The notes under the pieces: generated by a model
What the model saw: the letters and a program-made list of their open reading frames with translations, nothing else
What the model was told of the DNA's origin: nothing
Database searches by the model: none
Shown here: piece by piece, positions 1 through 64,000 of the stretch
How positions within the stretch are numbered: the stretch's first letter is position 1
Layout: every line of letters starts with the position of its first letter
Program-made: the position numbers and the translations under genes
Source of the DNA: Dyella psychrodurans
Lineage (GTDB): Bacteria; Pseudomonadota; Gammaproteobacteria; Xanthomonadales; Rhodanobacteraceae
Length of the DNA stretch: 64,000 bases
Direction: 5' to 3'
Assembly: GCF_003363265.1 (NCBI RefSeq)
Contig: NZ_QRBF01000002.1
Span: 493,741 to 557,740 of the forward strand

Positions 1-658
1 CTACTTCATCGATGCTGCTGTTCGCCATTTCCACGGGATTGAGCAGAGGCAAATAGGCCTGCCGCTGCAGCGAATCGGCGCGGCCGTCCCAGAACAAGCC
101 GCCTTGCGCCACCATGGCGGGCGCGGCAGGCGCCACGCCGGCTTGCTTGGTTGCGCGCGAAGTGCCGCGCACGGATGAAGCGATTGCGTTGAGGTCGGGT
201 GCCACGTCGTTATCGGCTGCATCCGGCCCAATGCTGAAAGGCGGTTGCCGATACAAATACGCAAGCGAGAGCGGCGGCCGATACCCGGTCTGGTGCAGAT
301 CCTTTCCACCCTTTTGCACGGTAAGTGCATTGGGCGGGTTGTAGCCATATGCGGGGCTATGGCAAGAGGAGCACGATTGCCGTCCGGAGACTGACAGCAT
401 CGGATCGAAGAACAACGACTTGCCGAGTTGCGCAACCGCGCTCAGCGGGTTGCCCTGGGGCAGTTTCAGATGGACCGGATGCGGATTGATTTCGCTGTTA
501 TCGGCAGCATCAGTTTGCGGCTGCGTCGCTTGGTTGAGAAACGCGTAGCTGGTGAGGCAGCTGCACGCACAAGCCACGCCAAGCAGGGCTTTGAATAAAT
601 GAAACGGCTTACGCTGTACTTGCGTGCGCGATATGCGGGAGTCCGAAGTCAAAGGCAT
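1..658 (-). CDS. Di-heme cytochrome c peroxidase family protein (3' end cut by window)
   Basis: Reading the minus strand from the ATG at 658 gives an uninterrupted frame to the window edge, so the protein is incomplete at its C terminus (219 residues visible). A hydrophobic stretch at about residues 19-40 is a likely signal or anchor. Residues 79-100 carry the family hallmark LGKSLFFDP followed by a CSSCH haem-attachment motif at 96-100. Further on come NDVAPDLNAIASSVRGTSR and LFWDGRADSLQRQA, as in CcpA/MauG-type peroxidases. The family reduces peroxide or oxidises partners in the periplasm with two c-type haems; the second haem site lies outside the window. The exact substrate is unknown. 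Confidence 0.85.
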   Translation of the reverse strand, partial: MPLTSDSRISRTQVQRKPFHLFKALLGVACACSCLTSYAFLNQATQPQTDAADNSEINPHPVHLKLPQGNPLSAVAQLGKSLFFDPMLSVSGRQSCSSCHSPAYGYNPPNALTVQKGGKDLHQTGYRPPLSLAYLYRQPPFSIGPDAADNDVAPDLNAIASSVRGTSRATKQAGVAPAAPAMVAQGGLFWDGRADSLQRQAYLPLLNPVEMANSSIDEV

Positions 659-703
659 GTCCGAGGCAATAGCGTGATGGAATGCAATGCGGCCTTGGAA
701 AAC

Positions 704-737
704 ATCCCTGCTCCGCGACATGTCGCGGAGCAGGGAT
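704..737. terminator. 34-bp perfect palindrome, probable terminator of the phosphoesterase gene
   Basis: The arms ATCCCTGCTCCGCGACA and its exact reverse complement meet with no unpaired base. On the minus strand the hairpin is followed by GTTTTCC. It lies 62 bp past the stop of the phosphoesterase gene and before the cytochrome peroxidase start, which fits a terminator. The T-run is short, so efficiency is uncertain. Confidence 0.6.
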
Positions 738-798
738 AGGCCTCATTCGCCATGTGCTGGGCCGGGATCAGGCCATGATCCGGCACCGAGCCTGACGA

Positions 799-2541
799 TC
801 AGGAATGCCAGGGGTCACGCTTGTCGATGATCGGCGTACCCTGGTTCGGATCAAGGAACAACGGCGGCGCCAGGTCGAAGCGGCGACGGTTGAAATCGAA
901 CATGTTCATGATGCTGCCAGCGGTGGCATCGCTCGAGCCTTGGCCGATGCGTTCGCCATGTAGCCAATTGTCCTCGATGAAGCGCACCACCGAAGCCTGC
1001 GTGATTTGCGTGCCATCCACATAATTGACGCGCGCATAAGGCGAGATCACCAGGAACGGCACGCGCGTACCGGGGCCGCAGCGGCCGTTGACGGTTCCAC
1101 CATTCACACCCACGCCCTGTTTGGCGCCCGTCGCATTGCAGATGCCCGCACCGTTGAGCTGGTCGGCACCGGTGACCGAACCTTCCTGGGTGGTCGCATC
1201 GAAGGATGACGTGGTGGGCGAAGCGTAGCGATGGTCGTACCAGCCGTCCGAGTCGTCATAGGTGATGATGACGGCAGTGCTGTCCCAATCGGGCTGCTTC
1301 TGCAGGAAGTTGATGAGTTTCACCACGAACTCCTGCTCGTCAAGCGGATCGGAGTTGCCCGGATGCGCGTCATGCACGGCGGCCGGCTTGATGTAGCTCA
1401 CCGACGGGAAATTGCCGGACTTGACGGCCTTGATGAAATCTTGCACGTCGTACTCGTGATGCACCGGCGTGGACGAGCTGTCCTTGTCATCGGTATAGCC
1501 GATCTCTTCCACCGAGGTCGGGCGTGTATGCGCCGGGTTCGAGGTGGTCGCGTAATACTGGAACCAGTTGTGGTGCGGCGTGTAGTCGGTCGAGGCGGCA
1601 TTCAATACGCTCGAGAAGGTACTGCGCTTGCAACCAGTGGTACCGTTTTCGTTCACGGCCGTCAGGTCGAATCCGCCCATGAAACCGCCCCAGGTAATGC
1701 GGTGGGCATTGAGCAGGTCGCCGATGTTTTTCGACGTCATCGACACCGTGTTGCTGGTCGAGGAGCACGAGTCATAGGCCGGATCGGTATCGCCGATCAA
1801 GGTCAGGCCGCCCTGGGTGTCAGGGATGGTCGAGGCCGAGCCAAGTACCACCTTGGCGCCGTTGTTGGTGCCCGATACCACGGCAATCGCGCCCGGTGTC
1901 GAAGGACCGTAGGTGTCGGTATAGGCGTTGTCGTCCATGGCGAAGTGCTGCGCATAATTCCACATCGCGGTGACGGTGTTGCCGTCGAAGTAACCCATCA
2001 CAAGGCCATGCGTGCCGAACGCGCCGGTGGTGGTCACCGTGTTATTACCCGTGTAGGCGGGGAAACGGTCGGCGGCGCCGTTGTCGTACGCGAGCTGCTC
2101 TGGCGTGTAGCTGTGGTTCTGGCCCTCGGTGTTGGCCTGGGTGCGGTCAAGGCGGAAGGGATTCACCGCGTTGGCGCCGTTGATGGGGTTGAGCTTGTTC
2201 GGGTTGTCGTTCAACAGCGCCGGCGAGAGGCCGTCGACCTGGGGCGTGAAGGGCCTGGCTTTGAACGCTGGTTCGCCCGGAGGATTTGCCGCCACCGGAT
2301 AAGTGCCGAAGTAATGATCGAACGAACGGTTTTCATCGAAGATCACTACGAGATGCTTGATCGGTGTCGCTGTGGGGAGCCGATCTTGGGGTGAGCGGCC
2401 GCCGCCGTGCCACGAGGAATGCGCAGAGGAATCGGAGTTCTGATTCGAGTTTGGATTGACCTGGGCATAGGCGAGCGTGAATCCCATCAAGGCGATCGAC
2501 GCAGGCAAGATTGCCTTGCGAAACATACGAAGACTGAACAT
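799..2541 (-). CDS. Secreted phosphoesterase (phospholipase C / acid phosphatase AcpA family)
   Basis: The 580-residue product starts at the ATG at 2541, which has GGAG eight bases upstream; a longer frame exists but would bury the signal peptide. Residues 1-26 are a typical Sec signal ending AYA. Mature motifs are HLVVIFDENRSFDHYFGTYP near residue 63, then DTYGPSTPGAI, a DEQEFV stretch, VIITYDDSDGWYDH and RVPFLVISPYAR. These are the metal-binding and catalytic blocks of the PF04185 phosphoesterase family. Members cleave phosphate esters or phospholipids outside the cytoplasm. The AcpA-like length and the lack of C-terminal PLC repeats favour acid phosphatase over haemolytic phospholipase, but the substrate is not decided by sequence. 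Confidence 0.88.
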   Translation of the reverse strand: MFSLRMFRKAILPASIALMGFTLAYAQVNPNSNQNSDSSAHSSWHGGGRSPQDRLPTATPIKHLVVIFDENRSFDHYFGTYPVAANPPGEPAFKARPFTPQVDGLSPALLNDNPNKLNPINGANAVNPFRLDRTQANTEGQNHSYTPEQLAYDNGAADRFPAYTGNNTVTTTGAFGTHGLVMGYFDGNTVTAMWNYAQHFAMDDNAYTDTYGPSTPGAIAVVSGTNNGAKVVLGSASTIPDTQGGLTLIGDTDPAYDSCSSTSNTVSMTSKNIGDLLNAHRITWGGFMGGFDLTAVNENGTTGCKRSTFSSVLNAASTDYTPHHNWFQYYATTSNPAHTRPTSVEEIGYTDDKDSSSTPVHHEYDVQDFIKAVKSGNFPSVSYIKPAAVHDAHPGNSDPLDEQEFVVKLINFLQKQPDWDSTAVIITYDDSDGWYDHRYASPTTSSFDATTQEGSVTGADQLNGAGICNATGAKQGVGVNGGTVNGRCGPGTRVPFLVISPYARVNYVDGTQITQASVVRFIEDNWLHGERIGQGSSDATAGSIMNMFDFNRRRFDLAPPLFLDPNQGTPIIDKRDPWHS

Positions 2542-2899
2542 GTGAAAACTCCTGGAGTGGGTACGACGACACAGGGTTGGTACAGCACCCATTTCTGCGG
2601 ATTCCCCCTTACAACAGGCCAGTGGCCGCGCTGATGGCGCAGCCTTTGGCATGCTCCGAATTGAACCACTCGGATATGAACGTTCCGGGACAGCGGAACA
2701 TGCGCGGGGCTATCACAAGAAACAGGTCTGGCTTTTCCTGTTAGTTCAGTCACTTCCAGAAAGAAATGGCTGCGGTACGTTGTATCGCAGCCCTTTGACG
2801 TCTACCGAACTGGCGAGATGTATCACCGGTATCTTTCATTCTCAGTTGGAGCACGAGGCGAACGAGATGATGCGACCGTTCGAGGTGGTGCCCGCGTAA
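2542..2899. other. Gene-free stretch upstream of the phosphoesterase gene
   Basis: These 358 bases separate the phosphoesterase start from the stop of the carboxypeptidase gene on the same strand. Open frames here have no ribosome site or recognisable protein features. I see no convincing terminator, pho box or repeat. It presumably holds the phosphoesterase promoter. Confidence 0.5.
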
Positions 2900-4708
2900 T
2901 TACTTAGTGCCGAGTATGGCCAATTGCGCCGCATCAAGGCGAAGCACCGGATAGGCGCCAACGGCTTGCACGCTGTACCAGGGCGAACGTTCGAAGAAAA
3001 ACGCCAGGCGCGCGCGGCTATCCGCGGCGAACGCCGGATCGTCGTGGAGCTTTTGCTCGAACTCGGCTTTGAGTTTCGGATCCTTCGCCATCATCTCGCG
3101 CGCCAGTTTTTCCAGCACGCGTGGCTCGCCGTATTCCTTGGTTTCGAAAATGGCGTTGAGGAAACCCCAGCGCAGCAGGGAATCGGGTGCTTGCGGTTCC
3201 AGCAGTTCGATCGCGACATTGGCGGCGCGCTGGTTCATCGGCACGATCACGGAGCCGGCCGGTAGCGTGACTTCCGCAGGCACCGCACGCAATGTGAAGT
3301 TGCGTAGCATCAGATGGCCTTCGAAGGGGGTGCTTGACCATTGCGGTTCGTCGAGCTGATACGCCGTGGCATCCACTTCCTTCATCGGATGGCCAATACG
3401 GCGATAGGCAATGCCATGTGCATCGAGCTTTTCGATGATCGACGTCCATTCGCCGGGCACGACATACGCAGCGGGCGGTGCAATCGAAAGATCGGGCAGA
3501 AGATTGTTCCAGTTGTCGATGCGATACGTTTCCGGTCGTGTCGGGTCGTACTGGATCCAGGCGTCGTTGGAAATGTCGCTATGCGTCTGCGTAAACGCGT
3601 AACCCTTCAGCTCGAACGGTGCGGGCGTGGGATCGAGCCTGAAGGTTAGTGGCACTTGCGCCTTGGCATCCTGCATTCGCGCGATGGTGTCGGCATCGGC
3701 CTTGGCCGTGGCGGCAAGCAACGCGGCGGGATCGCGGTTGATGTCATCGAGCAACACATGCAACAAGTCGTAGACCGCATAGACGCGTACCGCATACGAC
3801 TTGAGCATATGCGTTTCGACCAGCAGCGCCGGGCGATTTTGCAGCGCTGCGTAACCGGTCGAGAAGCGCGGCCCGGAGCCGAAATTCTCGATACCCTTGC
3901 GCGGATCGCGCCCGTCCCTGAATTCCAGATAGATCGACGCGAGATGACCGTGCTTTTCATACGCCGGCATTGCTTCGTCCACGATGGTCTTGTGCTGCCA
4001 TGCTGCGACTGCCGGATCGAGCTTGTGCGGATCTTCGGTGTACCAGGTCAGGTCGTACTGGTAGTCGGCGCCGTCGGTGGTGTGCACGTCGACCAGAAAA
4101 TCCGGCAGCCACGTCTGCCACAGCTTCAGCCACGCCTGCATTTCCGGCGCGTCGGCCTTGATGTAGTCGCGGTTGAGATTGAGATATTGCGCCTGGCCGC
4201 GAAAACCCATGCTATCGGGGCCGTTCTGGTTGATGCGGTTGTACGGCGAACTGTTTTCGTGACCGTCGACGCTGAAGACCGGGATGTAGACCAGCACGAC
4301 GTGATCGAGCAGATGCGGATACTTGCCGGCGACGGCGATGTCGCGCAGAAGCATGAGGCCAGCGTCCTTGCCTTCGATCTCTCCGGGGTGGATGCCTGCC
4401 TGCAGCAGCACGATGGGCTTGTGCGCGGCACGCGCCACATCCGGCGTGAACGTGCCGTTGCTGCTGGCAATCACGACCGTCATCGGCAGTCCGCGCGGTG
4501 TGATGCCGAATGTTTCCAGCTTGATCTTGTCAGGTGCCGCCTGTTGCAAACGTTGCAGGTAGGCCTGCGTTTGCTCGTAGCTCGGCGTGGTGCGGAAATG
4601 CGAGGATTCGGCGGGCGTGGTCCAGTCGGTGTCGTGCGGGCCTGCAGCGTGTGTGCTCATGGCGATGACTCCCAAGAGAATGGACAGCAACACCCGACAC
4701 TTGGTCAT
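2900..4708 (-). CDS. M14 family zinc carboxypeptidase, secreted
   Basis: The 602-residue protein has a signal peptide (residues 1-22, ending THAAG) and an AGGGG ribosome site seven bases before the ATG. Zinc ligands of the M14 fold are visible as H107-x2-E110 in AGIHPGEIEGKD and H209 in FLVDVHTTDG; R180 in LNLNRDY fits the substrate-binding region. A beta-rich C-terminal extension follows the catalytic domain. It probably removes C-terminal residues from peptides in the periplasm or outside the cell. Its ATG overlaps the stop of the DUF502 gene by four bases (ATGA), so the two are translationally coupled. Specificity is unknown. Confidence 0.87.
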   Translation of the reverse strand: MTKCRVLLSILLGVIAMSTHAAGPHDTDWTTPAESSHFRTTPSYEQTQAYLQRLQQAAPDKIKLETFGITPRGLPMTVVIASSNGTFTPDVARAAHKPIVLLQAGIHPGEIEGKDAGLMLLRDIAVAGKYPHLLDHVVLVYIPVFSVDGHENSSPYNRINQNGPDSMGFRGQAQYLNLNRDYIKADAPEMQAWLKLWQTWLPDFLVDVHTTDGADYQYDLTWYTEDPHKLDPAVAAWQHKTIVDEAMPAYEKHGHLASIYLEFRDGRDPRKGIENFGSGPRFSTGYAALQNRPALLVETHMLKSYAVRVYAVYDLLHVLLDDINRDPAALLAATAKADADTIARMQDAKAQVPLTFRLDPTPAPFELKGYAFTQTHSDISNDAWIQYDPTRPETYRIDNWNNLLPDLSIAPPAAYVVPGEWTSIIEKLDAHGIAYRRIGHPMKEVDATAYQLDEPQWSSTPFEGHLMLRNFTLRAVPAEVTLPAGSVIVPMNQRAANVAIELLEPQAPDSLLRWGFLNAIFETKEYGEPRVLEKLAREMMAKDPKLKAEFEQKLHDDPAFAADSRARLAFFFERSPWYSVQAVGAYPVLRLDAAQLAILGTK

Positions 4709-5382
4709 GCACGATCCCCTGGTGCCTCGGACTGCAATGTGGCCGGTGAGGCCGGAATGGTTTCCGGCGCTACGGCGCCGCCGGAAATGATGAAGGCCAT
4801 GGCTTGATCCATCGTCCAGTCGGTCGGCGTGAGTTCGTCCACCGGTACCACTTCCAGGTAGCCGCCGGTCGGATTGGGCGTTGTGGGAATGTAGACCGCT
4901 GCCATGTCGCGGCCAGTGCCTTCCTCTTGCATCACGCGCGTGACAAAACCGACCACCTTCATGCCTTTGCGCGGGAAATCCACCAGCACGACGCGCTGCA
5001 GTCCGCTGGGCTTGTTCTGCAAAACGGCCATCAATTTCTTGGTGCCGCCGTAGATCGTCTGCACCAGCGGAATACGTTGCAGCACGGTGTCAAAGGCATG
5101 CAACAAACGCTGTCCGATGACGCGTGTGGCGAGAAAACCGATCAGGTACAGCGCGATCAGCGTAAGCAGCAAGGCCAGCGTGTAAGTCATCCAGCTTTGG
5201 TTGAGCTGATCGGCTATTTGCGGTTCCCAAAGATTCAAGGCGCTTACCAGTCCGGCAACCAACGGCGCGCCCAATCCGGCGAGCAGGTCGAAGATGAATT
5301 TGAAGACCAGCCACGTGATCCATAACGGCATGAAGGTCAGGAGTCCGGTGAAGAGATAACGTTTCAGGCGTAACCGCGGCAT
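4705..5382 (-). CDS. DUF502 family inner-membrane protein
   Basis: The product is 225 residues with two membrane segments in the first 110 residues (about 10-30 and 63-87), followed by a soluble domain with PLVQTIYGGTKKLMAVLQ, VVLVDFPRKGMKVVGFVTR and IPTTPNPTGGYLEVVP. These are conserved blocks of the DUF502 family, found across bacteria and plants and of unknown biochemical role. It is the first gene of a two-gene unit with the carboxypeptidase. No strong ribosome site precedes the ATG at 5382. Confidence 0.82.
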   Translation of the reverse strand: MPRLRLKRYLFTGLLTFMPLWITWLVFKFIFDLLAGLGAPLVAGLVSALNLWEPQIADQLNQSWMTYTLALLLTLIALYLIGFLATRVIGQRLLHAFDTVLQRIPLVQTIYGGTKKLMAVLQNKPSGLQRVVLVDFPRKGMKVVGFVTRVMQEEGTGRDMAAVYIPTTPNPTGGYLEVVPVDELTPTDWTMDQAMAFIISGGAVAPETIPASPATLQSEAPGDRA

Positions 5383-5539
5383 GGGGATTCTTGAGGAGTA
5401 GGTGGATGGACTTATTGTAGGGGACCGGCACTCACGCCATCAGGATGTGCACTCCGTAAGCAAAAATGACATGTCGCACTTGAGCGGATTTGGCCCTTGG
5501 AACACCATGCACCGTTCTGGGCGCTAACAGGGGAAGCGC

Positions 5540-6346
5540 ATGGGTCGTCTGGAAGGCAAAGTGGCGCTCGTAACCGGTGCCGCGCGCGGTATTGGCGAAG
5601 CCATCGCGCGCACGTTCGCCGCCGAAGGGGCACTGGTCGTTCTCAGCGATATTCGCGATGCCGAGGGACAGGCCGCGGCGAAAGCCATCGGCCCCGGCGC
5701 TTCCTATGCGCATCTGGACGTGCGCATCGAACTCGACTGGAAGCGCGCCATCGTGCAGATCATGCTCGATCATGGCCGGCTCGACATTTTGGTCAACAAT
5801 GCGGGCGTGACCGGATTTGAAGACGGCATGCGCCTGCACGATCCCGAGCACGCGACGCTGGAGGACTGGCACGCGGTTCATCGCACCAATCTGGACGGTG
5901 TTTTCCTGGGTTGCCGGCAGGCGATCCGAGCCATGCGCGAACAAGGTTCGGGATCGATCATCAATATTTCCTCGCGCTCCGGTCTCGTAGGCATTCCCGC
6001 CGCTGCCGCGTATGCATCGTCCAAGGCGGCGGTGCGCAATCACACCAAGACGGTGGCCTTGTATTGCGCGGAGCAGGGGCTGGGTATCCGCTGCAACTCG
6101 ATCCATCCCGCGGCGATCCTTACGCCCATGTGGGAACCGATGCTGGGTCGGGGACCCGAACGCGAAGCGAACATGCGCGCCTGTGTGCATGACACGCCGA
6201 TGCGCCGTTTCGGTACGCCGGAAGAAGTTGCGGCCATCGCCTTGCTGCTCGCGTCGGACGAGGCGGCCTACATGACTGGCACGGAGCTCAACATCGACGG
6301 TGGCATCCTCGCCGGCAGCGCGGCGATGCCGGCATTGGAAAGCTAA
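5540..6346 (+). CDS. SDR family oxidoreductase
   Basis: The 268-residue protein has the full classical short-chain dehydrogenase pattern: TGAARGIG at 12-19 for NAD(P) binding, NNAG at 86-89, catalytic S144/S145, and Y158-x3-K162. GGGGAAG precedes the ATG. D37 at the end of strand beta-2 (LSDIRD) suggests NAD preference. The C terminus ([10 protein letters not shown]) is typical of 3-oxoacyl-ACP reductase or hydroxysteroid-type SDRs. The gene diverges from the DUF502 gene, and its stop overlaps the stop of the convergent DUF4442 gene. The substrate cannot be named. Confidence 0.88.
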
Positions 6347-6795
6347 CGTTCGCGCGGCTTCAGGCGCACGTAGATTTGTTTGCGCACTGTCGCAACCACT
6401 TCGCCAGCGGCGGTCTTCAGGGGGATTTCAAACCAGCGAAGTACCTTTTCACCGCCGGCGGCAGCATTGCGTAATTCGTCGATGACGTCAGGTTCGAGCT
6501 TGAAGTGTGCGTAGACATCGGCGCGCCCGGGTGCAACGAAGTCGATCGTGCCCGCCTTGTCCCACACGAAGTGATCCTTGCCCAGGTGGTGCAGGATCAG
6601 CAGCATCCAGAACGGATCGGCCATCGCGAACAGGTTGCCGCCGAACTGTGTGCGCACGTAATTGCGATTCCAAGGACGCAGCCGCAACACCACACGTGCT
6701 TCGGTGTAGTCGTCATCCAGGCTGAGCAGGCGAATGCTGTTGAAGAAAAACGGCGGCCAGACATTCAGCAGACGACGAAAGGTGGACGCGCGCAT
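6343..6795 (-). CDS. DUF4442 domain protein, hotdog-fold thioesterase-like
   Basis: The 150-residue product resembles the DUF4442 (PF14539) branch of hotdog acyl-CoA thioesterases, with [19 protein letters not shown] and the core [16 protein letters not shown]. The ATG at 6795 is preferred over a TTG two codons upstream because AGGA lies eight bases before it. The gene converges on the SDR gene with a four-base overlap of stop codons. Catalysis has not been shown for most members, so the function stays general. Confidence 0.75.
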
Positions 6796-6882
6796 CGACA
6801 AATCCTGGGGAGGGATGCGCGCAGCCTACCATACTCATGCGTATGGACAATGCTTCCGACGTGCGATGGGGGTTTGTGACGT

Positions 6883-7746
6883 TTAGAACAACAGCGACGC
6901 CATTCGCCTGCGATAACGGCCAACGAGTTCGGCGTCCTCGAGCGTATTGAAGGCGGCCAGCAGGCGCTTCTTGGCCTGGCCATCGTTCCAGTCGCGCGCC
7001 TTCTCCAGCATCAACAGCCAATGCTCAAGGCCGGCAGCCGGGTCGTTGCCGAGCAGCAGCCGAACGCCGAGAAGATCGTGGGCTTCCCAATCCTTTGGAT
7101 TCGCCTGCACGCGGTGTTGCAGCGTTTCCAGCGCAGGCGCACCTTCGAGCGAGCGGGAGAGATCTAGCTGATTGCGCAAGCGCACCGCACGCGCATCCGT
7201 CGCCAGATTGGCGGGCAGTGCATTGAGCTCGGCTTCCGCCGCCGAAGCGCGGCCGGCCTGCGCCAACGCAATCGCCAGGTCGAGCTTGAGTTCGGGACGA
7301 TCCGGTTCGGCGGCGATCGCCTGCTGAAGGCGATTGATGGCCTGTTCGGGCGTTTCCGGCGCAGCTTCCTCGAACACTTCCTCCACATCGCCGTCCACGG
7401 GTTGCAGGTGGCGTGAAAGAAACTCGCGCAGCTGACCCTCGGGCAAGGCGCCTGCGAAGCCATCCAGAATCTGGCCGTCTTTCACCAGCATCACGGTGGG
7501 AATGCTGCGGATGCCGAAAACGCCCGCCAGCTCCTGGTTCTTGTCCACGTCCACCTTGCCCAGGCGGAAGGCGCCGTTGTACTCGGTGGCCAGTTTTTCC
7601 AGCAAGGGTCCCAGCGATTTGCAGGGGCCACACCAGGTCGCCCAGAAATCCACCAAGACCGGGGTCTTGAGCGACGCCTGCAGCACCTCTGCTTCGAAGT
7701 TGTTCTGATCTACATCGAAAATGTGCGAGGTGACGGTGGCGTTCAC
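6883..7746 (-). CDS. ybbN: Thioredoxin-TPR co-chaperone YbbN/CnoX-like
   Basis: The start is a GTG at 7746 with GGGAG seven bases upstream; the frame continues upstream without a better start. Residues 1-112 form a thioredoxin domain with WCGPC (C39, C42) and a cis-proline segment SIPTVMLV. The remainder to residue 287 is helical with TPR-like repeats (TPEQAINRLQQAIAAEPDRP and similar). YbbN/CnoX proteins protect unfolded substrates and hand them to DnaK and GroEL. E. coli CnoX lacks the first cysteine, whereas this copy has the intact thioredoxin pair and could carry out disulfide exchange. Confidence 0.9.
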   Translation of the reverse strand: MNATVTSHIFDVDQNNFEAEVLQASLKTPVLVDFWATWCGPCKSLGPLLEKLATEYNGAFRLGKVDVDKNQELAGVFGIRSIPTVMLVKDGQILDGFAGALPEGQLREFLSRHLQPVDGDVEEVFEEAAPETPEQAINRLQQAIAAEPDRPELKLDLAIALAQAGRASAAEAELNALPANLATDARAVRLRNQLDLSRSLEGAPALETLQHRVQANPKDWEAHDLLGVRLLLGNDPAAGLEHWLLMLEKARDWNDGQAKKRLLAAFNTLEDAELVGRYRRRMASLLF

Positions 7747-7802
7747 AAAGGGGCTCCCTAGGATGATCCCCAACCAAATCGGGGCACAGCCGAGCATATC
7801 AA

Positions 7803-8136
7803 GGGATGTTCTGATCCACTCTTCGCAGGCGGCATGATGTCCAGAAGGCTCGCAGGGTGTGTTGCGCGGCGCCGGGAAGACTGGCCGTCTTGCCAAGCCG
7901 CGCGGCGCAGCTTGCGGGCCTTCTGGACATCACCCCATCACTTAAATTCAGCACGTTGGGGCCAGTCCTGTCTGTCCGCATGCCTTCCTCGCTCCTCAGA
8001 GCCGGGCACATCCATGTGCCCTCCCCGCGTGCGGCCCGCCGTCTCGACAGACGGCCAGTCTGCCTTCGCCGACGGTCCTGCGGCCTGCGAACAGACAGGA
8101 CTGGTGACGCCTGCGAAGAATGGATCAGAGCATCCC
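7803..8136. repeat. 334-bp nested inverted-repeat element (MITE-like)
   Basis: Outer inverted repeats at 7803-7833 and 8106-8136 match at 28 of 31 positions (core TCTTCGCAGGCG). Inside lie two further long hairpins. One pairs 7836-7854 with 7913-7931 (18/19, GATGTCCAGAAGGC). The other pairs 7962-7980 with 8086-8104 (18/19, CCAGTCCTGTCTGT). No credible protein is encoded. The element fills the ybbN-pqiA divergent gap and ends 38 bases before the pqiA start. It looks like a non-autonomous mobile or structured repeat; its family is not identified. Confidence 0.75.
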
Positions 8137-8174
8137 GCAGGCACTGCCATTGCGGATTTGCGAGAATCGGCGGC

Positions 8175-8822
8175 ATGAGCCAACCGCTGACCAGCACCGA
8201 GCACACTCAGAAAGCGTTCACGTCGACGCTGCAGATCTGCGAGCATTGCGACACGGTTTATCGTCGCCGTGCCCTGGTGCGCGGCGAAGTGGCCCGCTGC
8301 CAGCGTTGCGGTGCCGTGCTGGAGCGGCACCAGCGACTGAGCCTCGACACGATGTTCGCGCTGGTGCTCACGGTCATGGTGGTTTTCGTGCAGGCCAATG
8401 TCTGGCCGATCATCACGCTGGGACTTAACGGTACGCAGATACACGCCACCCTGTGGGGCATCATCATCATGATGTGGGAGCGGCAGTCGCAGGTCGTGGC
8501 TGCGTTGGCCGCCGCCACGCTGTTCTTCTTCCCGCTCCTGAAAATGGCCCTGGTCGGATGGCTGCTTGCTTACGGACGACGCGGGCGGCGCGCGCCCGGC
8601 TTCACCAGACTGATGGTCGTGCTGCACTACATCGCACCATGGACGATGAGCGAAGTGTTCGTGCTCGGCATTCTGGTGTCGATCGTCAAGGCGCAACTGT
8701 ATTTCGACGTCACCGCCGACGCGGGGGCCTTCGCGTATGCGGCGTTGGCGGTGCTGATCACCATCTTTTCCGGCATCGATCTGCGTCAGCTGTGGGACAA
8801 GATTCCGGAGTCCACGCCATGA
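8175..8822 (+). CDS. PqiA-like membrane protein, first half (split PqiA)
   Basis: The 215-residue protein begins with two zinc-ribbon CxxC pairs (C22/C25 and C42/C45), followed by four predicted membrane helices. The layout matches one half of E. coli PqiA, which has two such halves fused. The ATG at 8175 is chosen because upstream codons lie in the repeat element. PqiA anchors the PqiB tunnel in the inner membrane and takes part in lipid transport across the periplasm. Its stop overlaps the next ATG by four bases (ATGA), so the two halves are probably made in equal amounts. Confidence 0.87.
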   Translation: MSQPLTSTEHTQKAFTSTLQICEHCDTVYRRRALVRGEVARCQRCGAVLERHQRLSLDTMFALVLTVMVVFVQANVWPIITLGLNGTQIHATLWGIIIMMWERQSQVVAALAAATLFFFPLLKMALVGWLLAYGRRGRRAPGFTRLMVVLHYIAPWTMSEVFVLGILVSIVKAQLYFDVTADAGAFAYAALAVLITIFSGIDLRQLWDKIPESTP

Positions 8823-9442
8823 GTGCGTTACCACGCGCGCACGAACTCGGTGTGATCGGCTGCCATGTATGCGGCCTGGTTTGCCGCGACACCGGCGTGC
8901 AGGGCGCGGCCTGTCCGCGCTGCGGCTCCGCACTGCATCGGCGCATGCCGGGCAGCCGCGCGCGAACATGGGCGTTGCTGATCGCCGCGTTCATTCTTTA
9001 CATTCCGGCCAACTTCCTGCCGATCATGCGCACGGTCAGTCTGGGCGATGTCGACGACAACACCATCCTCACCGGCGTGGTGGAATTGTGGGTGAAGGGT
9101 TCGCCGGACCTTGCCATCATCGTATTCACGGCCAGCATCGTGGTTCCGATGATGAAGTTTCTGGTCATGGTGACCTTGCTGCTGAGCGTGCACCGCGGTA
9201 CCAACTGGGCACGCACGCAGCGTGCGAAGCTCTACCGGCTGGTGGAGTTCATCGGTTATTGGTCCATGCTGGACGTATTCGTGGTGTCGCTGCTTACGGC
9301 GCTGGTGCAATTCGGCTTCTTCAGCGAAGTCGAGCCGCTGCCCGGGGTGGTTTATTTCGGCCTGACCGTGATACTTACCATGCTGGCGGCCATGAGTTTC
9401 GACCAGCGCATGATCTGGGATTGCAAGGACGAAGATGACTGA
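8819..9442 (+). CDS. PqiA-like membrane protein, second half
   Basis: This 207-residue product repeats the design of the gene before it: zinc-ribbon cysteines (C15/C18 and C32/C35), then four hydrophobic helices, including ILYIPANFLPIM and FIGYWSMLDVFVVSLL. The latter is a conserved PqiA signature. The gene overlaps the upstream one by four bases and pqiB by eight, which fits a tightly coupled operon. Together the two proteins should form the inner-membrane part of a Pqi lipid-transport machine. Paraquat inducibility is known for E. coli pqi; I see no SoxS site here. Confidence 0.87.
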   Translation: MSALPRAHELGVIGCHVCGLVCRDTGVQGAACPRCGSALHRRMPGSRARTWALLIAAFILYIPANFLPIMRTVSLGDVDDNTILTGVVELWVKGSPDLAIIVFTASIVVPMMKFLVMVTLLLSVHRGTNWARTQRAKLYRLVEFIGYWSMLDVFVVSLLTALVQFGFFSEVEPLPGVVYFGLTVILTMLAAMSFDQRMIWDCKDEDD

Positions 9443-11129
9443 CGAAACCAAACCAAGTATCCAGGGCGATCTGCCTGAACCGGTGGTGCGGCGTCGTCGC
9501 GTCAACGTATCGCTGATCTGGCTGGTGCCCATCGTCGCGGCACTGGTGGGTCTGTCGCTGGTGATCAATGCCTGGGTACAGCGCGGTCCGGTCATCTACA
9601 TCAGCTTCCAGACGGCGCAGGGTCTGGAGCCCGGAAAGACCGTGGTGAAATACAAGGACGTGGTCATCGGCAAGGTGACCACCATCCGTCTGACGTCCGA
9701 TCATCGCAAGGTCATCGTCAAAGTCGATCTGGAAAAGAGTGCCTCCGGCATCGCGGTGTCGGATTCGCGCTTCTGGGTCGTGCGTCCGCGCATCGGGCTG
9801 GGCGGCATCTCGGGTATCGATACGCTGCTGTCGGGTTCCTTCATCGGCGTGGACGTGGGCGACTCTGCCCAGCCGCAAACCGAATTCACCGGCCTGGAAA
9901 ATCCTCCGTCGGTGACGCACGACGCGGAAGGGAAGAGCTTTATCTTGAATTCCACCGATCTTGGTTCGCTCGACATCGGCTCGCCGGTGTATTTCCGGCG
10001 CATCCAGGTTGGCCGTGTCGCGTCCTACCGGCTCAATGACGATGGCAAGGGTGTATCGATGCAGATTTTCGTCGAGAACCCGTACGATAAATTCGTCACC
10101 AACGATTCGCGTTTCTGGAATGCCAGCGGCGTGGACGTATCGCTGAGCGCCGAGGGCCTGAAACTCAACACGCAATCGCTGGCAACCGTGCTGGCGGGCG
10201 GCGTGGCGTTCCTGGATGCGCCGGGTCCGCATCCGAGCACGACGCCCGCGGCCGAGAACGCGAGTTTCACGTTGTTCGATACCCAGGACAAAGCGATGGC
10301 ACCGCCCGATGGCGAGCCGCATTACATCCGCATGCGCTTCGATCAGCCGCTACGCGGCCTGACCGTGAATGCGCCGGTCGAATTCCTCGGCATCAGCATC
10401 GGCAACGTCGTGTCGATCCGCATGGATTACGACGAGAAGACTGGGCGCTTCCCGATCTACGTCGGTGCGGTGATATATCCCGATCGCCTCGGCAAAGCGC
10501 ATGAAAAACTGGTCGCGCTGGCTAAATCGAAGGGCGACAACGACGATATTTCGCACATGATAGGTACGCTGGTCGCGCATGGTCTGCGCGCGCAGGCGAA
10601 GATCGGCAACCTGCTCACCGGCCAGTTGTTCATCTCGCTCGAATTCCTGCCGAACGCGCCGAAGGCCGCTTACGATCCCAACGTGCGGCCGCTCGAAATT
10701 CCCACGGCGCCCGGCAACTTCGACAAGCTGCAGGAACAGCTGGCGGAGATTGTCGACAAGATCCAGAAGATCCCGTTCGACAGCATCGGCAACAATCTCA
10801 ACAGCACACTGGCCGAGCTCGACAAGACGCTCAAGCAGGTCAATGGCCAGGTGCTGCCGGAGTTCCAGAACACGCTCAAGGGCGCGAACCGGACCTTCGG
10901 CGTGGCGGACAATGCCTTGTCCCCCGATTCGCAACTGCAGCAGAACCTCGGCAGCACGCTTGAAGAGTTGCAGCGGATGGCGCGCTCGTTGCGCGCGCTC
11001 ACCGATTACCTGAGTGCGCATCCCAGCGCGCTGATCCGTGGTCGCGGTGTCGACGCGCAGCCGGCGAATGCCAACCAGGCACCCAGTGCCGCACCCGCCG
11101 CCAAGCCTCAGCAAGGGAGCAAGCCATGA
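9435..11129 (+). CDS. pqiB: PqiB, MCE-domain (MlaD-type) lipid transport protein
   Basis: The 564-residue protein has one membrane helix near residues 26-46 (LIWLVPIVAALVGLSLVINA) and then three MCE domains. The first starts QTAQGLEPGKTVVKYKDVVIG. A long helical tail follows (about 430-545) with heptad-like spacing. PqiB forms stacked hexameric rings and a needle that spans the periplasm for phospholipid passage. The extreme C terminus is Ala/Pro/Gln-rich and probably disordered. The gene sits between the pqiA halves and the lipoprotein, overlapping both neighbours. Confidence 0.92.
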   Translation: MTDETKPSIQGDLPEPVVRRRRVNVSLIWLVPIVAALVGLSLVINAWVQRGPVIYISFQTAQGLEPGKTVVKYKDVVIGKVTTIRLTSDHRKVIVKVDLEKSASGIAVSDSRFWVVRPRIGLGGISGIDTLLSGSFIGVDVGDSAQPQTEFTGLENPPSVTHDAEGKSFILNSTDLGSLDIGSPVYFRRIQVGRVASYRLNDDGKGVSMQIFVENPYDKFVTNDSRFWNASGVDVSLSAEGLKLNTQSLATVLAGGVAFLDAPGPHPSTTPAAENASFTLFDTQDKAMAPPDGEPHYIRMRFDQPLRGLTVNAPVEFLGISIGNVVSIRMDYDEKTGRFPIYVGAVIYPDRLGKAHEKLVALAKSKGDNDDISHMIGTLVAHGLRAQAKIGNLLTGQLFISLEFLPNAPKAAYDPNVRPLEIPTAPGNFDKLQEQLAEIVDKIQKIPFDSIGNNLNSTLAELDKTLKQVNGQVLPEFQNTLKGANRTFGVADNALSPDSQLQQNLGSTLEELQRMARSLRALTDYLSAHPSALIRGRGVDAQPANANQAPSAAPAAKPQQGSKP

Positions 11130-11737
11130 TTCGTGTGCGACAGCTGATGACGGCGCTAGTTGCGGCGATGCTGGCAGCCTGCTCCTCCGCGCCGGTGCAT
11201 TACTACACACTGGTCTCCGCGCCGGACAGCACCGAGACCGAAAACGGCATGCCTCCCGCACAGTTCCAGTTCGAGTTGCTGCCGATCGGCATTCCGGCGC
11301 AGGACGACGTGCCGCAGCTGGTGGTGCGCCAGGGCGGGCAGGCGGTGAATCTGCTCAACGGCGAGCGCTGGATTGCCCCGTTGGCCGATGAAGTTCGCAA
11401 CGCGCTGTCGGTGGATCTGTCGCGTAGGCTTCATGCGCAGGACATCCGCGGCGGCTTGCCGGTCGACGGCAAGCCGGTGCTGCGCATCAAGGTCGATATA
11501 AACCGCTTCGATTCCTCGCCGGGCAACTATGCACTGGTCGAGGCCACCTGGACGATTCGTCCGCTCAAGGCCGACGTCGTACTGACCTGCACCAGCCGGA
11601 TCAACCAGAACGTCGGGCAGGGATACGAAGGCCTGGTGGCCGGCCATCAGCAGGCGCTGGGCGAACTGGCCGACCAGATCGCCAGCGTGGCGCCGTCGCT
11701 GGCGGCAGGCTCCGTGCCGGCGTGTCCGGTGCGCTGA
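11126..11737 (+). CDS. pqiC: PqiC-like outer-membrane lipoprotein
   Basis: The product has 203 residues. The N terminus is a lipoprotein signal with LAACSS, giving a lipidated cysteine at position 19. The body (VHYYTLVSAP near the start, IAPLADEVRNALSVDL in the middle) matches the ABC-transport auxiliary lipoprotein / DUF330 family that includes PqiC (YmbA). PqiC forms a ring at the outer membrane that receives the PqiB needle. The ATG overlaps the pqiB stop by four bases. It closes the four-gene pqi operon. Confidence 0.88.
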   Translation: MIRVRQLMTALVAAMLAACSSAPVHYYTLVSAPDSTETENGMPPAQFQFELLPIGIPAQDDVPQLVVRQGGQAVNLLNGERWIAPLADEVRNALSVDLSRRLHAQDIRGGLPVDGKPVLRIKVDINRFDSSPGNYALVEATWTIRPLKADVVLTCTSRINQNVGQGYEGLVAGHQQALGELADQIASVAPSLAAGSVPACPVR

Positions 11738-11750
11738 GACGCCCGGACAA

Positions 11751-11775
11751 GGCTGGCGGCGACCCGTCGCCAGCC
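11751..11775 (+). terminator. Hairpin after the pqi operon
   Basis: GGCTG pairs with CAGCC and GCGAC with GTCGC across a small bulge, 13 bases past the pqiC stop. Only a weak T-rich tail (CAAGTTTC) follows, so this may be a weak or factor-assisted terminator ahead of leuS. Confidence 0.4.
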
Positions 11776-11858
11776 CAAGTTTCAGCCCATTTCTGCTAGT
11801 CTGCCGCGTTCAGTGCAGCGCATGGCGATGGACGCCCCGCGCTGTCGAAAACGCATAA

Positions 11859-14504
<2,646 letters not shown>

Positions 14505-14508
14505 CTTC

Positions 14509-15093
14509 ATGAACCGCACGCTGAAAATCGTCTCGCTGCTACCCTTGCTCGCGCTCGCGGCCTGTGGGTTCCACCTGCGCGGAAGCGCCGCGTTGCCGCA
14601 GGGCATGGAGCGCGTGCATCTCACCGTCGGCGGCGGCGGCGATTTTCAACGCAAGATGGCGCGCGCCTTGCTGGCGTCCAACGTAACTCTCGAGGACAAG
14701 AGCGGTCCCGACGTAGCCGAGCTGCATGTGCCGGCGCAGAACTTCACCATGCAGATCCTGACGGTCAACGGTGCCGCACAGGTGACGGAGTTCGCCGTGC
14801 ATTACCACGTCGTATTCACTGCTACCGACGCCAATGGCAAGACGATCGTACCGATCCAAACCATCGATCTGCAGCGTGAATTCAGTTACGATTCCGGCCA
14901 ACCCGTCGGTACGGCGGCTCAGGTGGAGCAGATTCAGGCCAGCCTGATCGACGACTCCGTCCAGGCCTTGCTGTTCCGTCTGCAGGCGGTCGCAAGACAT
15001 GGCGAGGAAGCCGCCACCAAGGCGGTGGGAACGCTGCCGGCTTCGGCAAGTACCACCCCGGAACCGCCGCAATATTCCCCATCCGTTAACTGA
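14509..15093 (+). CDS. lptE: LPS-assembly lipoprotein LptE
   Basis: The 194-residue protein has a lipoprotein signal with LAACGFHLRG, so C19 is the lipidated residue. CGFHLRG is the recognised LptE start of the mature form. LptE plugs the LptD barrel and helps insert lipopolysaccharide into the outer leaflet. A Pro/Thr/Ser-rich tail of about 25 residues is probably flexible. The gene lies between leuS and holA, its usual place in this class. Confidence 0.93.
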   Translation: MNRTLKIVSLLPLLALAACGFHLRGSAALPQGMERVHLTVGGGGDFQRKMARALLASNVTLEDKSGPDVAELHVPAQNFTMQILTVNGAAQVTEFAVHYHVVFTATDANGKTIVPIQTIDLQREFSYDSGQPVGTAAQVEQIQASLIDDSVQALLFRLQAVARHGEEAATKAVGTLPASASTTPEPPQYSPSVN

Positions 15094-15099
15094 CGTCGC

Positions 15100-16110
15100 A
15101 TGCCTCTCAACAACGCGCAGTGGCAGAAGGCGCTGGCTTCAAACAGCCTGAGCCCGGTGTACTTGCTCGCCGGAGAGGAGTTGCTGGTTCTGGAAGCGGC
15201 CGATGCATTGCGGGCGCATGCGCGCAAGCTCGGCTACACCGAGCGCGACGTGCTCGATGTCGGCGCGCATTTCGATTGGGACGAACTCGCTCGCGCAGCG
15301 GCAGGCATGTCGCTCTTTGCCAGTCGCCGCCTGCTCGATCTGCGTTTGCCGACCGGCCGCCCGGGCACCGAGGGCGCGAAGGCCATCGTCGAGTTCTGCG
15401 CGAATCCGCCGCCCGATGTGAGCCTGGTGATTACCGCCGTCGAGTGGAGCAACAAGCACGAAGGCGCATGGACCAAACAGGTCGACAGCGCCGGTGCAAT
15501 GGTGGTGTTCAACGCGCCGCGACCGAACGAATGGGAATCGTGGATCGGTGCGCGACTGGCTTCGCGCGGACTCGCCGCCACCAATGAGGCCATCGCTCTG
15601 CTCGCCGAGCGCGTGGAAGGCAATCTGCTCGCCGCCGCGCAGGAAATCGACAAGCTCGTGGTGCTGCATGGGCAGGGCAAGATCGATGCCGCCGAAATGG
15701 AACATCTGGTCGCCGACAGTGCCCGTTACGATGCCTTCAAGCTGACCGACGCCGCACTGGGCGGCGATGGCGCTCGCGCGTTGCGCATTCTCGATGGCCT
15801 GCATGCCGAGGGCGACGAGCTGATCGCCTTGATGGGCTGGGTCGTCAATCAGCTGCAACTGGCCATGCGTCTGGCCAATGCGCACGACTTCGGCGCCCAG
15901 GCGCGTGCGGAGCGTTTGTGGCCGGCGCGCGAACAGCTGTTCCGCAAGGCATTGCGCCGTGCGCCGCGCGAGCACTGGATGCAGTGCCTGGCCCGCGCGG
16001 CGCGTATCGATCGCATGGCCAAGGGGCGCGAGGCCGGCGACGCATGGCTTGAAACGCAGCGGTTGATCGCTGCGATCGCCGAACCAAGAGCCGCGCAGGC
16101 ATTAACATGA
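15100..16110 (+). CDS. holA: DNA polymerase III subunit delta
   Basis: The 336-residue product matches HolA in length and pattern: LSPVYLLAGEELLVLEAADALR at the N terminus, a Walker-like AAA+ region without a functional P-loop, RLPTGRPGTEGAKAI, and a helical C-terminal collar. Delta opens the beta clamp within the clamp loader. The gene follows lptE by six bases. No strong ribosome site is seen, which suggests coupling to lptE translation. Confidence 0.95.
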   Translation: MPLNNAQWQKALASNSLSPVYLLAGEELLVLEAADALRAHARKLGYTERDVLDVGAHFDWDELARAAAGMSLFASRRLLDLRLPTGRPGTEGAKAIVEFCANPPPDVSLVITAVEWSNKHEGAWTKQVDSAGAMVVFNAPRPNEWESWIGARLASRGLAATNEAIALLAERVEGNLLAAAQEIDKLVVLHGQGKIDAAEMEHLVADSARYDAFKLTDAALGGDGARALRILDGLHAEGDELIALMGWVVNQLQLAMRLANAHDFGAQARAERLWPAREQLFRKALRRAPREHWMQCLARAARIDRMAKGREAGDAWLETQRLIAAIAEPRAAQALT

Positions 16111-16121
16111 GCCCGTTCACT

Positions 16122-16302
16122 TGCTTTTCTCCCTCTCTCCTTCGAGGTAGAGGGCTGGGGTGAGGGAACATTCTTGCGAACACGTTTTGTAAATGCCTTT
16201 TTTCAGCGGCACAACGCTACGGCGTATAGCCCGTCGCAAGCGCAGCCCCTCACCCCAACCCTCTCCCCTCCTTGATCAAAGATGGGGGAGAGGGAGTAAA
16301 GC
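16122..16302. repeat. Dispersed C/T-rich inverted repeat (PHPNPLP type) between holA and nadD
   Basis: The left arm at 16122-16166 contains CCCTCTCTCC and GAGGGCTGGGGTGAGGG. The right arm at 16247-16302 contains CCCCTCACCCCAACCCTCTC and GGGGGAGAGGGAGTAAAGCA. The arms are inverted copies of each other, and each also folds on itself. Translated, such elements give the common spurious peptide pattern PHPSPLP-RREGE. Repeats of this kind are widespread in proteobacterial genomes. It separates nadD from its operon partners by 210 bases. Confidence 0.75.
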
Positions 16303-16320
16303 AGGCAGGACTCGATCTCC

Positions 16321-16965
16321 ATGAAACCGCTCGCACTCTTCGGCGGCACCTTCGATCCGATTCACCTCGGCCACCTCAGTGTCGCCTGGGAAGCCTCCGA
16401 ACTGCTCGATGCCGAAGTGCGGCTGATGCCGGCCAGCGTTCCGCCGCATCGTTCGTCGCCGACGGCGAGCGCGGAGCAGCGCGTGGAAATGCTCCGCGCT
16501 GCATTGCGCGGACAGTCAAGGCTGTTGCTGGATACGCGCGAACTCGATCGCAGCGGTCCGTCCTACACCATCGATACCTTGCACGAATTCCGGCAGGAGT
16601 TCGGTGCGCGCCCGTTGGTGCTGCTGCTCGGCGCGGATGCGTTCGCCGGTTTGCGCAGCTGGCATCGCTGGCGCGAATTGTTCGATGTCACGCACATCGG
16701 CGTGCTCAATCGCCCAGGCGTCGATGCCTGCGTGCCGGGGGAATTGGAGCGCGCCGTGGCGCCGCGGCGCACTGACGATCCCGCAGTGATTGGTGCGCAG
16801 CCCGCTGGCCGCGTCATTGAGTTGGCGGTGACACCCTTGGAAATTTCCGCCACACGCATTCGCGAACTGCTGGCTGCAGGGCGCGATCCGCGTTACCTGC
16901 TGCCAGCGGGTTTGTTCGACGATCCCGCGCTGCTTGCACCCTACCGCGAAACGTCATTGCACTGA
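16321..16965 (+). CDS. nadD: Nicotinate-nucleotide adenylyltransferase
   Basis: The 214-residue enzyme joins nicotinate mononucleotide and ATP to give deamido-NAD. The nucleotidyltransferase motif GGTFDPIHLGH is at residues 8-18, and the second signature ISATRIRELLAAGRDPRYLLP is near the C terminus. Its length is typical. In related genomes rsfS follows directly, but here a block of about 4 kb intervenes. No good ribosome site is visible, perhaps because the upstream repeat replaced the native leader. Confidence 0.96.
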   Translation: MKPLALFGGTFDPIHLGHLSVAWEASELLDAEVRLMPASVPPHRSSPTASAEQRVEMLRAALRGQSRLLLDTRELDRSGPSYTIDTLHEFRQEFGARPLVLLLGADAFAGLRSWHRWRELFDVTHIGVLNRPGVDACVPGELERAVAPRRTDDPAVIGAQPAGRVIELAVTPLEISATRIRELLAAGRDPRYLLPAGLFDDPALLAPYRETSLH

Positions 16966-16973
16966 CGGGATGT

Positions 16974-17597
16974 TCAGCTGACCCGGTACGCCACGAAGCG
17001 CATCGCCACCGAGTTCATGCAATAACGCAAGCCGGTCGGCGGCGGACCGTCGTCGAACACATGTCCCAGATGGCTGTCGCAACCGGCGCAGCTGACGGCG
17101 GTGCGGACCATGCCGAAACTGTTGTCCGTCGATTCGATGACGTTCTTCTTGGCGATCGGCTGCCAGAAGCTAGGCCAGCCCGTGCCGGAATCGAATTGGG
17201 TGGCTCCATCAAACAGCGCGGTGTCGCAACCGGCGCAGCGATAAAGGCCTTTGCTGTTGGGTTTTTCGTGCGGACCGCTGAACGCCATCTCGGTGCCCGC
17301 ACGACGCATCACATCGAACGCCGCGTCGGAGAGACGCTGATGCCACTGCGCATCCGTCAACACCAGTTTGGGCACATAGCACGGCCCCAGGTGGTGGCCG
17401 TCGTCATCGGCAAAACATTCCAGCAGGACCTGCGATGCGGTGCCTGCGGCCGGCGCTGCCGCCATGGCTTCATGGCCGCCGGAACCAAGCAGGCGCAACG
17501 CGGCGACGCCGCTCAGTGCCAATGCCGTGCCGCCGCCGAGCGCGGTCAGCAGAAATCGACGGCGGTCCATCGTCTTGCTATCGATGGTGGATGTCAT
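16974..17597 (-). CDS. msrB: Tat-exported peptide-methionine (R)-S-oxide reductase MsrB
   Basis: The start at 17597 has GGAG eight bases upstream. Of 207 residues, 1-47 form a twin-arginine signal (DRRRFLLTAL at 11-20, then a hydrophobic stretch and an Ala-rich site). The catalytic domain follows, with zinc cysteines C121/C124 and C170/C173 and catalytic C193 in RYCMNS. MsrB reduces methionine-R-sulfoxide in proteins. Export implies repair of periplasmic proteins. The gene lies 34 bases after dipZ, whose periplasmic thioredoxin domain is the obvious electron donor. It shares the dipZ promoter, which carries an NrsF-type ECF motif. Confidence 0.93.
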   Translation of the reverse strand: MTSTIDSKTMDRRRFLLTALGGGTALALSGVAALRLLGSGGHEAMAAAPAAGTASQVLLECFADDDGHHLGPCYVPKLVLTDAQWHQRLSDAAFDVMRRAGTEMAFSGPHEKPNSKGLYRCAGCDTALFDGATQFDSGTGWPSFWQPIAKKNVIESTDNSFGMVRTAVSCAGCDSHLGHVFDDGPPPTGLRYCMNSVAMRFVAYRVS

Positions 17598-17631
17598 GGG
17601 GATCTCCATTGCGGAACTCATGAAGGCGTGC

Positions 17632-19356
17632 TCAACCGAATGTGAAGGCATAGGCGCGCACATCAGGATCGAGGAAGGTGATTTCGAACACGCGCTCGCC
17701 AGTGCCGTGCGCCTGGCGCACCAGCTGATAGAGGCGTTGTCCGGTGATCGTGCCGTTGCCGTCGGCGTCGGTGTCCGCGCCGTGATCGGCACCCGGAGCC
17801 TTGCCATCGAGCGTGACGCGGAAGCGAATCGGCTTGCCGTCCTTGCCTGGACCAAGCACAAGATGCAGATCGCGCCCACGGAAGCGATAGACGATGCCGC
17901 CATTGGGCGCATCGAGCGTGGCGCGTTGTTCGCCGACCGTCCAATGGCCGTCGAAGGCCCATTGATTGATCAGCAACGTGGCGGGCGCGTTGTAGTGCCA
18001 GCTTTCGTCATGCGCGATCTGACCGCCCGCAAAGTTTTCGCCGCGCGCGTAGCCCACGTAGGTCTCCGGCGAGCGTGTCATGTCGCTGGAGCTGGCCGCT
18101 TCCGCACCGGATGCGTCGGGTTGCACATAGCCGCCCGGCAGGTTCTTGTAGCCTGCATCGCTCAGCATGCGGCGAATCGTGTCTTCACTGCCGGCGTAGT
18201 CGCCCTCGCCGAAGTGATGAGCGCGAATCTGTCCTTTGGTGTCGATGAAGTAGTGCGCGGGCCAATACTCGTTGTTGAAGCCCTGCCAGATGGCGTAGTC
18301 GTTATCCATCGCCACCGGATACGTGATGCCGAAATCTTTGACGGCTTTTGCCACGTTGGCAGGGTCTTTCTCGAACGCGAATTCCGGTGAGTGCACGCCG
18401 ATCACCACCAGGCCGCGATCGCGGTACTTCTGCGCCCATGCATTCACGTAGGGCAGCGAGCGGATGCAGTTGATGCAGGAGTAGGTCCAGAAATCGACCA
18501 GCACGACCTTGCCGCGCAAGGATTCGGGCGAGAGCGGCGCGCTGTTGAACCATTGGGTGGCACCGGCGAGCGACGGAAATTCACCTTCAACGGGGAGTGC
18601 CTCACCGGCTTTGGGAGCAGGTGCTGCGTTGACGGATGCGGGGCGTACCGCGTCGATCAGCTTCTGTTCGATACCGCTGGTGCTGGCCAGCGATACGCGG
18701 GTCAGCAAACCAGTGTCCACACCCAGCGCGATGACCGCCACACCACACAACACCAATGCGCCGAGTGCGCGGCGAATCCACTCGCCGGCGCCCAGCGAGC
18801 GCTTCATCGCGGAAAACACCTTGCCGCCCACCACCAGCGCGAGCGCCAGCGAAACGGCAGCGCCCATCGCGTAAGTCAGCAACAGCAGCGTCGTTTGCAC
18901 ACTGGCGCCTTTCAGCGCGGCACCGGTCAAAAGCAGGCCGAGAATCGGTCCCGCGCAGGGCGCCCACAGCAATCCGGTCGCGACGCCCAAGCCTGCGGCG
19001 GACCACGGCGAGTCAGGCTTCGCATCGGAATGTTCGGAAAGGCGATTGCCGAGTGTCACGAACGGCCGGCTGGCCCATTCGGCGACATGCGAAGAGAGCA
19101 GGGTGACACCAAGCACCGCCAGCACGATCAGCGCGACATAGCGCCCGATCTGGTTGGCATGGACCGCCCAGCCGCCGCCGACCGCCGCCAGCGTGGCCAC
19201 CAGTGCGAAGGTGAGCGCCATGCCGATCAACATCGGCAGGCCGTTGCGCGCGAACGGTCGATCCGCACGCGCGAACACGAACGGCAGGACCGGCAGGATG
19301 CACGGACTGAGGATGGTCAGTACACCGCCCAGGAAGGCGAGGATCAGCAGGATCAT
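17632..19356 (-). CDS. dipZ: DipZ: CcdA-type membrane domain fused to thioredoxin and C-terminal domain
   Basis: The 574-residue protein starts at the ATG at 19356, where the first membrane helix begins. Residues 1-215 form a CcdA/DsbD-beta-like domain with redox cysteines C19 (SPCILP) and C134 (WAPCAGP). Residues 262-400 are a periplasmic thioredoxin-like domain with C294-x2-C297 (SCINC). The last 160 residues match the DipZ C-terminal beta domain. The protein should carry electrons from cytoplasmic thioredoxin to the periplasm. The following msrB gene names a likely client. The promoter motif GTAACC-N16-CGAA lies upstream at 19402-19427. Confidence 0.92.
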   Translation of the reverse strand: MILLILAFLGGVLTILSPCILPVLPFVFARADRPFARNGLPMLIGMALTFALVATLAAVGGGWAVHANQIGRYVALIVLAVLGVTLLSSHVAEWASRPFVTLGNRLSEHSDAKPDSPWSAAGLGVATGLLWAPCAGPILGLLLTGAALKGASVQTTLLLLTYAMGAAVSLALALVVGGKVFSAMKRSLGAGEWIRRALGALVLCGVAVIALGVDTGLLTRVSLASTSGIEQKLIDAVRPASVNAAPAPKAGEALPVEGEFPSLAGATQWFNSAPLSPESLRGKVVLVDFWTYSCINCIRSLPYVNAWAQKYRDRGLVVIGVHSPEFAFEKDPANVAKAVKDFGITYPVAMDNDYAIWQGFNNEYWPAHYFIDTKGQIRAHHFGEGDYAGSEDTIRRMLSDAGYKNLPGGYVQPDASGAEAASSSDMTRSPETYVGYARGENFAGGQIAHDESWHYNAPATLLINQWAFDGHWTVGEQRATLDAPNGGIVYRFRGRDLHLVLGPGKDGKPIRFRVTLDGKAPGADHGADTDADGNGTITGQRLYQLVRQAHGTGERVFEITFLDPDVRAYAFTFG

Positions 19357-19401
19357 GAATCGGCTCGTTGATTCCGGTTGGAATGCATTGCTGCAGATGT
19401 A

Positions 19402-19427
19402 TTCGTCGCAAGCTGCGCCGTGGTTAC
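19402..19427 (-). promoter_or_regulatory. ECF (sigma-F/NrsF type) promoter of dipZ-msrB
   Basis: On the minus strand GTAACC (19427-19422) is followed by exactly 16 bases and CGAA (19405-19402). This equals the consensus I recall for Caulobacter SigF-dependent promoters. The predicted start point near 19395 leaves a leader of about 40 bases to the dipZ ATG. The same motif faces the opposite way at 19442-19467. Confidence 0.8.
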
Positions 19428-19441
19428 GCATCGTGCGCGAG

Positions 19442-19467
19442 GTAACCGCCGGCTCATATGAAGCGAA
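19442..19467 (+). promoter_or_regulatory. ECF (sigma-F/NrsF type) promoter of the sigma-nrsF pair
   Basis: GTAACC (19442-19447), 16 bases, CGAA (19464-19467). A start point near 19474 would place the sigma ATG at 19496 about 22 bases downstream. This indicates autoregulation of the sigma factor and supports the longer sigma reading frame. Confidence 0.8.
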
Positions 19468-19495
19468 TGGCGTTCTGTAGAGCGATGGTGGATCG

Positions 19496-20176
19496 ATGAT
19501 GGCGCAAACCCTGACCTTGAGCACCTTGACCTTTGATGGCGCGTGGGTACTACTACGCCAGCCCATGCTCCGGGTTCCGGGTGTCGACAAGTTCGTGCCA
19601 ACTGAATCGATCAGCGCCAGCGATCAAGCCGACCGCCAACGGTCGGCGTGGATGGCTGCTGCGCAGTCGGGCGATCAGCGCGCGTATACGCGCCTGCTGG
19701 GCGATTCCGTCGCGCTGATCCGCGCGGTGGCGCGGCGGCAGGGCGTGCCGGTCGATGCGCTGGACGATGTGGTGCAGGAAACACTGTTGACCGTGCATCG
19801 CGTTCGTCACACGTTTGATCCGTCGCGTTCTTACGACGCCTGGTTGTCGGCCATTGCCAGCCGGCGCGCGGTCGATGCGCTGCGCAGCCACGGCCGCCGC
19901 GACCGGCGCGAGGTGCGCGACGAGCTGGCGATCGATCAACATGCGGACCGCGACGACGCCAGTACGGGTGCCGAGCGCGAGCAGGAAGCGCAGCGCTTGC
20001 GCAAAGCGATCGAGACTCTGCCGCCCGGCCAGCGCGAGGCGGTCGAGCAGCTCGGTCTGAAAGAGCGCTCGCTGGCCGAGGCGGCCGAACAGACCGGTCG
20101 CAATACCGGCGCCTTGAAAGTGAATCTGCATCGCGCGCTGAAGTCGCTGCGCGATCGCCTGCATGGAGAATCCTGA
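19496..20176 (+). CDS. ECF RNA polymerase sigma factor (NrsF-linked, SigF-like)
   Basis: The 226-residue protein has sigma region 2 at about 62-128 (DALDDVVQETLLTVHRVRHT, then SYDAWLSAIASRRAVDALR) and region 4 at about 165-222 (LPPGQREAVEQLGLKERSLA, then a TGRNTGALKVNLHRA helix). The start at 19496 is supported by GGTGG just upstream and by the ECF motif at 19442-19467. A shorter start at 19565 would also keep all domains, so the first 23 residues are uncertain. The nrsF gene follows by five bases. The sigma factor probably switches on itself and dipZ-msrB in response to oxidative or metal stress. Confidence 0.9.
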   Translation: MMAQTLTLSTLTFDGAWVLLRQPMLRVPGVDKFVPTESISASDQADRQRSAWMAAAQSGDQRAYTRLLGDSVALIRAVARRQGVPVDALDDVVQETLLTVHRVRHTFDPSRSYDAWLSAIASRRAVDALRSHGRRDRREVRDELAIDQHADRDDASTGAEREQEAQRLRKAIETLPPGQREAVEQLGLKERSLAEAAEQTGRNTGALKVNLHRALKSLRDRLHGES

Positions 20177-20181
20177 CCCCG

Positions 20182-20832
20182 ATGTCCGACGCACCACGCC
20201 ATGATGCCCTGATCGACGCGCTCGGCGAGGAGCTGACGCCCGTACGGCGTCTGCCGCCGCCGTGGCTGCGGACGCTCGGCTGGCTGGCCGTGGTGGCGGT
20301 CATGGCGGCGGTGCTGTTCTGGCGCTACGGTGCCGACACCATGCTGCACCGCTGGCATGCAGCGCCGGACCTCGGCCTGGCGGCGTTCGGCGCCGTGACC
20401 ACGGCGATCACCGCCGCGTTGGCGGCCTTTGCGCTGTCGGTGCCTGGGCGTTCCACCCGCTGGGCCTGGCTGCCGGTACCCAGTGCCGTGCTCTGGATCG
20501 GAGCCAGCGGGCTCGGATGCCTGCGCGCCCACATTCCCGGCATGGCTGTGCTCGACATGCGGGAAGCCAATCACTGCCTGATCTTCATCGTGAGTTTCTC
20601 GATCCCGCTCTCCGGCCTGCTGATCTGGCTGTTGCGGAGGGCCTGTCCGCTCCGTCCGGTGCTGACGGCGGTTGTCGTCGGCCTTGCCAGCGCCGCCGCC
20701 TCGGCCAGCCTGCTGGAGATCTGCCATAACGTCGACGCCGCGGCGTCCGACCTGGTGATGCACGCGCTTGCCGTCGCCATCGTGGTGACAGCCAACCTGG
20801 TCATGGGCGGAAGGCTGCTGTCGAGGGCCTGA
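20182..20832 (+). CDS. NrsF family (DUF1109) membrane anti-sigma factor
   Basis: The 216-residue product has a short cytoplasmic N terminus and six predicted membrane helices, the DUF1109/NrsF layout. Cysteines occur in GLGCLRAH, EANHCLIF, RRACPL and LEICHNVD; cysteines of this family have been proposed to sense metals or oxidants. Lying five bases after the ECF gene, it should hold the sigma factor at the membrane until stress releases it. Family knowledge comes from Caulobacter and Bradyrhizobium systems; the signal here is inferred. Confidence 0.86.
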   Translation: MSDAPRHDALIDALGEELTPVRRLPPPWLRTLGWLAVVAVMAAVLFWRYGADTMLHRWHAAPDLGLAAFGAVTTAITAALAAFALSVPGRSTRWAWLPVPSAVLWIGASGLGCLRAHIPGMAVLDMREANHCLIFIVSFSIPLSGLLIWLLRRACPLRPVLTAVVVGLASAAASASLLEICHNVDAAASDLVMHALAVAIVVTANLVMGGRLLSRA

Positions 20833-20916
20833 ACCGAATGGCTGCTGTCACGCGTTGCAGGATCGTGACACTGGGGTCCCGCAACCTGGAAAAACCGCAC
20901 GGTGTCGAGTTTTCGC

Positions 20917-20948
20917 TTGACGTGCCGTCACGTTCGGGCGGATATACT
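20917..20948 (+). promoter_or_regulatory. Possible sigma-70 promoter for rsfS
   Basis: TTGACG at 20917-20922 and TATACT at 20943-20948 are good boxes, but the 20-base spacer is longer than optimal. The site lies 48 bases before the rsfS start, where a new promoter would be needed after the inserted block. Confidence 0.35.
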
Positions 20949-20995
20949 GTACTTGCGCCATCCCGCGCAGCCGATACGCCGCGAGGCCCCAACTC

Positions 20996-21382
20996 TTGAC
21001 CACCACCCGCAATAACAAGGCCGTCAACACGGCCACCCTGCGCAAGACCGTCATCGCCGCACTTGAAGACCTCAAGGCCAAGGACATCCGGGAAATTGAT
21101 GTCCGCGGCAAGACCTCCATCGCCGACCTGCTCGTGATTGCTTCCGGCACCTCGGCACGCCACGTCAAATCCATCGCCGACGAAGTGGTCAGGTTCGCCA
21201 AAAAGGCGGGCGTGATGCCGCTGGGTGTCGAAGGCGAGCAGGAAGCGGAGTGGGTGCTGGTGGATCTGGGCGACGTCATCGTGCACGTGATGCTGCCGCG
21301 CATTCGCGAGTTCTACGGCCTTGAACGTTTGTGGACCGTTGGCGATCGCGATGAGCGGGGCGAAGCCGCCCTGGCGAGTTAA
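20996..21382 (+). CDS. rsfS: Ribosome silencing factor RsfS
   Basis: The 128-residue protein uses a TTG start at 20996, since no ATG or GTG gives the conserved N terminus [17 protein letters not shown]. Conserved family blocks are [39 protein letters not shown] and [10 protein letters not shown]. RsfS binds L14 on the large subunit and blocks subunit joining during slow growth. It is normally co-transcribed with nadD; here it heads rsfS-rlmH and probably has its own promoter. Confidence 0.94.
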
Positions 21383-21393
21383 AAAACTCCGGC

Positions 21394-21864
21394 ATGCGTG
21401 CTCGCCTCATCGCCATCGGCGAACGCATGCCCGCATGGGTTGCAGAAGGTTTTGCCGAATACCGTAAACGGCTCTCCCACGATTTGCCTCTCGAATTGGT
21501 CGAACTGAAGCCCGGCGCACGCGGCAAAGGCCGCGACGATGCGCGCGCGATGCAAGAAGAAGGCGCGGCGATACTCGCTGCGTTGCCACGCGATACACAC
21601 GTCATCGCACTCGATGGCCGCGGCAAGACCTGGTCCAGTGAAGAGCTGGCCGAACAGTTGGCCAAATGGCGCATGGCAGGGCGCGATCTCGCCTTTCTCA
21701 TAGGCGGACCGGATGGCCACTCGGCCGAAGTTTTGGCGCGCGCCGATCAAAAGTGGTCATTGGGCCCGCTTACGTTGCCGCATATGCTGGTTCGGTTGGT
21801 GCTCGCCGAGCAGCTTTATCGCGCCACGACTTTGCTCGCCGGGCATCCCTACCATCGCGCCTGA
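21394..21864 (+). CDS. rlmH: 23S rRNA pseudouridine-1915 N3-methyltransferase
   Basis: The 156-residue protein is RlmH. It has MRARLIAIGERMPAWV at the start, the SPOUT knot segment FLIGGPDGHS for SAM binding, and the C-terminal LVLAEQLYRATTLLAGHPYH. It methylates pseudouridine 1915 of 23S rRNA on intact 70S ribosomes. It follows rsfS by 11 bases, the usual pairing. Confidence 0.97.
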   Translation: MRARLIAIGERMPAWVAEGFAEYRKRLSHDLPLELVELKPGARGKGRDDARAMQEEGAAILAALPRDTHVIALDGRGKTWSSEELAEQLAKWRMAGRDLAFLIGGPDGHSAEVLARADQKWSLGPLTLPHMLVRLVLAEQLYRATTLLAGHPYHRA

Positions 21865-21924
21865 GAGCCCGTGAGCGAAAACTCCGGCGCGGGCGCGCGT
21901 CGCTTTCTCGCAACCGGAGTGGGT

Positions 21925-22374
21925 ATGTCTTTCCAGATTCGCCAGGCTACCGTCCATGATCTGGACGTGTTGGTGCCATTGTTCGACGGGTATCGGCAGT
22001 TTTACATGCAGCCTTCCGATCCAGCGCTTGCACGTGCGTTTCTTTCCGAGCGCTTTGCGCATCACCAATCGTTGATGCTTATCGCTTGCGACGATCAGGG
22101 TAACGGTCTCGGATTCACCCAGCTTTATCCGCTTTTTTCGTCGGTGCGTGCTGTGCGCATTTATCTCCTCAACGACCTGTTCGTTGCGCCGGACGCGCGT
22201 CGACGTGGTGTTGCAAGCGCCTTGCTGGAGGCATCGGCAGAGCATGCGCGCGCGCTGGGCGCGGCAAGTCTCTTGTTATCGACAGCGATCGATAACGCGC
22301 CTGCCCAGGCACTTTACGAATCGCTCGGCTGGCGTCGCGACCCAGGCTTTTGCGAATACAGGCTGGTGCTTTAG
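21925..22374 (+). CDS. GNAT family N-acetyltransferase
   Basis: The start is the ATG at 21925, with GGAG five bases upstream; a GTG at 21871 is less likely. The 149-residue protein shows the acetyl-CoA loop LFVAPDARRRGVASALLEA (R/Q-x-x-G-x-G/A type) and a C-terminal ALYESLGWRRD motif. The acceptor is unknown. It sits between rlmH and maf, where it is not part of the common cluster. Confidence 0.85.
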   Translation: MSFQIRQATVHDLDVLVPLFDGYRQFYMQPSDPALARAFLSERFAHHQSLMLIACDDQGNGLGFTQLYPLFSSVRAVRIYLLNDLFVAPDARRRGVASALLEASAEHARALGAASLLLSTAIDNAPAQALYESLGWRRDPGFCEYRLVL

Positions 22375-22511
22375 TTTTTTTGCGCAGGCGCCAACAGTAT
22401 CGGGATACATGCCCTGCAACGTGGGTGCTGGGCGTGTATCGAGATCGACTTCGACCGCTATGTGCGTAAGCCGCTATGCTCTGGCGTTCGATTCCGTTTT
22501 GGGGATGGCAC

Positions 22512-23099
22512 ATGCTTTATCTGGCATCGCAGTCGCCGCGTCGCCGTGAACTTCTTGGGCAGATCGGCGCGGTGTTTTCCGCGTTGGACGTGGACATTCC
22601 CGAGCAGCGCGAGGTGGGGGAGTCACCGCAGGAGTACGTTCATCGTGTTGCGCGCGAGAAGGCGCGAGCGGGTCTTGCGGGGCTGGGTAACGATGAGCGC
22701 GACCACGCTGTCGTGCTGGGAGCGGACACCGAAGTGGTTCTGGACGGCGATGTCTTCGGCAAACCACGCGACGCGGCCGACGCGGCAGCCATGCTGCAAC
22801 GTTTGAGCGGACGCACACATGAAGTCATTTCAGCCGTATGGCTGGTTCGTGCCAATCAGGAGCGGGGCGATGCATGCGTGTCGCGCGTGCGCTTCGCCGT
22901 TCTCGACGAAGTGGCGATCCAAGCCTATGTGGCCAGCAAGGAGCCTTTCGGCAAGGCGGGCGCGTATGCCATTCAAGGCCGCGGCGCCACCTTGATTGAG
23001 CATCTGGAAGGCAGTTATTCGGGCGTGATGGGCTTGCCGCTGTTCGAAACGGCTTGCCTGCTGCGCAAATTCGGCATCTACGACGGCAAATCCGCTTAA
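22512..23099 (+). CDS. maf: Maf/YhdE-type nucleoside triphosphate pyrophosphatase
   Basis: The 195-residue protein begins [15 protein letters not shown], the Maf hallmark for nucleotide binding, followed by [28 protein letters not shown] and [12 protein letters not shown]. The YhdE branch hydrolyses dTTP, UTP and modified pyrimidine triphosphates. The GGGGAT just before the ATG supports the start. Its stop shares bases with the stop of the convergent CPBP gene. RNase G (rng), which often follows maf, is absent. Confidence 0.94.
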
Positions 23100-23914
23100 G
23101 AATCGGCAGTCGTCGTAGCGAGCAACGCGATCAGCGCAAACAGGTTATAGATGCCGTGCGCAATGATCGCCGGCCACAGGGACGCCGATTTCAGTCGCAA
23201 CCAGCACAGCACGGCGGCAAGCAGGATCAGGTTTGGCAGGGCGTACCATTGGAAGTCCAGGCCACCCAGGTGCACCACGCCAAACAGCACTGCGCAGATG
23301 GCGACGGACATGCCGGTGGAAAGGCGATGCATGAGTGCGGAGAGCAGTACGCCGCGAAACATCAGTTCTTCTATCAGCGGTCCCACCGTGACGATCACGA
23401 TGCCCAGCGGCAGACGCAGATTCCACGAAGCATGGCGACTGATGTCCTCGACGTTTTGGGATAACGCATGCCCGTGAGCCGCCAGCTGCGTGAGCAGTCC
23501 GCCAAGTGGCGGCATCATCACGCCGATCAGCAAGGCCAGGATGTACCAAGACGCCGATCTGGCCCCCGTGAATCCAAAGCCCGGCGGTCGTGACAGCATC
23601 CATAGCGCAGGCCAGCGGCGATGCACGAAACCAAGCATGACCAGCGCGATGAGCGGCAACGCCACGATCATCAGCAATGCATTGCTGTCGGGTCGTTGCA
23701 ATAGCGTCATGACATGCTGATGCACTTGGGCGCGCGATAGATCCGGATGACGATATCGCTCGAAGACACCGGTCAGAAAACTGACCAGCGCACCGGCTGT
23801 CGCTTGCAGAACGAAATAAAGCACCACCAGGCCCAGCGCATACATCACGCCGGGCGCGCGCTCCGACACGGCGGTGGAAGCGGGCTTACCCGGCTTGGTA
23901 GGCGATATCGGCAT
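23096..23914 (-). CDS. CPBP family intramembrane metalloprotease
   Basis: The 272-residue protein has about seven hydrophobic segments and the CPBP (CAAX-prenyl endopeptidase-like, PF02517) active-site motifs: E182-E183-x3-R187 in IEELMFRG, H215 in FGVVHLGG, and H253 in AHGIYN. Bacterial members process peptides or act as immunity-like membrane proteases. The start at 23914 lies 17 bases after the MAPEG stop; no ribosome site is obvious, so coupling is likely. The client is unknown. Confidence 0.85.
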
Positions 23915-23931
23915 GGAACGGAGGCGTCGCT

Positions 23932-24339
23932 TCAGCCGGCCATCAGGGCGCGGCCCAATCCCATCAGGCTCATCACGAGCAACGCTGCCCAGCCGGCCAT
24001 CCCGAGCATGTAACCCGGTCCGCGCTTGCCCGCATCCTGCAGATAGGCCATCGCATACCAGGCGCGACCTGCGATCCACACCAGGCCCGCCACGCCCGCC
24101 CACAACACGTAGCCGTAGTGCACGGCCAGCCAGAGCAAGGGCAGAAACATCAGCGTGCTTTCCAGGGTGTTCATCTGCACGCGATAGGCGCGCTCGAATG
24201 CGGGATGTCCACTGATCGCCGGGGCTTCGATGCGGTACTTCGCTCGCGCCCGCCCCACGGCGTACATGGTGCCGAACTGCAGAAGAACCGTCAGCAAGGT
24301 AACCAGGGCGGGCAGGTTCTGGATCATGGTTGCGCTCAT
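23932..24339 (-). CDS. MAPEG family membrane protein
   Basis: The 135-residue product has four hydrophobic helices and MAPEG features: N-terminal ALVTLLTVLLQFGTMYAVGRA, then RVQMNTLESTLMFLPLLW with the conserved N-x-x-E, and AGRAWYAMAYLQDAGKRGPG. The superfamily includes microsomal glutathione transferases. Bacterial short forms are mostly uncharacterised. It is transcribed with the CPBP protease gene and diverges from the peptidase gene at 24436. Confidence 0.85.
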   Translation of the reverse strand: MSATMIQNLPALVTLLTVLLQFGTMYAVGRARAKYRIEAPAISGHPAFERAYRVQMNTLESTLMFLPLLWLAVHYGYVLWAGVAGLVWIAGRAWYAMAYLQDAGKRGPGYMLGMAGWAALLVMSLMGLGRALMAG

Positions 24340-24435
24340 AGGGAAAGAAGGTGTCACTGTAGCTTTTTGGTGCGATGCTGTGGGACATGGCCTGAGCGGC
24401 CGGCCGACCACTGAACCGGGCACGTCGGGGGACTT

Positions 24436-25293
24436 ATGGACTGGCAGAAAGGCGAGCAGAGTCAGAACGTCGAGGTCGACAGCGGCGGTGGTGGCGGTCC
24501 CCGTTTCGGCGGCGGCCGGATGGGCCTTGGTGGCCTGATCATCCTCGCGCTGCTCGGCTGGATCTTCTTCAAGAATCCCTTGGCATTGCTGGACCAGGGC
24601 GGTGGCCAACCCGGTGCCTACGCGCCCAGTGGCCAGCCTGCGCAGGTGGATCCCGAGCAGAAGCTGTTTGTCGAGAAGATCCTCGGATCGACCGAAAAGA
24701 CATGGGGCGACATGTTCAGCGGCATGGGGCGCACCTATACCGATCCCACGCTGGATCTTTTCAGTGGCGGTGTGAGTACCGCCTGTGGCGCGGCATCGAC
24801 AGCGGTCGGGCCGTTCTATTGTCCGGGCGATCAGAAGGTGTATCTGGATCTGGATTTCTTCCGGGAGCTGGATACGCGCTTTCACGCCAGCGGCGATTTC
24901 GCGCGCGCCTACGTCATTGCGCACGAAGTGGGTCATCACGTGCAGAACCAGCTAGGTATCTTCGACAAGGTCAGCCAACTGCAACGGCAAGGTGTGCCGA
25001 TGGAAGGCGCAGACGGTCTATCGGTGCGGCAGGAACTCCAGGCCGATTGTTTTGCAGGCGTCTGGGCCAATCGCACGCAGCAGCGCCTGCAATGGCTGCA
25101 GCCGGGCGATGTGGAATCGGCGCTCAATGCGGCCAGCCAGATCGGTGACGATACTCTGCAGCGCGAGGCGCGCGGCACGGTGGTGCCGGATTCATTTACC
25201 CATGGCACCTCCGCCCAGCGCGTGAAGTGGTTCAAGACGGGGCTGCAGAGCGGCGATATCCAGCAGTGCGATACGTTCAGCGGTTCGCTTTAA
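24436..25293 (+). CDS. YpfJ-like neutral zinc metallopeptidase
   Basis: The 285-residue protein has a Gly-rich N terminus, one membrane helix at about 30-46, and a periplasmic metallopeptidase domain with HEVGH at 163-167 (AYVIAHEVGHHVQNQLGI). LFSGGVSTACGAAST and QADCFAGVWANR are family blocks of PF04228. Two cysteines (C117, C129) near the active site could form a disulfide. Proteolysis of a defined substrate has not been shown for most members. The downstream YkgJ gene begins 10 bases later. Confidence 0.9.
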   Translation: MDWQKGEQSQNVEVDSGGGGGPRFGGGRMGLGGLIILALLGWIFFKNPLALLDQGGGQPGAYAPSGQPAQVDPEQKLFVEKILGSTEKTWGDMFSGMGRTYTDPTLDLFSGGVSTACGAASTAVGPFYCPGDQKVYLDLDFFRELDTRFHASGDFARAYVIAHEVGHHVQNQLGIFDKVSQLQRQGVPMEGADGLSVRQELQADCFAGVWANRTQQRLQWLQPGDVESALNAASQIGDDTLQREARGTVVPDSFTHGTSAQRVKWFKTGLQSGDIQQCDTFSGSL

Positions 25294-25303
25294 GGATAGG
25301 GTG

Positions 25304-25672
25304 ATGGTGAGCGGGCTTCATCCGTGCCTGCGCTGCGGCGCCTGTTGTGCCAGTTTCCGAGTGAGTTTCCATTGGTCCGAGGCGGAGCCGTCCATGGGCG
25401 GGCAGGTGCCGCCCGAGCTCGCCGAGAAAATCGATGCGCACCGGATGGCGATGCGCGGCACGTGGGCGGCGCACCCTCGCTGCGTGGCGCTGAAAGGCAC
25501 GGTTGGTCGCGAGGCCTCTTGCAGCATTTACGAGCAGCGCCCTTCCACCTGTCGGGAAGTGTCGCCGTCGTGGGAGTCCGGTGTGGCGAATCCGCAATGC
25601 GACAAGGCGCGATTGGCGCACGGCCTGGCGCCGCTTACGCTCGAAGACTGGGTTGCCTTTTCGCCAGCGTGA
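25304..25672 (+). CDS. YkgJ family cysteine-cluster protein
   Basis: The 122-residue protein carries the cysteine arrangement of the CxxCxxxC(C) zinc/iron-chelating family: CLRCGACC near residues 8-15, then C in HPRCVAL, CSIYEQRPSTCRE and NPQCDKA. The motif SIYEQRPSTCR is diagnostic. The ATG at 25304 is preferred to a GTG three bases earlier; AGGATAGG precedes it. The role is unknown, possibly Fe-S or metal binding. Its stop faces that of the anti-sigma gene with 15 bases between. Confidence 0.85.
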   Translation: MVSGLHPCLRCGACCASFRVSFHWSEAEPSMGGQVPPELAEKIDAHRMAMRGTWAAHPRCVALKGTVGREASCSIYEQRPSTCREVSPSWESGVANPQCDKARLAHGLAPLTLEDWVAFSPA

Positions 25673-25687
25673 ACACCCGGCTCACGA

Positions 25688-26461
25688 TCAGCGCATAGGC
25701 GGCGTGGTCACGTCGTCCTGAAAGGCAAGGGTGAACTTCCGCAGATCGGCTTCGTTGACGTCGGATACGGCGACGTAGTTCATGTTGCCGGCCGTCCACC
25801 GAATCACCGTGTAACCGTGCCATTGCGTGGCGACCGATGCGGACGCTGTCGATGCGGATGGCCACTGATAAAGATTGATGACATGCAGGCGGCGCTTGTA
25901 GATCAGCGCGGCGACGCTGTGTCCTTCCAGCGCATCGAGCCGGCCGCCGATCAATGGAAAGCCCTCGTCGCTCAGATCCTTCACGCGCGGTGAAAAGTCG
26001 AGTTTGCCTTCGAACCACGGCTTCACCGTGTGCTGGTCTGTCGAAACCACATCCATCAGATGCTGCGGCTGCATGGAGCGGAGATGGCTGGAGACGACTT
26101 CATCGGCCAGCTGATTCGTATTTGCGCCATGCTGTTGCCACAGGTAGAACCAGGTGGGTGCCACGAGCAGCAATGCGCCGACGAAACCGGCGGCCATGGC
26201 AAGGCCGACCAACCGCCGACGCGGTTTGGAAGCGGCGGCCGTGGATGATTTTGGGGCTTGCCATTGCGCACGCAACGCATCGGGTGCACGTCGATACAGC
26301 GACGGTTGCGACAGCGCTTTGCGCAGTTCCGTGTATTGGGCATAGCTTGCCGTGCATGCCTCGCAACTGTGCATGTGCCGGGTGATCGCGACGCTTTGCG
26401 CAGCGTCGAGCTCGTCGTCGAGGTAGGCGTGCAGAAGCAGCCTGGCGTCATTGCACATCAT
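25688..26461 (-). CDS. Zinc-finger (ZAS) anti-sigma factor, membrane anchored
   Basis: The 257-residue protein starts with a zinc-binding anti-sigma domain: C3, H29-x3-C33-x2-C36 (HMHSCEAC). A membrane helix follows at about residues 89-108, then a periplasmic domain of about 150 residues with a repeated FxGxLD pattern (WFEGKLDFSP, FPLIGGRLD) and VAALIYKRRLHVINLYQWP. That periplasmic region resembles anti-sigma factors linked to copper or redox clusters. It overlaps the sigma gene by 14 bases, so the two are coupled. It probably holds the sigma factor inactive until a periplasmic signal arrives. Confidence 0.88.
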   Translation of the reverse strand: MMCNDARLLLHAYLDDELDAAQSVAITRHMHSCEACTASYAQYTELRKALSQPSLYRRAPDALRAQWQAPKSSTAAASKPRRRLVGLAMAAGFVGALLLVAPTWFYLWQQHGANTNQLADEVVSSHLRSMQPQHLMDVVSTDQHTVKPWFEGKLDFSPRVKDLSDEGFPLIGGRLDALEGHSVAALIYKRRLHVINLYQWPSASTASASVATQWHGYTVIRWTAGNMNYVAVSDVNEADLRKFTLAFQDDVTTPPMR

Positions 26462-27020
26462 GACGGCGCACCTCCGTGGAATGACGTGTCAGTTCGGCTC
26501 TTAGCCGTTCGCGTGCGCGCGCGAGGCGCGACATGACGGTGCCGATTTTCTGTCCCGTTATCGACGCGATTTCCTTGTACGAACATTCTTCGAGTTCGCG
26601 CAGCACGATCGTCTCGCGCAACGGGTGGGGCAGGTTTTCCAGTGCCTTCTGCAAGGCGCCGACATCCAGTGCGATGAGCATGCGTGCTTCGGGTGTGGGT
26701 TGTTCGTCGACGACCGCATGAGCGTCGTCGTCGAAGGTTTCCTGCATGCCGTCGGGCGGGACCTTCATGCGCAGCGAGTAAAAGGTGTTGCGCACGATGG
26801 CGAGCAGCCAGACGCGCGCATCGCCGCCGCGAAAACTGTCGAAGTAACGAAAGGCGCGCAGCATCGCTTCCTGCACCACATCCTGGGCATCCGCGTCGTC
26901 GCGCGCCAGCCAGCGCGCCAGGTTGTAGGCCGCGTCCAGGTACGGCAGAACCTGCGCCTCGAAGCTCGTGCTTCCGGCGGCAGGTCGACCTGAGGCAATG
27001 CGGTGAAAGTCAGCTGGCAT
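26448..27020 (-). CDS. ECF RNA polymerase sigma factor (second system)
   Basis: The start is the ATG at 27020; a longer frame would run through the promoter. The 190-residue protein has region 2 (DADAQDVVQEAMLRAFRYF, then DARVWLLAIVRNTFYSLRMK) and region 4 (LENLPHPLRETIVLRELEE, then YKEIASITGQKIGTVMSRLARAR). It is followed by its overlapping anti-sigma gene. A GGAATA-N16-GGTAAT motif lies just upstream at 27028-27055 and again, divergently, ahead of the metallophosphoesterase gene. The predicted start point falls one or two bases before the ATG, so the message may be leaderless. Confidence 0.93.
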   Translation of the reverse strand: MPADFHRIASGRPAAGSTSFEAQVLPYLDAAYNLARWLARDDADAQDVVQEAMLRAFRYFDSFRGGDARVWLLAIVRNTFYSLRMKVPPDGMQETFDDDAHAVVDEQPTPEARMLIALDVGALQKALENLPHPLRETIVLRELEECSYKEIASITGQKIGTVMSRLARARERLRAELTRHSTEVRRHDVQ

Positions 27021-27027
27021 GAAAGGT

Positions 27028-27055
27028 ATTACCGCAGTTGCCGCGACTTTATTCC
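27028..27055 (-). promoter_or_regulatory. ECF promoter of the second sigma/anti-sigma pair
   Basis: On the minus strand GGAATA (27055-27050) is followed by exactly 16 bases and GGTAAT (27033-27028). The same two boxes at the same spacing occur on the plus strand at 27071-27098. Sharing between divergent units suggests autoregulation. Confidence 0.75.
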
Positions 27056-27070
27056 CTCCGCACAAAACCC

Positions 27071-27098
27071 GGAATAGGCCATCGGAAAGGCTGGTAAT
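27071..27098 (+). promoter_or_regulatory. ECF promoter of the metallophosphoesterase-cupredoxin operon
   Basis: GGAATA (27071-27076), 16 bases, GGTAAT (27093-27098). The start point would lie near 27105, giving a leader of about 40 bases that contains GGAG ahead of the ATG at 27146. Confidence 0.75.
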
Positions 27099-27145
27099 GC
27101 AGGTGAGGGTGGAGTGGCCGCCCTGCCCATATGGAGCATCCAATC

Positions 27146-28078
27146 ATGCAAGACACTCACGACAACCCGGCCGAGGGTCGGAGGCAGTTCCTCAAATGCA
27201 TGGCCGCCGGGGCCGGCACGCTGTGGCTGATGAAAAGCGGCGTGCTGCAGGCGCTTCCGTTGAGCGAGGGAGCTGGTGCTCAGGACTCAAGTTTCAGTTT
27301 TGTGCAGATCAGCGATTCGCACATCGGCTTTCACAAGGCGCCGAACATGGACGTGGCGGGCACATTGCGCCAATCGCTGGCGACGATCAGGAGTCAGGCG
27401 ATTCGTCCGGCGTTTGTGATGCATACGGGCGACCTGACGCATCTGTCCAAGCCGGACGAATTCGATACTCTGGCCGGACTCGTGCAGGAAGCGCACATCG
27501 GCAAGGTTTTCTATGTGCCCGGCGAACACGATGTCATCGGCGACAACGGTGCGGAGTTCTTTCGTCGGTTCGGCGAACGACAACAGGCCGGTGGCTGGTA
27601 CAGCTTCGATCAGGGGGGCGTGCACTTCGTCGGTTTGATCAACGTTCTGAACCTGAAAGCGGGTGGCCTGGGTTCTCTCGGTGAGGATCAACTTGCCTGG
27701 CTGAAGAACGATCTCGCCGGATTGTCATCGGAAACGCCGCTGGTGGTGTTCGCGCACATGCCGCTATGGTCGCTCTATCCGCAATGGGGTTGGGGTACGG
27801 ACGATAGTGCACAGGCGATGACTTACTTGCGCCGCTTCGGGTCGGTCACCGTGTTGAACGGGCATATCCACCAGATCCAGCAGAAGGTGGAAGGCAGCAT
27901 CACTTTTTACACCGCGCGTTCGACCGCCTATCCGCAACCCGCGCCGGGAGTAGGTTCTGGCCCCGGGCCGCTGCAGAGCGTGACGGCCGATGCGCTGCAT
28001 CGCTACCTGGGCGTTCGCGACGTGCGACATGTGCGCGGTTCCGGCGCGCTTGCTGTCACGGAGGAGGAGTTGGCATGA
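27146..28078 (+). CDS. Tat-exported calcineurin-like metallophosphoesterase
   Basis: The ATG at 27146 has GGAG nine bases upstream and is preferred to an ATG at 27131. Of 310 residues, the first 45 form a Tat signal (GRRQFLKCMAAGAGTLW). The metallophosphoesterase blocks are D57-x-H59 (ISDSHIGF), GDLTH, GEHD in place of the usual GNHD, AHMPLW and NGHIHQ. The enzyme should bind two metals and cleave phosphoesters in the periplasm. The Asn-to-Glu change in the third block is unusual, since that Asn normally binds metal. Its stop overlaps the cupredoxin start by four bases. Confidence 0.88.
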   Translation: MQDTHDNPAEGRRQFLKCMAAGAGTLWLMKSGVLQALPLSEGAGAQDSSFSFVQISDSHIGFHKAPNMDVAGTLRQSLATIRSQAIRPAFVMHTGDLTHLSKPDEFDTLAGLVQEAHIGKVFYVPGEHDVIGDNGAEFFRRFGERQQAGGWYSFDQGGVHFVGLINVLNLKAGGLGSLGEDQLAWLKNDLAGLSSETPLVVFAHMPLWSLYPQWGWGTDDSAQAMTYLRRFGSVTVLNGHIHQIQQKVEGSITFYTARSTAYPQPAPGVGSGPGPLQSVTADALHRYLGVRDVRHVRGSGALAVTEEELA

Positions 28079-28437
28079 ATGCGATGATGGCATTCAGAAT
28101 CCTCTGCGCACTTCTCGTCATGACGGCGTTGTCGGGCATCGCCGGAAACGCATCGGCCGCGGATGCGCTCCCTCCAAAGGGCGCAAAGGTTTATCAGGTT
28201 GCGATCCACAACTTCGCGTTCGAGCCAAAGACGATCACGGTGCCGACCGGCGCCTACGTGGTATGGGTCAATCGCGACGAGGAACCGCATGTCGTGACCA
28301 GTGCGGGTGCGTTATTCACACCGTCCAAGGCCTTGGATACGGGAGACACCCACGTCGTGACGCTTTCCAGGCCGGGAACCTACACCTATTACTGCTCGAT
28401 CCATCCCATGATGGTGGGAACCATCATTGTGAAGTGA
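28075..28437 (+). CDS. Secreted one-domain cupredoxin
   Basis: The 120-residue protein has a signal peptide (residues 1-29) and a plastocyanin/azurin-like domain. Copper ligands are visible as H72 (EEPHVV), C107 and H110 (YYCSIHP), and M112 or M113. It could carry electrons or bind copper in the periplasm. It overlaps the metallophosphoesterase gene by four bases and lies in the presumed ECF regulon. Its 3' end overlaps the convergent dioxygenase gene by 14 bases. Confidence 0.9.
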   Translation: MNAMMAFRILCALLVMTALSGIAGNASAADALPPKGAKVYQVAIHNFAFEPKTITVPTGAYVVWVNRDEEPHVVTSAGALFTPSKALDTGDTHVVTLSRPGTYTYYCSIHPMMVGTIIVK

Positions 28438-29233
28438 CAGCGGCTTCCTGCGTGTCGAAGCGATAGATGTCCATGGCAAGGAAGCCGAGGTCGACGCCGG
28501 CGTCGATGCGCTGCGCGTTGGTGTGCTCTCCCGCAGCACCGAGCGCGACATACAGCGGCAGGAAGTGTTCATCGGTGGGATGCGCACGCTCGGCAAAAGG
28601 CGCCTGGCGACGGTAATCGAGCAAGGCGTCGACGTCGCCGGCCGCGAGCTTCTGCTCGACCCATCCGATGAACGGACGGACATACGGCGCCTCGCGTTCC
28701 TCGCTGTAACCCGCACGAAAATCGTGCAGGTTGTGGGTGATGCTGCCCGAGCCGATGATCAACACACCTTCTTCGCGCAGCGGTGCCAGCGCGCGTCCTA
28801 CTGCGTACTGGTGCGCGGGTCCAAGATTTGGCTGGATCGACAACGGCACCACGGGAATGTCGGCCTGCGGATAAAGAAGACGCAGCGGTACCCATGCACC
28901 GTGGTCGAGACCGTGGCCGGCATCTAGTGTCGGCGACAGCTCCGCGCGTTCGAGCAGTTGCATCACCTTTGCAGCGACAGCGGGCGCGCCTGGCGCGGGA
29001 TAGCGAATCTCGAACAGCTCGCGCGGAAACCCGTAGAAATCGTGGATGGTTTCCGGTTGCGCCGAACCGCCCACCGTCGGCGCATGCGCCAGCCAATGTG
29101 CCGTGGCGATGACGATGGCCTTGGGGCGAGGCAATGTCGGTGCAAGCGCGGCAAGACGTTCCCCGACCTTGCCGGGATGCAGGGCCGTCATCGGCGAACC
29201 GTGCGAGATGTAAAGGCTGGGCAACGCGTTCAT
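28424..29233 (-). CDS. ygiD: Class III extradiol (LigB-type) dioxygenase, YgiD/4,5-DOPA dioxygenase-like
   Basis: The 269-residue protein has the LigB-family zinc or iron ligands: H11 in YISHGSPM, a second His in IVIATAHWL, and a C-terminal SGSITHNLHDF. The GHGLDHGAWVPLRLLYP block is diagnostic for YgiD-like 4,5-DOPA extradiol dioxygenases, which open catechol rings. The natural substrate in bacteria is uncertain. It is transcribed toward the cupredoxin gene, overlapping its end. Confidence 0.88.
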   Translation of the reverse strand: MNALPSLYISHGSPMTALHPGKVGERLAALAPTLPRPKAIVIATAHWLAHAPTVGGSAQPETIHDFYGFPRELFEIRYPAPGAPAVAAKVMQLLERAELSPTLDAGHGLDHGAWVPLRLLYPQADIPVVPLSIQPNLGPAHQYAVGRALAPLREEGVLIIGSGSITHNLHDFRAGYSEEREAPYVRPFIGWVEQKLAAGDVDALLDYRRQAPFAERAHPTDEHFLPLYVALGAAGEHTNAQRIDAGVDLGFLAMDIYRFDTQEAAVTSQ

Positions 29234-29337
29234 GGCGGCAACGTGTAAGGATCGTTACTCGCAAGTATGGGCCGACAGGGCCGTTTGCATCGACAAACGC
29301 CGCAGAACGCAGCGTTGCCGATCTTGAACAATGCGCG

Positions 29338-31212
29338 TTACTTGCGGCGCGGCGGCTTGCCGCCGCCTTGGCCGTGTGAACCTTGGCCATGCGAACGCGG
29401 CTTGCCGGCGTGGCCGCGCGCGTGCGGCGGCTTGAAGCCGGCTTTGCGCGGCGGACGTTCGCCGCCGCCGTCCTCGTTGCCATCCCATTCGCTGATGCGC
29501 AGCATCTGCTGGTTCACCCAGACCTTTTTAAGGTGCTGGAAGACTTCGCCGGGCATGCCATCGGGCAGGTCGATCAGGCTGTAGTCGCCACGGATGCTGA
29601 GGCGGCCGATGAATTGGCTTTCCAGTCCTGCTTCATTGGCGATGGCGCCGATGATGTTGCCCGGCTTCACGCCGTGCTCGTGGCCCACTTCGATGCGATA
29701 GGTGCGCTTGCCTGCTTCCGTTGCGTGCGGACGGATCTGACGCGATGCGAAATCGCGCTGCCCGTGCCCTTCGTCGCGATGACGCGGCTCGCGCGATTCA
29801 CGCGGCTCACGCGACGGCCGGCGCTTCTCGCCGTCGTGTTCGGGTGCGGCGCGCGCGTGTTCGCGTTTCGCGGGCGGCTCCAGCAAAAGCGGACGATCGC
29901 CCTGCGCGATGCGCGCCAGTGCGGCGGCGATTTCGATAGCCGGAACGTTGTGTTCCTGCTCGAACTGTTCGATCAATTGCTGGAACTGATCCAGGCTGCC
30001 GATGGCCAGCGTATCGGCGATGCTCTGCTTGAAGCGCGCGATGCGGCGGTCGTTCACCGCTTCGACCGTGGGAAGTTTCATTTCCTCGATCGGCTGGCGG
30101 GTGGCGCGTTCGATGGCGCGCAACATGCCTTTCTCGCGCGGCGTCACGAACAGGATCGCTTCGCCGCTGCGTCCCGCGCGACCGGTGCGGCCGATGCGAT
30201 GCACGTAGCTTTCGGTGTCGTAGGGAATGTCGTAGTTCAACACGTGGCTGATGCGTTCGACGTCCAGGCCGCGCGCGGCGACGTCGGTGGCGACGAGAAT
30301 GTCGAGCTTGCCGTCCTTGAGCTGCTGGATCACCCGTTCGCGCTGCGGTTGCGCGATGTCGCCATTGATGGCCGCCGCGGCGAGGCCGCGCGCCTGCAGT
30401 TTCTCGGCGAGTTCCTCGGTGGCCTGCTTGGTGCGCGCGAAGATGATCATCGCGTCGAACGGCTCGGCTTCCAGGATGCGCGTCATCGCATCGAGCTTGT
30501 GCATGCCGCTCACCCACCAGTAGCGCTGGCGGATGTTTGCTGCCGTGGTGGTGGCAGCCTTGATGGTGACTTCCACCGGATCTTTCAGATGCTGCTGGGC
30601 GATCTTGCGGATCGGCGGCGGCATGGTGGCGGAGAACAGCGCCACCTGACGCTCCGGCGGCGTGGCTTGCAGCACTTTTTCGACGTCGTCGATAAAGCCC
30701 ATGCGTAGCATTTCGTCGGCTTCGTCGAGCACGATGAAGCGCAGCTCGGAAAGATCGAGCGTCTTGCGATCGAGGTGATCGATCACGCGACCCGGCGTTC
30801 CCACCACCACGTGCACGCCACGCCGCAATGCATGCAGCTGCGGGCCGTAGCTCTGGCCGCCGTAGATCGGAAGCACCTGGAAACCGGGCATATGCGTGGC
30901 GTAACGCTGGAATGCTTCAGCCACCTGGATGGCCAATTCGCGCGTCGGCGCAAGCACGAGCGCCTGCGGCTTGCCGGGGCGCAACTCCAGACGCGAAAGG
31001 ATAGGCAATGCGAAAGCGGCCGTCTTGCCGGTGCCGGTCTGCGCCTGGCCGAGCACGTCGCGTCCTTCCAGCAGCGATGGAATGGTCGCGGCCTGGATCG
31101 GCGAGGGCGCTTCATAGCCCACATCGGACAGTGCCTTCAGCACTTCCGGCGTGAGCGCGAGCGCAGAGAACCCAGCGGAGGCCGGAGTGGAGTCGGAGGA
31201 CGGGGACGACAT
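29338..31212 (-). CDS. deaD: ATP-dependent RNA helicase DeaD/CsdA
   Basis: The start at 31212 has AGG nine bases upstream; an upstream frame would run into the SDR gene. The 624-residue protein has the Q motif (SPIQAATIP), Walker [13 protein letters not shown] (VLDEADEML), SAT and [13 protein letters not shown]-terminal RNA-binding domain like that of DbpA follows (RIEVGHEHGVKPGNIIGAI). A Gly/Arg/His-rich basic tail with repeated SHGQG closes it. DeaD unwinds RNA during ribosome assembly and in the cold. TACAAT on the minus strand at 31269-31264 may be its -10 box. Confidence 0.94.
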   Translation of the reverse strand: MSSPSSDSTPASAGFSALALTPEVLKALSDVGYEAPSPIQAATIPSLLEGRDVLGQAQTGTGKTAAFALPILSRLELRPGKPQALVLAPTRELAIQVAEAFQRYATHMPGFQVLPIYGGQSYGPQLHALRRGVHVVVGTPGRVIDHLDRKTLDLSELRFIVLDEADEMLRMGFIDDVEKVLQATPPERQVALFSATMPPPIRKIAQQHLKDPVEVTIKAATTTAANIRQRYWWVSGMHKLDAMTRILEAEPFDAMIIFARTKQATEELAEKLQARGLAAAAINGDIAQPQRERVIQQLKDGKLDILVATDVAARGLDVERISHVLNYDIPYDTESYVHRIGRTGRAGRSGEAILFVTPREKGMLRAIERATRQPIEEMKLPTVEAVNDRRIARFKQSIADTLAIGSLDQFQQLIEQFEQEHNVPAIEIAAALARIAQGDRPLLLEPPAKREHARAAPEHDGEKRRPSREPRESREPRHRDEGHGQRDFASRQIRPHATEAGKRTYRIEVGHEHGVKPGNIIGAIANEAGLESQFIGRLSIRGDYSLIDLPDGMPGEVFQHLKKVWVNQQMLRISEWDGNEDGGGERPPRKAGFKPPHARGHAGKPRSHGQGSHGQGGGKPPRRK

Positions 31213-31332
31213 GGGGGAAACCTCGACGTGGCATGCACGAGGGCATGCAAGAGAATAGTCGCTATTGTAACAGCCCGCAGCGGCCATACCCTTGATTAAA
31301 GCTGTCCCACGTCCGGTGATCGGGAAAACAAC

Positions 31333-32082
31333 ATGCAAAACCGTTTGAAAAGCCGTGTTGCGCTGGTAACGGGGGCTTCGTCTGGCATCGGGGAAGCCAC
31401 CGCGCTCGCTTTGGCCGAACAAGGCGCCAAGGTGGCTATCGCGGCGCGGCGCAAGGACCGGCTGGATCAGCTCGCCGAGAAGCTGGCAGGGCTGGGTGCC
31501 GAGCCGCTGGTGCTCGTCGCCGATCTGGTGCGCGAGGACGAAGCTCAGCGCATCGTGAAAGAAACCGAGGCGCGTTTTGGCCGCCTCGACATCCTGATCA
31601 ACAATGCGGGCGTGATGTACCTGGAGCCGGTCGCCGAAGCGGATCTCGGCCGCTGGCGCAGCATGCTGGAGTTGAATGTCCTGAGCCTGATCGCATCGTC
31701 GCAGGCGGCACTGGCCGGCATGCGTGCGCGTCGCGATGGTCACATCGTGAACGTGTCGTCGGTGGCGGGCCGCGTTGCCAATCCCAACTCGGGAGCTTAT
31801 GCGGCGACCAAGTTCGGCGTGGTCGGGTTTTCCGAATCACTGCGGCGGGAGGTGTACAAGGACAATATCCGCGTCAGCGTGATCGAGCCGGGCATGGTCG
31901 ATACGGAATTGCGCGATCACATCGGCCACGCGGCGAGTCGCCAGGCTGTCAACGCGCGTGCCGGTGAAATGCGACAGCTCCAGGCCGAGGATATTGCCGA
32001 TACGATTCTGTTTTGCGTGACGCGGCCGGATTATGTATGCATCAACGAAGTGCTGCTTCGCCCGACGGATCAGGAACGCTGA
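31333..32082 (+). CDS. SDR family NAD(P)-dependent oxidoreductase
   Basis: The 249-residue protein has TGASSGIG near residue 14, NNAG, a catalytic Ser in VSSVAGR, and Y-x3-K in AYAATKFGV. The second basic patch AARRKDRLD after strand beta-2 suggests NADP. Sequence features (NVLSLIASSQAALAGMRARR and a C-terminal ADTILFCVTRPDYVCINEVL) place it in the YdfG/serine 3-dehydrogenase-like group of general NADP reductases. The substrate is not predictable. It diverges from deaD. Confidence 0.88.
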   Translation: MQNRLKSRVALVTGASSGIGEATALALAEQGAKVAIAARRKDRLDQLAEKLAGLGAEPLVLVADLVREDEAQRIVKETEARFGRLDILINNAGVMYLEPVAEADLGRWRSMLELNVLSLIASSQAALAGMRARRDGHIVNVSSVAGRVANPNSGAYAATKFGVVGFSESLRREVYKDNIRVSVIEPGMVDTELRDHIGHAASRQAVNARAGEMRQLQAEDIADTILFCVTRPDYVCINEVLLRPTDQER

Positions 32083-32145
32083 AACCCGGCTGTCCTTGCA
32101 GTTTCCATCGAGAATCGGCGCCTTGATGCCGAAGCGGGAGAGCGT

Positions 32146-32700
32146 GTGATCGCATTACCCTACTTGCAGACGTCCCGTGCGCGTATCCGCCTGGCCGATA
32201 CCTCCGACGCGCTGAAATTGCTGCAATTTCGCGTGGAAAATCGCGCGCACCTCGCACCGTGGGAGCCGCTGCGCGAATCGGAGTACTACACGCTGACGCA
32301 TTGCGTGAAGTCGATCGAGGACGGTCGCGAAAACGCGAACCTCGATCGCGGGTATCCGCTGATCGCTTTCGATGTCGACGAAGAAACCGTGCTGGCCACT
32401 TTTACGTTCGCCAACGTCGTGCGCGGCGCGTTTCAGGCTTGTCACCTCGGTTATGGCGTGGCCGAACGCATGCAAGGGCAGGGACTGATGCGCGAAGTCC
32501 TGGAGCCAGGCATCGCCTGGGCATTCGGCGAACTGGGATTGCATCGCGTGATGGCCAATTACCTGCCACGCAATGAGCGCAGCGCGCGGTTGCTGGCGCA
32601 GCTTGGCTTTGAGCGCGAAGGTTATGCGAAGCGTTATTTGCAGATCGCAGGCGTGTGGGAAGACCACGTGCTTACCGCGCTGGTTCGTTCCGACGACTAA
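32146..32700 (+). CDS. RimJ/RimL-type GNAT acetyltransferase
   Basis: The start is a GTG at 32146 with GGGAG five bases upstream. The 184-residue protein matches the ribosomal-protein-alanine acetyltransferase group: TSRARIRLADTSDALKLLQF, ENRAHLAPWEP, GYGVAERMQGQGLMREVL (acetyl-CoA loop) and LPRNERSARLLAQLGFEREG. Such enzymes acetylate N termini of ribosomal proteins or small molecules. It lies 63 bases after the SDR gene. The actual target is unknown. Confidence 0.9.
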   Translation: MIALPYLQTSRARIRLADTSDALKLLQFRVENRAHLAPWEPLRESEYYTLTHCVKSIEDGRENANLDRGYPLIAFDVDEETVLATFTFANVVRGAFQACHLGYGVAERMQGQGLMREVLEPGIAWAFGELGLHRVMANYLPRNERSARLLAQLGFEREGYAKRYLQIAGVWEDHVLTALVRSDD

Positions 32701-32726
32701 GGTTTACCAGGGACTGCATCTCCCTC

Positions 32727-32758
32727 TTCGTCATTCCGGCCTGCGCCGGAATGACGGA
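32727..32758. repeat. REP-like palindrome between convergent genes
   Basis: CGTCATTCCGGC (32729-32740) and its exact complement GCCGGAATGACG (32745-32756) enclose a CTGC loop. This is the well-known GAGRN-type dispersed palindrome (CATTCCGGCnnnnGCCGGAATG). It lies between the GNAT and rhlE stop codons, where it may also stop transcription from both sides, although it lacks a T-run. Confidence 0.75.
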
Positions 32759-32787
32759 ATCTATGCGAGGCTTCGCAAGAAAAGGGG

Positions 32788-34104
32788 TTACGCTTTTGCA
32801 GCGGGCCGTCCGCGGCGCGCACGACGCTTGCGATTGCCCATGGCATGGTCGCCCTTGCCATTGTTCTGCGCATGCCCATGCGGACGATGCGACGAACCGC
32901 CTTGACGTTGCGGACGCGGTTGGCGCTGACCTTGCTTCGGACGCGGTGCATGGGCGTCCAGTCGCAGCGGTGCGGAAGGCTCAAAGCCGGCCACTTCGTT
33001 GATCGCGATGTCCTGCGCCAGCAACTTGCGGATGTCGCGCAGCAAGCCGGATTCGTCGTGCGACACCAGCGACAGCGCCATACCGTCGGCACCGGCACGA
33101 CCCGTGCGGCCGATGCGGTGCACGTAGTCTTCCGCCACCATCGGCAGGTCGTAGTTGATCACGATCGGCAACTGATCGATGTCGATGCCTCGCGCCGCGA
33201 TATCGGTCGCCACCAGCACCGTGACGCGACCGCTCTTGAAGTCGGCGAGTGCGCGTGTGCGTGCATTCTGGCTCTTGTTGCCGTGAATCGCCGCGGCACG
33301 CAGACCGGATTGCTCCAGGTAACGCACCAGCTTGTCGGCACCGTGTTTCGTACGACTGAACACCAGCGTCTGCCGGCGGCTGTCCTGGCTCAGCACGTGA
33401 AGCAGCAGATCGCGCTTGCGTGCGGCGTCGACCGGATGCACATGATGGCTTACCGTTGTGGCGACACTGTTGGCCGGCGTGACGGACACTTCGCGCGGCG
33501 ACCGCATGAATTGCATCGCCAGCGATTTGATCTCCGGCGCAAACGTTGCCGAGAACAACAGCGTCTGACGCTCGGTCGGCAATGCGCCGATGATGCGCTT
33601 GAGCGAAGGCAGGAAGCCCATGTCCAGCATGCGGTCGGCTTCGTCCAGCACCAGCACGTCGATGCCGCGCAGGTCGATCGTGCGCTGTTGCATATGGTCG
33701 ACCAGGCGGCCCGGCGTCGCGATGACGACATCGACGCCGCGACGCAGCGCGTTCACCTGCGGGCCCATGCTCACGCCGCCGAAGATCACGGCCGTGCTTA
33801 CGCGCAGATGCTTGCCGTAATCGCGCATGTTGTCGTTGATCTGCGCAGCGAGCTCGCGCGTCGGCGTCAGGATCAATGCGCGCGGACGACGGGCGCCGGT
33901 TGCCGCGGCGGCGGACATGCGCTGCAGCAGCGGCAGCGCGAAGGCGGCGGTCTTGCCCGTGCCGGTTTGTGCGGCAGCAAGCAGGTCATGGCCTTCCAGT
34001 ACCACCGGAATGGCGCCGGCCTGGATGGGAGTGGGTTCGGCGTAGCCTTGTTCGGCAAGCGCGCGCAGCAACGCGGGGACAAGGCCCAGCGATTCGAATG
34101 ACAT
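32788..34104 (-). CDS. rhlE: DEAD-box RNA helicase RhlE
   Basis: The 438-residue protein starts [20 protein letters not shown] and has the Q motif, [30 protein letters not shown] and [10 protein letters not shown]. The FLPSLKRII stretch and a basic Arg/Lys/His-rich tail without a folded RNA-binding domain are RhlE features. RhlE acts in ribosome maturation and RNA turnover. The gene lies 3 kb from deaD, giving two paralogous helicases in the same neighbourhood. Confidence 0.92.
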
Positions 34105-34294
34105 TAGAAGCTCCAGTGCAACCCGGAGCCTTCATGCAGAACCGCGTCGCTAAGTTGAGATTTACCGATTGGGACCGAGGAATTTTGCCCGAACGGGCGT
34201 GGTCCAGTTCCCGAGTATACACGAACGGTGACTTCGCCGCCGATCGGCATGAGGAGCGTGATAGCCTCCTGCGGTCACGAACCAGGAGTTTTGC

Positions 34295-35527
34295 ATGTCC
34301 GTCCTGTCCGCCCTGCGCGAGTTGAATCACGAGCAACGGCATACCGTGCTGGCGAGTTTCCTGGGTTGGACGCTCGATGCGTTCGATTATTTCATGTACA
34401 CCTTCGTGGTCGTCAGCATTGCCAACGAATTCGGCGTCGACAGAACCAAGGTGACGCTGGGCATCTTCCTCACCCTGGCCGCGCGCCCCGTAGGTGCGTT
34501 CCTGTTCGGCCGGCTCGCCGATCGCTACGGGCGTCGGCCGGTACTGATGATCGACGTGATTCTGTTTTCGCTGTTCGAACTGGCGACCGCCTTTTCGCCA
34601 TCGATCACCGTGTTGCTGGTGCTGCGTTTCCTGTTCGGCGTGGCGATGGGCGGCGAATGGGGTATCGGCGCGTCGCTGGTGATGGAGTCGATCCCGCCGA
34701 AGTCGCGCGGGCTGGTGTCGGGACTGCTGCAAAGCGGTTATCCCTGCGGTTTCTTCCTCGGGGCGCTGGTGAATTGGCTGCTGGTCGATCACATCGGCTG
34801 GCGTGGCCTGTTTATCGTCGGCGCGCTGCCCGCGCTGCTGGTGCTCTATATCCGCAGCAAGGTGCCCGAGTCGCCGGCGTGGCAGGCCAACCAGGCCGAG
34901 CACGGCAAGCGCAGCCTCGGCGAAGCGATGCGCGGCCACTGGAAGCTGGCGATCTACCTCATGTGCCTGATGGCGGCGTTCAACATGTTCAGCCACGGCT
35001 CGCAGGACATGTATCACACCTTCGAGGAAGTGAATCTGCATCTGCCGACCGGTTCGAGCGCGGCTTTCGTGCTGGTGGCGCTGCTCAATCTCGGTGCCCT
35101 GGTGGGTGGCATTTACTTTGGAGCGTGGTCGGAGAAGATCGGTCGCCGCCGCGCCATGATCATCGCGGCATTGCTCGCCATTCCGGTGATACCGCTGTGG
35201 ACCTTTGGCGGTTCGCTGTGGGCGCTGGGTATTGGCGCGTTCCTGATCCAGGTGATGGTGCAGGGCGCCTGGGGCGTGGTGCCAACGCACCTGAACGAAC
35301 TGTCGCCGGATGCCGTGCGCGGCACGCTGCCGGGTTTTGCCTACCAGATGGGCAACCTGCTTGCCGCCGGCACCGCGACGGCACAGTCATGGCTTGCCAG
35401 CCAGCACGGCCTGGGGCTGCCTTGGGTGATGTCGCTGTGGATCGCGGCCGTGGCGCTGCTGCTGGCGCTGCTGGTCTGGCTGGGGCCGGAAGCGCGCGGC
35501 GTGGGCTTCGGCAAGGCCCGCAGCTGA
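34295..35527 (+). CDS. MFS transporter, sugar-acid/aromatic-acid H+ symporter type
   Basis: The 410-residue protein has twelve predicted membrane helices. The loop 2-3 signature GRLADRYGRRPVL and the loop 8-9 counterpart EKIGRRRAM are present. LGWTLDAFDYFMYTFVV in helix 1 carries the D-x-x-D pattern of the sialate/aromatic-acid symporter group (NanT/AAHS). AGGAG lies seven bases before the ATG. The substrate is not determined and no catabolic genes adjoin. Confidence 0.88.
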   Translation: MSVLSALRELNHEQRHTVLASFLGWTLDAFDYFMYTFVVVSIANEFGVDRTKVTLGIFLTLAARPVGAFLFGRLADRYGRRPVLMIDVILFSLFELATAFSPSITVLLVLRFLFGVAMGGEWGIGASLVMESIPPKSRGLVSGLLQSGYPCGFFLGALVNWLLVDHIGWRGLFIVGALPALLVLYIRSKVPESPAWQANQAEHGKRSLGEAMRGHWKLAIYLMCLMAAFNMFSHGSQDMYHTFEEVNLHLPTGSSAAFVLVALLNLGALVGGIYFGAWSEKIGRRRAMIIAALLAIPVIPLWTFGGSLWALGIGAFLIQVMVQGAWGVVPTHLNELSPDAVRGTLPGFAYQMGNLLAAGTATAQSWLASQHGLGLPWVMSLWIAAVALLLALLVWLGPEARGVGFGKARS

Positions 35528-35564
35528 TAGAATCGCCGTTTTCGTTTCTACCGAGAGATAGGCA

Positions 35565-36050
35565 ATGAAGGCTGGGAAGGACAAGGTCATCGCGTTCCAC
35601 TACACGCTTACCGTGGACGGCGAGAAGGTTGAGAGCTCGCAGGAGGGCGGTCAGCCGTTGTGGATTCTGCTAGGCCATGGCCAGCTGATTCCCGGTCTGG
35701 AAAAGGCGCTGGAAGATCACGGTGCCGGCGATACGCTGCAGGTGGAGATTCCGCCGGCCGAAGGTTACGGCGAGCGCCAGGAAGGCCAGATCCAGCGCGT
35801 GCCGAAGAAGTATTTCCAGCAGGCCAATCGCCTCAAGCCCGGCATGGTGACCGTGCTTTCGCTCAAGCAGGGCGGACAGCGCGCCGTGACGGTGCAGAAG
35901 GTGGGCATGAGCACGGTCGATGTCGACCTGAATCACCCCATGGCTGGCAAGACGCTGAACTTCGACGTGGCGGTGCAGGAAGTGCGCGATGCCACCGAGG
36001 AAGAAATCCAGCACGGCCATGCGCACCCGCCGGGTGCCGAAGCGCACTGA
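35565..36050 (+). CDS. slyD: FKBP-type peptidyl-prolyl isomerase SlyD
   Basis: The 161-residue protein has the SlyD pattern: VIAFHYTLTVDGEKVESS, PLWILLGHGQLIPGLEKAL, the IF chaperone flap, and the DLNHPMAGKTLNFDV motif. The short His-rich tail (HGHAHPPGAEAH) can bind nickel but is much shorter than in E. coli. SlyD isomerises prolyl bonds, acts as a chaperone and feeds nickel to hydrogenase where present. A strong terminator follows. Confidence 0.94.
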   Translation: MKAGKDKVIAFHYTLTVDGEKVESSQEGGQPLWILLGHGQLIPGLEKALEDHGAGDTLQVEIPPAEGYGERQEGQIQRVPKKYFQQANRLKPGMVTVLSLKQGGQRAVTVQKVGMSTVDVDLNHPMAGKTLNFDVAVQEVRDATEEEIQHGHAHPPGAEAH

Positions 36051-36095
36051 GCGAGGACCTTTCTCTCACCGTTGTTTTGCGGGGAGAGCAAAAGC

Positions 36096-36132
36096 AAAAA
36101 CAACGGCGCCCTCGGGCGCCGTTGTCGTTTTT
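36096..36132. terminator. Bidirectional terminator between slyD and ohr
   Basis: CAACGGCGCCC (36101-36111) pairs perfectly with GGGCGCCGTTG (36114-36124), leaving two loop bases. A-rich sequence precedes and CGTTTTT follows, so it can end transcription of slyD from the left and ohr from the right. Confidence 0.9.
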
Positions 36133-36147
36133 CGGATCGCGTAGAAA

Positions 36148-36579
36148 TCAGACCAGCGCGATCTGCACATCCACATTGCCGCGCGTGGCATGCGAGTACG
36201 GGCAGATGTCGCGGTGGGCGGTATCGACCAGTTCCTGCGCGACAGCGCGGTCCAGGCCCGGCAGGCTCACTTCAAGCTTCACGGCGATGCCGAAACCGGT
36301 CGGTTCGCGCGGGCCGATGCCGACGTGTCCGGTCACCGAGGCTTCCTTCAGCGCGATTTTCTTCTGGCTTGCCACAAAGCGGATGGCGCCTTCGAAGCAT
36401 GCGGCGTAGCCGGCAGCGAACAACTGCTCCGGATTGCTGCCGTGCCCACCCGGGCCGCCGAGTTCCTTCGGCACTTTGAGATCGAAATCCAGCACGCCGT
36501 CGCTGCTGTGGATATGGCCTTCACGACCACCTTTGGCGGTGGCGGTTGCGGTGTAGAGAATCTTCACAGGGTTGCTCAT
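36148..36579 (-). CDS. ohr: Organic hydroperoxide resistance protein
   Basis: The start at 36579 follows the ohrR stop by four bases. The 143-residue Ohr has the reactive cysteine pair C61 (YAACFEGA) and C126 (DICPYSHA), with R19 and E51 completing the active site. Ohr reduces fatty-acid and other organic hydroperoxides, using lipoylated proteins as reductant. With ohrR it forms the classic peroxide-inducible unit of xanthomonads. Confidence 0.96.
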   Translation of the reverse strand: MSNPVKILYTATATAKGGREGHIHSSDGVLDFDLKVPKELGGPGGHGSNPEQLFAAGYAACFEGAIRFVASQKKIALKEASVTGHVGIGPREPTGFGIAVKLEVSLPGLDRAVAQELVDTAHRDICPYSHATRGNVDVQIALV

Positions 36580-36583
36580 GGTT

Positions 36584-37042
36584 TCAGTCTCGCTCGTCGG
36601 TGGGGGCGGCCAGTTGAGCCGCCAGGGATTTAAGTTCGTCGCGCAGACGCATGAATTCGTCAGCGGACATGCAAAGACGGTTGGCCAGGCAGCGCGGCAC
36701 GTCGAGGGCGCGCTCATGCAAGTTACGGCCGGCCTGGGTCAAAGTGATTTCCACCTCGCGCTCGTCGCTCTTGCGGCGACGCCGACCGACCAGGTCGGCC
36801 TGCTCCAGGCGCTTGAGCAGGGGCGTCAGGGTGCCCGAATCCAGCTGCAGTCGTTCGCCGAGTTCACGCACGGTGAGGCCGTCGCGCTCCCACAGCACCA
36901 GCATGACCAGGTATTGCGGGTAGGTCAGGCCGAGCGCATCGAGTAACGGCCGATAGGTCGCCGTCATGCGGCGCGAGGCGGCGTACAGCGCGAAGCAAAG
37001 CTGTTCGTCGAGAAGCAGGGTTGGCTTAAGGCTGGATGTCAT
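36584..37042 (-). CDS. ohrR: MarR-family organic peroxide sensor OhrR
   Basis: The 152-residue protein has a winged helix ([20 protein letters not shown], then [15 protein letters not shown]). C16 in [14 protein letters not shown] is the conserved peroxide-sensing cysteine. C118 and C124 ([11 protein letters not shown]) are placed to form the second half of a two-cysteine switch, as described for Xanthomonas OhrR. Oxidation releases it from DNA and switches on ohr. A palindromic operator lies just upstream at 37061-37086. Confidence 0.93.
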
Positions 37043-37060
37043 GGAAAGAACGATAGCATC

Positions 37061-37086
37061 AAATTTAATTGTGCACAATATAATTT
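37061..37086. promoter_or_regulatory. OhrR operator
   Basis: AAATTTAATTGTG and its mirror CACAATATAATTT form a 26-bp palindrome with 11 of 13 positions paired and ATTGTGCACAAT perfect at its centre. It lies 19 bases before the ohrR ATG in an otherwise GC-rich region. OhrR boxes are A/T-rich palindromes of this kind. Confidence 0.75.
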
Positions 37087-37126
37087 TCGTGAAGAAGGCG
37101 CATCACGACATAACAAGCAGGGGGAG

Positions 37127-37696
37127 TCAGTCGAGGAGGCGCTTGCCGTAGGCGAAGTGATCGCGCCAATACGGGCCGTCGATATCGTCCAGGCGGACGG
37201 TGCCGCCGCTGTTCGGGGCGTGCACGAATCGGCCTTTACCCACGTAGACGCCTACATGGCTGATGCCGCCGCCGATGCTGAAGAAGACCAGGTCGCCGCT
37301 GACCAGGTCGTCCATGCTGCGAACCTTCACCCCGTTGACCGAGGCCATGTCGCGGGAGCTGTGCGGCAGCAGGATATTGGCGGCGTTGCGGTAGATGTAA
37401 TCGACCAGCCCGCTGCAATCGAAGCCGCCTGCGGGCGTGTTGCCGCCGTAGTGGTAAGGCGTGCCGACCAGGGCCATGGCGCGGAACAGCACGTCGTTGG
37501 CGGTGCCTACGGAATTTTCCGGCGCGCGGGCGGGTTCGTCGGCGAGTCCGGACTGCGACGGCTTATAGGTGGCCTCGTGCCGGGGGCTGCTGGCACAGGC
37601 GGCGAGCAGCACAAGCAGGCCGGCGAGCGCAGCCAGGCGCAGCGCATGGCCGGTCGATCGGTGCCTTTTCGAATCCCCTGTATCAGCCAGGGCCAT
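37127..37696 (-). CDS. NlpC/P60 cell-wall endopeptidase lipoprotein (MepS/Spr-like)
   Basis: The 189-residue protein has a long N-terminal lead, a lipobox LLAAC (C34) and a C40 peptidase domain with catalytic C94 (FDCSGLVDY), H147 (ISHVGVY) and H159 (FVHAP). Such lipoproteins cut peptidoglycan cross-bridges during growth. The only ATG that includes the signal peptide (37696) lies directly after the T-run of a terminator hairpin and has no ribosome site. The true start or transcription start is therefore unclear. Confidence 0.88.
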   Translation of the reverse strand: MALADTGDSKRHRSTGHALRLAALAGLLVLLAACASSPRHEATYKPSQSGLADEPARAPENSVGTANDVLFRAMALVGTPYHYGGNTPAGGFDCSGLVDYIYRNAANILLPHSSRDMASVNGVKVRSMDDLVSGDLVFFSIGGGISHVGVYVGKGRFVHAPNSGGTVRLDDIDGPYWRDHFAYGKRLLD

Positions 37697-37727
37697 AAAA
37701 AACCTCGGCGTTGTCTGCGCCGAGGTT
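37697..37727 (-). terminator. Terminator of the blaI-M56 unit, abutting the NlpC/P60 ATG
   Basis: On the minus strand AACCTCGGCG and CGCCGAGGTT pair over a seven-base loop and run into TTTTTT (two of these bases belong to the stem). The next three bases are the ATG of the NlpC/P60 gene. It lies 30 bases past the M56 stop. Confidence 0.85.
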
Positions 37728-37757
37728 ATATCAAATCAATAGTTTGGATGGAAGTTC

Positions 37758-39074
37758 TCAGGAGCTGGACGAGGTGGGAGCCGTCATCGGAGCCGGTGGC
37801 GGAGGTGGCGGGGGCAGCATGCCGCCGGGCGGGGGAGGCGGCGGAAGCGGACCCGGGCCGAAGGGAGCGCCCGGTGGCCTTGGCGGCAACGGAGACAGGC
37901 TGAAAAGCACAGGGACCTTCACCCATCCTTCCACGGCCTTGCCGTTTTCGACTTTCGGGTTGTAGCGCCACTTCATGGCGGCGTCGCTGGCGGCCTTCGC
38001 CAGCTCGGGGGATGCCTTTGTGCTATCGCTGTCGACGTCCACCTTGCGCGCCGTGCCGTCGGCCTCCACGAGTACTTTCAGCATCACCATGCCTTGCTCG
38101 CGATTCTTGGCGGGGCCGGGCGGGTACGGCGGCATGGGGCCGTTGTCGTGCCAATCCAACTTGGGCGGGGCATCGGCGGGCGGCGCAGATGCGGACTGCG
38201 CAAGGGCGGCACTGCTGATGAGCAACGCGACCCATGCGACATAGCCGAATCGACGACGCCAGACACTACGGGATGGACGGCTAATCATGGTCAGGCGCTC
38301 CTTCAATTGTGGCTCGGCGAGCCAGGGGATCATGGCCGGCTGGGCATCCACGCCGGTGCTGCGCATGAGGGTTTGTGCGTAGCAGAGTTCGTGCTGCGGC
38401 GAGGCGCGAAGCACGCTTTCGTCGCAAGCGAGTTCCAGGTCCAGTTGGAAACGTGGCAGTGCAAGCCACGCGATCGGGTGAAACCACAGCAGCACGAGTG
38501 CGCATTCGCTCAGCAGACTCCACCACGCATCGCCGCGGCGCAGATGGGCGCATTCATGGAGCAGCACCATCGCGCGTGCATCGGCGTCGTAGCGTTCCAG
38601 AAAATCCTTGGGCAACAGAACACGGGCCCGTGGTGCCCACATCACGGCCGGGCCTGCTGCGTGCAATCGCAGGCGCCGCCTGGTCAGGTCGGGATGCTCG
38701 GCAAGCAATCGCTGTTGCATGGCTTGCGGCATCGCACGGCAGCCGCGTACCAAGCGTATGTAACGAAAGCTCAAATGCATCGTGCCGTATGCGATGCCGA
38801 GCAACCACACTGCAACGAGCCAGGAATAGGTGTCCGCTGCCGCTGCATAGGTAGCAGGCAGTGCTTGCATCGAGAGTGTCGAAATGACCGGCTGCAGCGA
38901 CCACGTTTTGACCGGAGCCGGCAACCACGGCGTCACCGCCATCACCCACGGCGATGCCCACAGCGTGAACGCGGGTCCCGCGCCGAACAAGTGGCGTACA
39001 GGCTTGCGCAGCATCAGCACCGTCGCCAGGCCTGCCGTGGTGGTGAGCAGCATCCGTAAAAGCATCGCATTCAT
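37758..39074 (-). CDS. BlaR1-like M56 peptidase with TonB-type C-terminal domain and polyproline tail
   Basis: The 438-residue protein has four N-terminal membrane helices and the M56 zinc site H173-E-x2-H177 (HECAHLRRGDAWW) with E214 (LELACDES). A further helix lies at about 278-293. A TonB C-terminal-like domain follows at about 322-393 (GMVMLKVLVEADGTARKVDV, MKWRYNP). The last 45 residues are mostly proline and glycine, ending TSSSS. M56 sensors cleave the partner repressor after a cell-envelope signal. AAGGA precedes the ATG, which lies two bases after the blaI stop. The ligand is unknown; no beta-lactamase adjoins. Confidence 0.9.
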   Translation of the reverse strand: MNAMLLRMLLTTTAGLATVLMLRKPVRHLFGAGPAFTLWASPWVMAVTPWLPAPVKTWSLQPVISTLSMQALPATYAAAADTYSWLVAVWLLGIAYGTMHLSFRYIRLVRGCRAMPQAMQQRLLAEHPDLTRRRLRLHAAGPAVMWAPRARVLLPKDFLERYDADARAMVLLHECAHLRRGDAWWSLLSECALVLLWFHPIAWLALPRFQLDLELACDESVLRASPQHELCYAQTLMRSTGVDAQPAMIPWLAEPQLKERLTMISRPSRSVWRRRFGYVAWVALLISSAALAQSASAPPADAPPKLDWHDNGPMPPYPPGPAKNREQGMVMLKVLVEADGTARKVDVDSDSTKASPELAKAASDAAMKWRYNPKVENGKAVEGWVKVPVLFSLSPLPPRPPGAPFGPGPLPPPPPPGGMLPPPPPPPAPMTAPTSSSS

Positions 39075-39076
39075 GA

Positions 39077-39463
39077 TCAACGTTCCTTGCGCTCGATAGC
39101 ATCGATCAGCTTGCGCAATTCGGCGATGTCATTTGGGGACAACTTTTCGTGCTGGCTGAAATGCGCGAGCAGCGGCGCGACACGTCCGCCGAAGACACGA
39201 TCGAGCAGGCTGTGACTTTCCTGCGATTGCCATTGCGCGCGACTGAGCACGGGCGAGTAGAGGTAGCGACGGCCATCGCGCGTGACCTGCACGGCACCTT
39301 TCCCCAGCAGGCGATTGAGCAGGGTGCGAACGGTTTTCTCGTGCCAGTCGCTGTTTGCCTGCACGGCGGCGACGATTTGCTCGGACGAAAGCGGCGCTTC
39401 CTGCCAAAGCGTTTCCATGACGCGACTTTCGGCGTCGCTGATGGGCGTGGAGGCCTGCGGCAT
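39077..39463 (-). CDS. blaI: BlaI/MecI-type transcriptional repressor
   Basis: The 128-residue winged-helix protein has ISDAESRVMETLWQEAPLSS, DWHEKTVRTLLNRLLGKGAV and RRYLYSPVLSRAQW, the BlaI family pattern. AGGAG lies seven bases before the ATG. Two operator-like palindromes lie at 39480-39520, just upstream. With the adjoining M56 gene it forms a BlaR-BlaI type signalling pair that probably represses itself; the wider regulon is unknown. Confidence 0.94.
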   Translation of the reverse strand: MPQASTPISDAESRVMETLWQEAPLSSEQIVAAVQANSDWHEKTVRTLLNRLLGKGAVQVTRDGRRYLYSPVLSRAQWQSQESHSLLDRVFGGRVAPLLAHFSQHEKLSPNDIAELRKLIDAIERKER

Positions 39464-39479
39464 CGGTCGGCTCCTTTTG

Positions 39480-39520
39480 GATTACATGTGTAGTCTCGAA
39501 TCGAGATTACACGCGTAATC
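39480..39520. promoter_or_regulatory. Two BlaI operator boxes
   Basis: GATTACATGTGTAGTC (39480-39495) and GATTACACGCGTAATC (39505-39520) are each near-perfect palindromes. They share the ATTACA half-site of BlaI/MecI operators, with centres 25 bases apart. They lie 17 bases upstream of the blaI ATG. Confidence 0.75.
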
Positions 39521-39571
39521 CTTGAGCTGCAAGCCTTGGGCGTGCGCTAGTTGATGATTCCTTCGGCGCGA

Positions 39572-40936
39572 TCAGTGCGTCGGAACGTCAATCTGCAGCT
39601 GGGACAGTGTTTTGCCTTCGGCATTCCATGCGCGAAGACGGTAGTGCCCCGGGTAGAGGTACAGCACGTTGTGTGCATGGGCTTTGACGAAGGTATAGCG
39701 ATCGGCCGGGACCGCGTTGTCCGGTTCGTCGGGGTAATACGCGTCTACCACGCAGGGAACCTGCCCGGTGCAAAGGTCGGTATCGATCTTGTACGTGATA
39801 CGCCTGCCACTGAGCGACAGCCAGTAAGGCCGCACGTCAAGGTTGAAGGGGGGGCGGGGCAATATGATGATGCGGCGCAGTTGGTCGGAGGTCATCGAGC
39901 CAGTGACATCCAGATCTTGTGGCGAGGCGGGCGGAAGAATGACGGTGATGTCATGCATCCGCGGATCGGAACTCCAATAGGCAGGGCTGCCACGATCCCG
40001 CAAGGCGATAGGTACATCCGACGGAAAGCGCAAAGCGACCGCGGCGTAATAGCCAAAGTCGATCCCGCCGACGGCTACGTCGCGAAATTGCACCTGATCC
40101 ACGCACAGCGGGTCCTCGCCGGTCAGTTGCTTCAGCTGCTTGGCCATCGGCTGGATGTTGTCGCCGAGATTGCCGGCAGCTTTGTCGATATGCGAGTAGC
40201 CCGCGTGTACGAAGAGCTTGGCTTGCGGGTCCTTGGCGAAAACCTTTTCGTAAAGCGTATGGGCCTGAACCGTGTCGCGATCCTCTTCGGGGCTTGCATC
40301 GGAGTCGTATGGCACGATGATGTAGCCGAGCTTGATGGCCTGGCGAATGATTTCGCCATACAACGGTTCGAGCAGGTATTCGCTGCCTGATGTGTCGATC
40401 ACGTAGCCACGGCGCATCAGATCGGCGTCCTTATCGCCCAGCGCCTCGGCGGCAAAATACCGAAAACCCAGCGCACGCAGGCGCGGCAGCAAGGCCAATG
40501 TCAGCTCGCGCGTGTGCGCATCGTGATGGGATTCGTTGATCATCACGATGCGATGTTGCGAGGCAAGTTCGACAACGGCATCGGCGGCATCGACGCTATG
40601 CCAATTCTCCGCGCGAGGCAGTAGCGTCGACTTGGGCAATGCCACCCGATTGTCGAACGGGAAGGCCATCATCGCTTCGTTGTACAGCCCAAGCTCGCTA
40701 TCCACAGTAGCGAGGAGCTGTTGCGCGAGCATCTTGTTGTCCTTGTCTTTGTCCTTGTCGAACAACGGCATGACCGAGGTGAGGTAGTCATAGCGCGCCA
40801 GGCCGTTGGGTGCGGTGCCGAAGTGAGTCAGCAATTGGCGAGTGGAAGGCGCAGACGTTTGTGCGCGCAGACTGGTGGATGCCAGCAGCACGGTCGTGCA
40901 AAACAGGCACATCACAATCGGTATACGCATCGGCAT
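39572..40936 (-). CDS. Secreted protein with ChaN/erythromycin-esterase-like domain
   Basis: The 454-residue protein has a signal peptide (to LRAQ, about residue 25). The central part carries IVMINESHHDAHTRELTLAL, RYFAAEAL, PYDSD and LFVHAGYSHIDKAAGN. The E-x-x-H and glycine/His-rich loops resemble the ChaN/EreA/TIKI fold, whose members bind haem or cleave esters. The N-terminal segment has an Asp/Lys run DKDKDKDNK. No exact family is recognised, so the function is open. No clear ribosome site is seen at the ATG at 40936; an ATG two codons downstream is possible. Confidence 0.65.
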   Translation of the reverse strand: MPMRIPIVMCLFCTTVLLASTSLRAQTSAPSTRQLLTHFGTAPNGLARYDYLTSVMPLFDKDKDKDNKMLAQQLLATVDSELGLYNEAMMAFPFDNRVALPKSTLLPRAENWHSVDAADAVVELASQHRIVMINESHHDAHTRELTLALLPRLRALGFRYFAAEALGDKDADLMRRGYVIDTSGSEYLLEPLYGEIIRQAIKLGYIIVPYDSDASPEEDRDTVQAHTLYEKVFAKDPQAKLFVHAGYSHIDKAAGNLGDNIQPMAKQLKQLTGEDPLCVDQVQFRDVAVGGIDFGYYAAVALRFPSDVPIALRDRGSPAYWSSDPRMHDITVILPPASPQDLDVTGSMTSDQLRRIIILPRPPFNLDVRPYWLSLSGRRITYKIDTDLCTGQVPCVVDAYYPDEPDNAVPADRYTFVKAHAHNVLYLYPGHYRLRAWNAEGKTLSQLQIDVPTH

Positions 40937-41029
40937 GGGGTATGTCGTGGTTGCGCGACACCAGCCTGCAACGTTGTTTGCTCGGGCGCAAGTACCAATT
41001 TGAACATCCCCGACCGCTACAATGGGCCG

Positions 41030-42289
41030 ATGGATGCTTCCCGCAGCGATGTATTGATACTTGGTGGCGGTGTAATTGGGCTTTCCTGCGCGCTTTATCT
41101 GCTCAAAGGCGGCGCCAGCGTGCGTGTGCTGGAGCAGGGTACGCCCGGGTGTGGCAGCTCGCACGGCAACTGCGGCACGATCACCCCGAGCCATGCGGCG
41201 CCGTTGGCGATGCCGGGCATGCTGGGCGTGGCTTTGCGTTCGATGCTTCGGTCCGACGCTCCGCTTTACCTCAACCCCCGGCTTGATGGTCCCCGCCTGC
41301 GCTGGCTGCTGGGCTTTGCCCGGCACTGCAACTGGCGTGATTTTCAGCATGCCGCACAGGCGCGGTCGGCCATTCTGCAGCGCTCCCGTCGCCTGCTCGA
41401 CGAGCTGGTACGCGAGGAAAAGCTGGACTGCGAATTCGTCGAATCGGGTGGGCTCTACGTGTACCGCAGCGCAGCCAAGCTGGCGGCGGACGAGCGTCAT
41501 CACGCCAGCCTTCTCGATCGCCTGGGTATTCCCGTGCAGCGTTTGCGCGGAGAAGACGTCGAGGCGATGGAACCGGTGCTCAAGCCGGGCGTTCGGGGCG
41601 GCCTGTTCCATCCGGAAGATGCGCGTTTGCGCCCCGATCGTTACGTGGCCGAGCTTGCGCGGCTGGTGCGCGAACGCGGTGGCGTGATCGAAACGGGCGC
41701 CAGGATCGACCGCTTCGAAACGGATGGACAACGCATCACGCGTGTCGGTACGACGCATGGCGACTTCGCAGGCGACCGTGTGCTGCTTGCGCTTGGCGCC
41801 TGGTCTCCCTTGCTGGGCCGGCGACTCGGCTTGCGCTTGCCTATGCAGCCAGGCAAGGGCTATTCGCTCACTTACAGTCGACCGACGCGCGTACCTCGCT
41901 ATCCGCTGGTGTTGCGAGAGGCGGCGGTATGCATCACCACGTGGGACAGCGGTTTTCGTCTCGGCAGCACGATGGAGTTTTCCGGCTATGCCGAAGGACT
42001 CAACCGCACCCGCATCGATGCCCTGCGCCGTGGCGCGGCGGCAAACCTGCATGAGCCGGAAGGGCCCGAACTGCAGGAAGAATGGTGGGGCTGGCGACCG
42101 ATGAGCGTGGACGAAGTACCGATCATCGGCCCTAGTACGCGATGGTCCAATCTTCATCTTGCGACTGCGCACGGCATGCTCGGCGTCAGCATGTCGGCAG
42201 CGACCGGCGAACTCGTCGCGGCACAGTTTGGCGGCAAGCAACCCACCTTCGACCCTACGCCTTACTCACCTGCACGCTTTGGTTTGTAA
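41030..42289 (+). CDS. FAD-dependent amino-acid oxidase/dehydrogenase (DadA-like)
   Basis: The 419-residue protein starts with the FAD-binding motif LILGGGVIGLSCALYL (GxGxxG). The middle has GLFHPEDARLRPDRYVAEL, and the C terminus has WWGWRPMSVDEVPIIGP followed by ATAHGMLGVSMS, as in D-amino-acid dehydrogenase DadA and related deaminating oxidases. It lacks a clear membrane anchor. The substrate may be a D-amino acid, sarcosine or proline analogue. It diverges from the ChaN-like gene and precedes gor. Confidence 0.85.
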   Translation: MDASRSDVLILGGGVIGLSCALYLLKGGASVRVLEQGTPGCGSSHGNCGTITPSHAAPLAMPGMLGVALRSMLRSDAPLYLNPRLDGPRLRWLLGFARHCNWRDFQHAAQARSAILQRSRRLLDELVREEKLDCEFVESGGLYVYRSAAKLAADERHHASLLDRLGIPVQRLRGEDVEAMEPVLKPGVRGGLFHPEDARLRPDRYVAELARLVRERGGVIETGARIDRFETDGQRITRVGTTHGDFAGDRVLLALGAWSPLLGRRLGLRLPMQPGKGYSLTYSRPTRVPRYPLVLREAAVCITTWDSGFRLGSTMEFSGYAEGLNRTRIDALRRGAAANLHEPEGPELQEEWWGWRPMSVDEVPIIGPSTRWSNLHLATAHGMLGVSMSAATGELVAAQFGGKQPTFDPTPYSPARFGL

Positions 42290-42328
42290 CGACGCATTGA
42301 CATGCTTGCCGCACGAAGGAGATGGATG

Positions 42329-43675
42329 ATGAGCGACGGCTTCGATCTGATCGTCCTGGGATCCGGCTCCGGCGGATTGAGCGTTGCTCAGCGCGCGGCG
42401 CGACTGGGCGCGAGCGTCGCGCTGTTCGACCCGGATGCGCTGGGCGGCACATGCGTGAATCGAGGATGCGTACCCAAGAAGGCCATGTGGTTTGCCGCGC
42501 AGATGGCCGACATGCATCGTCTCGCCGCGGACTACGGTTTCGAAACGACGCCGATGCGGCTGGATTGGGCACGCTTTCGACAACTGCGCGATCAGTACAT
42601 CGCCGGCATCCGTCGCCGTTACGACGCACGCCTCGATGCGGCCGGCATTCGCGTCATTAGGGAAACTGCGCGTTTGGTTTCAACGGATGCAGTCGCCACC
42701 CAAGCCGGCACACGCGCGAGCGCACGGCATGTCGTGATCGCAACCGGCGCTCGCCCACGTCGCCTGGACATACCCGGCTTCGAGCTTGGCATGCTGTCAG
42801 ACGATATCTTCGCGCTGGAGTCGCCACCGAAACGCATCGCCGTCGTGGGGGCGGGATACATCGCGGTGGAATTTGCGGGCGTTCTGCGCGCGTTGGGCTG
42901 TGAAGTGGATCTGCTCGTGCGCGAGAACCTCTTGACTGGATTCGACGGTGAGTTGGTCGAAGCTTTGTCGTTGCAGATGCAGGCACATGGCATTCGCGTG
43001 TTGCGCAACGTGCGAGTGACAGCGGCGCGCGGTCGGCCAGGCGATATCACGCTGGAAACCGACAGCGGCGCCGGGTACGGAAACTACGATGCGCTGCTAT
43101 GGGCCATCGGACGCACGCCGAATAGCGGCGATATCGGGCTGGAAAGCCTCGGCATTGCCTGCGATGAGCACGGTCATATCCTGGTCGACGCCTATCAGAA
43201 CACCAGTGTGCCGGGTGTTTACGCCGTCGGCGATGTCACCGATCGCAAGGCGCTGACGCCGGTAGCCGTGGCCGCGGGGCGTGCGCTGGCGGATCGGTTG
43301 ATAGGCGGCCTTGCCGATGCTCGTTTCGACGACAGCGCCATTCCCAGTGTGGTCTTCTCCGAGCCGCCGCTCGGCATGGTCGGCCTGACCGAGCAGCAGG
43401 CGCATGCTCGCTACGGCGATACCGTCAGCGTGCATAGCAGTCGCTATACGCCGCTGCAATGGATGGTGGCGGGCCGCTCGGAGCAGAGTGTCGTGAAGCT
43501 GGTTTGCGTCGGAGAAGAGCGCCGCGTCGTAGGAATCCACGTGCTGGGACCCGGCAGCGATGAATTGCTGCAAGGTTTTGCGGTGGCCATGCAGAAGGGC
43601 CTGTACTGGCACGACCTCAAAACCGCCATAGCCATCCACCCCACGGCGGCGGAGGAGTTGTTGTTGCTGCATTGA
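42329..43675 (+). CDS. gor: Glutathione-disulfide reductase
   Basis: The ATG at 42329 has AGGAG seven bases upstream. The 448-residue flavoprotein has GSGSGGLS for FAD, the redox disulfide C42-x4-C47 (GGTCVNRGCVPKK), VGAGYIAVEFAG for NADPH, and the active-site dyad H437/E442 (HPTAAEE). It recycles GSSG to GSH. In the NADPH pocket only the first of the two arginines of E. coli Gor is evident (VREN); the second position appears lost, so cofactor preference could be relaxed. The HutG gene follows by 24 bases. Confidence 0.92.
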   Translation: MSDGFDLIVLGSGSGGLSVAQRAARLGASVALFDPDALGGTCVNRGCVPKKAMWFAAQMADMHRLAADYGFETTPMRLDWARFRQLRDQYIAGIRRRYDARLDAAGIRVIRETARLVSTDAVATQAGTRASARHVVIATGARPRRLDIPGFELGMLSDDIFALESPPKRIAVVGAGYIAVEFAGVLRALGCEVDLLVRENLLTGFDGELVEALSLQMQAHGIRVLRNVRVTAARGRPGDITLETDSGAGYGNYDALLWAIGRTPNSGDIGLESLGIACDEHGHILVDAYQNTSVPGVYAVGDVTDRKALTPVAVAAGRALADRLIGGLADARFDDSAIPSVVFSEPPLGMVGLTEQQAHARYGDTVSVHSSRYTPLQWMVAGRSEQSVVKLVCVGEERRVVGIHVLGPGSDELLQGFAVAMQKGLYWHDLKTAIAIHPTAAEELLLLH

Positions 43676-43699
43676 TAGGGAAACCGTCACACTCGGGGG

Positions 43700-44479
43700 A
43701 TGGAGACATTCGCCCTTGAGCGCGGCAACGCGCCGCTGCTGATCAGTCTGCCGCACAACGGCAGCTACATTCCGGATGATCTGTCGAGGCGTTTGCGACC
43801 GCCTGCGCGTCGCGCACCCGATACCGACTGGCACGTGGCCCAGCTGTACGAGCCGCTTGCCCGGGAGCTGGGCGCCAGCGTGATCAAGCCGGTGGTGTCG
43901 CGCTACGTGGTCGACTTGAATCGCCCCGCCGACGGACATGCGTTGTATCCGGGGCGCCGCGAAACCGGTCTTGTGCCGACCATCGGCTTCGATGGCGAGC
44001 CGTTGTATCTGGACAGTCAGGAGCCGGGCGCCGATGAGATCGATCAGCGGATCGAGACCTGGTGGCGTCCTTATCACCAGGCGCTCGCAGAAGAAATCGC
44101 ACGTCTGAAGGCGCAACACGGTCATGTCGTGCTGTGGGACGGGCATTCCATCCGCAGCCATGTACCGATGCTGTTCGAGGGACGCCTGCCGGACTTCAAC
44201 CTGGGGACAGCCGATGGCGCCAGTTGCGGTGCCGATCTCCAGTGGAGCCTCACGGGTGTCATGGAGGCGCAATCACGCTACGACTTTGTACTCAATGGCC
44301 GCTTCAAGGGTGGGTATATCACCCGGCATTATGGCCAGCCCGAAGCGGGTATCCAGGCGGTGCAGCTCGAGCTGGCGCAGTGCCAGTACATGCACGAGGA
44401 AAGCTTTGCCTGGGATGCGACGAAGGCGCCGATGGTGCAGGGCACGATCCGCCAGTTGTTACAAAAATGTCTAGAGTAA
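43700..44479 (+). CDS. hutG: N-formylglutamate deformylase
   Basis: The 259-residue protein has the HutG blocks PLLISLPHNGSYIP, DTDWHVAQLYEP, RYVVDLNRP followed by LYPGRRETGLVPT, and VVLWDGHSIRS. It hydrolyses N-formylglutamate to glutamate and formate, the last step of one histidine-degradation route. No other hut genes lie in the window, so it may be a stray copy or act on other N-formyl amino acids. It probably belongs to the transcript that includes gor. Confidence 0.93.
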   Translation: METFALERGNAPLLISLPHNGSYIPDDLSRRLRPPARRAPDTDWHVAQLYEPLARELGASVIKPVVSRYVVDLNRPADGHALYPGRRETGLVPTIGFDGEPLYLDSQEPGADEIDQRIETWWRPYHQALAEEIARLKAQHGHVVLWDGHSIRSHVPMLFEGRLPDFNLGTADGASCGADLQWSLTGVMEAQSRYDFVLNGRFKGGYITRHYGQPEAGIQAVQLELAQCQYMHEESFAWDATKAPMVQGTIRQLLQKCLE

Positions 44480-44668
44480 ACCTGCCGGAAGGCAGCATTT
44501 GAAAGCTGATTTTGACCGATTGTTTAAAGTGTCAGCAGTTCTTCATGATTTTTTTCCGCCGTTCAGTTCCGGTATGCCGAGTCCAAGGCATTGTTGATAC
44601 CGCCACGCCGCCCGAGGTTGCCGGGTTCCGGCCGGGTCCGTGGCAATCAAATCTCGAGGCTCATGATC

Positions 44669-44893
44669 ATGATGCGTAAACTTGCGATCGCTTCTCTGCT
44701 TGTTGCAGGTGTGGCCCTCTCCGGTTCCGTGTTCGCCCAGGACCAGTCGTCGGCTGCTCCGGCTTCTTCGTCGACCGCAGCGGCTCCCGCCAAGCATCAC
44801 AAGGCGAAGTCGGGTACTTCGACCACCCACAAGTCGCACAAGAAGGCTACCAGCAGCGCCCCGGCTTCCAGCAGCACGGCTGGCGGCAAGTAA
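44669..44893 (+). CDS. Small secreted Ala/Lys/Ser-rich protein (acid-shock-like)
   Basis: The 74-residue precursor has a signal peptide (MMRKLAIASLLVAGVALS to FAQ, about residue 24) and a mature part made almost wholly of Ala, Ser, Thr, Lys and His. Its two similar segments are SSAAPASSSTAAAPAKHHK and ATSSAPASSSTAGGK. GAGG precedes the ATG at 44669 by nine bases. Composition resembles the acid-shock protein Asr or small periplasmic basic proteins. A strong terminator follows, so it is probably a single-gene, well expressed unit. The function is unknown. Confidence 0.75.
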   Translation: MMRKLAIASLLVAGVALSGSVFAQDQSSAAPASSSTAAAPAKHHKAKSGTSTTHKSHKKATSSAPASSSTAGGK

Positions 44894-44924
44894 TCGCTGA
44901 AGTAATACGGTTCGGTATACCGAG

Positions 44925-44956
44925 AACCCCGGTTGGCTCTGCCAGCTGGGGTTTTT
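44925..44956 (+). terminator. Terminator of the small secreted protein gene
   Basis: AACCCCGGTTGGC pairs with GCCAGCTGGGGTT (two non-Watson-Crick positions) over a TCT loop and runs into TTTTT. It ends at the stop codon of the convergent ridA gene. Confidence 0.88.
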
Positions 44957-45389
44957 AATGCCCGTTATTAGCAGATGACAGCGCAGCGATGCACTTGAGT
45001 TCGATGGCGATGGGCGTTGGCAGCGCGGTGATGCCAAGCGTCGTGCGGCAGGCATTTACACCCGCGAAATACTCCGCATAGAGGCGGTTGTAGACGGGGA
45101 AATCGCGCGCCATGTCGGTCAGGAAAACGGTGACGTCGACCAGGTCTTCCCATCGCGCACCGCTGGCTTCCAGCACGGCGCGTACGTTGGCAAAGACTTG
45201 CCGGCATTGTTGCTCGATGTCGTAACCGATCAGTTTTCCGTCGGCGTCGTGAACATTGCCCGGAATGACGTTGCTGCCGGGTTGGCGAGGTCCCACACCC
45301 GACAGGAACAGCAGATCGCCTACGCGACGCGCATGCGGATACGCGCCGACGGGCGCGGGAGCCGTATCCGTGCGTATCACGTCGCTCAT
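44955..45389 (-). CDS. RidA family deaminase, probably 2-aminomuconate deaminase
   Basis: The 144-residue protein has the RidA/YjgF core (VGDLLFLSGVGPRQPGSN, QQCRQVFANVRAVLEASGA and the arginine in CRTTLGITALP). It starts at the ATG overlapping the carbonic anhydrase stop by four bases. Lying in one operon with 2-aminomuconate-semialdehyde dehydrogenase, it is best read as the RidA-type 2-aminomuconate deaminase of the kynurenine/2-nitrobenzoate route rather than the housekeeping enamine deaminase. That assignment is contextual. Confidence 0.82.
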   Translation of the reverse strand: MSDVIRTDTAPAPVGAYPHARRVGDLLFLSGVGPRQPGSNVIPGNVHDADGKLIGYDIEQQCRQVFANVRAVLEASGARWEDLVDVTVFLTDMARDFPVYNRLYAEYFAGVNACRTTLGITALPTPIAIELKCIAALSSANNGH

Positions 45390-46054
45390 CGCGGCTCTCC
45401 GACGCGATGCATCAGGCGCTCCAGCGCGCGCTCATAGCTGGGACGTACCGCTTCGCGCGAATCGACATGCATGTCGAGGTCGTGCATGTGTCCGTTGGAC
45501 AAGCTGTAGCACCAGGCATGCACGGCCAGCGGCTGTCCGCGTTCCCATGCATCCATCACGATGGTGGTGGCACAGACGTTGAGCACCTGTTCGATGGCAT
45601 TGAGTTCGCACAGGCGCGTGTTGCGCAGGGCCATGGAGCTGAGCGTGTTCAGCGTATCGGCGTGTTTGTACGCCACATCGCCCACGTGGCGCAGCCAGTT
45701 GTCGACCAGCCCGAGCCGTCGTTCGTCCAGCACTGCCTGTATGCCGCCGCAACCGTAGTGGCCGACCACGATGATGTGTTCCACCTTCAGCACGTCCACC
45801 GCGAATTGGACGGCGCTGAGACAGTTCAGATCCGTGTGCGAGACCACGTTGGCGACATTGCGCTGCACGAAGATCTCGCCGGGCGGCAGATCCACGATCT
45901 GCGTGGCGGGCACGCGCGAGTCGGAGCAGCCGATCCACAAATACTTGGGCGATTGCTGCGTGGCCAGGCGTTCGAAGAATTTCGGATCGGCATCCGTCAC
46001 GCTGGCCGACCAGCGACGGTTGCTATCGATCAGATCTTGCAGGGGGCTGCTCAC
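45386..46054 (-). CDS. Beta-class carbonic anhydrase
   Basis: The start is a GTG at 46054 with GAGGA six bases upstream, 10 bases after the dehydrogenase stop. The 222-residue enzyme has the zinc ligands C43, H99 and C102 (IGCSDSRVPA, VVGHYGCGGI) and the D45-R47 dyad. It interconverts CO2 and bicarbonate. Its place between a semialdehyde dehydrogenase and a deaminase suggests it handles CO2 released by the decarboxylases of the same pathway. Confidence 0.95.
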   Translation of the reverse strand: MSSPLQDLIDSNRRWSASVTDADPKFFERLATQQSPKYLWIGCSDSRVPATQIVDLPPGEIFVQRNVANVVSHTDLNCLSAVQFAVDVLKVEHIIVVGHYGCGGIQAVLDERRLGLVDNWLRHVGDVAYKHADTLNTLSSMALRNTRLCELNAIEQVLNVCATTIVMDAWERGQPLAVHAWCYSLSNGHMHDLDMHVDSREAVRPSYERALERLMHRVGEPR

Positions 46055-46064
46055 GGCGATTTCC

Positions 46065-47516
46065 TCAGTAACGAATGCAGATATTGCGTGGTTCGGTGAA
46101 GAAGCGCAGTGCTTCCGCGCCGCCTTCGCGTCCGACGCCGGATTGCTTGCTGCCCCCGAACGGTGTGCGCAGGTCGCGCAGCAGCCAGCAATTGATCCAC
46201 ACGATGCCGAATTCCAGCCGCGCACCCATGCGGTGGGCGCGCGAGAGATCGCTGGTCCACAGCGATGCGGCAAGGCCATAGCCGGTGCCGTTGGCGATCG
46301 CCAATGCTTCGGCTTCATCGTCAAAGGGGATCAGCGTGACAACGGGACCGAATATTTCCTGTTGATTGGTGGTGGTGTCGTTCGACAAGCCATCAATGAC
46401 GGTGGGTGCGACAAACCAGCCTTCGGCGCAGCGGCCTGGAGGCGTCAATGCGTGTCCGCCGGTAAGGACGCGTCCACCTTCATCGCGCGCCAGTTGAATG
46501 CACCCCATCACTTTCTCGAAGTGTTCGCGTGATACCAGCGCGCCAAGGTCGCTGCCCGCATCCTGCGGATCGCCGACGCGCAATGCGTTGACGCGTTCAA
46601 GGTAGCGTTCGCGGAACGTGTCGTAGATTGAGCGCTGCACCAGCAGGCGCGAGCCGCACAGGCAGATCTCGCCTTGATTGGCGAAACCGGAACGAACAAT
46701 GGTGTCCAGATGTTCGTCGCTCAGATCGGCATCGGCGAAAACGATGGCCGGGTTCTTGCCGCCCAGTTCCAGCGATACTTTCTTGAAATGCGGCGCGGCT
46801 GCAGCGGCGATGCTGGCACCTGTGCGCGTACTGCCCGTAAACGACACGGCTTTGATGGCGGGATGCTCGACGATGGCCTGGCCCGTCGTCGGACCGCGCC
46901 CTTGCACGATATTGAGCACACCGGGCGGAAAGCCTGCTTCGATGCTCAATGCTGCAAGCAATGCCACCGTGCACGGTGTGATTTCGGAGGGCTTTGCCAC
47001 CACGGTGTTGCCGCTCGCGAGCGCGGGAGCGATTTTCCAGGTGAAAAGGTACAGCGGAAGATTCCATGGGCTGATGCAGCCCACCACGCCAAGCGGGCGG
47101 CGCAAGGTGTAATTGATCGCACCGCTTTCCATCGCGTGCGATTCGCTGTCCCACGCCATGACGGCGGCTGCGAAAAAACGCAGGTTGGAAACTGCGCGGG
47201 GAATGTCCAGCCGTTTGGCGAGTGCGACCGGCTTGCCGCTGTCGCGCGATTCGAGTGCCGCGAATTCATCGAGCCTGGCTTCGATCAGATCGGCCAGGCG
47301 ATGGAGCAACCGGGCGCGCTCGTCGGAAGGCGTAGCCATCCATTCCGGCGCCGCTTTTTGCGCGGCCTGCACGGCAGCGTCGACATCGGCGGACGTGGAA
47401 TCGGGACATTGAGCGAACACTGCGCCGGTGGCGGGCTCGTAGACATCGAGCCACCGGTTGTCCCTGGGCGCCTGCAGGCGACCGTCAATCAGATTGGCGA
47501 GGCGTGTGCTTGGCAT
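46065..47516 (-). CDS. 2-Aminomuconate-6-semialdehyde dehydrogenase (ALDH8-like)
   Basis: The 483-residue aldehyde dehydrogenase has SPWNLPLYLFTWKIAPAL, FTGSTRTG for NAD, the general base E250 (SLELGGK) and catalytic C285 (GEICLCGSR). The NLPLYLFTWK block and close similarity in pattern to 2-hydroxymuconic/2-aminomuconic semialdehyde dehydrogenases support the assignment. RidA and SDR genes in the same operon fit tryptophan degradation through 3-hydroxyanthranilate. The ATG at 47516 is preferred to a GTG at 47552. Confidence 0.87.
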   Translation of the reverse strand: MPSTRLANLIDGRLQAPRDNRWLDVYEPATGAVFAQCPDSTSADVDAAVQAAQKAAPEWMATPSDERARLLHRLADLIEARLDEFAALESRDSGKPVALAKRLDIPRAVSNLRFFAAAVMAWDSESHAMESGAINYTLRRPLGVVGCISPWNLPLYLFTWKIAPALASGNTVVAKPSEITPCTVALLAALSIEAGFPPGVLNIVQGRGPTTGQAIVEHPAIKAVSFTGSTRTGASIAAAAAPHFKKVSLELGGKNPAIVFADADLSDEHLDTIVRSGFANQGEICLCGSRLLVQRSIYDTFRERYLERVNALRVGDPQDAGSDLGALVSREHFEKVMGCIQLARDEGGRVLTGGHALTPPGRCAEGWFVAPTVIDGLSNDTTTNQQEIFGPVVTLIPFDDEAEALAIANGTGYGLAASLWTSDLSRAHRMGARLEFGIVWINCWLLRDLRTPFGGSKQSGVGREGGAEALRFFTEPRNICIRY

Positions 47517-47570
47517 CCGTGCAAGCTTAGAACCTGTGGGCTTCAATTGCACCGAACGCGTGCGTATTGC

Positions 47571-48362
47571 CTAGCTGAGGGCTCTTGTTCTGCCACCGTC
47601 GACCGCGATGCTTACGCCATTCACATAGGCTGCGGCTGGCGTGCACAAAAACGCGATGACCGCAGCTACTTCATCTGGGTCGCCAAAGCGACGTGCCGGA
47701 ACCGCAGCGATCATCTCTGCCGCCAGTTCCTCTTCGCTGCGTCCACTCTTTTTCGACTGTGCCGATAGCAAGCCGCTGAGTCGCGCCGTGCGGGTGTAGC
47801 CCGGCAACACATTGTTGACGGTGATGCCGTCGGATGCGAGTTCGCCCGACAGGGTTTTTGCCCACGCGGCGACAGCGGCGCGAACGGTATTGGATACGCC
47901 GAGCCCTGGAATGGGTTCCTTCACCGAGGTGGAGATCACATTGACCAGACGGCCAAAGCTGGCTTCGCGCATGCCGGGTAGTGCGGCTTGCATCAACACC
48001 TGGCCCGCCATCAGATGCTGTCGGAAGGTGCTTTCGAAGGCAGCTGCCTCCGCGCTGTGAGCCGGCCCGCCCGGAGGGCCCCCGGTGTTATTGATGAGGA
48101 TGTGAACCGGATGTTTACCGACGATATCGAGCGCTGCGGCTTGCAGGCCGTTTGTGTCCAGCATATCGACACCGCGCCAGCCATGGCGTTGCGCCGGATG
48201 TTTTCGCGGCAGGCTTTCCGCCAACTCCTTGAGCACGTCGACCGAACGTGCCAGCAAAGTGACATCGGCGCCCAGTTCGGCCAATTCGATGGCCGTCGCG
48301 CGGCCGATGCCTTGCGATGCGCCGCATACCAAGGCATGACGTCCGCTTAGGTTCAACTCCAT
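47571..48362 (-). CDS. SDR family oxidoreductase lacking the usual Tyr-x3-Lys
   Basis: The 263-residue protein has the NAD(P) motif CGASQGIG (13-20) and an NNTGG variant at 91-95. Where classical SDRs have Y-x3-K, it reads SNTVRAAV (157-164), so both Tyr and Lys are replaced (N158, R161 in that stretch). The rest (GITVNNVLPGYT, YVNGVSIAVDGG) is normal. A similar S-N-x-x-R-A signature occurs in a subgroup found near aromatic degradation genes. Its chemistry may differ from standard carbonyl reduction. It belongs to the aminomuconate operon, 54 bases before the dehydrogenase start. Confidence 0.83.
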   Translation of the reverse strand: MELNLSGRHALVCGASQGIGRATAIELAELGADVTLLARSVDVLKELAESLPRKHPAQRHGWRGVDMLDTNGLQAAALDIVGKHPVHILINNTGGPPGGPAHSAEAAAFESTFRQHLMAGQVLMQAALPGMREASFGRLVNVISTSVKEPIPGLGVSNTVRAAVAAWAKTLSGELASDGITVNNVLPGYTRTARLSGLLSAQSKKSGRSEEELAAEMIAAVPARRFGDPDEVAAVIAFLCTPAAAYVNGVSIAVDGGRTRALS

Positions 48363-48385
48363 GGTGGTCTCCTTGGAAGGCGCTC

Positions 48386-48715
48386 TCAGGCGCGGCTATG
48401 CCATTGCAGCGCCAGCGCCGCGATCCAGCATGTCCACGCCACCCATTGGCTGTAACGCCACATCCGCCACAGGCGTGTGATGGCGGCATCGTCGATCGCG
48501 GCGATGGCGGGCGATCTCAATACGTTCTGCATGCGCAACCACAACTGCGGCCCATGCGCCGCCGAGCCGGTGCCGGTATCCACGATCACTTTCCAGTGCT
48601 GCGGATAGTCCTCGCGCAGACGCTTGGCAATGCGGAAAGGCAGGACGGCGTAGGCAATGAAGCATGCCAGGCCGACCAGCAACAAACCGATGTAAAGCAC
48701 CAACAACGGAATCAA
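48386..48715 (-). CDS. UspB-like small membrane protein
   Basis: The start is a TTG at 48715 with GGAG six bases upstream, and it overlaps the stop of the lipoprotein gene (TTGA), so it is coupled. The 109-residue protein has a membrane helix at each end (IPLLVLYIGLLLVGLACFIA and WVAWTCWIAALAL) and a polar middle with REDYPQHWKVIVDTGTGS. Size and layout recall E. coli universal stress protein B, but identity is not strong. The function is unknown. Confidence 0.65.
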   Translation of the reverse strand: MIPLLVLYIGLLLVGLACFIAYAVLPFRIAKRLREDYPQHWKVIVDTGTGSAAHGPQLWLRMQNVLRSPAIAAIDDAAITRLWRMWRYSQWVAWTCWIAALALQWHSRA

Positions 48716-49503
48716 AGGCTGCTCCAGCTTACGTGGGGCAAATCCGTGCGCAGGGAATGCAGCAAGCCATCGCCTTGCGGCGCCTTGCCGCAGACGGCCT
48801 TGTTCACCGCTTCGTCGTATCTCTTGTCCATCATGCCGACCCACACGGTGCCGTCGGGACCATGCGAGATCTTATAGCTGCCGCCGGTGCTGGTAGCTGT
48901 CGGCGTCGTGCTGCTGGAGGTGGAGAAAGTGCTGGCGGATTGTTCCCAGTAAGTATTGCTCGACTGTTGCGTGCCGGAGCTGTAGACCACCACGTAGCGC
49001 GCCCGCTTGTCGGTGACGGCAACACTGCCGAATGCGCCGCTGTCGCTGTTGGTCCAGCCCATGTATTCGCACAGCTTTACGTCCTGCGAGTCGATGGGCT
49101 GGAAGGCGTCATCGAGCAGGACCACCGTCGGCGCGAACAGGTAGCTGGTGCTCATGATCGAGCGTCCGGTAATTTCGGACTTCAGCCCGATCTTGTACGG
49201 CAGCTTGACGTCCGCCGGCAGCGCAAAACTCAGGAAATAACTGCGCACGCCATTGATCGCCGCCACCGGACTGCCGTTGCCCAGCGAGAACTGTTGAGGA
49301 TGCCAGGGCAGGGTGGTTTGGTACGAGAAGTCGGCAAAGCTCGTGCAGCAGGGCGTTGCCTGCTCGAGCTGCTTCTTCGCGTCGGCCAGCGTCCTCGGCG
49401 GCGGGCTCTGCGGCAGGATGTTGGTCGGCAGCGGCAGCTTGACGCTATGGCAGGCGCCAAGCAGAACGGTAACGGCAAGTGTGAGTAGCAGTCTGAGTCG
49501 CAT
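48712..49503 (-). CDS. Lipoprotein, possibly MalM-like
   Basis: The 263-residue protein has a lipobox LLGAC (C18). The mature part has ATPCCTSFADFSYQTL-type cysteine pairing near residue 50, FALPADVKLPYKIGLKSE, and a Ser/Thr-rich stretch (STFSTSSSTTPTATSTGG). The CC-x-S-F motif followed by beta-rich sequence recalls maltose-operon protein MalM (PF07148), but I am not certain. It follows asnS by 12 bases and is probably co-transcribed with it. Confidence 0.7.
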   Translation of the reverse strand: MRLRLLLTLAVTVLLGACHSVKLPLPTNILPQSPPPRTLADAKKQLEQATPCCTSFADFSYQTTLPWHPQQFSLGNGSPVAAINGVRSYFLSFALPADVKLPYKIGLKSEITGRSIMSTSYLFAPTVVLLDDAFQPIDSQDVKLCEYMGWTNSDSGAFGSVAVTDKRARYVVVYSSGTQQSSNTYWEQSASTFSTSSSTTPTATSTGGSYKISHGPDGTVWVGMMDKRYDEAVNKAVCGKAPQGDGLLHSLRTDLPHVSWSSL

Positions 49504-49515
49504 GTGTCGGATCGA

Positions 49516-50916
49516 TCAGAAGTCAGCGCTCCCAGCGGCGCGGGGATAGGGAATGGCGTCGCGGATGTTGGACAGTCCGCAGACATACACAAGCAGGCGT
49601 TCGAAACCGAGGCCGAAGCCTGCGTGGGGTACGGTTCCGTAACGGCGCAGATCACGATACCAGCCGTAAGTGGCGGTATCGAGACCGAACTTGGCCATGC
49701 GGCGATCGAGGTAGTCAAGGCGCTCCTCGCGCTGGCTGCCACCGATGATTTCGCCGATGCCCGGTGCCAACACGTCCATTGCGGCGACGGTTTTCTCGTC
49801 GTCGTTCAAGCGCATGTAGAAGGCTTTGATCTGCTCGGGATAGTTCATGACGACCACCGGGCGGCCGACATGTTTCTCGGCGAGATAGCGCTCGTGCTCG
49901 GTTTGCAGATCGACGCCCCAGGCGACCGGAAAATCGAACTTCTGGCCGGACTTCTTGAGGATATCGATCGCGTCGGTGTAGTCGATGCGTTCGAACGGCT
50001 GGGCGATGAAGCTTTCCAGGCGCGTAATGGCGTCGGGCAGCACGCGTTCGGCGAAGAACGCCATGTCGTCGCCGCGCTCCTCGAGCACGGCTTTGAAGAT
50101 GGCCTTCAGGAACGCTTCGGCGCAGTCGGCATCGGCGGAGAGATCGGCAAAGGCAATCTCCGGTTCCACCATCCAGAACTCGGCCAAATGGCGCGGCGTG
50201 TTGGAGTTTTCGGCACGGAAGGTTGGGCCGAAGGTGTAGACCTTGCTCATCGCCAGCGCATACGCCTCGACGTTGAGCTGGCCGGACACCGTGAGGAATG
50301 CCTCGCGGCCGAAGAAATCCTTGCGGAAGTCGATCTTGCCTTTCTCGTCGCGCGGCAGGTTTGCCAGATCCAGCGTGGAGAGGCGGAACATGTCGCCCGC
50401 GCCTTCCGCATCGGAGGTGGTGATGATGGGCGTGTTGATCCAGAAGAAACCCTGCTCGGTGAGATGGCGATGAATCGCCGTCATCATCGTGTGGCGCACG
50501 CGCGTCACCGCGCCGAACAGATTGGTACGCGGGCGCAGATGCGCGACTTCGCGCAGGAATTCCATCGAGTGCTGCTTGGGCTGGATGGGGTAGGTTTCCG
50601 GATCGTCGACCAGTCCCGTAACGACCACGCGGTCCGCCTGAAGTTCGAAGGTCTGGCCCTTGCCCTGCGAGGGCACCAGCGTGCCGCTCACGATGACGCC
50701 CGCGCCGGCGGTGAGATGTTTCACCTCATTTTCGTAATTGCCCAGCGTCGCCGGCACCACCGCCTGAATCGGATCGAAGCAGGAACCGTCGCTGACATTC
50801 ACGAAGGACAGGCCAGCCTTGGAGTCGCGCCGGGTGCGCACCCAGCCGCGGACCGTTACATTGCTGCCGGCTTCGACTTTGCCGGAAAGGGCCTGTTTGA
50901 CGCTGACCACCGTCAT
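49516..50916 (-). CDS. asnS: Asparaginyl-tRNA synthetase
   Basis: The 466-residue class IIb synthetase starts at the ATG at 50916 with AGGAG nine bases upstream. The N-terminal OB fold ([20 protein letters not shown]) binds the anticodon. Motif 2 is [19 protein letters not shown] and motif 3 is [15 protein letters not shown]. It charges tRNA-Asn directly. It heads a long minus-strand run that continues through the lipoprotein, UspB-like, SDR and aminomuconate genes with small gaps. Confidence 0.97.
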
Positions 50917-51046
50917 GGATTGAAACTCCTGGGAGAGGCGCCCATTTGTTAAGGGCATAGAGGCGAGCGGGCATGATAATGTAGGCCATGCCGCACTGCG
51001 ACACGCTTTATCGTGCAACGAGTGCCGAAACCGATACAACGCTGTT

Positions 51047-51373
51047 ATGACTATTTCGATTACTCCATCCGCCAATCAACGCATGCGCCAGTTCCTGGCC
51101 CAGACACCCAGCGCCGCGGGCGTGCGCTTTGGCGTCAAGCGCACCGGCTGCTCCGGCTTTGCCTATGTGGTGGACCTGGCCGACACCGCCGGCGCGGAAG
51201 ATCAGACCTTTCAGATCGACGGCGTGCCCGTGATCGTGGATACCAAGAGCCTCCCCCTGGTCGACGGGACCGTGATCGATTTCCAGCGGCAAGGGCTTAA
51301 CGCCAGCTTCGTCTTCCACAATCCCAATGCGACGGGCGAGTGTGGCTGCGGGGAAAGCTTCACGGTCGGGTGA
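51047..51373 (+). CDS. A-type iron-sulfur carrier (IscA/SufA/ErpA-like)
   Basis: The 108-residue protein has the three ligand cysteines of A-type carriers: C35 in [10 protein letters not shown], and C99 and C101 in [10 protein letters not shown]. It carries Fe-S clusters to apo-proteins. No isc or suf operon adjoins, so it is a stand-alone carrier. Which of the IscA, SufA and ErpA roles it fills cannot be told. It diverges from asnS. Confidence 0.92.
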
Positions 51374-51410
51374 GCCCGTTCAGGGTTCCATCTCCAGTCA
51401 ATTCAGCGGC

Positions 51411-51440
51411 TTGCACTGACTGACTGATCCCCCTTACAAT
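51411..51440 (+). promoter_or_regulatory. Sigma-70 promoter of the rpsF operon
   Basis: TTGCAC (51411-51416), an 18-base spacer, and TACAAT (51435-51440). Transcription would start near 51447, leaving a leader of about 98 bases before rpsF. Confidence 0.75.
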
Positions 51441-51479
51441 TCCGCTTCTGTCTACGCCGTTTGGGCGGGACAGTCCCTT

Positions 51480-51522
51480 GCCTCACCGCGCTCCGCGGGA
51501 GGCTGCTTGGCCCGTAAGGGCC
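51480..51522 (+). promoter_or_regulatory. Structured rpsF leader, candidate S6:S18 autoregulatory site
   Basis: A ten-pair stem with one bulged A (GCCTC-a-CCGCG, loop CTC, CGCGGGAGGC, 51480-51503) is followed by GGCCC-GTAA-GGGCC (51509-51522). It lies 23 bases before the rpsF ATG. S6:S18 feedback sites occur in rpsF leaders of many bacteria; whether this matches that motif is inferred from position and structure only. Confidence 0.4.
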
Positions 51523-51544
51523 ACATCCATAAGGAGTTTCTCCG

Positions 51545-51973
51545 ATGACCTTGCGTCATTACGAAGTTGTATTCCTGGTCCATCCCGACCAGAGCGAGCA
51601 GGTTCCGGCGATGATCGAGCGCTACAAGACGCTGATCACGGCCGACGGCGGCAAGATCCACCGCCTGGAAGACTGGGGCCGCCGTCAGCTGGCGTACCCG
51701 ATCGTGAACCTGGCCAAGGCGCACTACGTTCTGCTCAACATCGAAGTGAGCCAGAACGCCCTGAACGAGCTGGAGACGGGCTTCCGCTTCAACGACGCCG
51801 TGCTCCGCCACCTCGTGATCAAGCGCGACGAAGCCGATACCGAGCAGTCCTTCATCCTTAAGAGCAAGGAAAAGGACGACGCCAAGTCCTCGCGCCGCCG
51901 TGACGACGACGCCGAAGGCGACGACCGCCGCGTGGGTCGCGCCGATAGCGACGACGCCGATATCGAAGATTGA
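51545..51973 (+). CDS. rpsF: 30S ribosomal protein S6
   Basis: The 142-residue protein has the S6 fold markers [35 protein letters not shown] and [12 protein letters not shown]. The C-terminal third is an Asp/Arg-rich charged tail, longer than the core and comparable to the glutamylated tail of E. coli S6. AAGGAG lies just upstream. It starts the rpsF-rpsR-rplI operon. Confidence 0.97.
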
Positions 51974-51990
51974 TCCAGGAGCCCAGACCC

Positions 51991-52221
51991 ATGTCCAAGT
52001 TCTTCCGTCGCCGCAAGTTCTGCCGCTTCACGGCCGAAAACGTCAAAGAGATCGACTACAAGGATCTCAACACGCTGCGCCAGTACATCACTGAGAACGG
52101 CAAGATCGTTCCCAGCCGCATCACCGGCACCAAAGCTCGCTACCAGCGTCAGCTGGCCACGGCCATCAAGCGCGCCCGTTTCCTGGCGCTGCTGCCGTAC
52201 ACCGACAACCACGACGTTTAA
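51991..52221 (+). CDS. rpsR: 30S ribosomal protein S18
   Basis: The 76-residue protein starts [13 protein letters not shown] at 51991, with AGGAG upstream. [20 protein letters not shown], then [21 protein letters not shown] are the S18 signatures. It pairs with S6 in the central domain of the 30S subunit. An earlier in-frame codon at 51970 is rejected because it would extend into the ribosome site. Confidence 0.97.
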
Positions 52222-52229
52222 TCGCGTGG

Positions 52230-52286
52230 GTCTTTCTTCCGCGAGGAAGAAAGACATGTTTCAACCCTCCCGTTTCGGCGGGAGGG
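52230..52286 (+). promoter_or_regulatory. Tandem hairpins between rpsR and rplI
   Basis: GTCTTTCTTCC and GGAAGAAAGAC (52230-52255) form a perfect 11-pair stem with a GCGA loop. CCCTCCCG and CGGGAGGG (52265-52286) form a second stem with a TTTCGG loop. Neither is followed by a T-run. They may be RNase sites, partial terminators or stabilisers that set the rplI level. Confidence 0.6.
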
Positions 52287-52355
52287 GCAACACTTCGGAC
52301 AACCGTCCACGGCTGCGCCGGGCCACTCCGGTGCTAACGAATTGAGGATTTACCC

Positions 52356-52805
52356 ATGGAACTCATTCTTCTTGAGAAGGTGCGCAACCTCGGCAACCTC
52401 GGCGACAAGGTCAAGGTGAAGCCGGGCTACGGCCGCAACTACCTGCTGCCGCAGGGCAAGGCTGTGCGCGTCAACGCTGAAAACCTCGCCGCGTTCGAAA
52501 CCCGTCGCGCCGAGTACGAAGCGAAGGCCAACAAGCTGCTGGTCGACGCCGAATCCCGCAAGGCCAAGCTGACCGACGTGTCGGTGACCATCTCCGCCAA
52601 CGCCAGCCCCGAAGGCAAGCTGTACGGTTCGGTCGGTCCGCGCGAGATCGCCGAAGCGCTGCAGGCTGCCGGTCACGACATCCACAAGGGTGAAGTGATC
52701 CAGGGCGAAGGCCCGATCCGCCACATCGGCGAGTTCGAGGTTGTGATCAGCTTGCACGCCGACGTGCACAACACCGTCAAGGTGATCGTGGTCGGCGAGA
52801 AGTAA
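52356..52805 (+). CDS. rplI: 50S ribosomal protein L9
   Basis: The 149-residue protein begins [20 protein letters not shown] and has [17 protein letters not shown], the L9 signature, then the long helix and the C-terminal RNA-binding domain ([20 protein letters not shown]). L9 spans from the L1 stalk base of the 50S subunit. A terminator follows. Confidence 0.97.
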
Positions 52806-52835
52806 TCGCTACACGCCATCTTTCGATGGATCCAG

Positions 52836-52864
52836 ACGGGCGCCGCACGGCGCCCGTTTGTTTT
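52836..52864 (+). terminator. Terminator of the rpsF-rpsR-rplI operon
   Basis: ACGGGCGCCG and CGGCGCCCGT pair perfectly over a CA loop, followed by TTGTTTT. It lies 30 bases after the rplI stop. Confidence 0.9.
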
Positions 52865-52881
52865 GAAGCGGTGCCCGTTGT

Positions 52882-52911
52882 TTATCCCCAGCATCTCACA
52901 GGTTATCCACA
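52882..52911 (+). promoter_or_regulatory. Two DnaA boxes upstream of dnaB
   Basis: TTATCCACA at 52903-52911 is a perfect consensus DnaA box, and TTATCCCCA at 52882-52890 differs at one base. They are in the same orientation, 12 bases apart, in the intergenic region about 100-130 bases before the dnaB ATG. Confidence 0.65.
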
Positions 52912-53008
52912 GACTTATTGTCTCGTGTGGTGAGACGGCACCGCGTATGCTCATTACTTGTGCCTGCCTACACGGCTTTGAGCACCTTCCTTGCTACAGG
53001 GAGTGTCC

Positions 53009-54400
53009 ATGTCTTTCGTGCCCGAACGCAAAACCGCCAACAGCGCCGTCGAAGCCTTGCGTGTGCCGCCGCATTCCATCGACGCGGAGCAGGCGGTTCT
53101 CGGCGGTTTGATGCTCGCTTCGGATGCGCTGGACAAGGTCGCCGACAAACTCGGCGAACAGGATTTCTATCGCAAAGACCATCGCCTCATCTGGCGTGCG
53201 ATCACCGAGCTCGCCAACAAAGGCATGCCGTGCGATGCCATCACGCTGGGCGACTGGTTCGAAGCCAATGGTCTGGCCGAGATGGTCGGCGGCGCGAGCT
53301 ATCTGGTCGAGCTGGCGAACGCCACGCCCAGTGCGGCAAACATTGCGGCCTATGCGGAGATCGTGCGCGAGAAATCCGTGTTGCGGCAGCTGATCGATGC
53401 AGGCACGGCGATTACCGAGGACGGCTATCGGCCCGAAGGCAAGTCGGTGCACGAGGTACTGGAAAGCGCCGAGCAGCGTGTGTTCCACATCGCCGAATCC
53501 GGTGCGCGTGGCAAGAAAGACACGGTGTCGATGCGCGAAGCCGTGAAGGATGCCTTTCGCCTGCTGCACGAGCGTTATCAGAATCGTGGCCAGCTCACCG
53601 GCATTTCCACCGGCTTCACAGATTTGGACAACCTCACGTCCGGTCTGCAGCCGTCGGACCTGATCATCGTTGCCGCGCGTCCCTCGATGGGCAAAACCGC
53701 GTTCTCGCTGAATATTGCCGAGGCGGCTGCGTTGCGCGCCAAGAAACCCGTCGCCGTGTTCTCGATGGAAATGTCCGCGTCGCAGCTGGCGTTTCGTCTG
53801 ATTTCCTCGGTGGGTCGCATTCACCAGCAGCATCTGCGCAACGGCGATCTGGCCGAGGAAGACTGGCCGCGCGTCACCAATGCGATCGCGCTGTTGTCCG
53901 AAGCAAAGATATTCATCGACGACACGCCCGGCCTTTCGCCGGTGGAAATGCGTTCGCGCTCACGCCGTCTGCATCGCGAGCATGGTGGTCTTGGCTTGAT
54001 CGTGATCGACTACCTGCAGCTGATGCAGGTGCCGGGCAACAAGGAAAACCGCGCCACGGAAATCTCGGAGATTTCCCGTTCGCTGAAGGGCTTGGCGAAG
54101 GAGCTCAACGTACCGGTGATCGCGCTCTCGCAGTTGAACCGCTCGCTGGAGCAGCGCGCCGACAAGCGCCCGATGATGTCCGACCTTCGCGAATCCGGCG
54201 CTATCGAGCAGGACGCGGACGTGATCATGTTCATCTACCGCGACGAGTACTACAACAAGGAATCGCCGGACAAAGGCCTCGCTGAAATCATCATCGGCAA
54301 GCAGCGTAACGGCCCCACCGATACGGTGAAGCTGACCTTCCTGGGTCACTACACCAAGTTCGAGAACTACAGCCCGGATAGCTACGTGGGGCACTTCTGA
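53009..54400 (+). CDS. dnaB: Replicative DNA helicase DnaB
   Basis: The 463-residue protein starts at 53009 with GGGAG six bases upstream. The N-terminal domain begins VPPHSIDAEQAVLGGLML. The RecA-like C-terminal domain has Walker A ARPSMGKTAF, Walker B LIVIDYLQLM and SQLNRSLEQRADKRPMMSDL. No intein interrupts it. The hexamer unwinds DNA at the replication fork. The region ahead carries DnaA boxes. Confidence 0.97.
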   Translation: MSFVPERKTANSAVEALRVPPHSIDAEQAVLGGLMLASDALDKVADKLGEQDFYRKDHRLIWRAITELANKGMPCDAITLGDWFEANGLAEMVGGASYLVELANATPSAANIAAYAEIVREKSVLRQLIDAGTAITEDGYRPEGKSVHEVLESAEQRVFHIAESGARGKKDTVSMREAVKDAFRLLHERYQNRGQLTGISTGFTDLDNLTSGLQPSDLIIVAARPSMGKTAFSLNIAEAAALRAKKPVAVFSMEMSASQLAFRLISSVGRIHQQHLRNGDLAEEDWPRVTNAIALLSEAKIFIDDTPGLSPVEMRSRSRRLHREHGGLGLIVIDYLQLMQVPGNKENRATEISEISRSLKGLAKELNVPVIALSQLNRSLEQRADKRPMMSDLRESGAIEQDADVIMFIYRDEYYNKESPDKGLAEIIIGKQRNGPTDTVKLTFLGHYTKFENYSPDSYVGHF

Positions 54401-54545
54401 GCGCGCGTGCCTGCGCTTTGCCATCTCGTTGCCCTGATCCGCGAGCCGTCAGCCGTTACCCTATGATGCAGCGAGCCGGCTTCCGGGCCAGCTTCTGCAT
54501 CTGTTTCCGCGCTTGCAAAGACCTGGTTTCGATCATTTCAGGACC

Positions 54546-55634
54546 ATGAGCCGCACTACCGTCGCCACCATTCATCTGGGCGCGCTGCGCCACAACCTCG
54601 AGCGAATTCGAGAGCTGGCCGCGCCAGCGTTGGTCATGGCGGTGGTCAAGGCCGATGCCTATGGCCATGGCCTGGAGCGGGTAGCGCGGGCGCTCGACGG
54701 CGCCGCCGATGCGTTCGCCGTAGCCTCGCTTGGAGATGGATTGCGACTGCGCGCGGCGGGTCACCGTCAGCGTATCGTGGTGCTGTCGGGGCCCGATCAG
54801 CATGGCGATATCGCCGAGATGCAGCGGTTGGGCCTCGACGCGGCGATTCATCACGAAAGCCAACTGCGCTGGCTGTCCGAGGCTTCGCCCATGCGAGGCC
54901 GCCTGCGCGTGTGGCTGAAAGTCGACAGCGGCATGCACCGGCTCGGCTTTGCGCCCGAGCGTGCGGCGTCCGTACATGCGCAGCTGTCGACCATGACGGG
55001 CATCGATCCAGAGATCGGCTTGATGACGCATTTCGCCGAATCGGAAGTTTTCGACGGCGAACGTACGCGTCGGCAGATCGAGCGATTCCGCGAAGCGACG
55101 CGCAGTTTGTCCGGCCCGCGCTCACTCTCCAACTCGGCCGCCGTGCTGGGCTGGCCTGATGCGCGCGGCGACTGGGTGCGCACTGGCGGGCTGCTTTATG
55201 GCCTTTCCGTGGTGGAAGGCAAATGCGGTGAGGACTTTGGTTTTCGTCCTGCGATGACCTTGTCCACGCGCCTGATTGCGATCAACACCATCCCCCGCGG
55301 CGAGCGTATTGGCTACAACGGCCTGTGGGAGTGTCCCGAAGACATGCCGGTGGGCGTTGCCGCCGTGGGCTATGGCGATGGTTATCCGCGCAGTGCCGCG
55401 TCGGGTACGCCTGTGCTGGTGGGCCATCGGCGCGTTCCATTGATCGGTCGTGTGTCGATGGATCTGATCACGCTGGATCTGCGTGAGGCTCCCGAGGCGA
55501 AGGTGGGCGATCGCGTGGTGCTGTGGGGGCCGGAGCTTCCCGTGGAAATCGTGGCGGCACAGTCGGGAACGATCAGTTACGACCTCACCTGCGGCATGAC
55601 GCGCCGCGTGCTGTTCGTCGAGGACGAGGAGTAA
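54546..55634 (+). CDS. alr: Alanine racemase
   Basis: The 362-residue PLP enzyme has the cofactor lysine K35 in VVKADAYGHG, MTHFAESEV, VRTGGLLYG, the GERIGYNGLWEC region with the second catalytic Tyr, and VGRVSMDLITLDL-type C-terminal blocks. It makes D-alanine for peptidoglycan. The ATG at 54546 is used; a TTG 33 bases upstream is possible, and AGGA lies very close to the chosen start. It follows dnaB, a common arrangement in gammaproteobacteria. Confidence 0.95.
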   Translation: MSRTTVATIHLGALRHNLERIRELAAPALVMAVVKADAYGHGLERVARALDGAADAFAVASLGDGLRLRAAGHRQRIVVLSGPDQHGDIAEMQRLGLDAAIHHESQLRWLSEASPMRGRLRVWLKVDSGMHRLGFAPERAASVHAQLSTMTGIDPEIGLMTHFAESEVFDGERTRRQIERFREATRSLSGPRSLSNSAAVLGWPDARGDWVRTGGLLYGLSVVEGKCGEDFGFRPAMTLSTRLIAINTIPRGERIGYNGLWECPEDMPVGVAAVGYGDGYPRSAASGTPVLVGHRRVPLIGRVSMDLITLDLREAPEAKVGDRVVLWGPELPVEIVAAQSGTISYDLTCGMTRRVLFVEDEE

Positions 55635-55702
55635 ACGCGCGTCTCGCGGCATGCGACCATCGCGCGCTAAGCTCCTTCCATTCATTCATTGATTCGAACG
55701 CC

Positions 55703-57082
55703 ATGGCCAAAGCCAAAACCGCCTATGTCTGCACCGATTGCGGTGCGGAGCACACCAAGTGGCAGGGCCAGTGCATCGAATGCAATGCGTGGAATACGCT
55801 TTCGGAGTTTGTGGTGCAGCCGGTGCAGAAGTCGGTCGCTGCGGCACGACAGGGCGGCTATGCCGGCGCGGCCAATACCGTGCCGCGCGTCACGCCGCTT
55901 ACCGATGTCCTGGTCACGGCCGAATCGCGGACACTGACGGGCATTGGCGAACTTGACCGCGTGCTCGGCGGCGGTCTCGTCGATGGATCGGTGGTACTGA
56001 TCGGCGGCGATCCGGGCATCGGCAAGTCGACCTTGTTGCTGCAAATGCTCGGCACGCTGGGTGCTCAGTTGCCAAGTGTGTATGTCACCGGCGAAGAATC
56101 GCTGGCGCAGGTGGCGGCGCGAGCGCAGCGGCTCGATCTTCCCCTGCAGCCTTTGCATGCGCTGGCCGAAACAGGCGTCGAGCGCATTCTCGAGCAAGTC
56201 GCTTCCACGCGTCCGCGTGTGCTGGTGATCGATTCGATCCAGACGATCTGGACCGAACTGTTGACCGCGGCGCCGGGTTCGGTCAGTCAAGTGCGCGAAT
56301 CGGCGGCGCGTCTTACGCGTTTTGCGAAGGAAAGCGGTACTTCGGTTTTCCTTGTCGGGCATGTCACCAAGGAGGGCGGCATCGCCGGTCCGCGTGTGCT
56401 CGAACACATGGTGGATGCGGTGCTCTATTTCGAAGGCGAGTCCGGCAGTCGCTTCCGCGTGCTGCGTGCGTTCAAGAACCGCTTCGGCGCGGTCAACGAA
56501 CTGGGCGTCTTCGCGATGTCCGAAAAAGGCTTGCGCGAAGTGCCCAATCCATCGGCGATATTTCTCTCTGCGCATGCGGGCCCCACGTCCGGCAGTGCGG
56601 TGATGGTGACGCGCGAAGGCACACGTCCGCTGCTGGTGGAAGTGCAGGCGCTGGTGGATCAGTCGTCACTCGGCAATCCACGACGCGTTGCATTGGGCCT
56701 GGAGCAGAATCGTTTGGCGATGCTGCTGGCCGTGCTGCATCGTCACGGTGGTGTTGCTGCGTACGACCAGGACGTGTTTGTGAATGTGGTCGGTGGCATC
56801 CGTGTGCAGGAAACCGCCGCCGATCTCCCGGTGCTGCTCGCTGTGCTGTCATCGCTGCGCGATCGGCCGTTGCCGGAGAAAACGATCGCCTTTGGCGAGG
56901 TTGGGCTTTCCGGCGAGATCCGTCCCGTACCCAACGGTGAGGAACGCCTCAAAGAGGCGGCTCACCACGGATTCCAGCGCGCTATCGTGCCGAAGGCCAA
57001 TGCGCCCAAAAAGGGGCGGGTTGGCGATATGGAAGTGATTGGCGTGGAGCGGCTCGCGCACGCCATCGACGCTTGCCGCTAA
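55703..57082 (+). CDS. radA: DNA repair protein RadA
   Basis: The 459-residue protein has a zinc finger C10-x2-C13...C24-x2-C27 (YVCTDCGAE, GQCIECNAW). Its RecA-like core has Walker A GGDPGIGKST and the RadA-specific KNRFGAVNELG. A Lon-like C-terminal domain follows (AFGEVGLSGEIRPV). RadA drives branch migration in recombination. No clear ribosome site precedes the ATG at 55703. Confidence 0.97.
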   Translation: MAKAKTAYVCTDCGAEHTKWQGQCIECNAWNTLSEFVVQPVQKSVAAARQGGYAGAANTVPRVTPLTDVLVTAESRTLTGIGELDRVLGGGLVDGSVVLIGGDPGIGKSTLLLQMLGTLGAQLPSVYVTGEESLAQVAARAQRLDLPLQPLHALAETGVERILEQVASTRPRVLVIDSIQTIWTELLTAAPGSVSQVRESAARLTRFAKESGTSVFLVGHVTKEGGIAGPRVLEHMVDAVLYFEGESGSRFRVLRAFKNRFGAVNELGVFAMSEKGLREVPNPSAIFLSAHAGPTSGSAVMVTREGTRPLLVEVQALVDQSSLGNPRRVALGLEQNRLAMLLAVLHRHGGVAAYDQDVFVNVVGGIRVQETAADLPVLLAVLSSLRDRPLPEKTIAFGEVGLSGEIRPVPNGEERLKEAAHHGFQRAIVPKANAPKKGRVGDMEVIGVERLAHAIDACR

Positions 57083-57088
57083 GGCGCG

Positions 57089-57889
57089 TCAATCCACCAC
57101 GCGGTGCAAAATCACTTCGAGCACGAACTTCGAGCCGAAGAAGGCCAGCACCAGCACGCCCATGCCGATCAGCGTGAGATTGACCGCGCTGCGACCACGC
57201 CAGCCGTGACGCCAGCGTCCGTAGAGCAGGGCACCGAACACCAGCCACGCGATGATGGACAGCACAGTCTTGTGCATCAGGTGCTGTCCAAACAGGTTGT
57301 CGACGAAAAGAATGCCTGTCAGCAGCGTCAGCGAAAGCAGGACGAAGCCGGCACCGATCAATCGAAACAGCAGCGACTCGGTCAAGGTGAGTGGAGGCAG
57401 CGCGCTTAGCCATGGCCCGAGGTGACGGTGCCGCAGCGCGCGCTCCTGGATCGCCAGCAGGATCGCCATCGCGGCAGCAATCGACAGCACACCAAAGGCC
57501 AGCAGTGCCACGGTAACGTGCAGCTTGATATGCCAGTCCATCGACACGGGGGCGGTGGACGGGGCAAGAAAGCTGTCGACCCAAAGCAGCAGTGCGCTGA
57601 GCGGAAACACGATCACACCCAGTGTGGCCACGGGGCGGGTGAGATTCACCAGCAGCGTGAGCGCCGACACCATGCAGGCGACAAGTGAAAGCGCCGCGAA
57701 GAAATGCAGATCCAGCGCGCCGCCATGCATGGCAAGCAAGCCGGTGGCGTGGGCCAGCACCGCTGCCGTCGCAATTCCCAAGGCCAGACGCGCCAGTGTG
57801 GTGGTGCCGCCGCCGAACAACGGGCGCGCCAACAGCCCGCTGGCGAGCAGGTAGCAGACAATGGCGAAGATCGAGAGGGCGGCTAGCAT
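57089..57889 (-). CDS. ypjD: YpjD/CcsA-like cytochrome c assembly membrane protein
   Basis: The 266-residue protein has eight hydrophobic helices and the CcsA/ResC-type pattern: MDWHIKLHVTVALLAFGVLS with conserved histidines, LTGILFVDNLFGQHLMHKT, and SIIAWLVFGALL. The family includes haem-handling proteins; YpjD (CorE) itself has been linked to magnesium or cobalt resistance in E. coli. In E. coli it diverges from ffh; here the same polarity is kept, but three genes lie between. Confidence 0.87.
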   Translation of the reverse strand: MLAALSIFAIVCYLLASGLLARPLFGGGTTTLARLALGIATAAVLAHATGLLAMHGGALDLHFFAALSLVACMVSALTLLVNLTRPVATLGVIVFPLSALLLWVDSFLAPSTAPVSMDWHIKLHVTVALLAFGVLSIAAAMAILLAIQERALRHRHLGPWLSALPPLTLTESLLFRLIGAGFVLLSLTLLTGILFVDNLFGQHLMHKTVLSIIAWLVFGALLYGRWRHGWRGRSAVNLTLIGMGVLVLAFFGSKFVLEVILHRVVD

Positions 57890-57955
57890 TGCCGTTAAGT
57901 GTGGCACAGGGCAAAGACGGGGTGAACGCGGCAAATCGACCGGCACTTGCAATAT

Positions 57956-57971
57956 TTAGACATTTGTCTAA
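57956..57971. promoter_or_regulatory. Operator of the SdpR-like repressor
   Basis: TTAGACA and TGTCTAA are perfect inverted arms separated by two bases, 33 bases before the regulator's GTG start. The A/T-rich palindrome stands out from the GC-rich surroundings and fits autorepression by an ArsR-type protein. Confidence 0.7.
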
Positions 57972-58004
57972 TTATCTAGGCATCGATCAAGCCGATGGTG
58001 AGTC

Positions 58005-58292
58005 GTGAAGCAGCAAGCCGTATTTCGTGCACTGGCCGATCCCACGCGTCGCGCGATTCTCAAGCGGCTGCATGGCGGGGCCATGAGTGCGGGCGAAATC
58101 GGCGAGGCTTTCGATATCACAGGCGCGTCGCTGTCGCATCACTTCGCCGTACTCAAGCAGGCGGATCTGGTGCGCACCGAACGGCGCGGCCAGTACATCG
58201 TTTATTCCCTTAACACCACTGTGATGGAAGACCTCACGCGGATGATGCTCGATCTGATTCCGTCGAGTGGGGGGCGAGGAGGCAAGCGATGA
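58005..58292 (+). CDS. ArsR-family autorepressor, SdpR-like
   Basis: The start is a GTG at 58005 with GGTGAG upstream. The 95-residue winged-helix protein has FRALADPTRRAILKRLHGG and DITGASLSHHFAVLKQADLV. No metal-binding cysteines are present, as in SdpR. The next gene encodes an SdpI-like protein overlapping by four bases (ATGA). In Bacillus SdpR is sequestered at the membrane by SdpI when toxin is present; the analogous role here is inferred. Confidence 0.9.
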   Translation: MKQQAVFRALADPTRRAILKRLHGGAMSAGEIGEAFDITGASLSHHFAVLKQADLVRTERRGQYIVYSLNTTVMEDLTRMMLDLIPSSGGRGGKR

Positions 58293-58933
58293 AACCCGTA
58301 CGCAGTCTTTTTTTATCTGTTCTTTTCCTGCTGATATTGCTGGCAGCCTTTTTATGGCTGTATCCGCAGATGCCGGCGCTTGTTCCCGTGCACTGGAACG
58401 TGCACGGACAGATCAACGGCTACGCGACGCCGATCAAGGCGGTTGCCACGCCGATGGTTATCATCGCGATATTGGCGCTGCTTACCATCGCGTTGCCGGC
58501 CATCTCGCCACGCGGCTTCGAAATCACGCCGTTCATGTCGGTGTTCGTCGTGGTGATGCTGGCGGTGCAGGCCTTTGTGCTGATCACCGCGTTGGGCGTT
58601 CTGTTGAATGCGGCAGGCCATCCGGCCGGCAAATTCGTGATCAGAATGCTGCCCGTGGGTGTGTTGCTGATGATCATGGGCAACTACATGGGCAAGTTGC
58701 GCAAAAACTTCTTCGTCGGAATCAGAACGCCGTGGACGCTCGCCAGCGACGAGGTGTGGGAGCGTACGCACCGCGTGGGAGGCTGGCTGTTCATGCTTGC
58801 GGGGGTGGTCGTGATCGTCGTCAACCTGGTCAATGCATCTCTCGCATTTTCCGTGGGTGTGATTCTGGCAGCTGCACTCATTCCTGCTGTGTATTCGTAC
58901 TTCGTCTATCGACGCGTAGAACACAATCACTGA
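58289..58933 (+). CDS. SdpI/DUF1648 family membrane protein
   Basis: The 214-residue protein has six hydrophobic helices. MPALVPVHWNVHGQINGYAT is the DUF1648 signature, and KNFFVGIRTPWTLASDEVW is the SdpI hallmark. SdpI gives immunity to the SdpC killing factor in Bacillus and signals to SdpR. In proteobacteria such pairs occur without an SdpC toxin. It is coupled to the regulator by a four-base overlap and followed by the hydrolase gene 18 bases later. Confidence 0.9.
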   Translation: MKPVRSLFLSVLFLLILLAAFLWLYPQMPALVPVHWNVHGQINGYATPIKAVATPMVIIAILALLTIALPAISPRGFEITPFMSVFVVVMLAVQAFVLITALGVLLNAAGHPAGKFVIRMLPVGVLLMIMGNYMGKLRKNFFVGIRTPWTLASDEVWERTHRVGGWLFMLAGVVVIVVNLVNASLAFSVGVILAAALIPAVYSYFVYRRVEHNH

Positions 58934-58951
58934 ACTTACCAAGGAGGCTTT

Positions 58952-60295
58952 ATGAACTCCCAGACGCTAGGCGTGCTGGTCGGTCTGTGTTGCCTGATTT
59001 TTGCCGTGGCCAGTCGCGCAGAACCGACGGCAACATGCCGTGCCCATGGTCAAGCGGCGCTCGTCGCGTGGACGCAGGCTAACTACCAGGGTGCAGTCAA
59101 AGATTTTGCGCCGGATACCGCAGCGCAAGTGACGCCGGAGAAGCTAAAGGCGGTTTGGACGCAGTTGCAGGGTGCGTCGGGTGCATTTCGCAAGCTTGGT
59201 GATCTGCAGTCGAGGGCTATTGCCGGGCGCCCGCTGCTTGCTGCAAATATGGACTTTGCCGATCATTCATTGGTGGCGGTGATCGACTGCGATGCACAGG
59301 ATCGCATTACGACTTTCCGAATCGTGCCGGCAAGCGCACTGAGCGCGGCAACGACGCCCGCGCCCACATCAGGATCAAGTATCGGTATAGAAAGCGCTGT
59401 GCAGATCACGTCGCCGCTAGGCCCGCTGCCCGGCACGTTGTTAGTGCCGAAGGGGAAGGGGCCTTTCCCTGCTGTTTTACTGGTGGTTGGTTCCGGTCCA
59501 CTCGATCGCGACGAAACCATCGGCCCGAACAAGCCCTTTCGTGATCTGGCTGAAGGGCTGGCCGCCGCAGGAATCGCCTCGCTGCGCTACGACAAGCGTG
59601 GGCATGTATACGGTGTGCAGACAGCCAAGAAAGATGTGACCGTCGATGACTCCGTCACCGACGACGCAGTCACCGCGTTGCAGTTGCTGTCGAGGCAACC
59701 CTCCATCGATTCCAGGCACGTATTTGTTCTGGGTCACAGCCTGGGGGCAGCGATGGCGCCTCGTATCGGTCAGCACGATCCACAGCTGGCTGGCGTGATT
59801 CTGATGGCCGCGCCGGCGAAGCTGAATCTCGACACGGTGATTCGGCAGATGCGTTATCTCGCCCCGCTGCAGGGGGCTACGCCGGAGCAAATGGACAAGC
59901 TGCTGGCGCCCGTCGTCCAGGCGCGCGATGTCGTGGCGCACGCCGATCCGGCACACCCTCCTGCGGGAGAAGTGCTCAATGGATCGCTCAGTTTCTGGGT
60001 GAGCCTGCGCGACTACGATCCGATTGCCACCGCCCGGGAGCTGTCCAAACCCATGCTGTTGCTGCAGGGTGGCGACGATTACCAGGTGCTGCCGCAACAA
60101 GATTTCGTTCAGTGGCACGACGCCTTTGCGCGCGATTCCCGGGTGAGGCTGATCCAGTACCCTGGCTTGAGCCATTTGTTCATGCCGGGCGGTGATCCGC
60201 CGTCTCCGGCTGACTACATGAAGCCGGGCCATGTCGATGAGCAGGTCATTCGCGACATGGTCGACTGGATCAGGGCCCAGGCTGGGCGCTCCTGA
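58952..60295 (+). CDS. Secreted alpha/beta hydrolase with DUF3887-like N-terminal domain
   Basis: A strong AAGGAGG lies before the ATG. The 447-residue protein has a signal peptide (to SRAEP, about 24). A DUF3887-type domain follows at about 28-130 (GAVKDFAPDTAAQVTPEKLK). An alpha/beta-hydrolase domain then carries VVGSGPLDRDETIGP, the nucleophile GHSLGAAM, and a late Asp/His pair (GGDDYQ, LSHLFMPG). It probably cleaves esters in the periplasm. It ends the SdpR-SdpI-like operon. Confidence 0.88.
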   Translation: MNSQTLGVLVGLCCLIFAVASRAEPTATCRAHGQAALVAWTQANYQGAVKDFAPDTAAQVTPEKLKAVWTQLQGASGAFRKLGDLQSRAIAGRPLLAANMDFADHSLVAVIDCDAQDRITTFRIVPASALSAATTPAPTSGSSIGIESAVQITSPLGPLPGTLLVPKGKGPFPAVLLVVGSGPLDRDETIGPNKPFRDLAEGLAAAGIASLRYDKRGHVYGVQTAKKDVTVDDSVTDDAVTALQLLSRQPSIDSRHVFVLGHSLGAAMAPRIGQHDPQLAGVILMAAPAKLNLDTVIRQMRYLAPLQGATPEQMDKLLAPVVQARDVVAHADPAHPPAGEVLNGSLSFWVSLRDYDPIATARELSKPMLLLQGGDDYQVLPQQDFVQWHDAFARDSRVRLIQYPGLSHLFMPGGDPPSPADYMKPGHVDEQVIRDMVDWIRAQAGRS

Positions 60296-60310
60296 GAAAA
60301 CGGGCATCTC

Positions 60311-60319
60311 TGGTATATT
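60311..60319 (+). promoter_or_regulatory. Possible extended -10 promoter for ffh
   Basis: TGGTATATT fits an extended -10 element (TGnTATATT). It lies 36 bases before the ffh ATG. No convincing -35 box is present. Confidence 0.4.
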
Positions 60320-60354
60320 TGCCAATCCGCTCAGGCTTTTCCGATCCCATCGTC

Positions 60355-61737
60355 ATGTTCGAGTCGCTCAGCCAACGTCTCTCCACCACCGTCAACCGCC
60401 TGCGCGGCCGCGGTCGGTTGACCGAGGAAAACATCCGCGAATCGCTGCGCGAAGTGCGCATCGCGCTGCTGGAAGCCGACGTGGCGCTGCCGGTGGTGCA
60501 GGCGCTGATCGAGCGCGTGAAGGTTCGCGCCGTCGGCCAGGAAGTGCTCAAGAGCCTGTCGCCGGGTCAGGCGCTGGTGAAAGTGGTCAGCGACGAGCTG
60601 ACCGCCGTGATGGGCACGGCCAACGCCGAATTGAACCTGGCGCAGCAGCCGCCTGCCGTCGTGTTGATGGCAGGCCTGCAGGGTGCCGGTAAAACCACCA
60701 CGGTCGCCAAGCTGGCGCGCTTCCTCACCGAGCGCAAGAAGAAGCGCGTGATGGTGGTGAGCTGCGACGTGTATCGTCCGGCCGCTATCGAGCAGCTGCG
60801 CACGCTGGCCGAGCAGGTTGGCGTGAAGTTCTTCCCGTCCGAAGCGGGCCAGAATCCCGTGGATATCGCCAAAGCTGCGATTTCCGCCGCGCGCAAGGAA
60901 GTGATCGACGTGCTGCTGGTCGACACGGCCGGCCGTCTGCACGTCGACGAAGCGATGATGGCGGAGATCAAGGCGCTGCACGCCGCGGTGACGCCGATCG
61001 AAACCCTGTTCGTGGTCGACTCGATGACGGGTCAGGACGCGGCCAATACCGCCAAGGCCTTCGCCGAAGCGCTGCCGCTGACTGGTGTGGTCCTCACGAA
61101 GACGGACGGCGATGCGCGTGGCGGTGCGGCACTGTCGGTACGCTACGTCACTGGTCGCCCGATCAAGTTCCTCGGCGCAGGCGAAAAGACCGATGCGCTG
61201 GAACCGTTTCATCCGGACCGCATTGCCCAACGCATCCTCGGCATGGGCGACGTGCTGTCGCTGGTCGAGGAAGTCGAGCGCAAGGTCGATCAGGAAAAGG
61301 CGCAGAAGCTTGCCGAGAAGGTCATCAAGGGCAAGCGCTTCGATCTCAACGATATGCGCGACCAGCTTGAGCAGATGAACAACATGGGCGGCCTGGCGGG
61401 CCTCATGGACAAGCTGCCGGGCGTCTCCGGGCTGCCCGACAGCGTGAAATCCAAGGTCAACGACGGCGAGATCAAGCGCATGGTCGCGATCATCAATTCG
61501 ATGACCAAGAAAGAGCGCCGCCATCCGGACCTGCTGAACGGCTCCCGCCGCGCCCGCGTGGCACGCGGCTCGGGCACCCAGCCGGCCGACGTGAACCGCC
61601 TGCTGAAGCAGTACATGCAGATGGAAAAGATGATGTCCAAGCTCTCCAAGGGAGGCACCAAGGGCCTCCTGCGGCAGATGCGTGGCGCCATGAAGGGGAT
61701 GGGCGGGATGGGAGGCGGGCTGCCGCCGATGCGCTGA
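60355..61737 (+). CDS. ffh: Signal recognition particle protein Ffh
   Basis: The 460-residue GTPase has the N domain, G-domain motifs [27 protein letters not shown] and [10 protein letters not shown], and the M domain ending in a Met/Gly-rich tail ([19 protein letters not shown]). Ffh with 4.5S RNA targets inner-membrane proteins to FtsY. The start at 60355 matches the usual N terminus MFESLSQRL. The rpsP operon follows, the conserved order. Confidence 0.98.
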
Positions 61738-61868
61738 ACCTGAGCGATCTGGCCGGCGAAAGAGCTAACCCCTTCCTTTTTCGTCGGAATTCATTAAAAT
61801 GTCGCGTTTACCGCGCCCGTTCTAGGGCGCGCATGCCGGGCATGCCGGCAGTTCTGGAGCTTTTTACT

Positions 61869-62120
61869 ATGGTTAAGATTCGTCTTTCGCGCGGCGGCGC
61901 CAAGGGCCGTCCGTTCTACCACGTCGTTGTGACCGACTCGCGCAGCGCGCGTGATGGACGCAACATCGAGAACGTTGGTTTCTACAACCCCGTTGCTGCG
62001 GGCAAGGACAAGCGCCTTGAGCTGAACGTTGCGCGCGTTCAGGAGTGGGTGGCCAAGGGCGCTCAGCTGAGCGACAAGGTTGCCTCGCTCGTGAAGGAAG
62101 CCGGCAAGCAGGCTGCCTGA
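61869..62120 (+). CDS. rpsP: 30S ribosomal protein S16
   Basis: The 83-residue protein starts [20 protein letters not shown] at 61869 with GGAG ten bases upstream. [19 protein letters not shown] and [15 protein letters not shown] complete the S16 pattern. It is the first gene of rpsP-rimM-trmD-rplS, with rimM starting two bases after its stop. Confidence 0.98.
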
Positions 62121-62122
62121 GC

Positions 62123-62638
62123 ATGAGTGCAGCCGATCGGCGCGTCCTGGTTGGACGCATCGTCGGGTTGTACGGGGTGCAGGGCTGGGTCAAGGTCGAA
62201 TCCTGGACCGAGCCCCGCACACAGATCTTCAAGTACCAGCCCTGGCTGCTCTCATCGGCGCCGGGCCAGGACAGGGAGATCAAAGGTATCGACGGTCGAC
62301 CCCAGGGCAAGGGCCTCATCGCCAAGTTGCCGGGGGTGGACGATCGGGATGGTGCTGCGGCGCTGGTGGGACAGGACATCCATGTCGCCCGCGAGCTGCT
62401 GCCACCACCCGGTAAGGATGAGTACTACTGGGTCGATCTCGAGGGTCTCGAGGTCGTCACCACGGAAGGCGTAGCGTTGGGACGGGTCAGTCACCTGTTC
62501 GCGACCGGCGCCAATGACGTGGTGGTCGTGAAGGACGGCGAGCGCGAGCGGCTGGTTCCTTTCATCCAGGGTGTTTACGTGCGTTCGGTGGATCTGTCCG
62601 GCGGACGCATGGTGGTGGACTGGGACCCTGAATTCTGA
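62123..62638 (+). CDS. rimM: Ribosome maturation factor RimM
   Basis: The 171-residue protein has the RimM N-terminal domain (VLVGRIVGLYGVQGWVKVES) and a PRC-barrel C-terminal domain (YYWVDLEGLEVVTTEGVALG, then FIQGVYVRSVD). It binds S19 and assists maturation of the 30S head. It lies between rpsP and trmD in the standard order. Confidence 0.97.
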   Translation: MSAADRRVLVGRIVGLYGVQGWVKVESWTEPRTQIFKYQPWLLSSAPGQDREIKGIDGRPQGKGLIAKLPGVDDRDGAAALVGQDIHVARELLPPPGKDEYYWVDLEGLEVVTTEGVALGRVSHLFATGANDVVVVKDGERERLVPFIQGVYVRSVDLSGGRMVVDWDPEF

Positions 62639-62650
62639 AGTGAGGGTCCG

Positions 62651-63436
62651 ATGCGCATCGATGTCGTCACGCTGTTTCCCGACTTCATGCGTCAGTGCGC
62701 TGCCGTCGGTGTCGTAGGACGCGCGCAGCAACGCGAGTTGTTGCAGGTGGAAACCTGGAACCCGCGCGATTACGCCACCGACAATTACCGTACCGTGGAT
62801 GGCCGCACTTGCGGCGGTGGTCCCGGCATGGTGATGCTGATCGAGCCTTTGCGTGCAGCCTTGAAGGCAGTGCGGGAGGCGGCACCGGAACCGGTGCAGG
62901 TGATTTATCTCAGTCCGCAAGGAGCGCGGCTGACGCAGGGCAGGGTGGAAGCGCTGGCCAGGTTGCCGCGAATCGCTCTGCTCTGTGGACGTTACGAAGG
63001 TGTGGACGAGCGTCTGCTGGCGCACGAGGTCGACGAGGAACTCTCCATCGGCGACTATGTGCTGTCCGGCGGTGAGCTTGGCGCCGCGGTGATCATCGAT
63101 GCCGTGGGCCGCTTGCAGGACGGTGCGTTGAACGACGCGCAATCGGCCGAGCAGGATTCGTTCTCGAACGGTCTGCTCGACTGTCCGCACTATGCGAAGC
63201 CGGTGCATGACGTACTGGGCGACGTGCCGGAGGTTTTGCTCTCTGGCGATCATGCGGCCATTCGCCGCTGGCGCCTGAAGCAATCGCTGGGACGGACCTG
63301 GTTGCGGCGTCCCGATTTATTGGCGCAGTGTGCGTTGGATAAGGAATCCCGTGCGCTGTTGGACGAATTCCGTCGTGAATATGCTCAGCATCAATCACGA
63401 CAAAACGATGCGGTCAATGACGACCGCAATCATTGA
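62651..63436 (+). CDS. trmD: tRNA (guanine-37-N1)-methyltransferase
   Basis: The 261-residue SPOUT enzyme has [45 protein letters not shown] and [19 protein letters not shown], the trefoil-knot SAM-binding region. It methylates G37 of certain tRNAs to prevent frameshifting. It lies 12 bases after rimM. Confidence 0.98.
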
Positions 63437-63454
63437 GAAAAGACAGGTGTTGCC

Positions 63455-63817
63455 ATGAACAAGATCATCGAACAGTTCGAAGCCGAGCAGATCACCCGCC
63501 AGCTGCCGGAGTTCGGCCCTGGCGACACCGTGATCGTCAACGTGAAGGTGAAGGAAGGTAACCGCGAGCGCGTGCAGGCGTTCGAGGGTGTCGTCATCGC
63601 CAAGCGCAGCCGCGGCCTGCATTCGGCCTTCACGGTCCGCAAGATCTCGCACGGCACGGGCGTGGAGCGCGTGTTCCAGGCGCACAGCCCGAGCATCGAG
63701 TCGGTGACGGTCAAGCGCAAGGGCAAGGTGCGCGGCGCCAAGCTGTACTACCTGCGCGGTCTGGAAGGCAAGGCTGCCCGCATCAAGGAAGACATCGCCG
63801 CCGCTTCCGCCGACTAA
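63455..63817 (+). CDS. rplS: 50S ribosomal protein L19
   Basis: The 120-residue protein has the L19 blocks [37 protein letters not shown] and [20 protein letters not shown]19 lies at the 30S-50S interface. It ends the operon; a strong terminator follows. Confidence 0.98.
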
Positions 63818-63841
63818 TACGGCGCGCTACAGCGCGACACG

Positions 63842-63873
63842 AAAAAACCCGCGGATCGCTCCGCGGGTTTTTT
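63842..63873. terminator. Terminator of the rpsP-rimM-trmD-rplS operon
   Basis: AAAAAACCCGCGGA and TCCGCGGGTTTTTT pair perfectly over TCGC. The A- and T-runs make it symmetric, so it can also end the convergent EAL gene. Confidence 0.95.
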
Positions 63874-63897
63874 CATGTCCGGCGTTCAAGAGCCGGA

Positions 63898-64000
63898 TCA
63901 GAGATTCACCATTAGCCGTTGCGGTTCCTGCAGGAAGTTGCCCTGTACGAAGTCCACGCCGCAGGCGAACAGCAGCGATGTGCTGGCCGCGTCCTCGACC
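63898..64000 (-). CDS. EAL-domain protein, C-terminal end only
   Basis: The last 33 codons before the TGA at 63900-63898 read VEDAASTSLLFACGVDFVQG, then NFLQEPQRLMVNL. This is the end of an EAL domain (GVDFVQGNFLQEP), the cyclic-di-GMP phosphodiesterase fold. The rest lies beyond the window, so other domains and catalytic residues cannot be judged. Confidence 0.8.
   Translation of the reverse strand, partial: VEDAASTSLLFACGVDFVQGNFLQEPQRLMVNL

Follow-up and report, generated by a model that had tools for sequence, protein, structure and literature searches.

The gap between the ECF sigma gene and the divergent metallophosphoesterase gene of Dyella psychrodurans very probably forms a bidirectional ECF-sigma promoter module, through which both flanking operons would be controlled by the adjacent sigma factor. 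We analyzed this gap within a stretch of 64,000 nucleotides (hereafter the window), and compared it with the corresponding loci in related genomes and in more distant bacteria.

Two probable opposed promoters in one gap

On the plus strand, positions 27028–27098 of the window read ATTACC-N16-TATTCC-N15-GGAATA-N16-GGTAAT, and GGAATA-N16-GGTAAT can thus be read on each strand, as GGAATA AAGTCGCGGCAACTGC GGTAAT (27055..27028, minus) and GGAATA GGCCATCGGAAAGGCT GGTAAT (27071..27098, plus). The spacer is exactly 16 in both promoters, in agreement with the original observation of identical boxes and spacing on both strands. Table 1 lists the features of the locus. Transcription from the plus promoter is predicted to start near 27105–27106. 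The AAAA between the two −35 boxes is a possible UP-type element for the plus promoter; of 59 loci, 23 have AAAA upstream of the −35 box of the phosphoesterase promoter and 4 upstream of that of the sigma promoter.

Table 1. Features of the divergent sigma/phosphoesterase locus (window positions)
Feature	Position	Strand	Remarks
Anti-sigma factor, 257 aa	25688..26461	-	zf-HC2/ZAS N-terminus, long membrane-type helix, RseB-like periplasmic domain
ECF sigma factor, 190 aa	26448..27020	-	ATG at 27020; Pfam Sigma70_r2, Sigma70_r4_2; predicted leaderless
Sigma/anti-sigma operon promoter (predicted)	27055..27028	-	-35 GGAATA 27055..27050, N16, -10 GGTAAT 27033..27028
Gap between both -35 boxes	27056..27070	.	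15 bp; AAAA at 27064-27067 just upstream of plus -35
Phosphoesterase-cupredoxin operon promoter (predicted)	27071..27098	+	-35 GGAATA 27071-27076, N16, -10 GGTAAT 27093-27098
Calcineurin-like metallophosphoesterase, 310 aa	27146..28078	+	Tat-like signal read from sequence; alternative in-frame start 27131
Cupredoxin, plastocyanin/amicyanin-like	28075..28437	+	Pfam Cupredoxin_1, Copper-bind

The probable promoter pair is conserved across relatives

For comparison we fetched the best 80 of 390 candidate loci with phosphoesterase relatives; the closest of these to bear a name come from Dyella species. Among these 80, the sigma gene lies divergently beside the phosphoesterase gene in 62 and is arranged otherwise in 18 (4 loci without a sigma match, 13 with the sigma gene on the same strand, and 1 with the sigma gene elsewhere). 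GGAATA is present in 61 of the 62 divergent loci on the phosphoesterase side and in all 62 on the sigma side, and the longer pattern GGAATA-N16-NGT in 60 and 61, respectively; 59 loci have it on both strands (the exceptions are L086, L091 and L092). When the spacer was left free over 13–19 on the sigma side, 61 placements had N16, one N15 and two N19. The letters of the spacer differ from locus to locus, so the conservation is not a mere matter of recent descent, although the loci are related by descent and the counts are therefore not independent.

Short AT-rich hexamers turn up anywhere, and the boxes might accordingly be chance matches or ordinary housekeeping promoters, a reading to which we give a negligible probability as the motif is rare genome-wide and kept across phyla. 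We rejected chance on the basis of two counts: in 100 rounds of dinucleotide shuffling the number of loci with the pattern on both strands never rose above 0 (mean 0.0, vs 59/62 observed), and the same loci contain 121 GGAATA-N16-NGT sites in the gaps vs 2 in 400,067 bases outside (10.7 vs 0.005 sites per kb).

Rearranged loci bear on another alternative. In the 13 same-strand loci, GGAATA-N16-NGT is found at most 300 bp upstream of the phosphoesterase gene in 12 and upstream of the sigma gene in 7; in the Trinickia loci, phosphoesterase, cupredoxin, sigma and anti-sigma genes lie on one strand, and each operon can have its own site. The two GGAATA boxes form an inverted repeat (TATTCC-N15-GGAATA) in the window, and an inverted repeat also in many family members, as would be expected if they served a dimeric transcription factor as its operator and were not −35 elements. 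We consider such an operator very unlikely, given that the box-to-box distance ranges from 13 to 79 over 59 pairs, that the spacing to the −10 box stays 16 in 61 of 64 NGT placements, and that the rearranged loci keep single sites before their operons. Two separate promoters fit these observations better.

In close relatives, the distance between the −35 boxes tends to be near 16, 26–27 or 37–38 bp, in steps of about one helical turn. The distinct distances in loci labelled as belonging to the family are 15, 16, 26, 27, 37 and 38, and for those in the other loci (13 to 79; ten distinct values) the resultant at a period of 10.5 is 0.64; some bins of the same family (e.g. L055, L057, L062, L068) were counted among the others. 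Since the events are few and related, and some family bins are placed among the others, helical phasing of the two −35 boxes is only a hint.

The −10 box is more variable. Over the 59 pairs, both promoters have GTA in 36, GTC in 11 and GTT in 3; the nine remaining pairs are of unlike type, eight of them with GTC at the sigma promoter and GTA at the phosphoesterase promoter, and one with GTT and GTC. GTA on both sides is typical of Dyella, Rhodanobacter and nearby genera, and Trinickia has GTA as well; GTC and GTT pairs come mostly from bins labelled Acidobacteria, Verrucomicrobia or Proteobacteria, and most Acidobacteria and Verrucomicrobia bins have NGTC or NGTT (vs NGTA in Dyella-type relatives and Trinickia). 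The −10 types were set beside an alignment of sigma region 2, from which L068 and L074 were left out because of junk alignments. Of the promoter sequence originally proposed for this ECF group, GGTAAT as the −10 box is not general.

One contig with the cassette (L069) is labelled Candidatus Eremiobacteraeota; its sigma and phosphoesterase are 82% and 87% identical to those of the window, and it probably belongs to a Dyella-type genome. A pattern scan of actinobacterial loci (Mycobacteroides, and a Streptomyces plasmid) found no GGAATA-N16-GT; the Streptomyces plasmid has one GGAATC-type site about 160 bp before the cupredoxin gene.

The probable promoter pair and the genes co-occur

We searched 233 genomes of the family for the double-promoter pattern TATTCC-N10..40-GGAATA-N16-GGTA and found it in 59, with 1 match to the backwards control among the matches listed. 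The same 59 genomes contain an orthologous phosphoesterase (at least 65% identity), and the other 174 lack both; 12 of these 174 have a more distant phosphoesterase only (49–56%), none with the pattern. In one genome (G021) the pattern lies on one short contig and a gene fragment on another, and a second genome (G011) has one additional pattern match elsewhere. Within the genus, the sigma factor and the phosphoesterase occur together in the same 13 of 16 genomes. Taken with the conservation and the rearranged loci, these comparative data strongly support the original view that the two sites are matched ECF sigma promoters and that the phosphoesterase-cupredoxin operon is a direct target.

A regulon that appears essentially local

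In a genome-wide scan, which had been suggested as a check, the exact motif GGAATA-N15-17-GGTAAT has 3 copies in the 4.54 Mb genome (16 contigs), two of which are the pair in the gap, and the backwards control pattern has 0 copies in the same genome. The third copy (C1:646227; 1501–1528 of L001) falls within a copB-like coding frame that has a multicopper-oxidase-like frame as its neighbor (both names read from sequence); it was treated as probably a chance match.

From these scans we read the conserved regulon as essentially local, consisting of the sigma factor's own operon and the phosphoesterase-cupredoxin operon, with room for weaker targets, which genome scans could miss because the −10 box is variable (GTA, GTC, GTT). 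That the sigma factor governs a larger regulon, of which this locus is merely the most conserved target, seems unlikely to us: the third exact site in the copB-like gene, a GGTATT variant at C13:219396 and the weaker sites that −10 variation permits speak for it, but the strict motif GGAATA-N16-GGTAWT has, in the 16 genomes of the genus, only 6 of its 18 sites away from the gap (12 in the gap; 2 control matches), and the relaxed motif GGAATA-N16-GGTAW has 27 of its 46 sites elsewhere (19 at the locus) vs 22 control matches, with 5 of these 27 in G007, a genome without the sigma gene. The position of the third exact site within a coding frame also argues against the larger regulon.

Start of the sigma gene and a probably leaderless mRNA

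The sigma gene most likely starts at ATG 27020 (minus strand), not at the upstream TTG 27143 of the longest open reading frame. With this start, only 7 nt lie between the minus −10 box and the ATG codon, the first base of the ATG being the eighth base after the hexamer. In excerpts of PMC6180224, the Sinorhizobium meliloti ECF26 promoter sequences that we aligned end, as printed, 7–8 nt after the −10 hexamer, and we take their printed 3' ends to be mapped transcription starts; transcription from the minus promoter is therefore predicted to start at or within 1–2 nt of 27020.

The sigma mRNA is thus probably leaderless. All 38 close-relative divergent loci (L017–L049, L051, L052, L054, L058 and L069) have an in-frame ATG 6–7 nt after the −10 box; over the 62 divergent loci, an ATG is found there in 47 in any frame and in 41 in frame, and in all 41 the frame runs without a stop from the ATG to codon 20 of the match to sigma. 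When the nearest start was counted for 61 sigma-side sites (N16 being tried before N15 and N17), it was an ATG at 7 nt in 35 and at 6 nt in 4, and among the other 22 it lay at 15–30 nt in 15 and elsewhere (3 to 49 nt) in 7.

A leadered mRNA, in which a longer transcript is translated from this ATG or from a start further down, is rather improbable. Three points speak for it. Codons 2 to ~18 of the sigma gene evolve without codon-position bias (0.34/0.31/0.35 in loci with an in-frame ATG), so the start codon is assigned by its frame and its position; a GAGG overlapping the −10 box in several species is a possible ribosome-binding site on a longer RNA; and in six distant loci the ATG at the matching place is out of frame. 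Against this stand the in-frame ATG in every close relative, the open frame that follows it, and the window itself, where no further ATG, GTG or TTG precedes region 2 in the sigma frame. A further point against the leaderless reading is the rpoE4 gene of S. meliloti strain Ak57, which is not leaderless as annotated, its start being 72 nt after the −10 hexamer.

The sigma and anti-sigma factors

The sigma factor matches Pfam Sigma70_r2 (1.4e-11) and Sigma70_r4_2 (4.8e-15), and thus has regions 2 and 4 only, as expected of an ECF sigma factor. Its best NCBIfam model is PRK12533 (NF009185), with 196.4 bits below the cut-off of 248, so it does not qualify as a member of that equivalog; the sigma factor of Trinickia fusca scores 332.5 bits against the same model.

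The anti-sigma gene overlaps the sigma gene by 14 nt, and its product belongs to the ZAS class by its match to Pfam zf-HC2 (34.5 bits, cut-off 22.2). The HxxxCxxC residues H29, C33 and C36 are present in at least 90% of 31 aligned sequences, and H126, H144, H193 and W149, after the helix, are invariant in this alignment. In a Foldseek search with the structure model (mean pLDDT 83.7, pTM 0.60), the ten best matches were all RseB or MucB chains (E 2.3e-3 to 1.2e-2, none at E 0.001; 79–119 alignment columns, TM 0.26 of the whole model). On the model, the protein appears to be a zinc-type sigma-binding domain fused to an RseB-like domain with three invariant histidines.

A probably exported phosphoesterase and a copper protein

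The predicted target operon begins with a phosphoesterase that matches Pfam Metallophos (2.4e-12, 48.1 bits, cut-off 21.5). Calcineurin-like metallophosphoesterases have the motifs DxH, GD, GNH[DE], H and GHxH, and all of them are present except that GEHD replaces GNH[DE] in 32 of 32 sequences. An invariant Glu thus occupies, in all of these sequences, the position of the usual metal-binding Asn. The structure model (mean pLDDT 68.7) matches GpdQ and Rv0805 by Foldseek.

The start of the cupredoxin gene overlaps the phosphoesterase stop by 4 nt. Type-1 cupredoxins bind copper through His, Cys, His and Met; the corresponding H72, C107, H110 and M113 are invariant in 24 sequences, which places the protein in this type.

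Other neighborhoods of the phosphoesterase gene were also seen. In three Bacteroidota loci without a sigma match (L087, L094, L095) the gene is followed by YceI (L087 by search, L094 and L095 by resemblance), and L094 also has a cytochrome-like gene beside it. Cupredoxin-phosphoesterase pairs are present on Mycobacteroides and Streptomyces plasmids. On the Mycobacteroides plasmid (L147, 506–5900), a different ECF sigma gene, a Rieske protein gene, cupredoxin and phosphoesterase genes follow a molybdopterin oxidoreductase gene and an epimerase-like gene; this sigma factor is only 23% identical to that of the window. Among the papers listed by literature searches, none was seen to link the sigma factor, the phosphoesterase and the cupredoxin.

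Relation to known ECF systems

The sigma/anti-sigma pair is best read as autoregulated and ECF26-like, since the −35 box, the spacing and the anti-sigma factor all point to ECF26 relatives; the group may already carry a number in the existing ECF classification. For S. meliloti we rely on excerpts of two papers (PMC6180224, PMC3511301). The ECF26 group consensus is quoted as GGAATA/GT (PMC6180224), and GGAATA-N16-GGTAAT has both this −35 and the GT of the −10, as do the distant members with NGTC or NGTT. The window resembles RpoE1-EcfR1 and RpoE4-EcfR4 in gene order, with a sigma gene followed by that of a membrane anti-sigma factor (PMC6180224, PMC3511301), and in having a −35 GGAATA and a 16-nt spacer, as in the promoters of rpoE1 (GGAATA-N16-TGTCTT), rpoE4 and SMc04291 (both GGAATA-N16-CGTCTC; PMC6180224). 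The −10 box differs, being NGTCT in those S. meliloti promoters and GGTAWN at the D. psychrodurans locus. The promoters of sorT (GGAATT), SMa0142 and ecfR6 fit N15 (PMC6180224), so sorT and RpoE6-type promoters differ from the N16 promoters of D. psychrodurans.

At the protein level, the sigma factor is 30–37% identical to RpoE1, RpoE4 and RpoE6 of S. meliloti (59–61 bits in a small set, whose E-values are not database-wide), vs 40 bits for the other ECF sigma factor of the window in the same comparison. The anti-sigma factor is 26% identical to EcfR1 over 253 aa (E 2.5e-10 in a set of 10 sequences, not a database E-value), and by alignment and model it has the ECF26-type architecture of N-terminal domain, membrane helix and periplasmic C-terminus, the topology being predicted. 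EcfR1 and EcfR4, as translated in our analysis, differ from it in lacking HxxxCxxC.

In S. meliloti, RpoE4 controls sulfite oxidase, cytochrome c and pseudoazurin, including the blue copper protein gene azu2 (PMC3511301), so a copper protein as target has a precedent. RpoE6, also of ECF26, has its sigma gene divergent from a target (a serine protease gene) with GGAATA −35 boxes nearby, but 40 genes were up on its overexpression (PMC6180224), vs essentially two conserved sites here.

Other systems are similar in part. Among solved relatives of the sigma factor, a SigH/SigE chimaera scores best (86.1 bits), followed by SigH (78.4 bits). SigH/SigR promoters belong to a GGAAT −35 class and presumably differ in spacing and −10 from the window promoters. 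Besides the SigH-type sigma factor, the likeness to the actinobacterial SigH/SigR and RsrA systems of group ECF12 extends to an RsrA model that matches the anti-sigma factor below the cut-off (1.9e-9). RsrA, a redox anti-sigma factor of the ZAS class, is soluble, unlike the anti-sigma factor of the window, whose structure model shows a long membrane-type helix and an additional domain. The Foldseek matches also show a likeness to RseA/RseB and MucA/MucB, but the RseB-like domain of the window is seemingly fused to the anti-sigma factor. The other ECF unit of the window (17632–20832) comprises a sigma gene and an NrsF anti-sigma gene, divergent from DsbD/thioredoxin-like and methionine sulfoxide reductase-like frames (both names read from sequence); it may share the divergent promoter design, as originally proposed.

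Proposed mechanism and meaning

The model is built on the observed sequence, its conservation, the co-occurrence, and the finding of no clear excess of sites elsewhere; from these we infer that the sigma factor binds the two sites, where transcription starts, that translation is leaderless, that an envelope signal brings about the release, and that the genes are co-transcribed and the product exported. The co-expressed anti-sigma factor would keep the ECF26-like sigma factor at the membrane, until an envelope signal received by its RseB-like periplasmic domain or its zinc-type N-terminus frees the sigma factor. Free sigma would then bring RNA polymerase to GGAATA-N16-GGTAWN on either strand. 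Of the two transcripts, one, apparently leaderless, would re-make sigma and anti-sigma, providing positive feedback together with its own brake; the other would encode the exported phosphoesterase and the type-1 copper protein. We do not claim copper or sulfite as the signal, for which the basis would be the type of target and the ECF26 precedent (excerpts of PMC3511301).

More tentatively, and with considerable doubt about the whole, these features may be read jointly as an ECF26-like sub-lineage that acts as a single-locus switch. A ZAS-RseB fusion anti-sigma factor with invariant periplasmic histidines would sense a metal- or oxidant-linked envelope signal. The two opposed promoters would have their −35 boxes at roughly helical spacing (16, 26–27 and 37–38 bp in Dyella-type relatives), with a leaderless sigma arm whose −10 box is unlike that of the target arm in several lineages, and the product would be an unstudied GEHD-type exported phosphoesterase working with a copper protein.

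The design of the locus is a known one, an autoregulated ECF sigma factor whose target is divergent, and the locus is a well-conserved case of it, unusual in some details. An ECF unit of Pseudomonadota and of bins labelled Acidobacteria and Verrucomicrobia thereby gains a promoter that is well defined, a regulon of probably two operons and a sensor open to testing, and a phosphoesterase family becomes linked to a copper protein. With a one-locus regulon, the function of this pair would be directly testable, and the signal could be found with one reporter.
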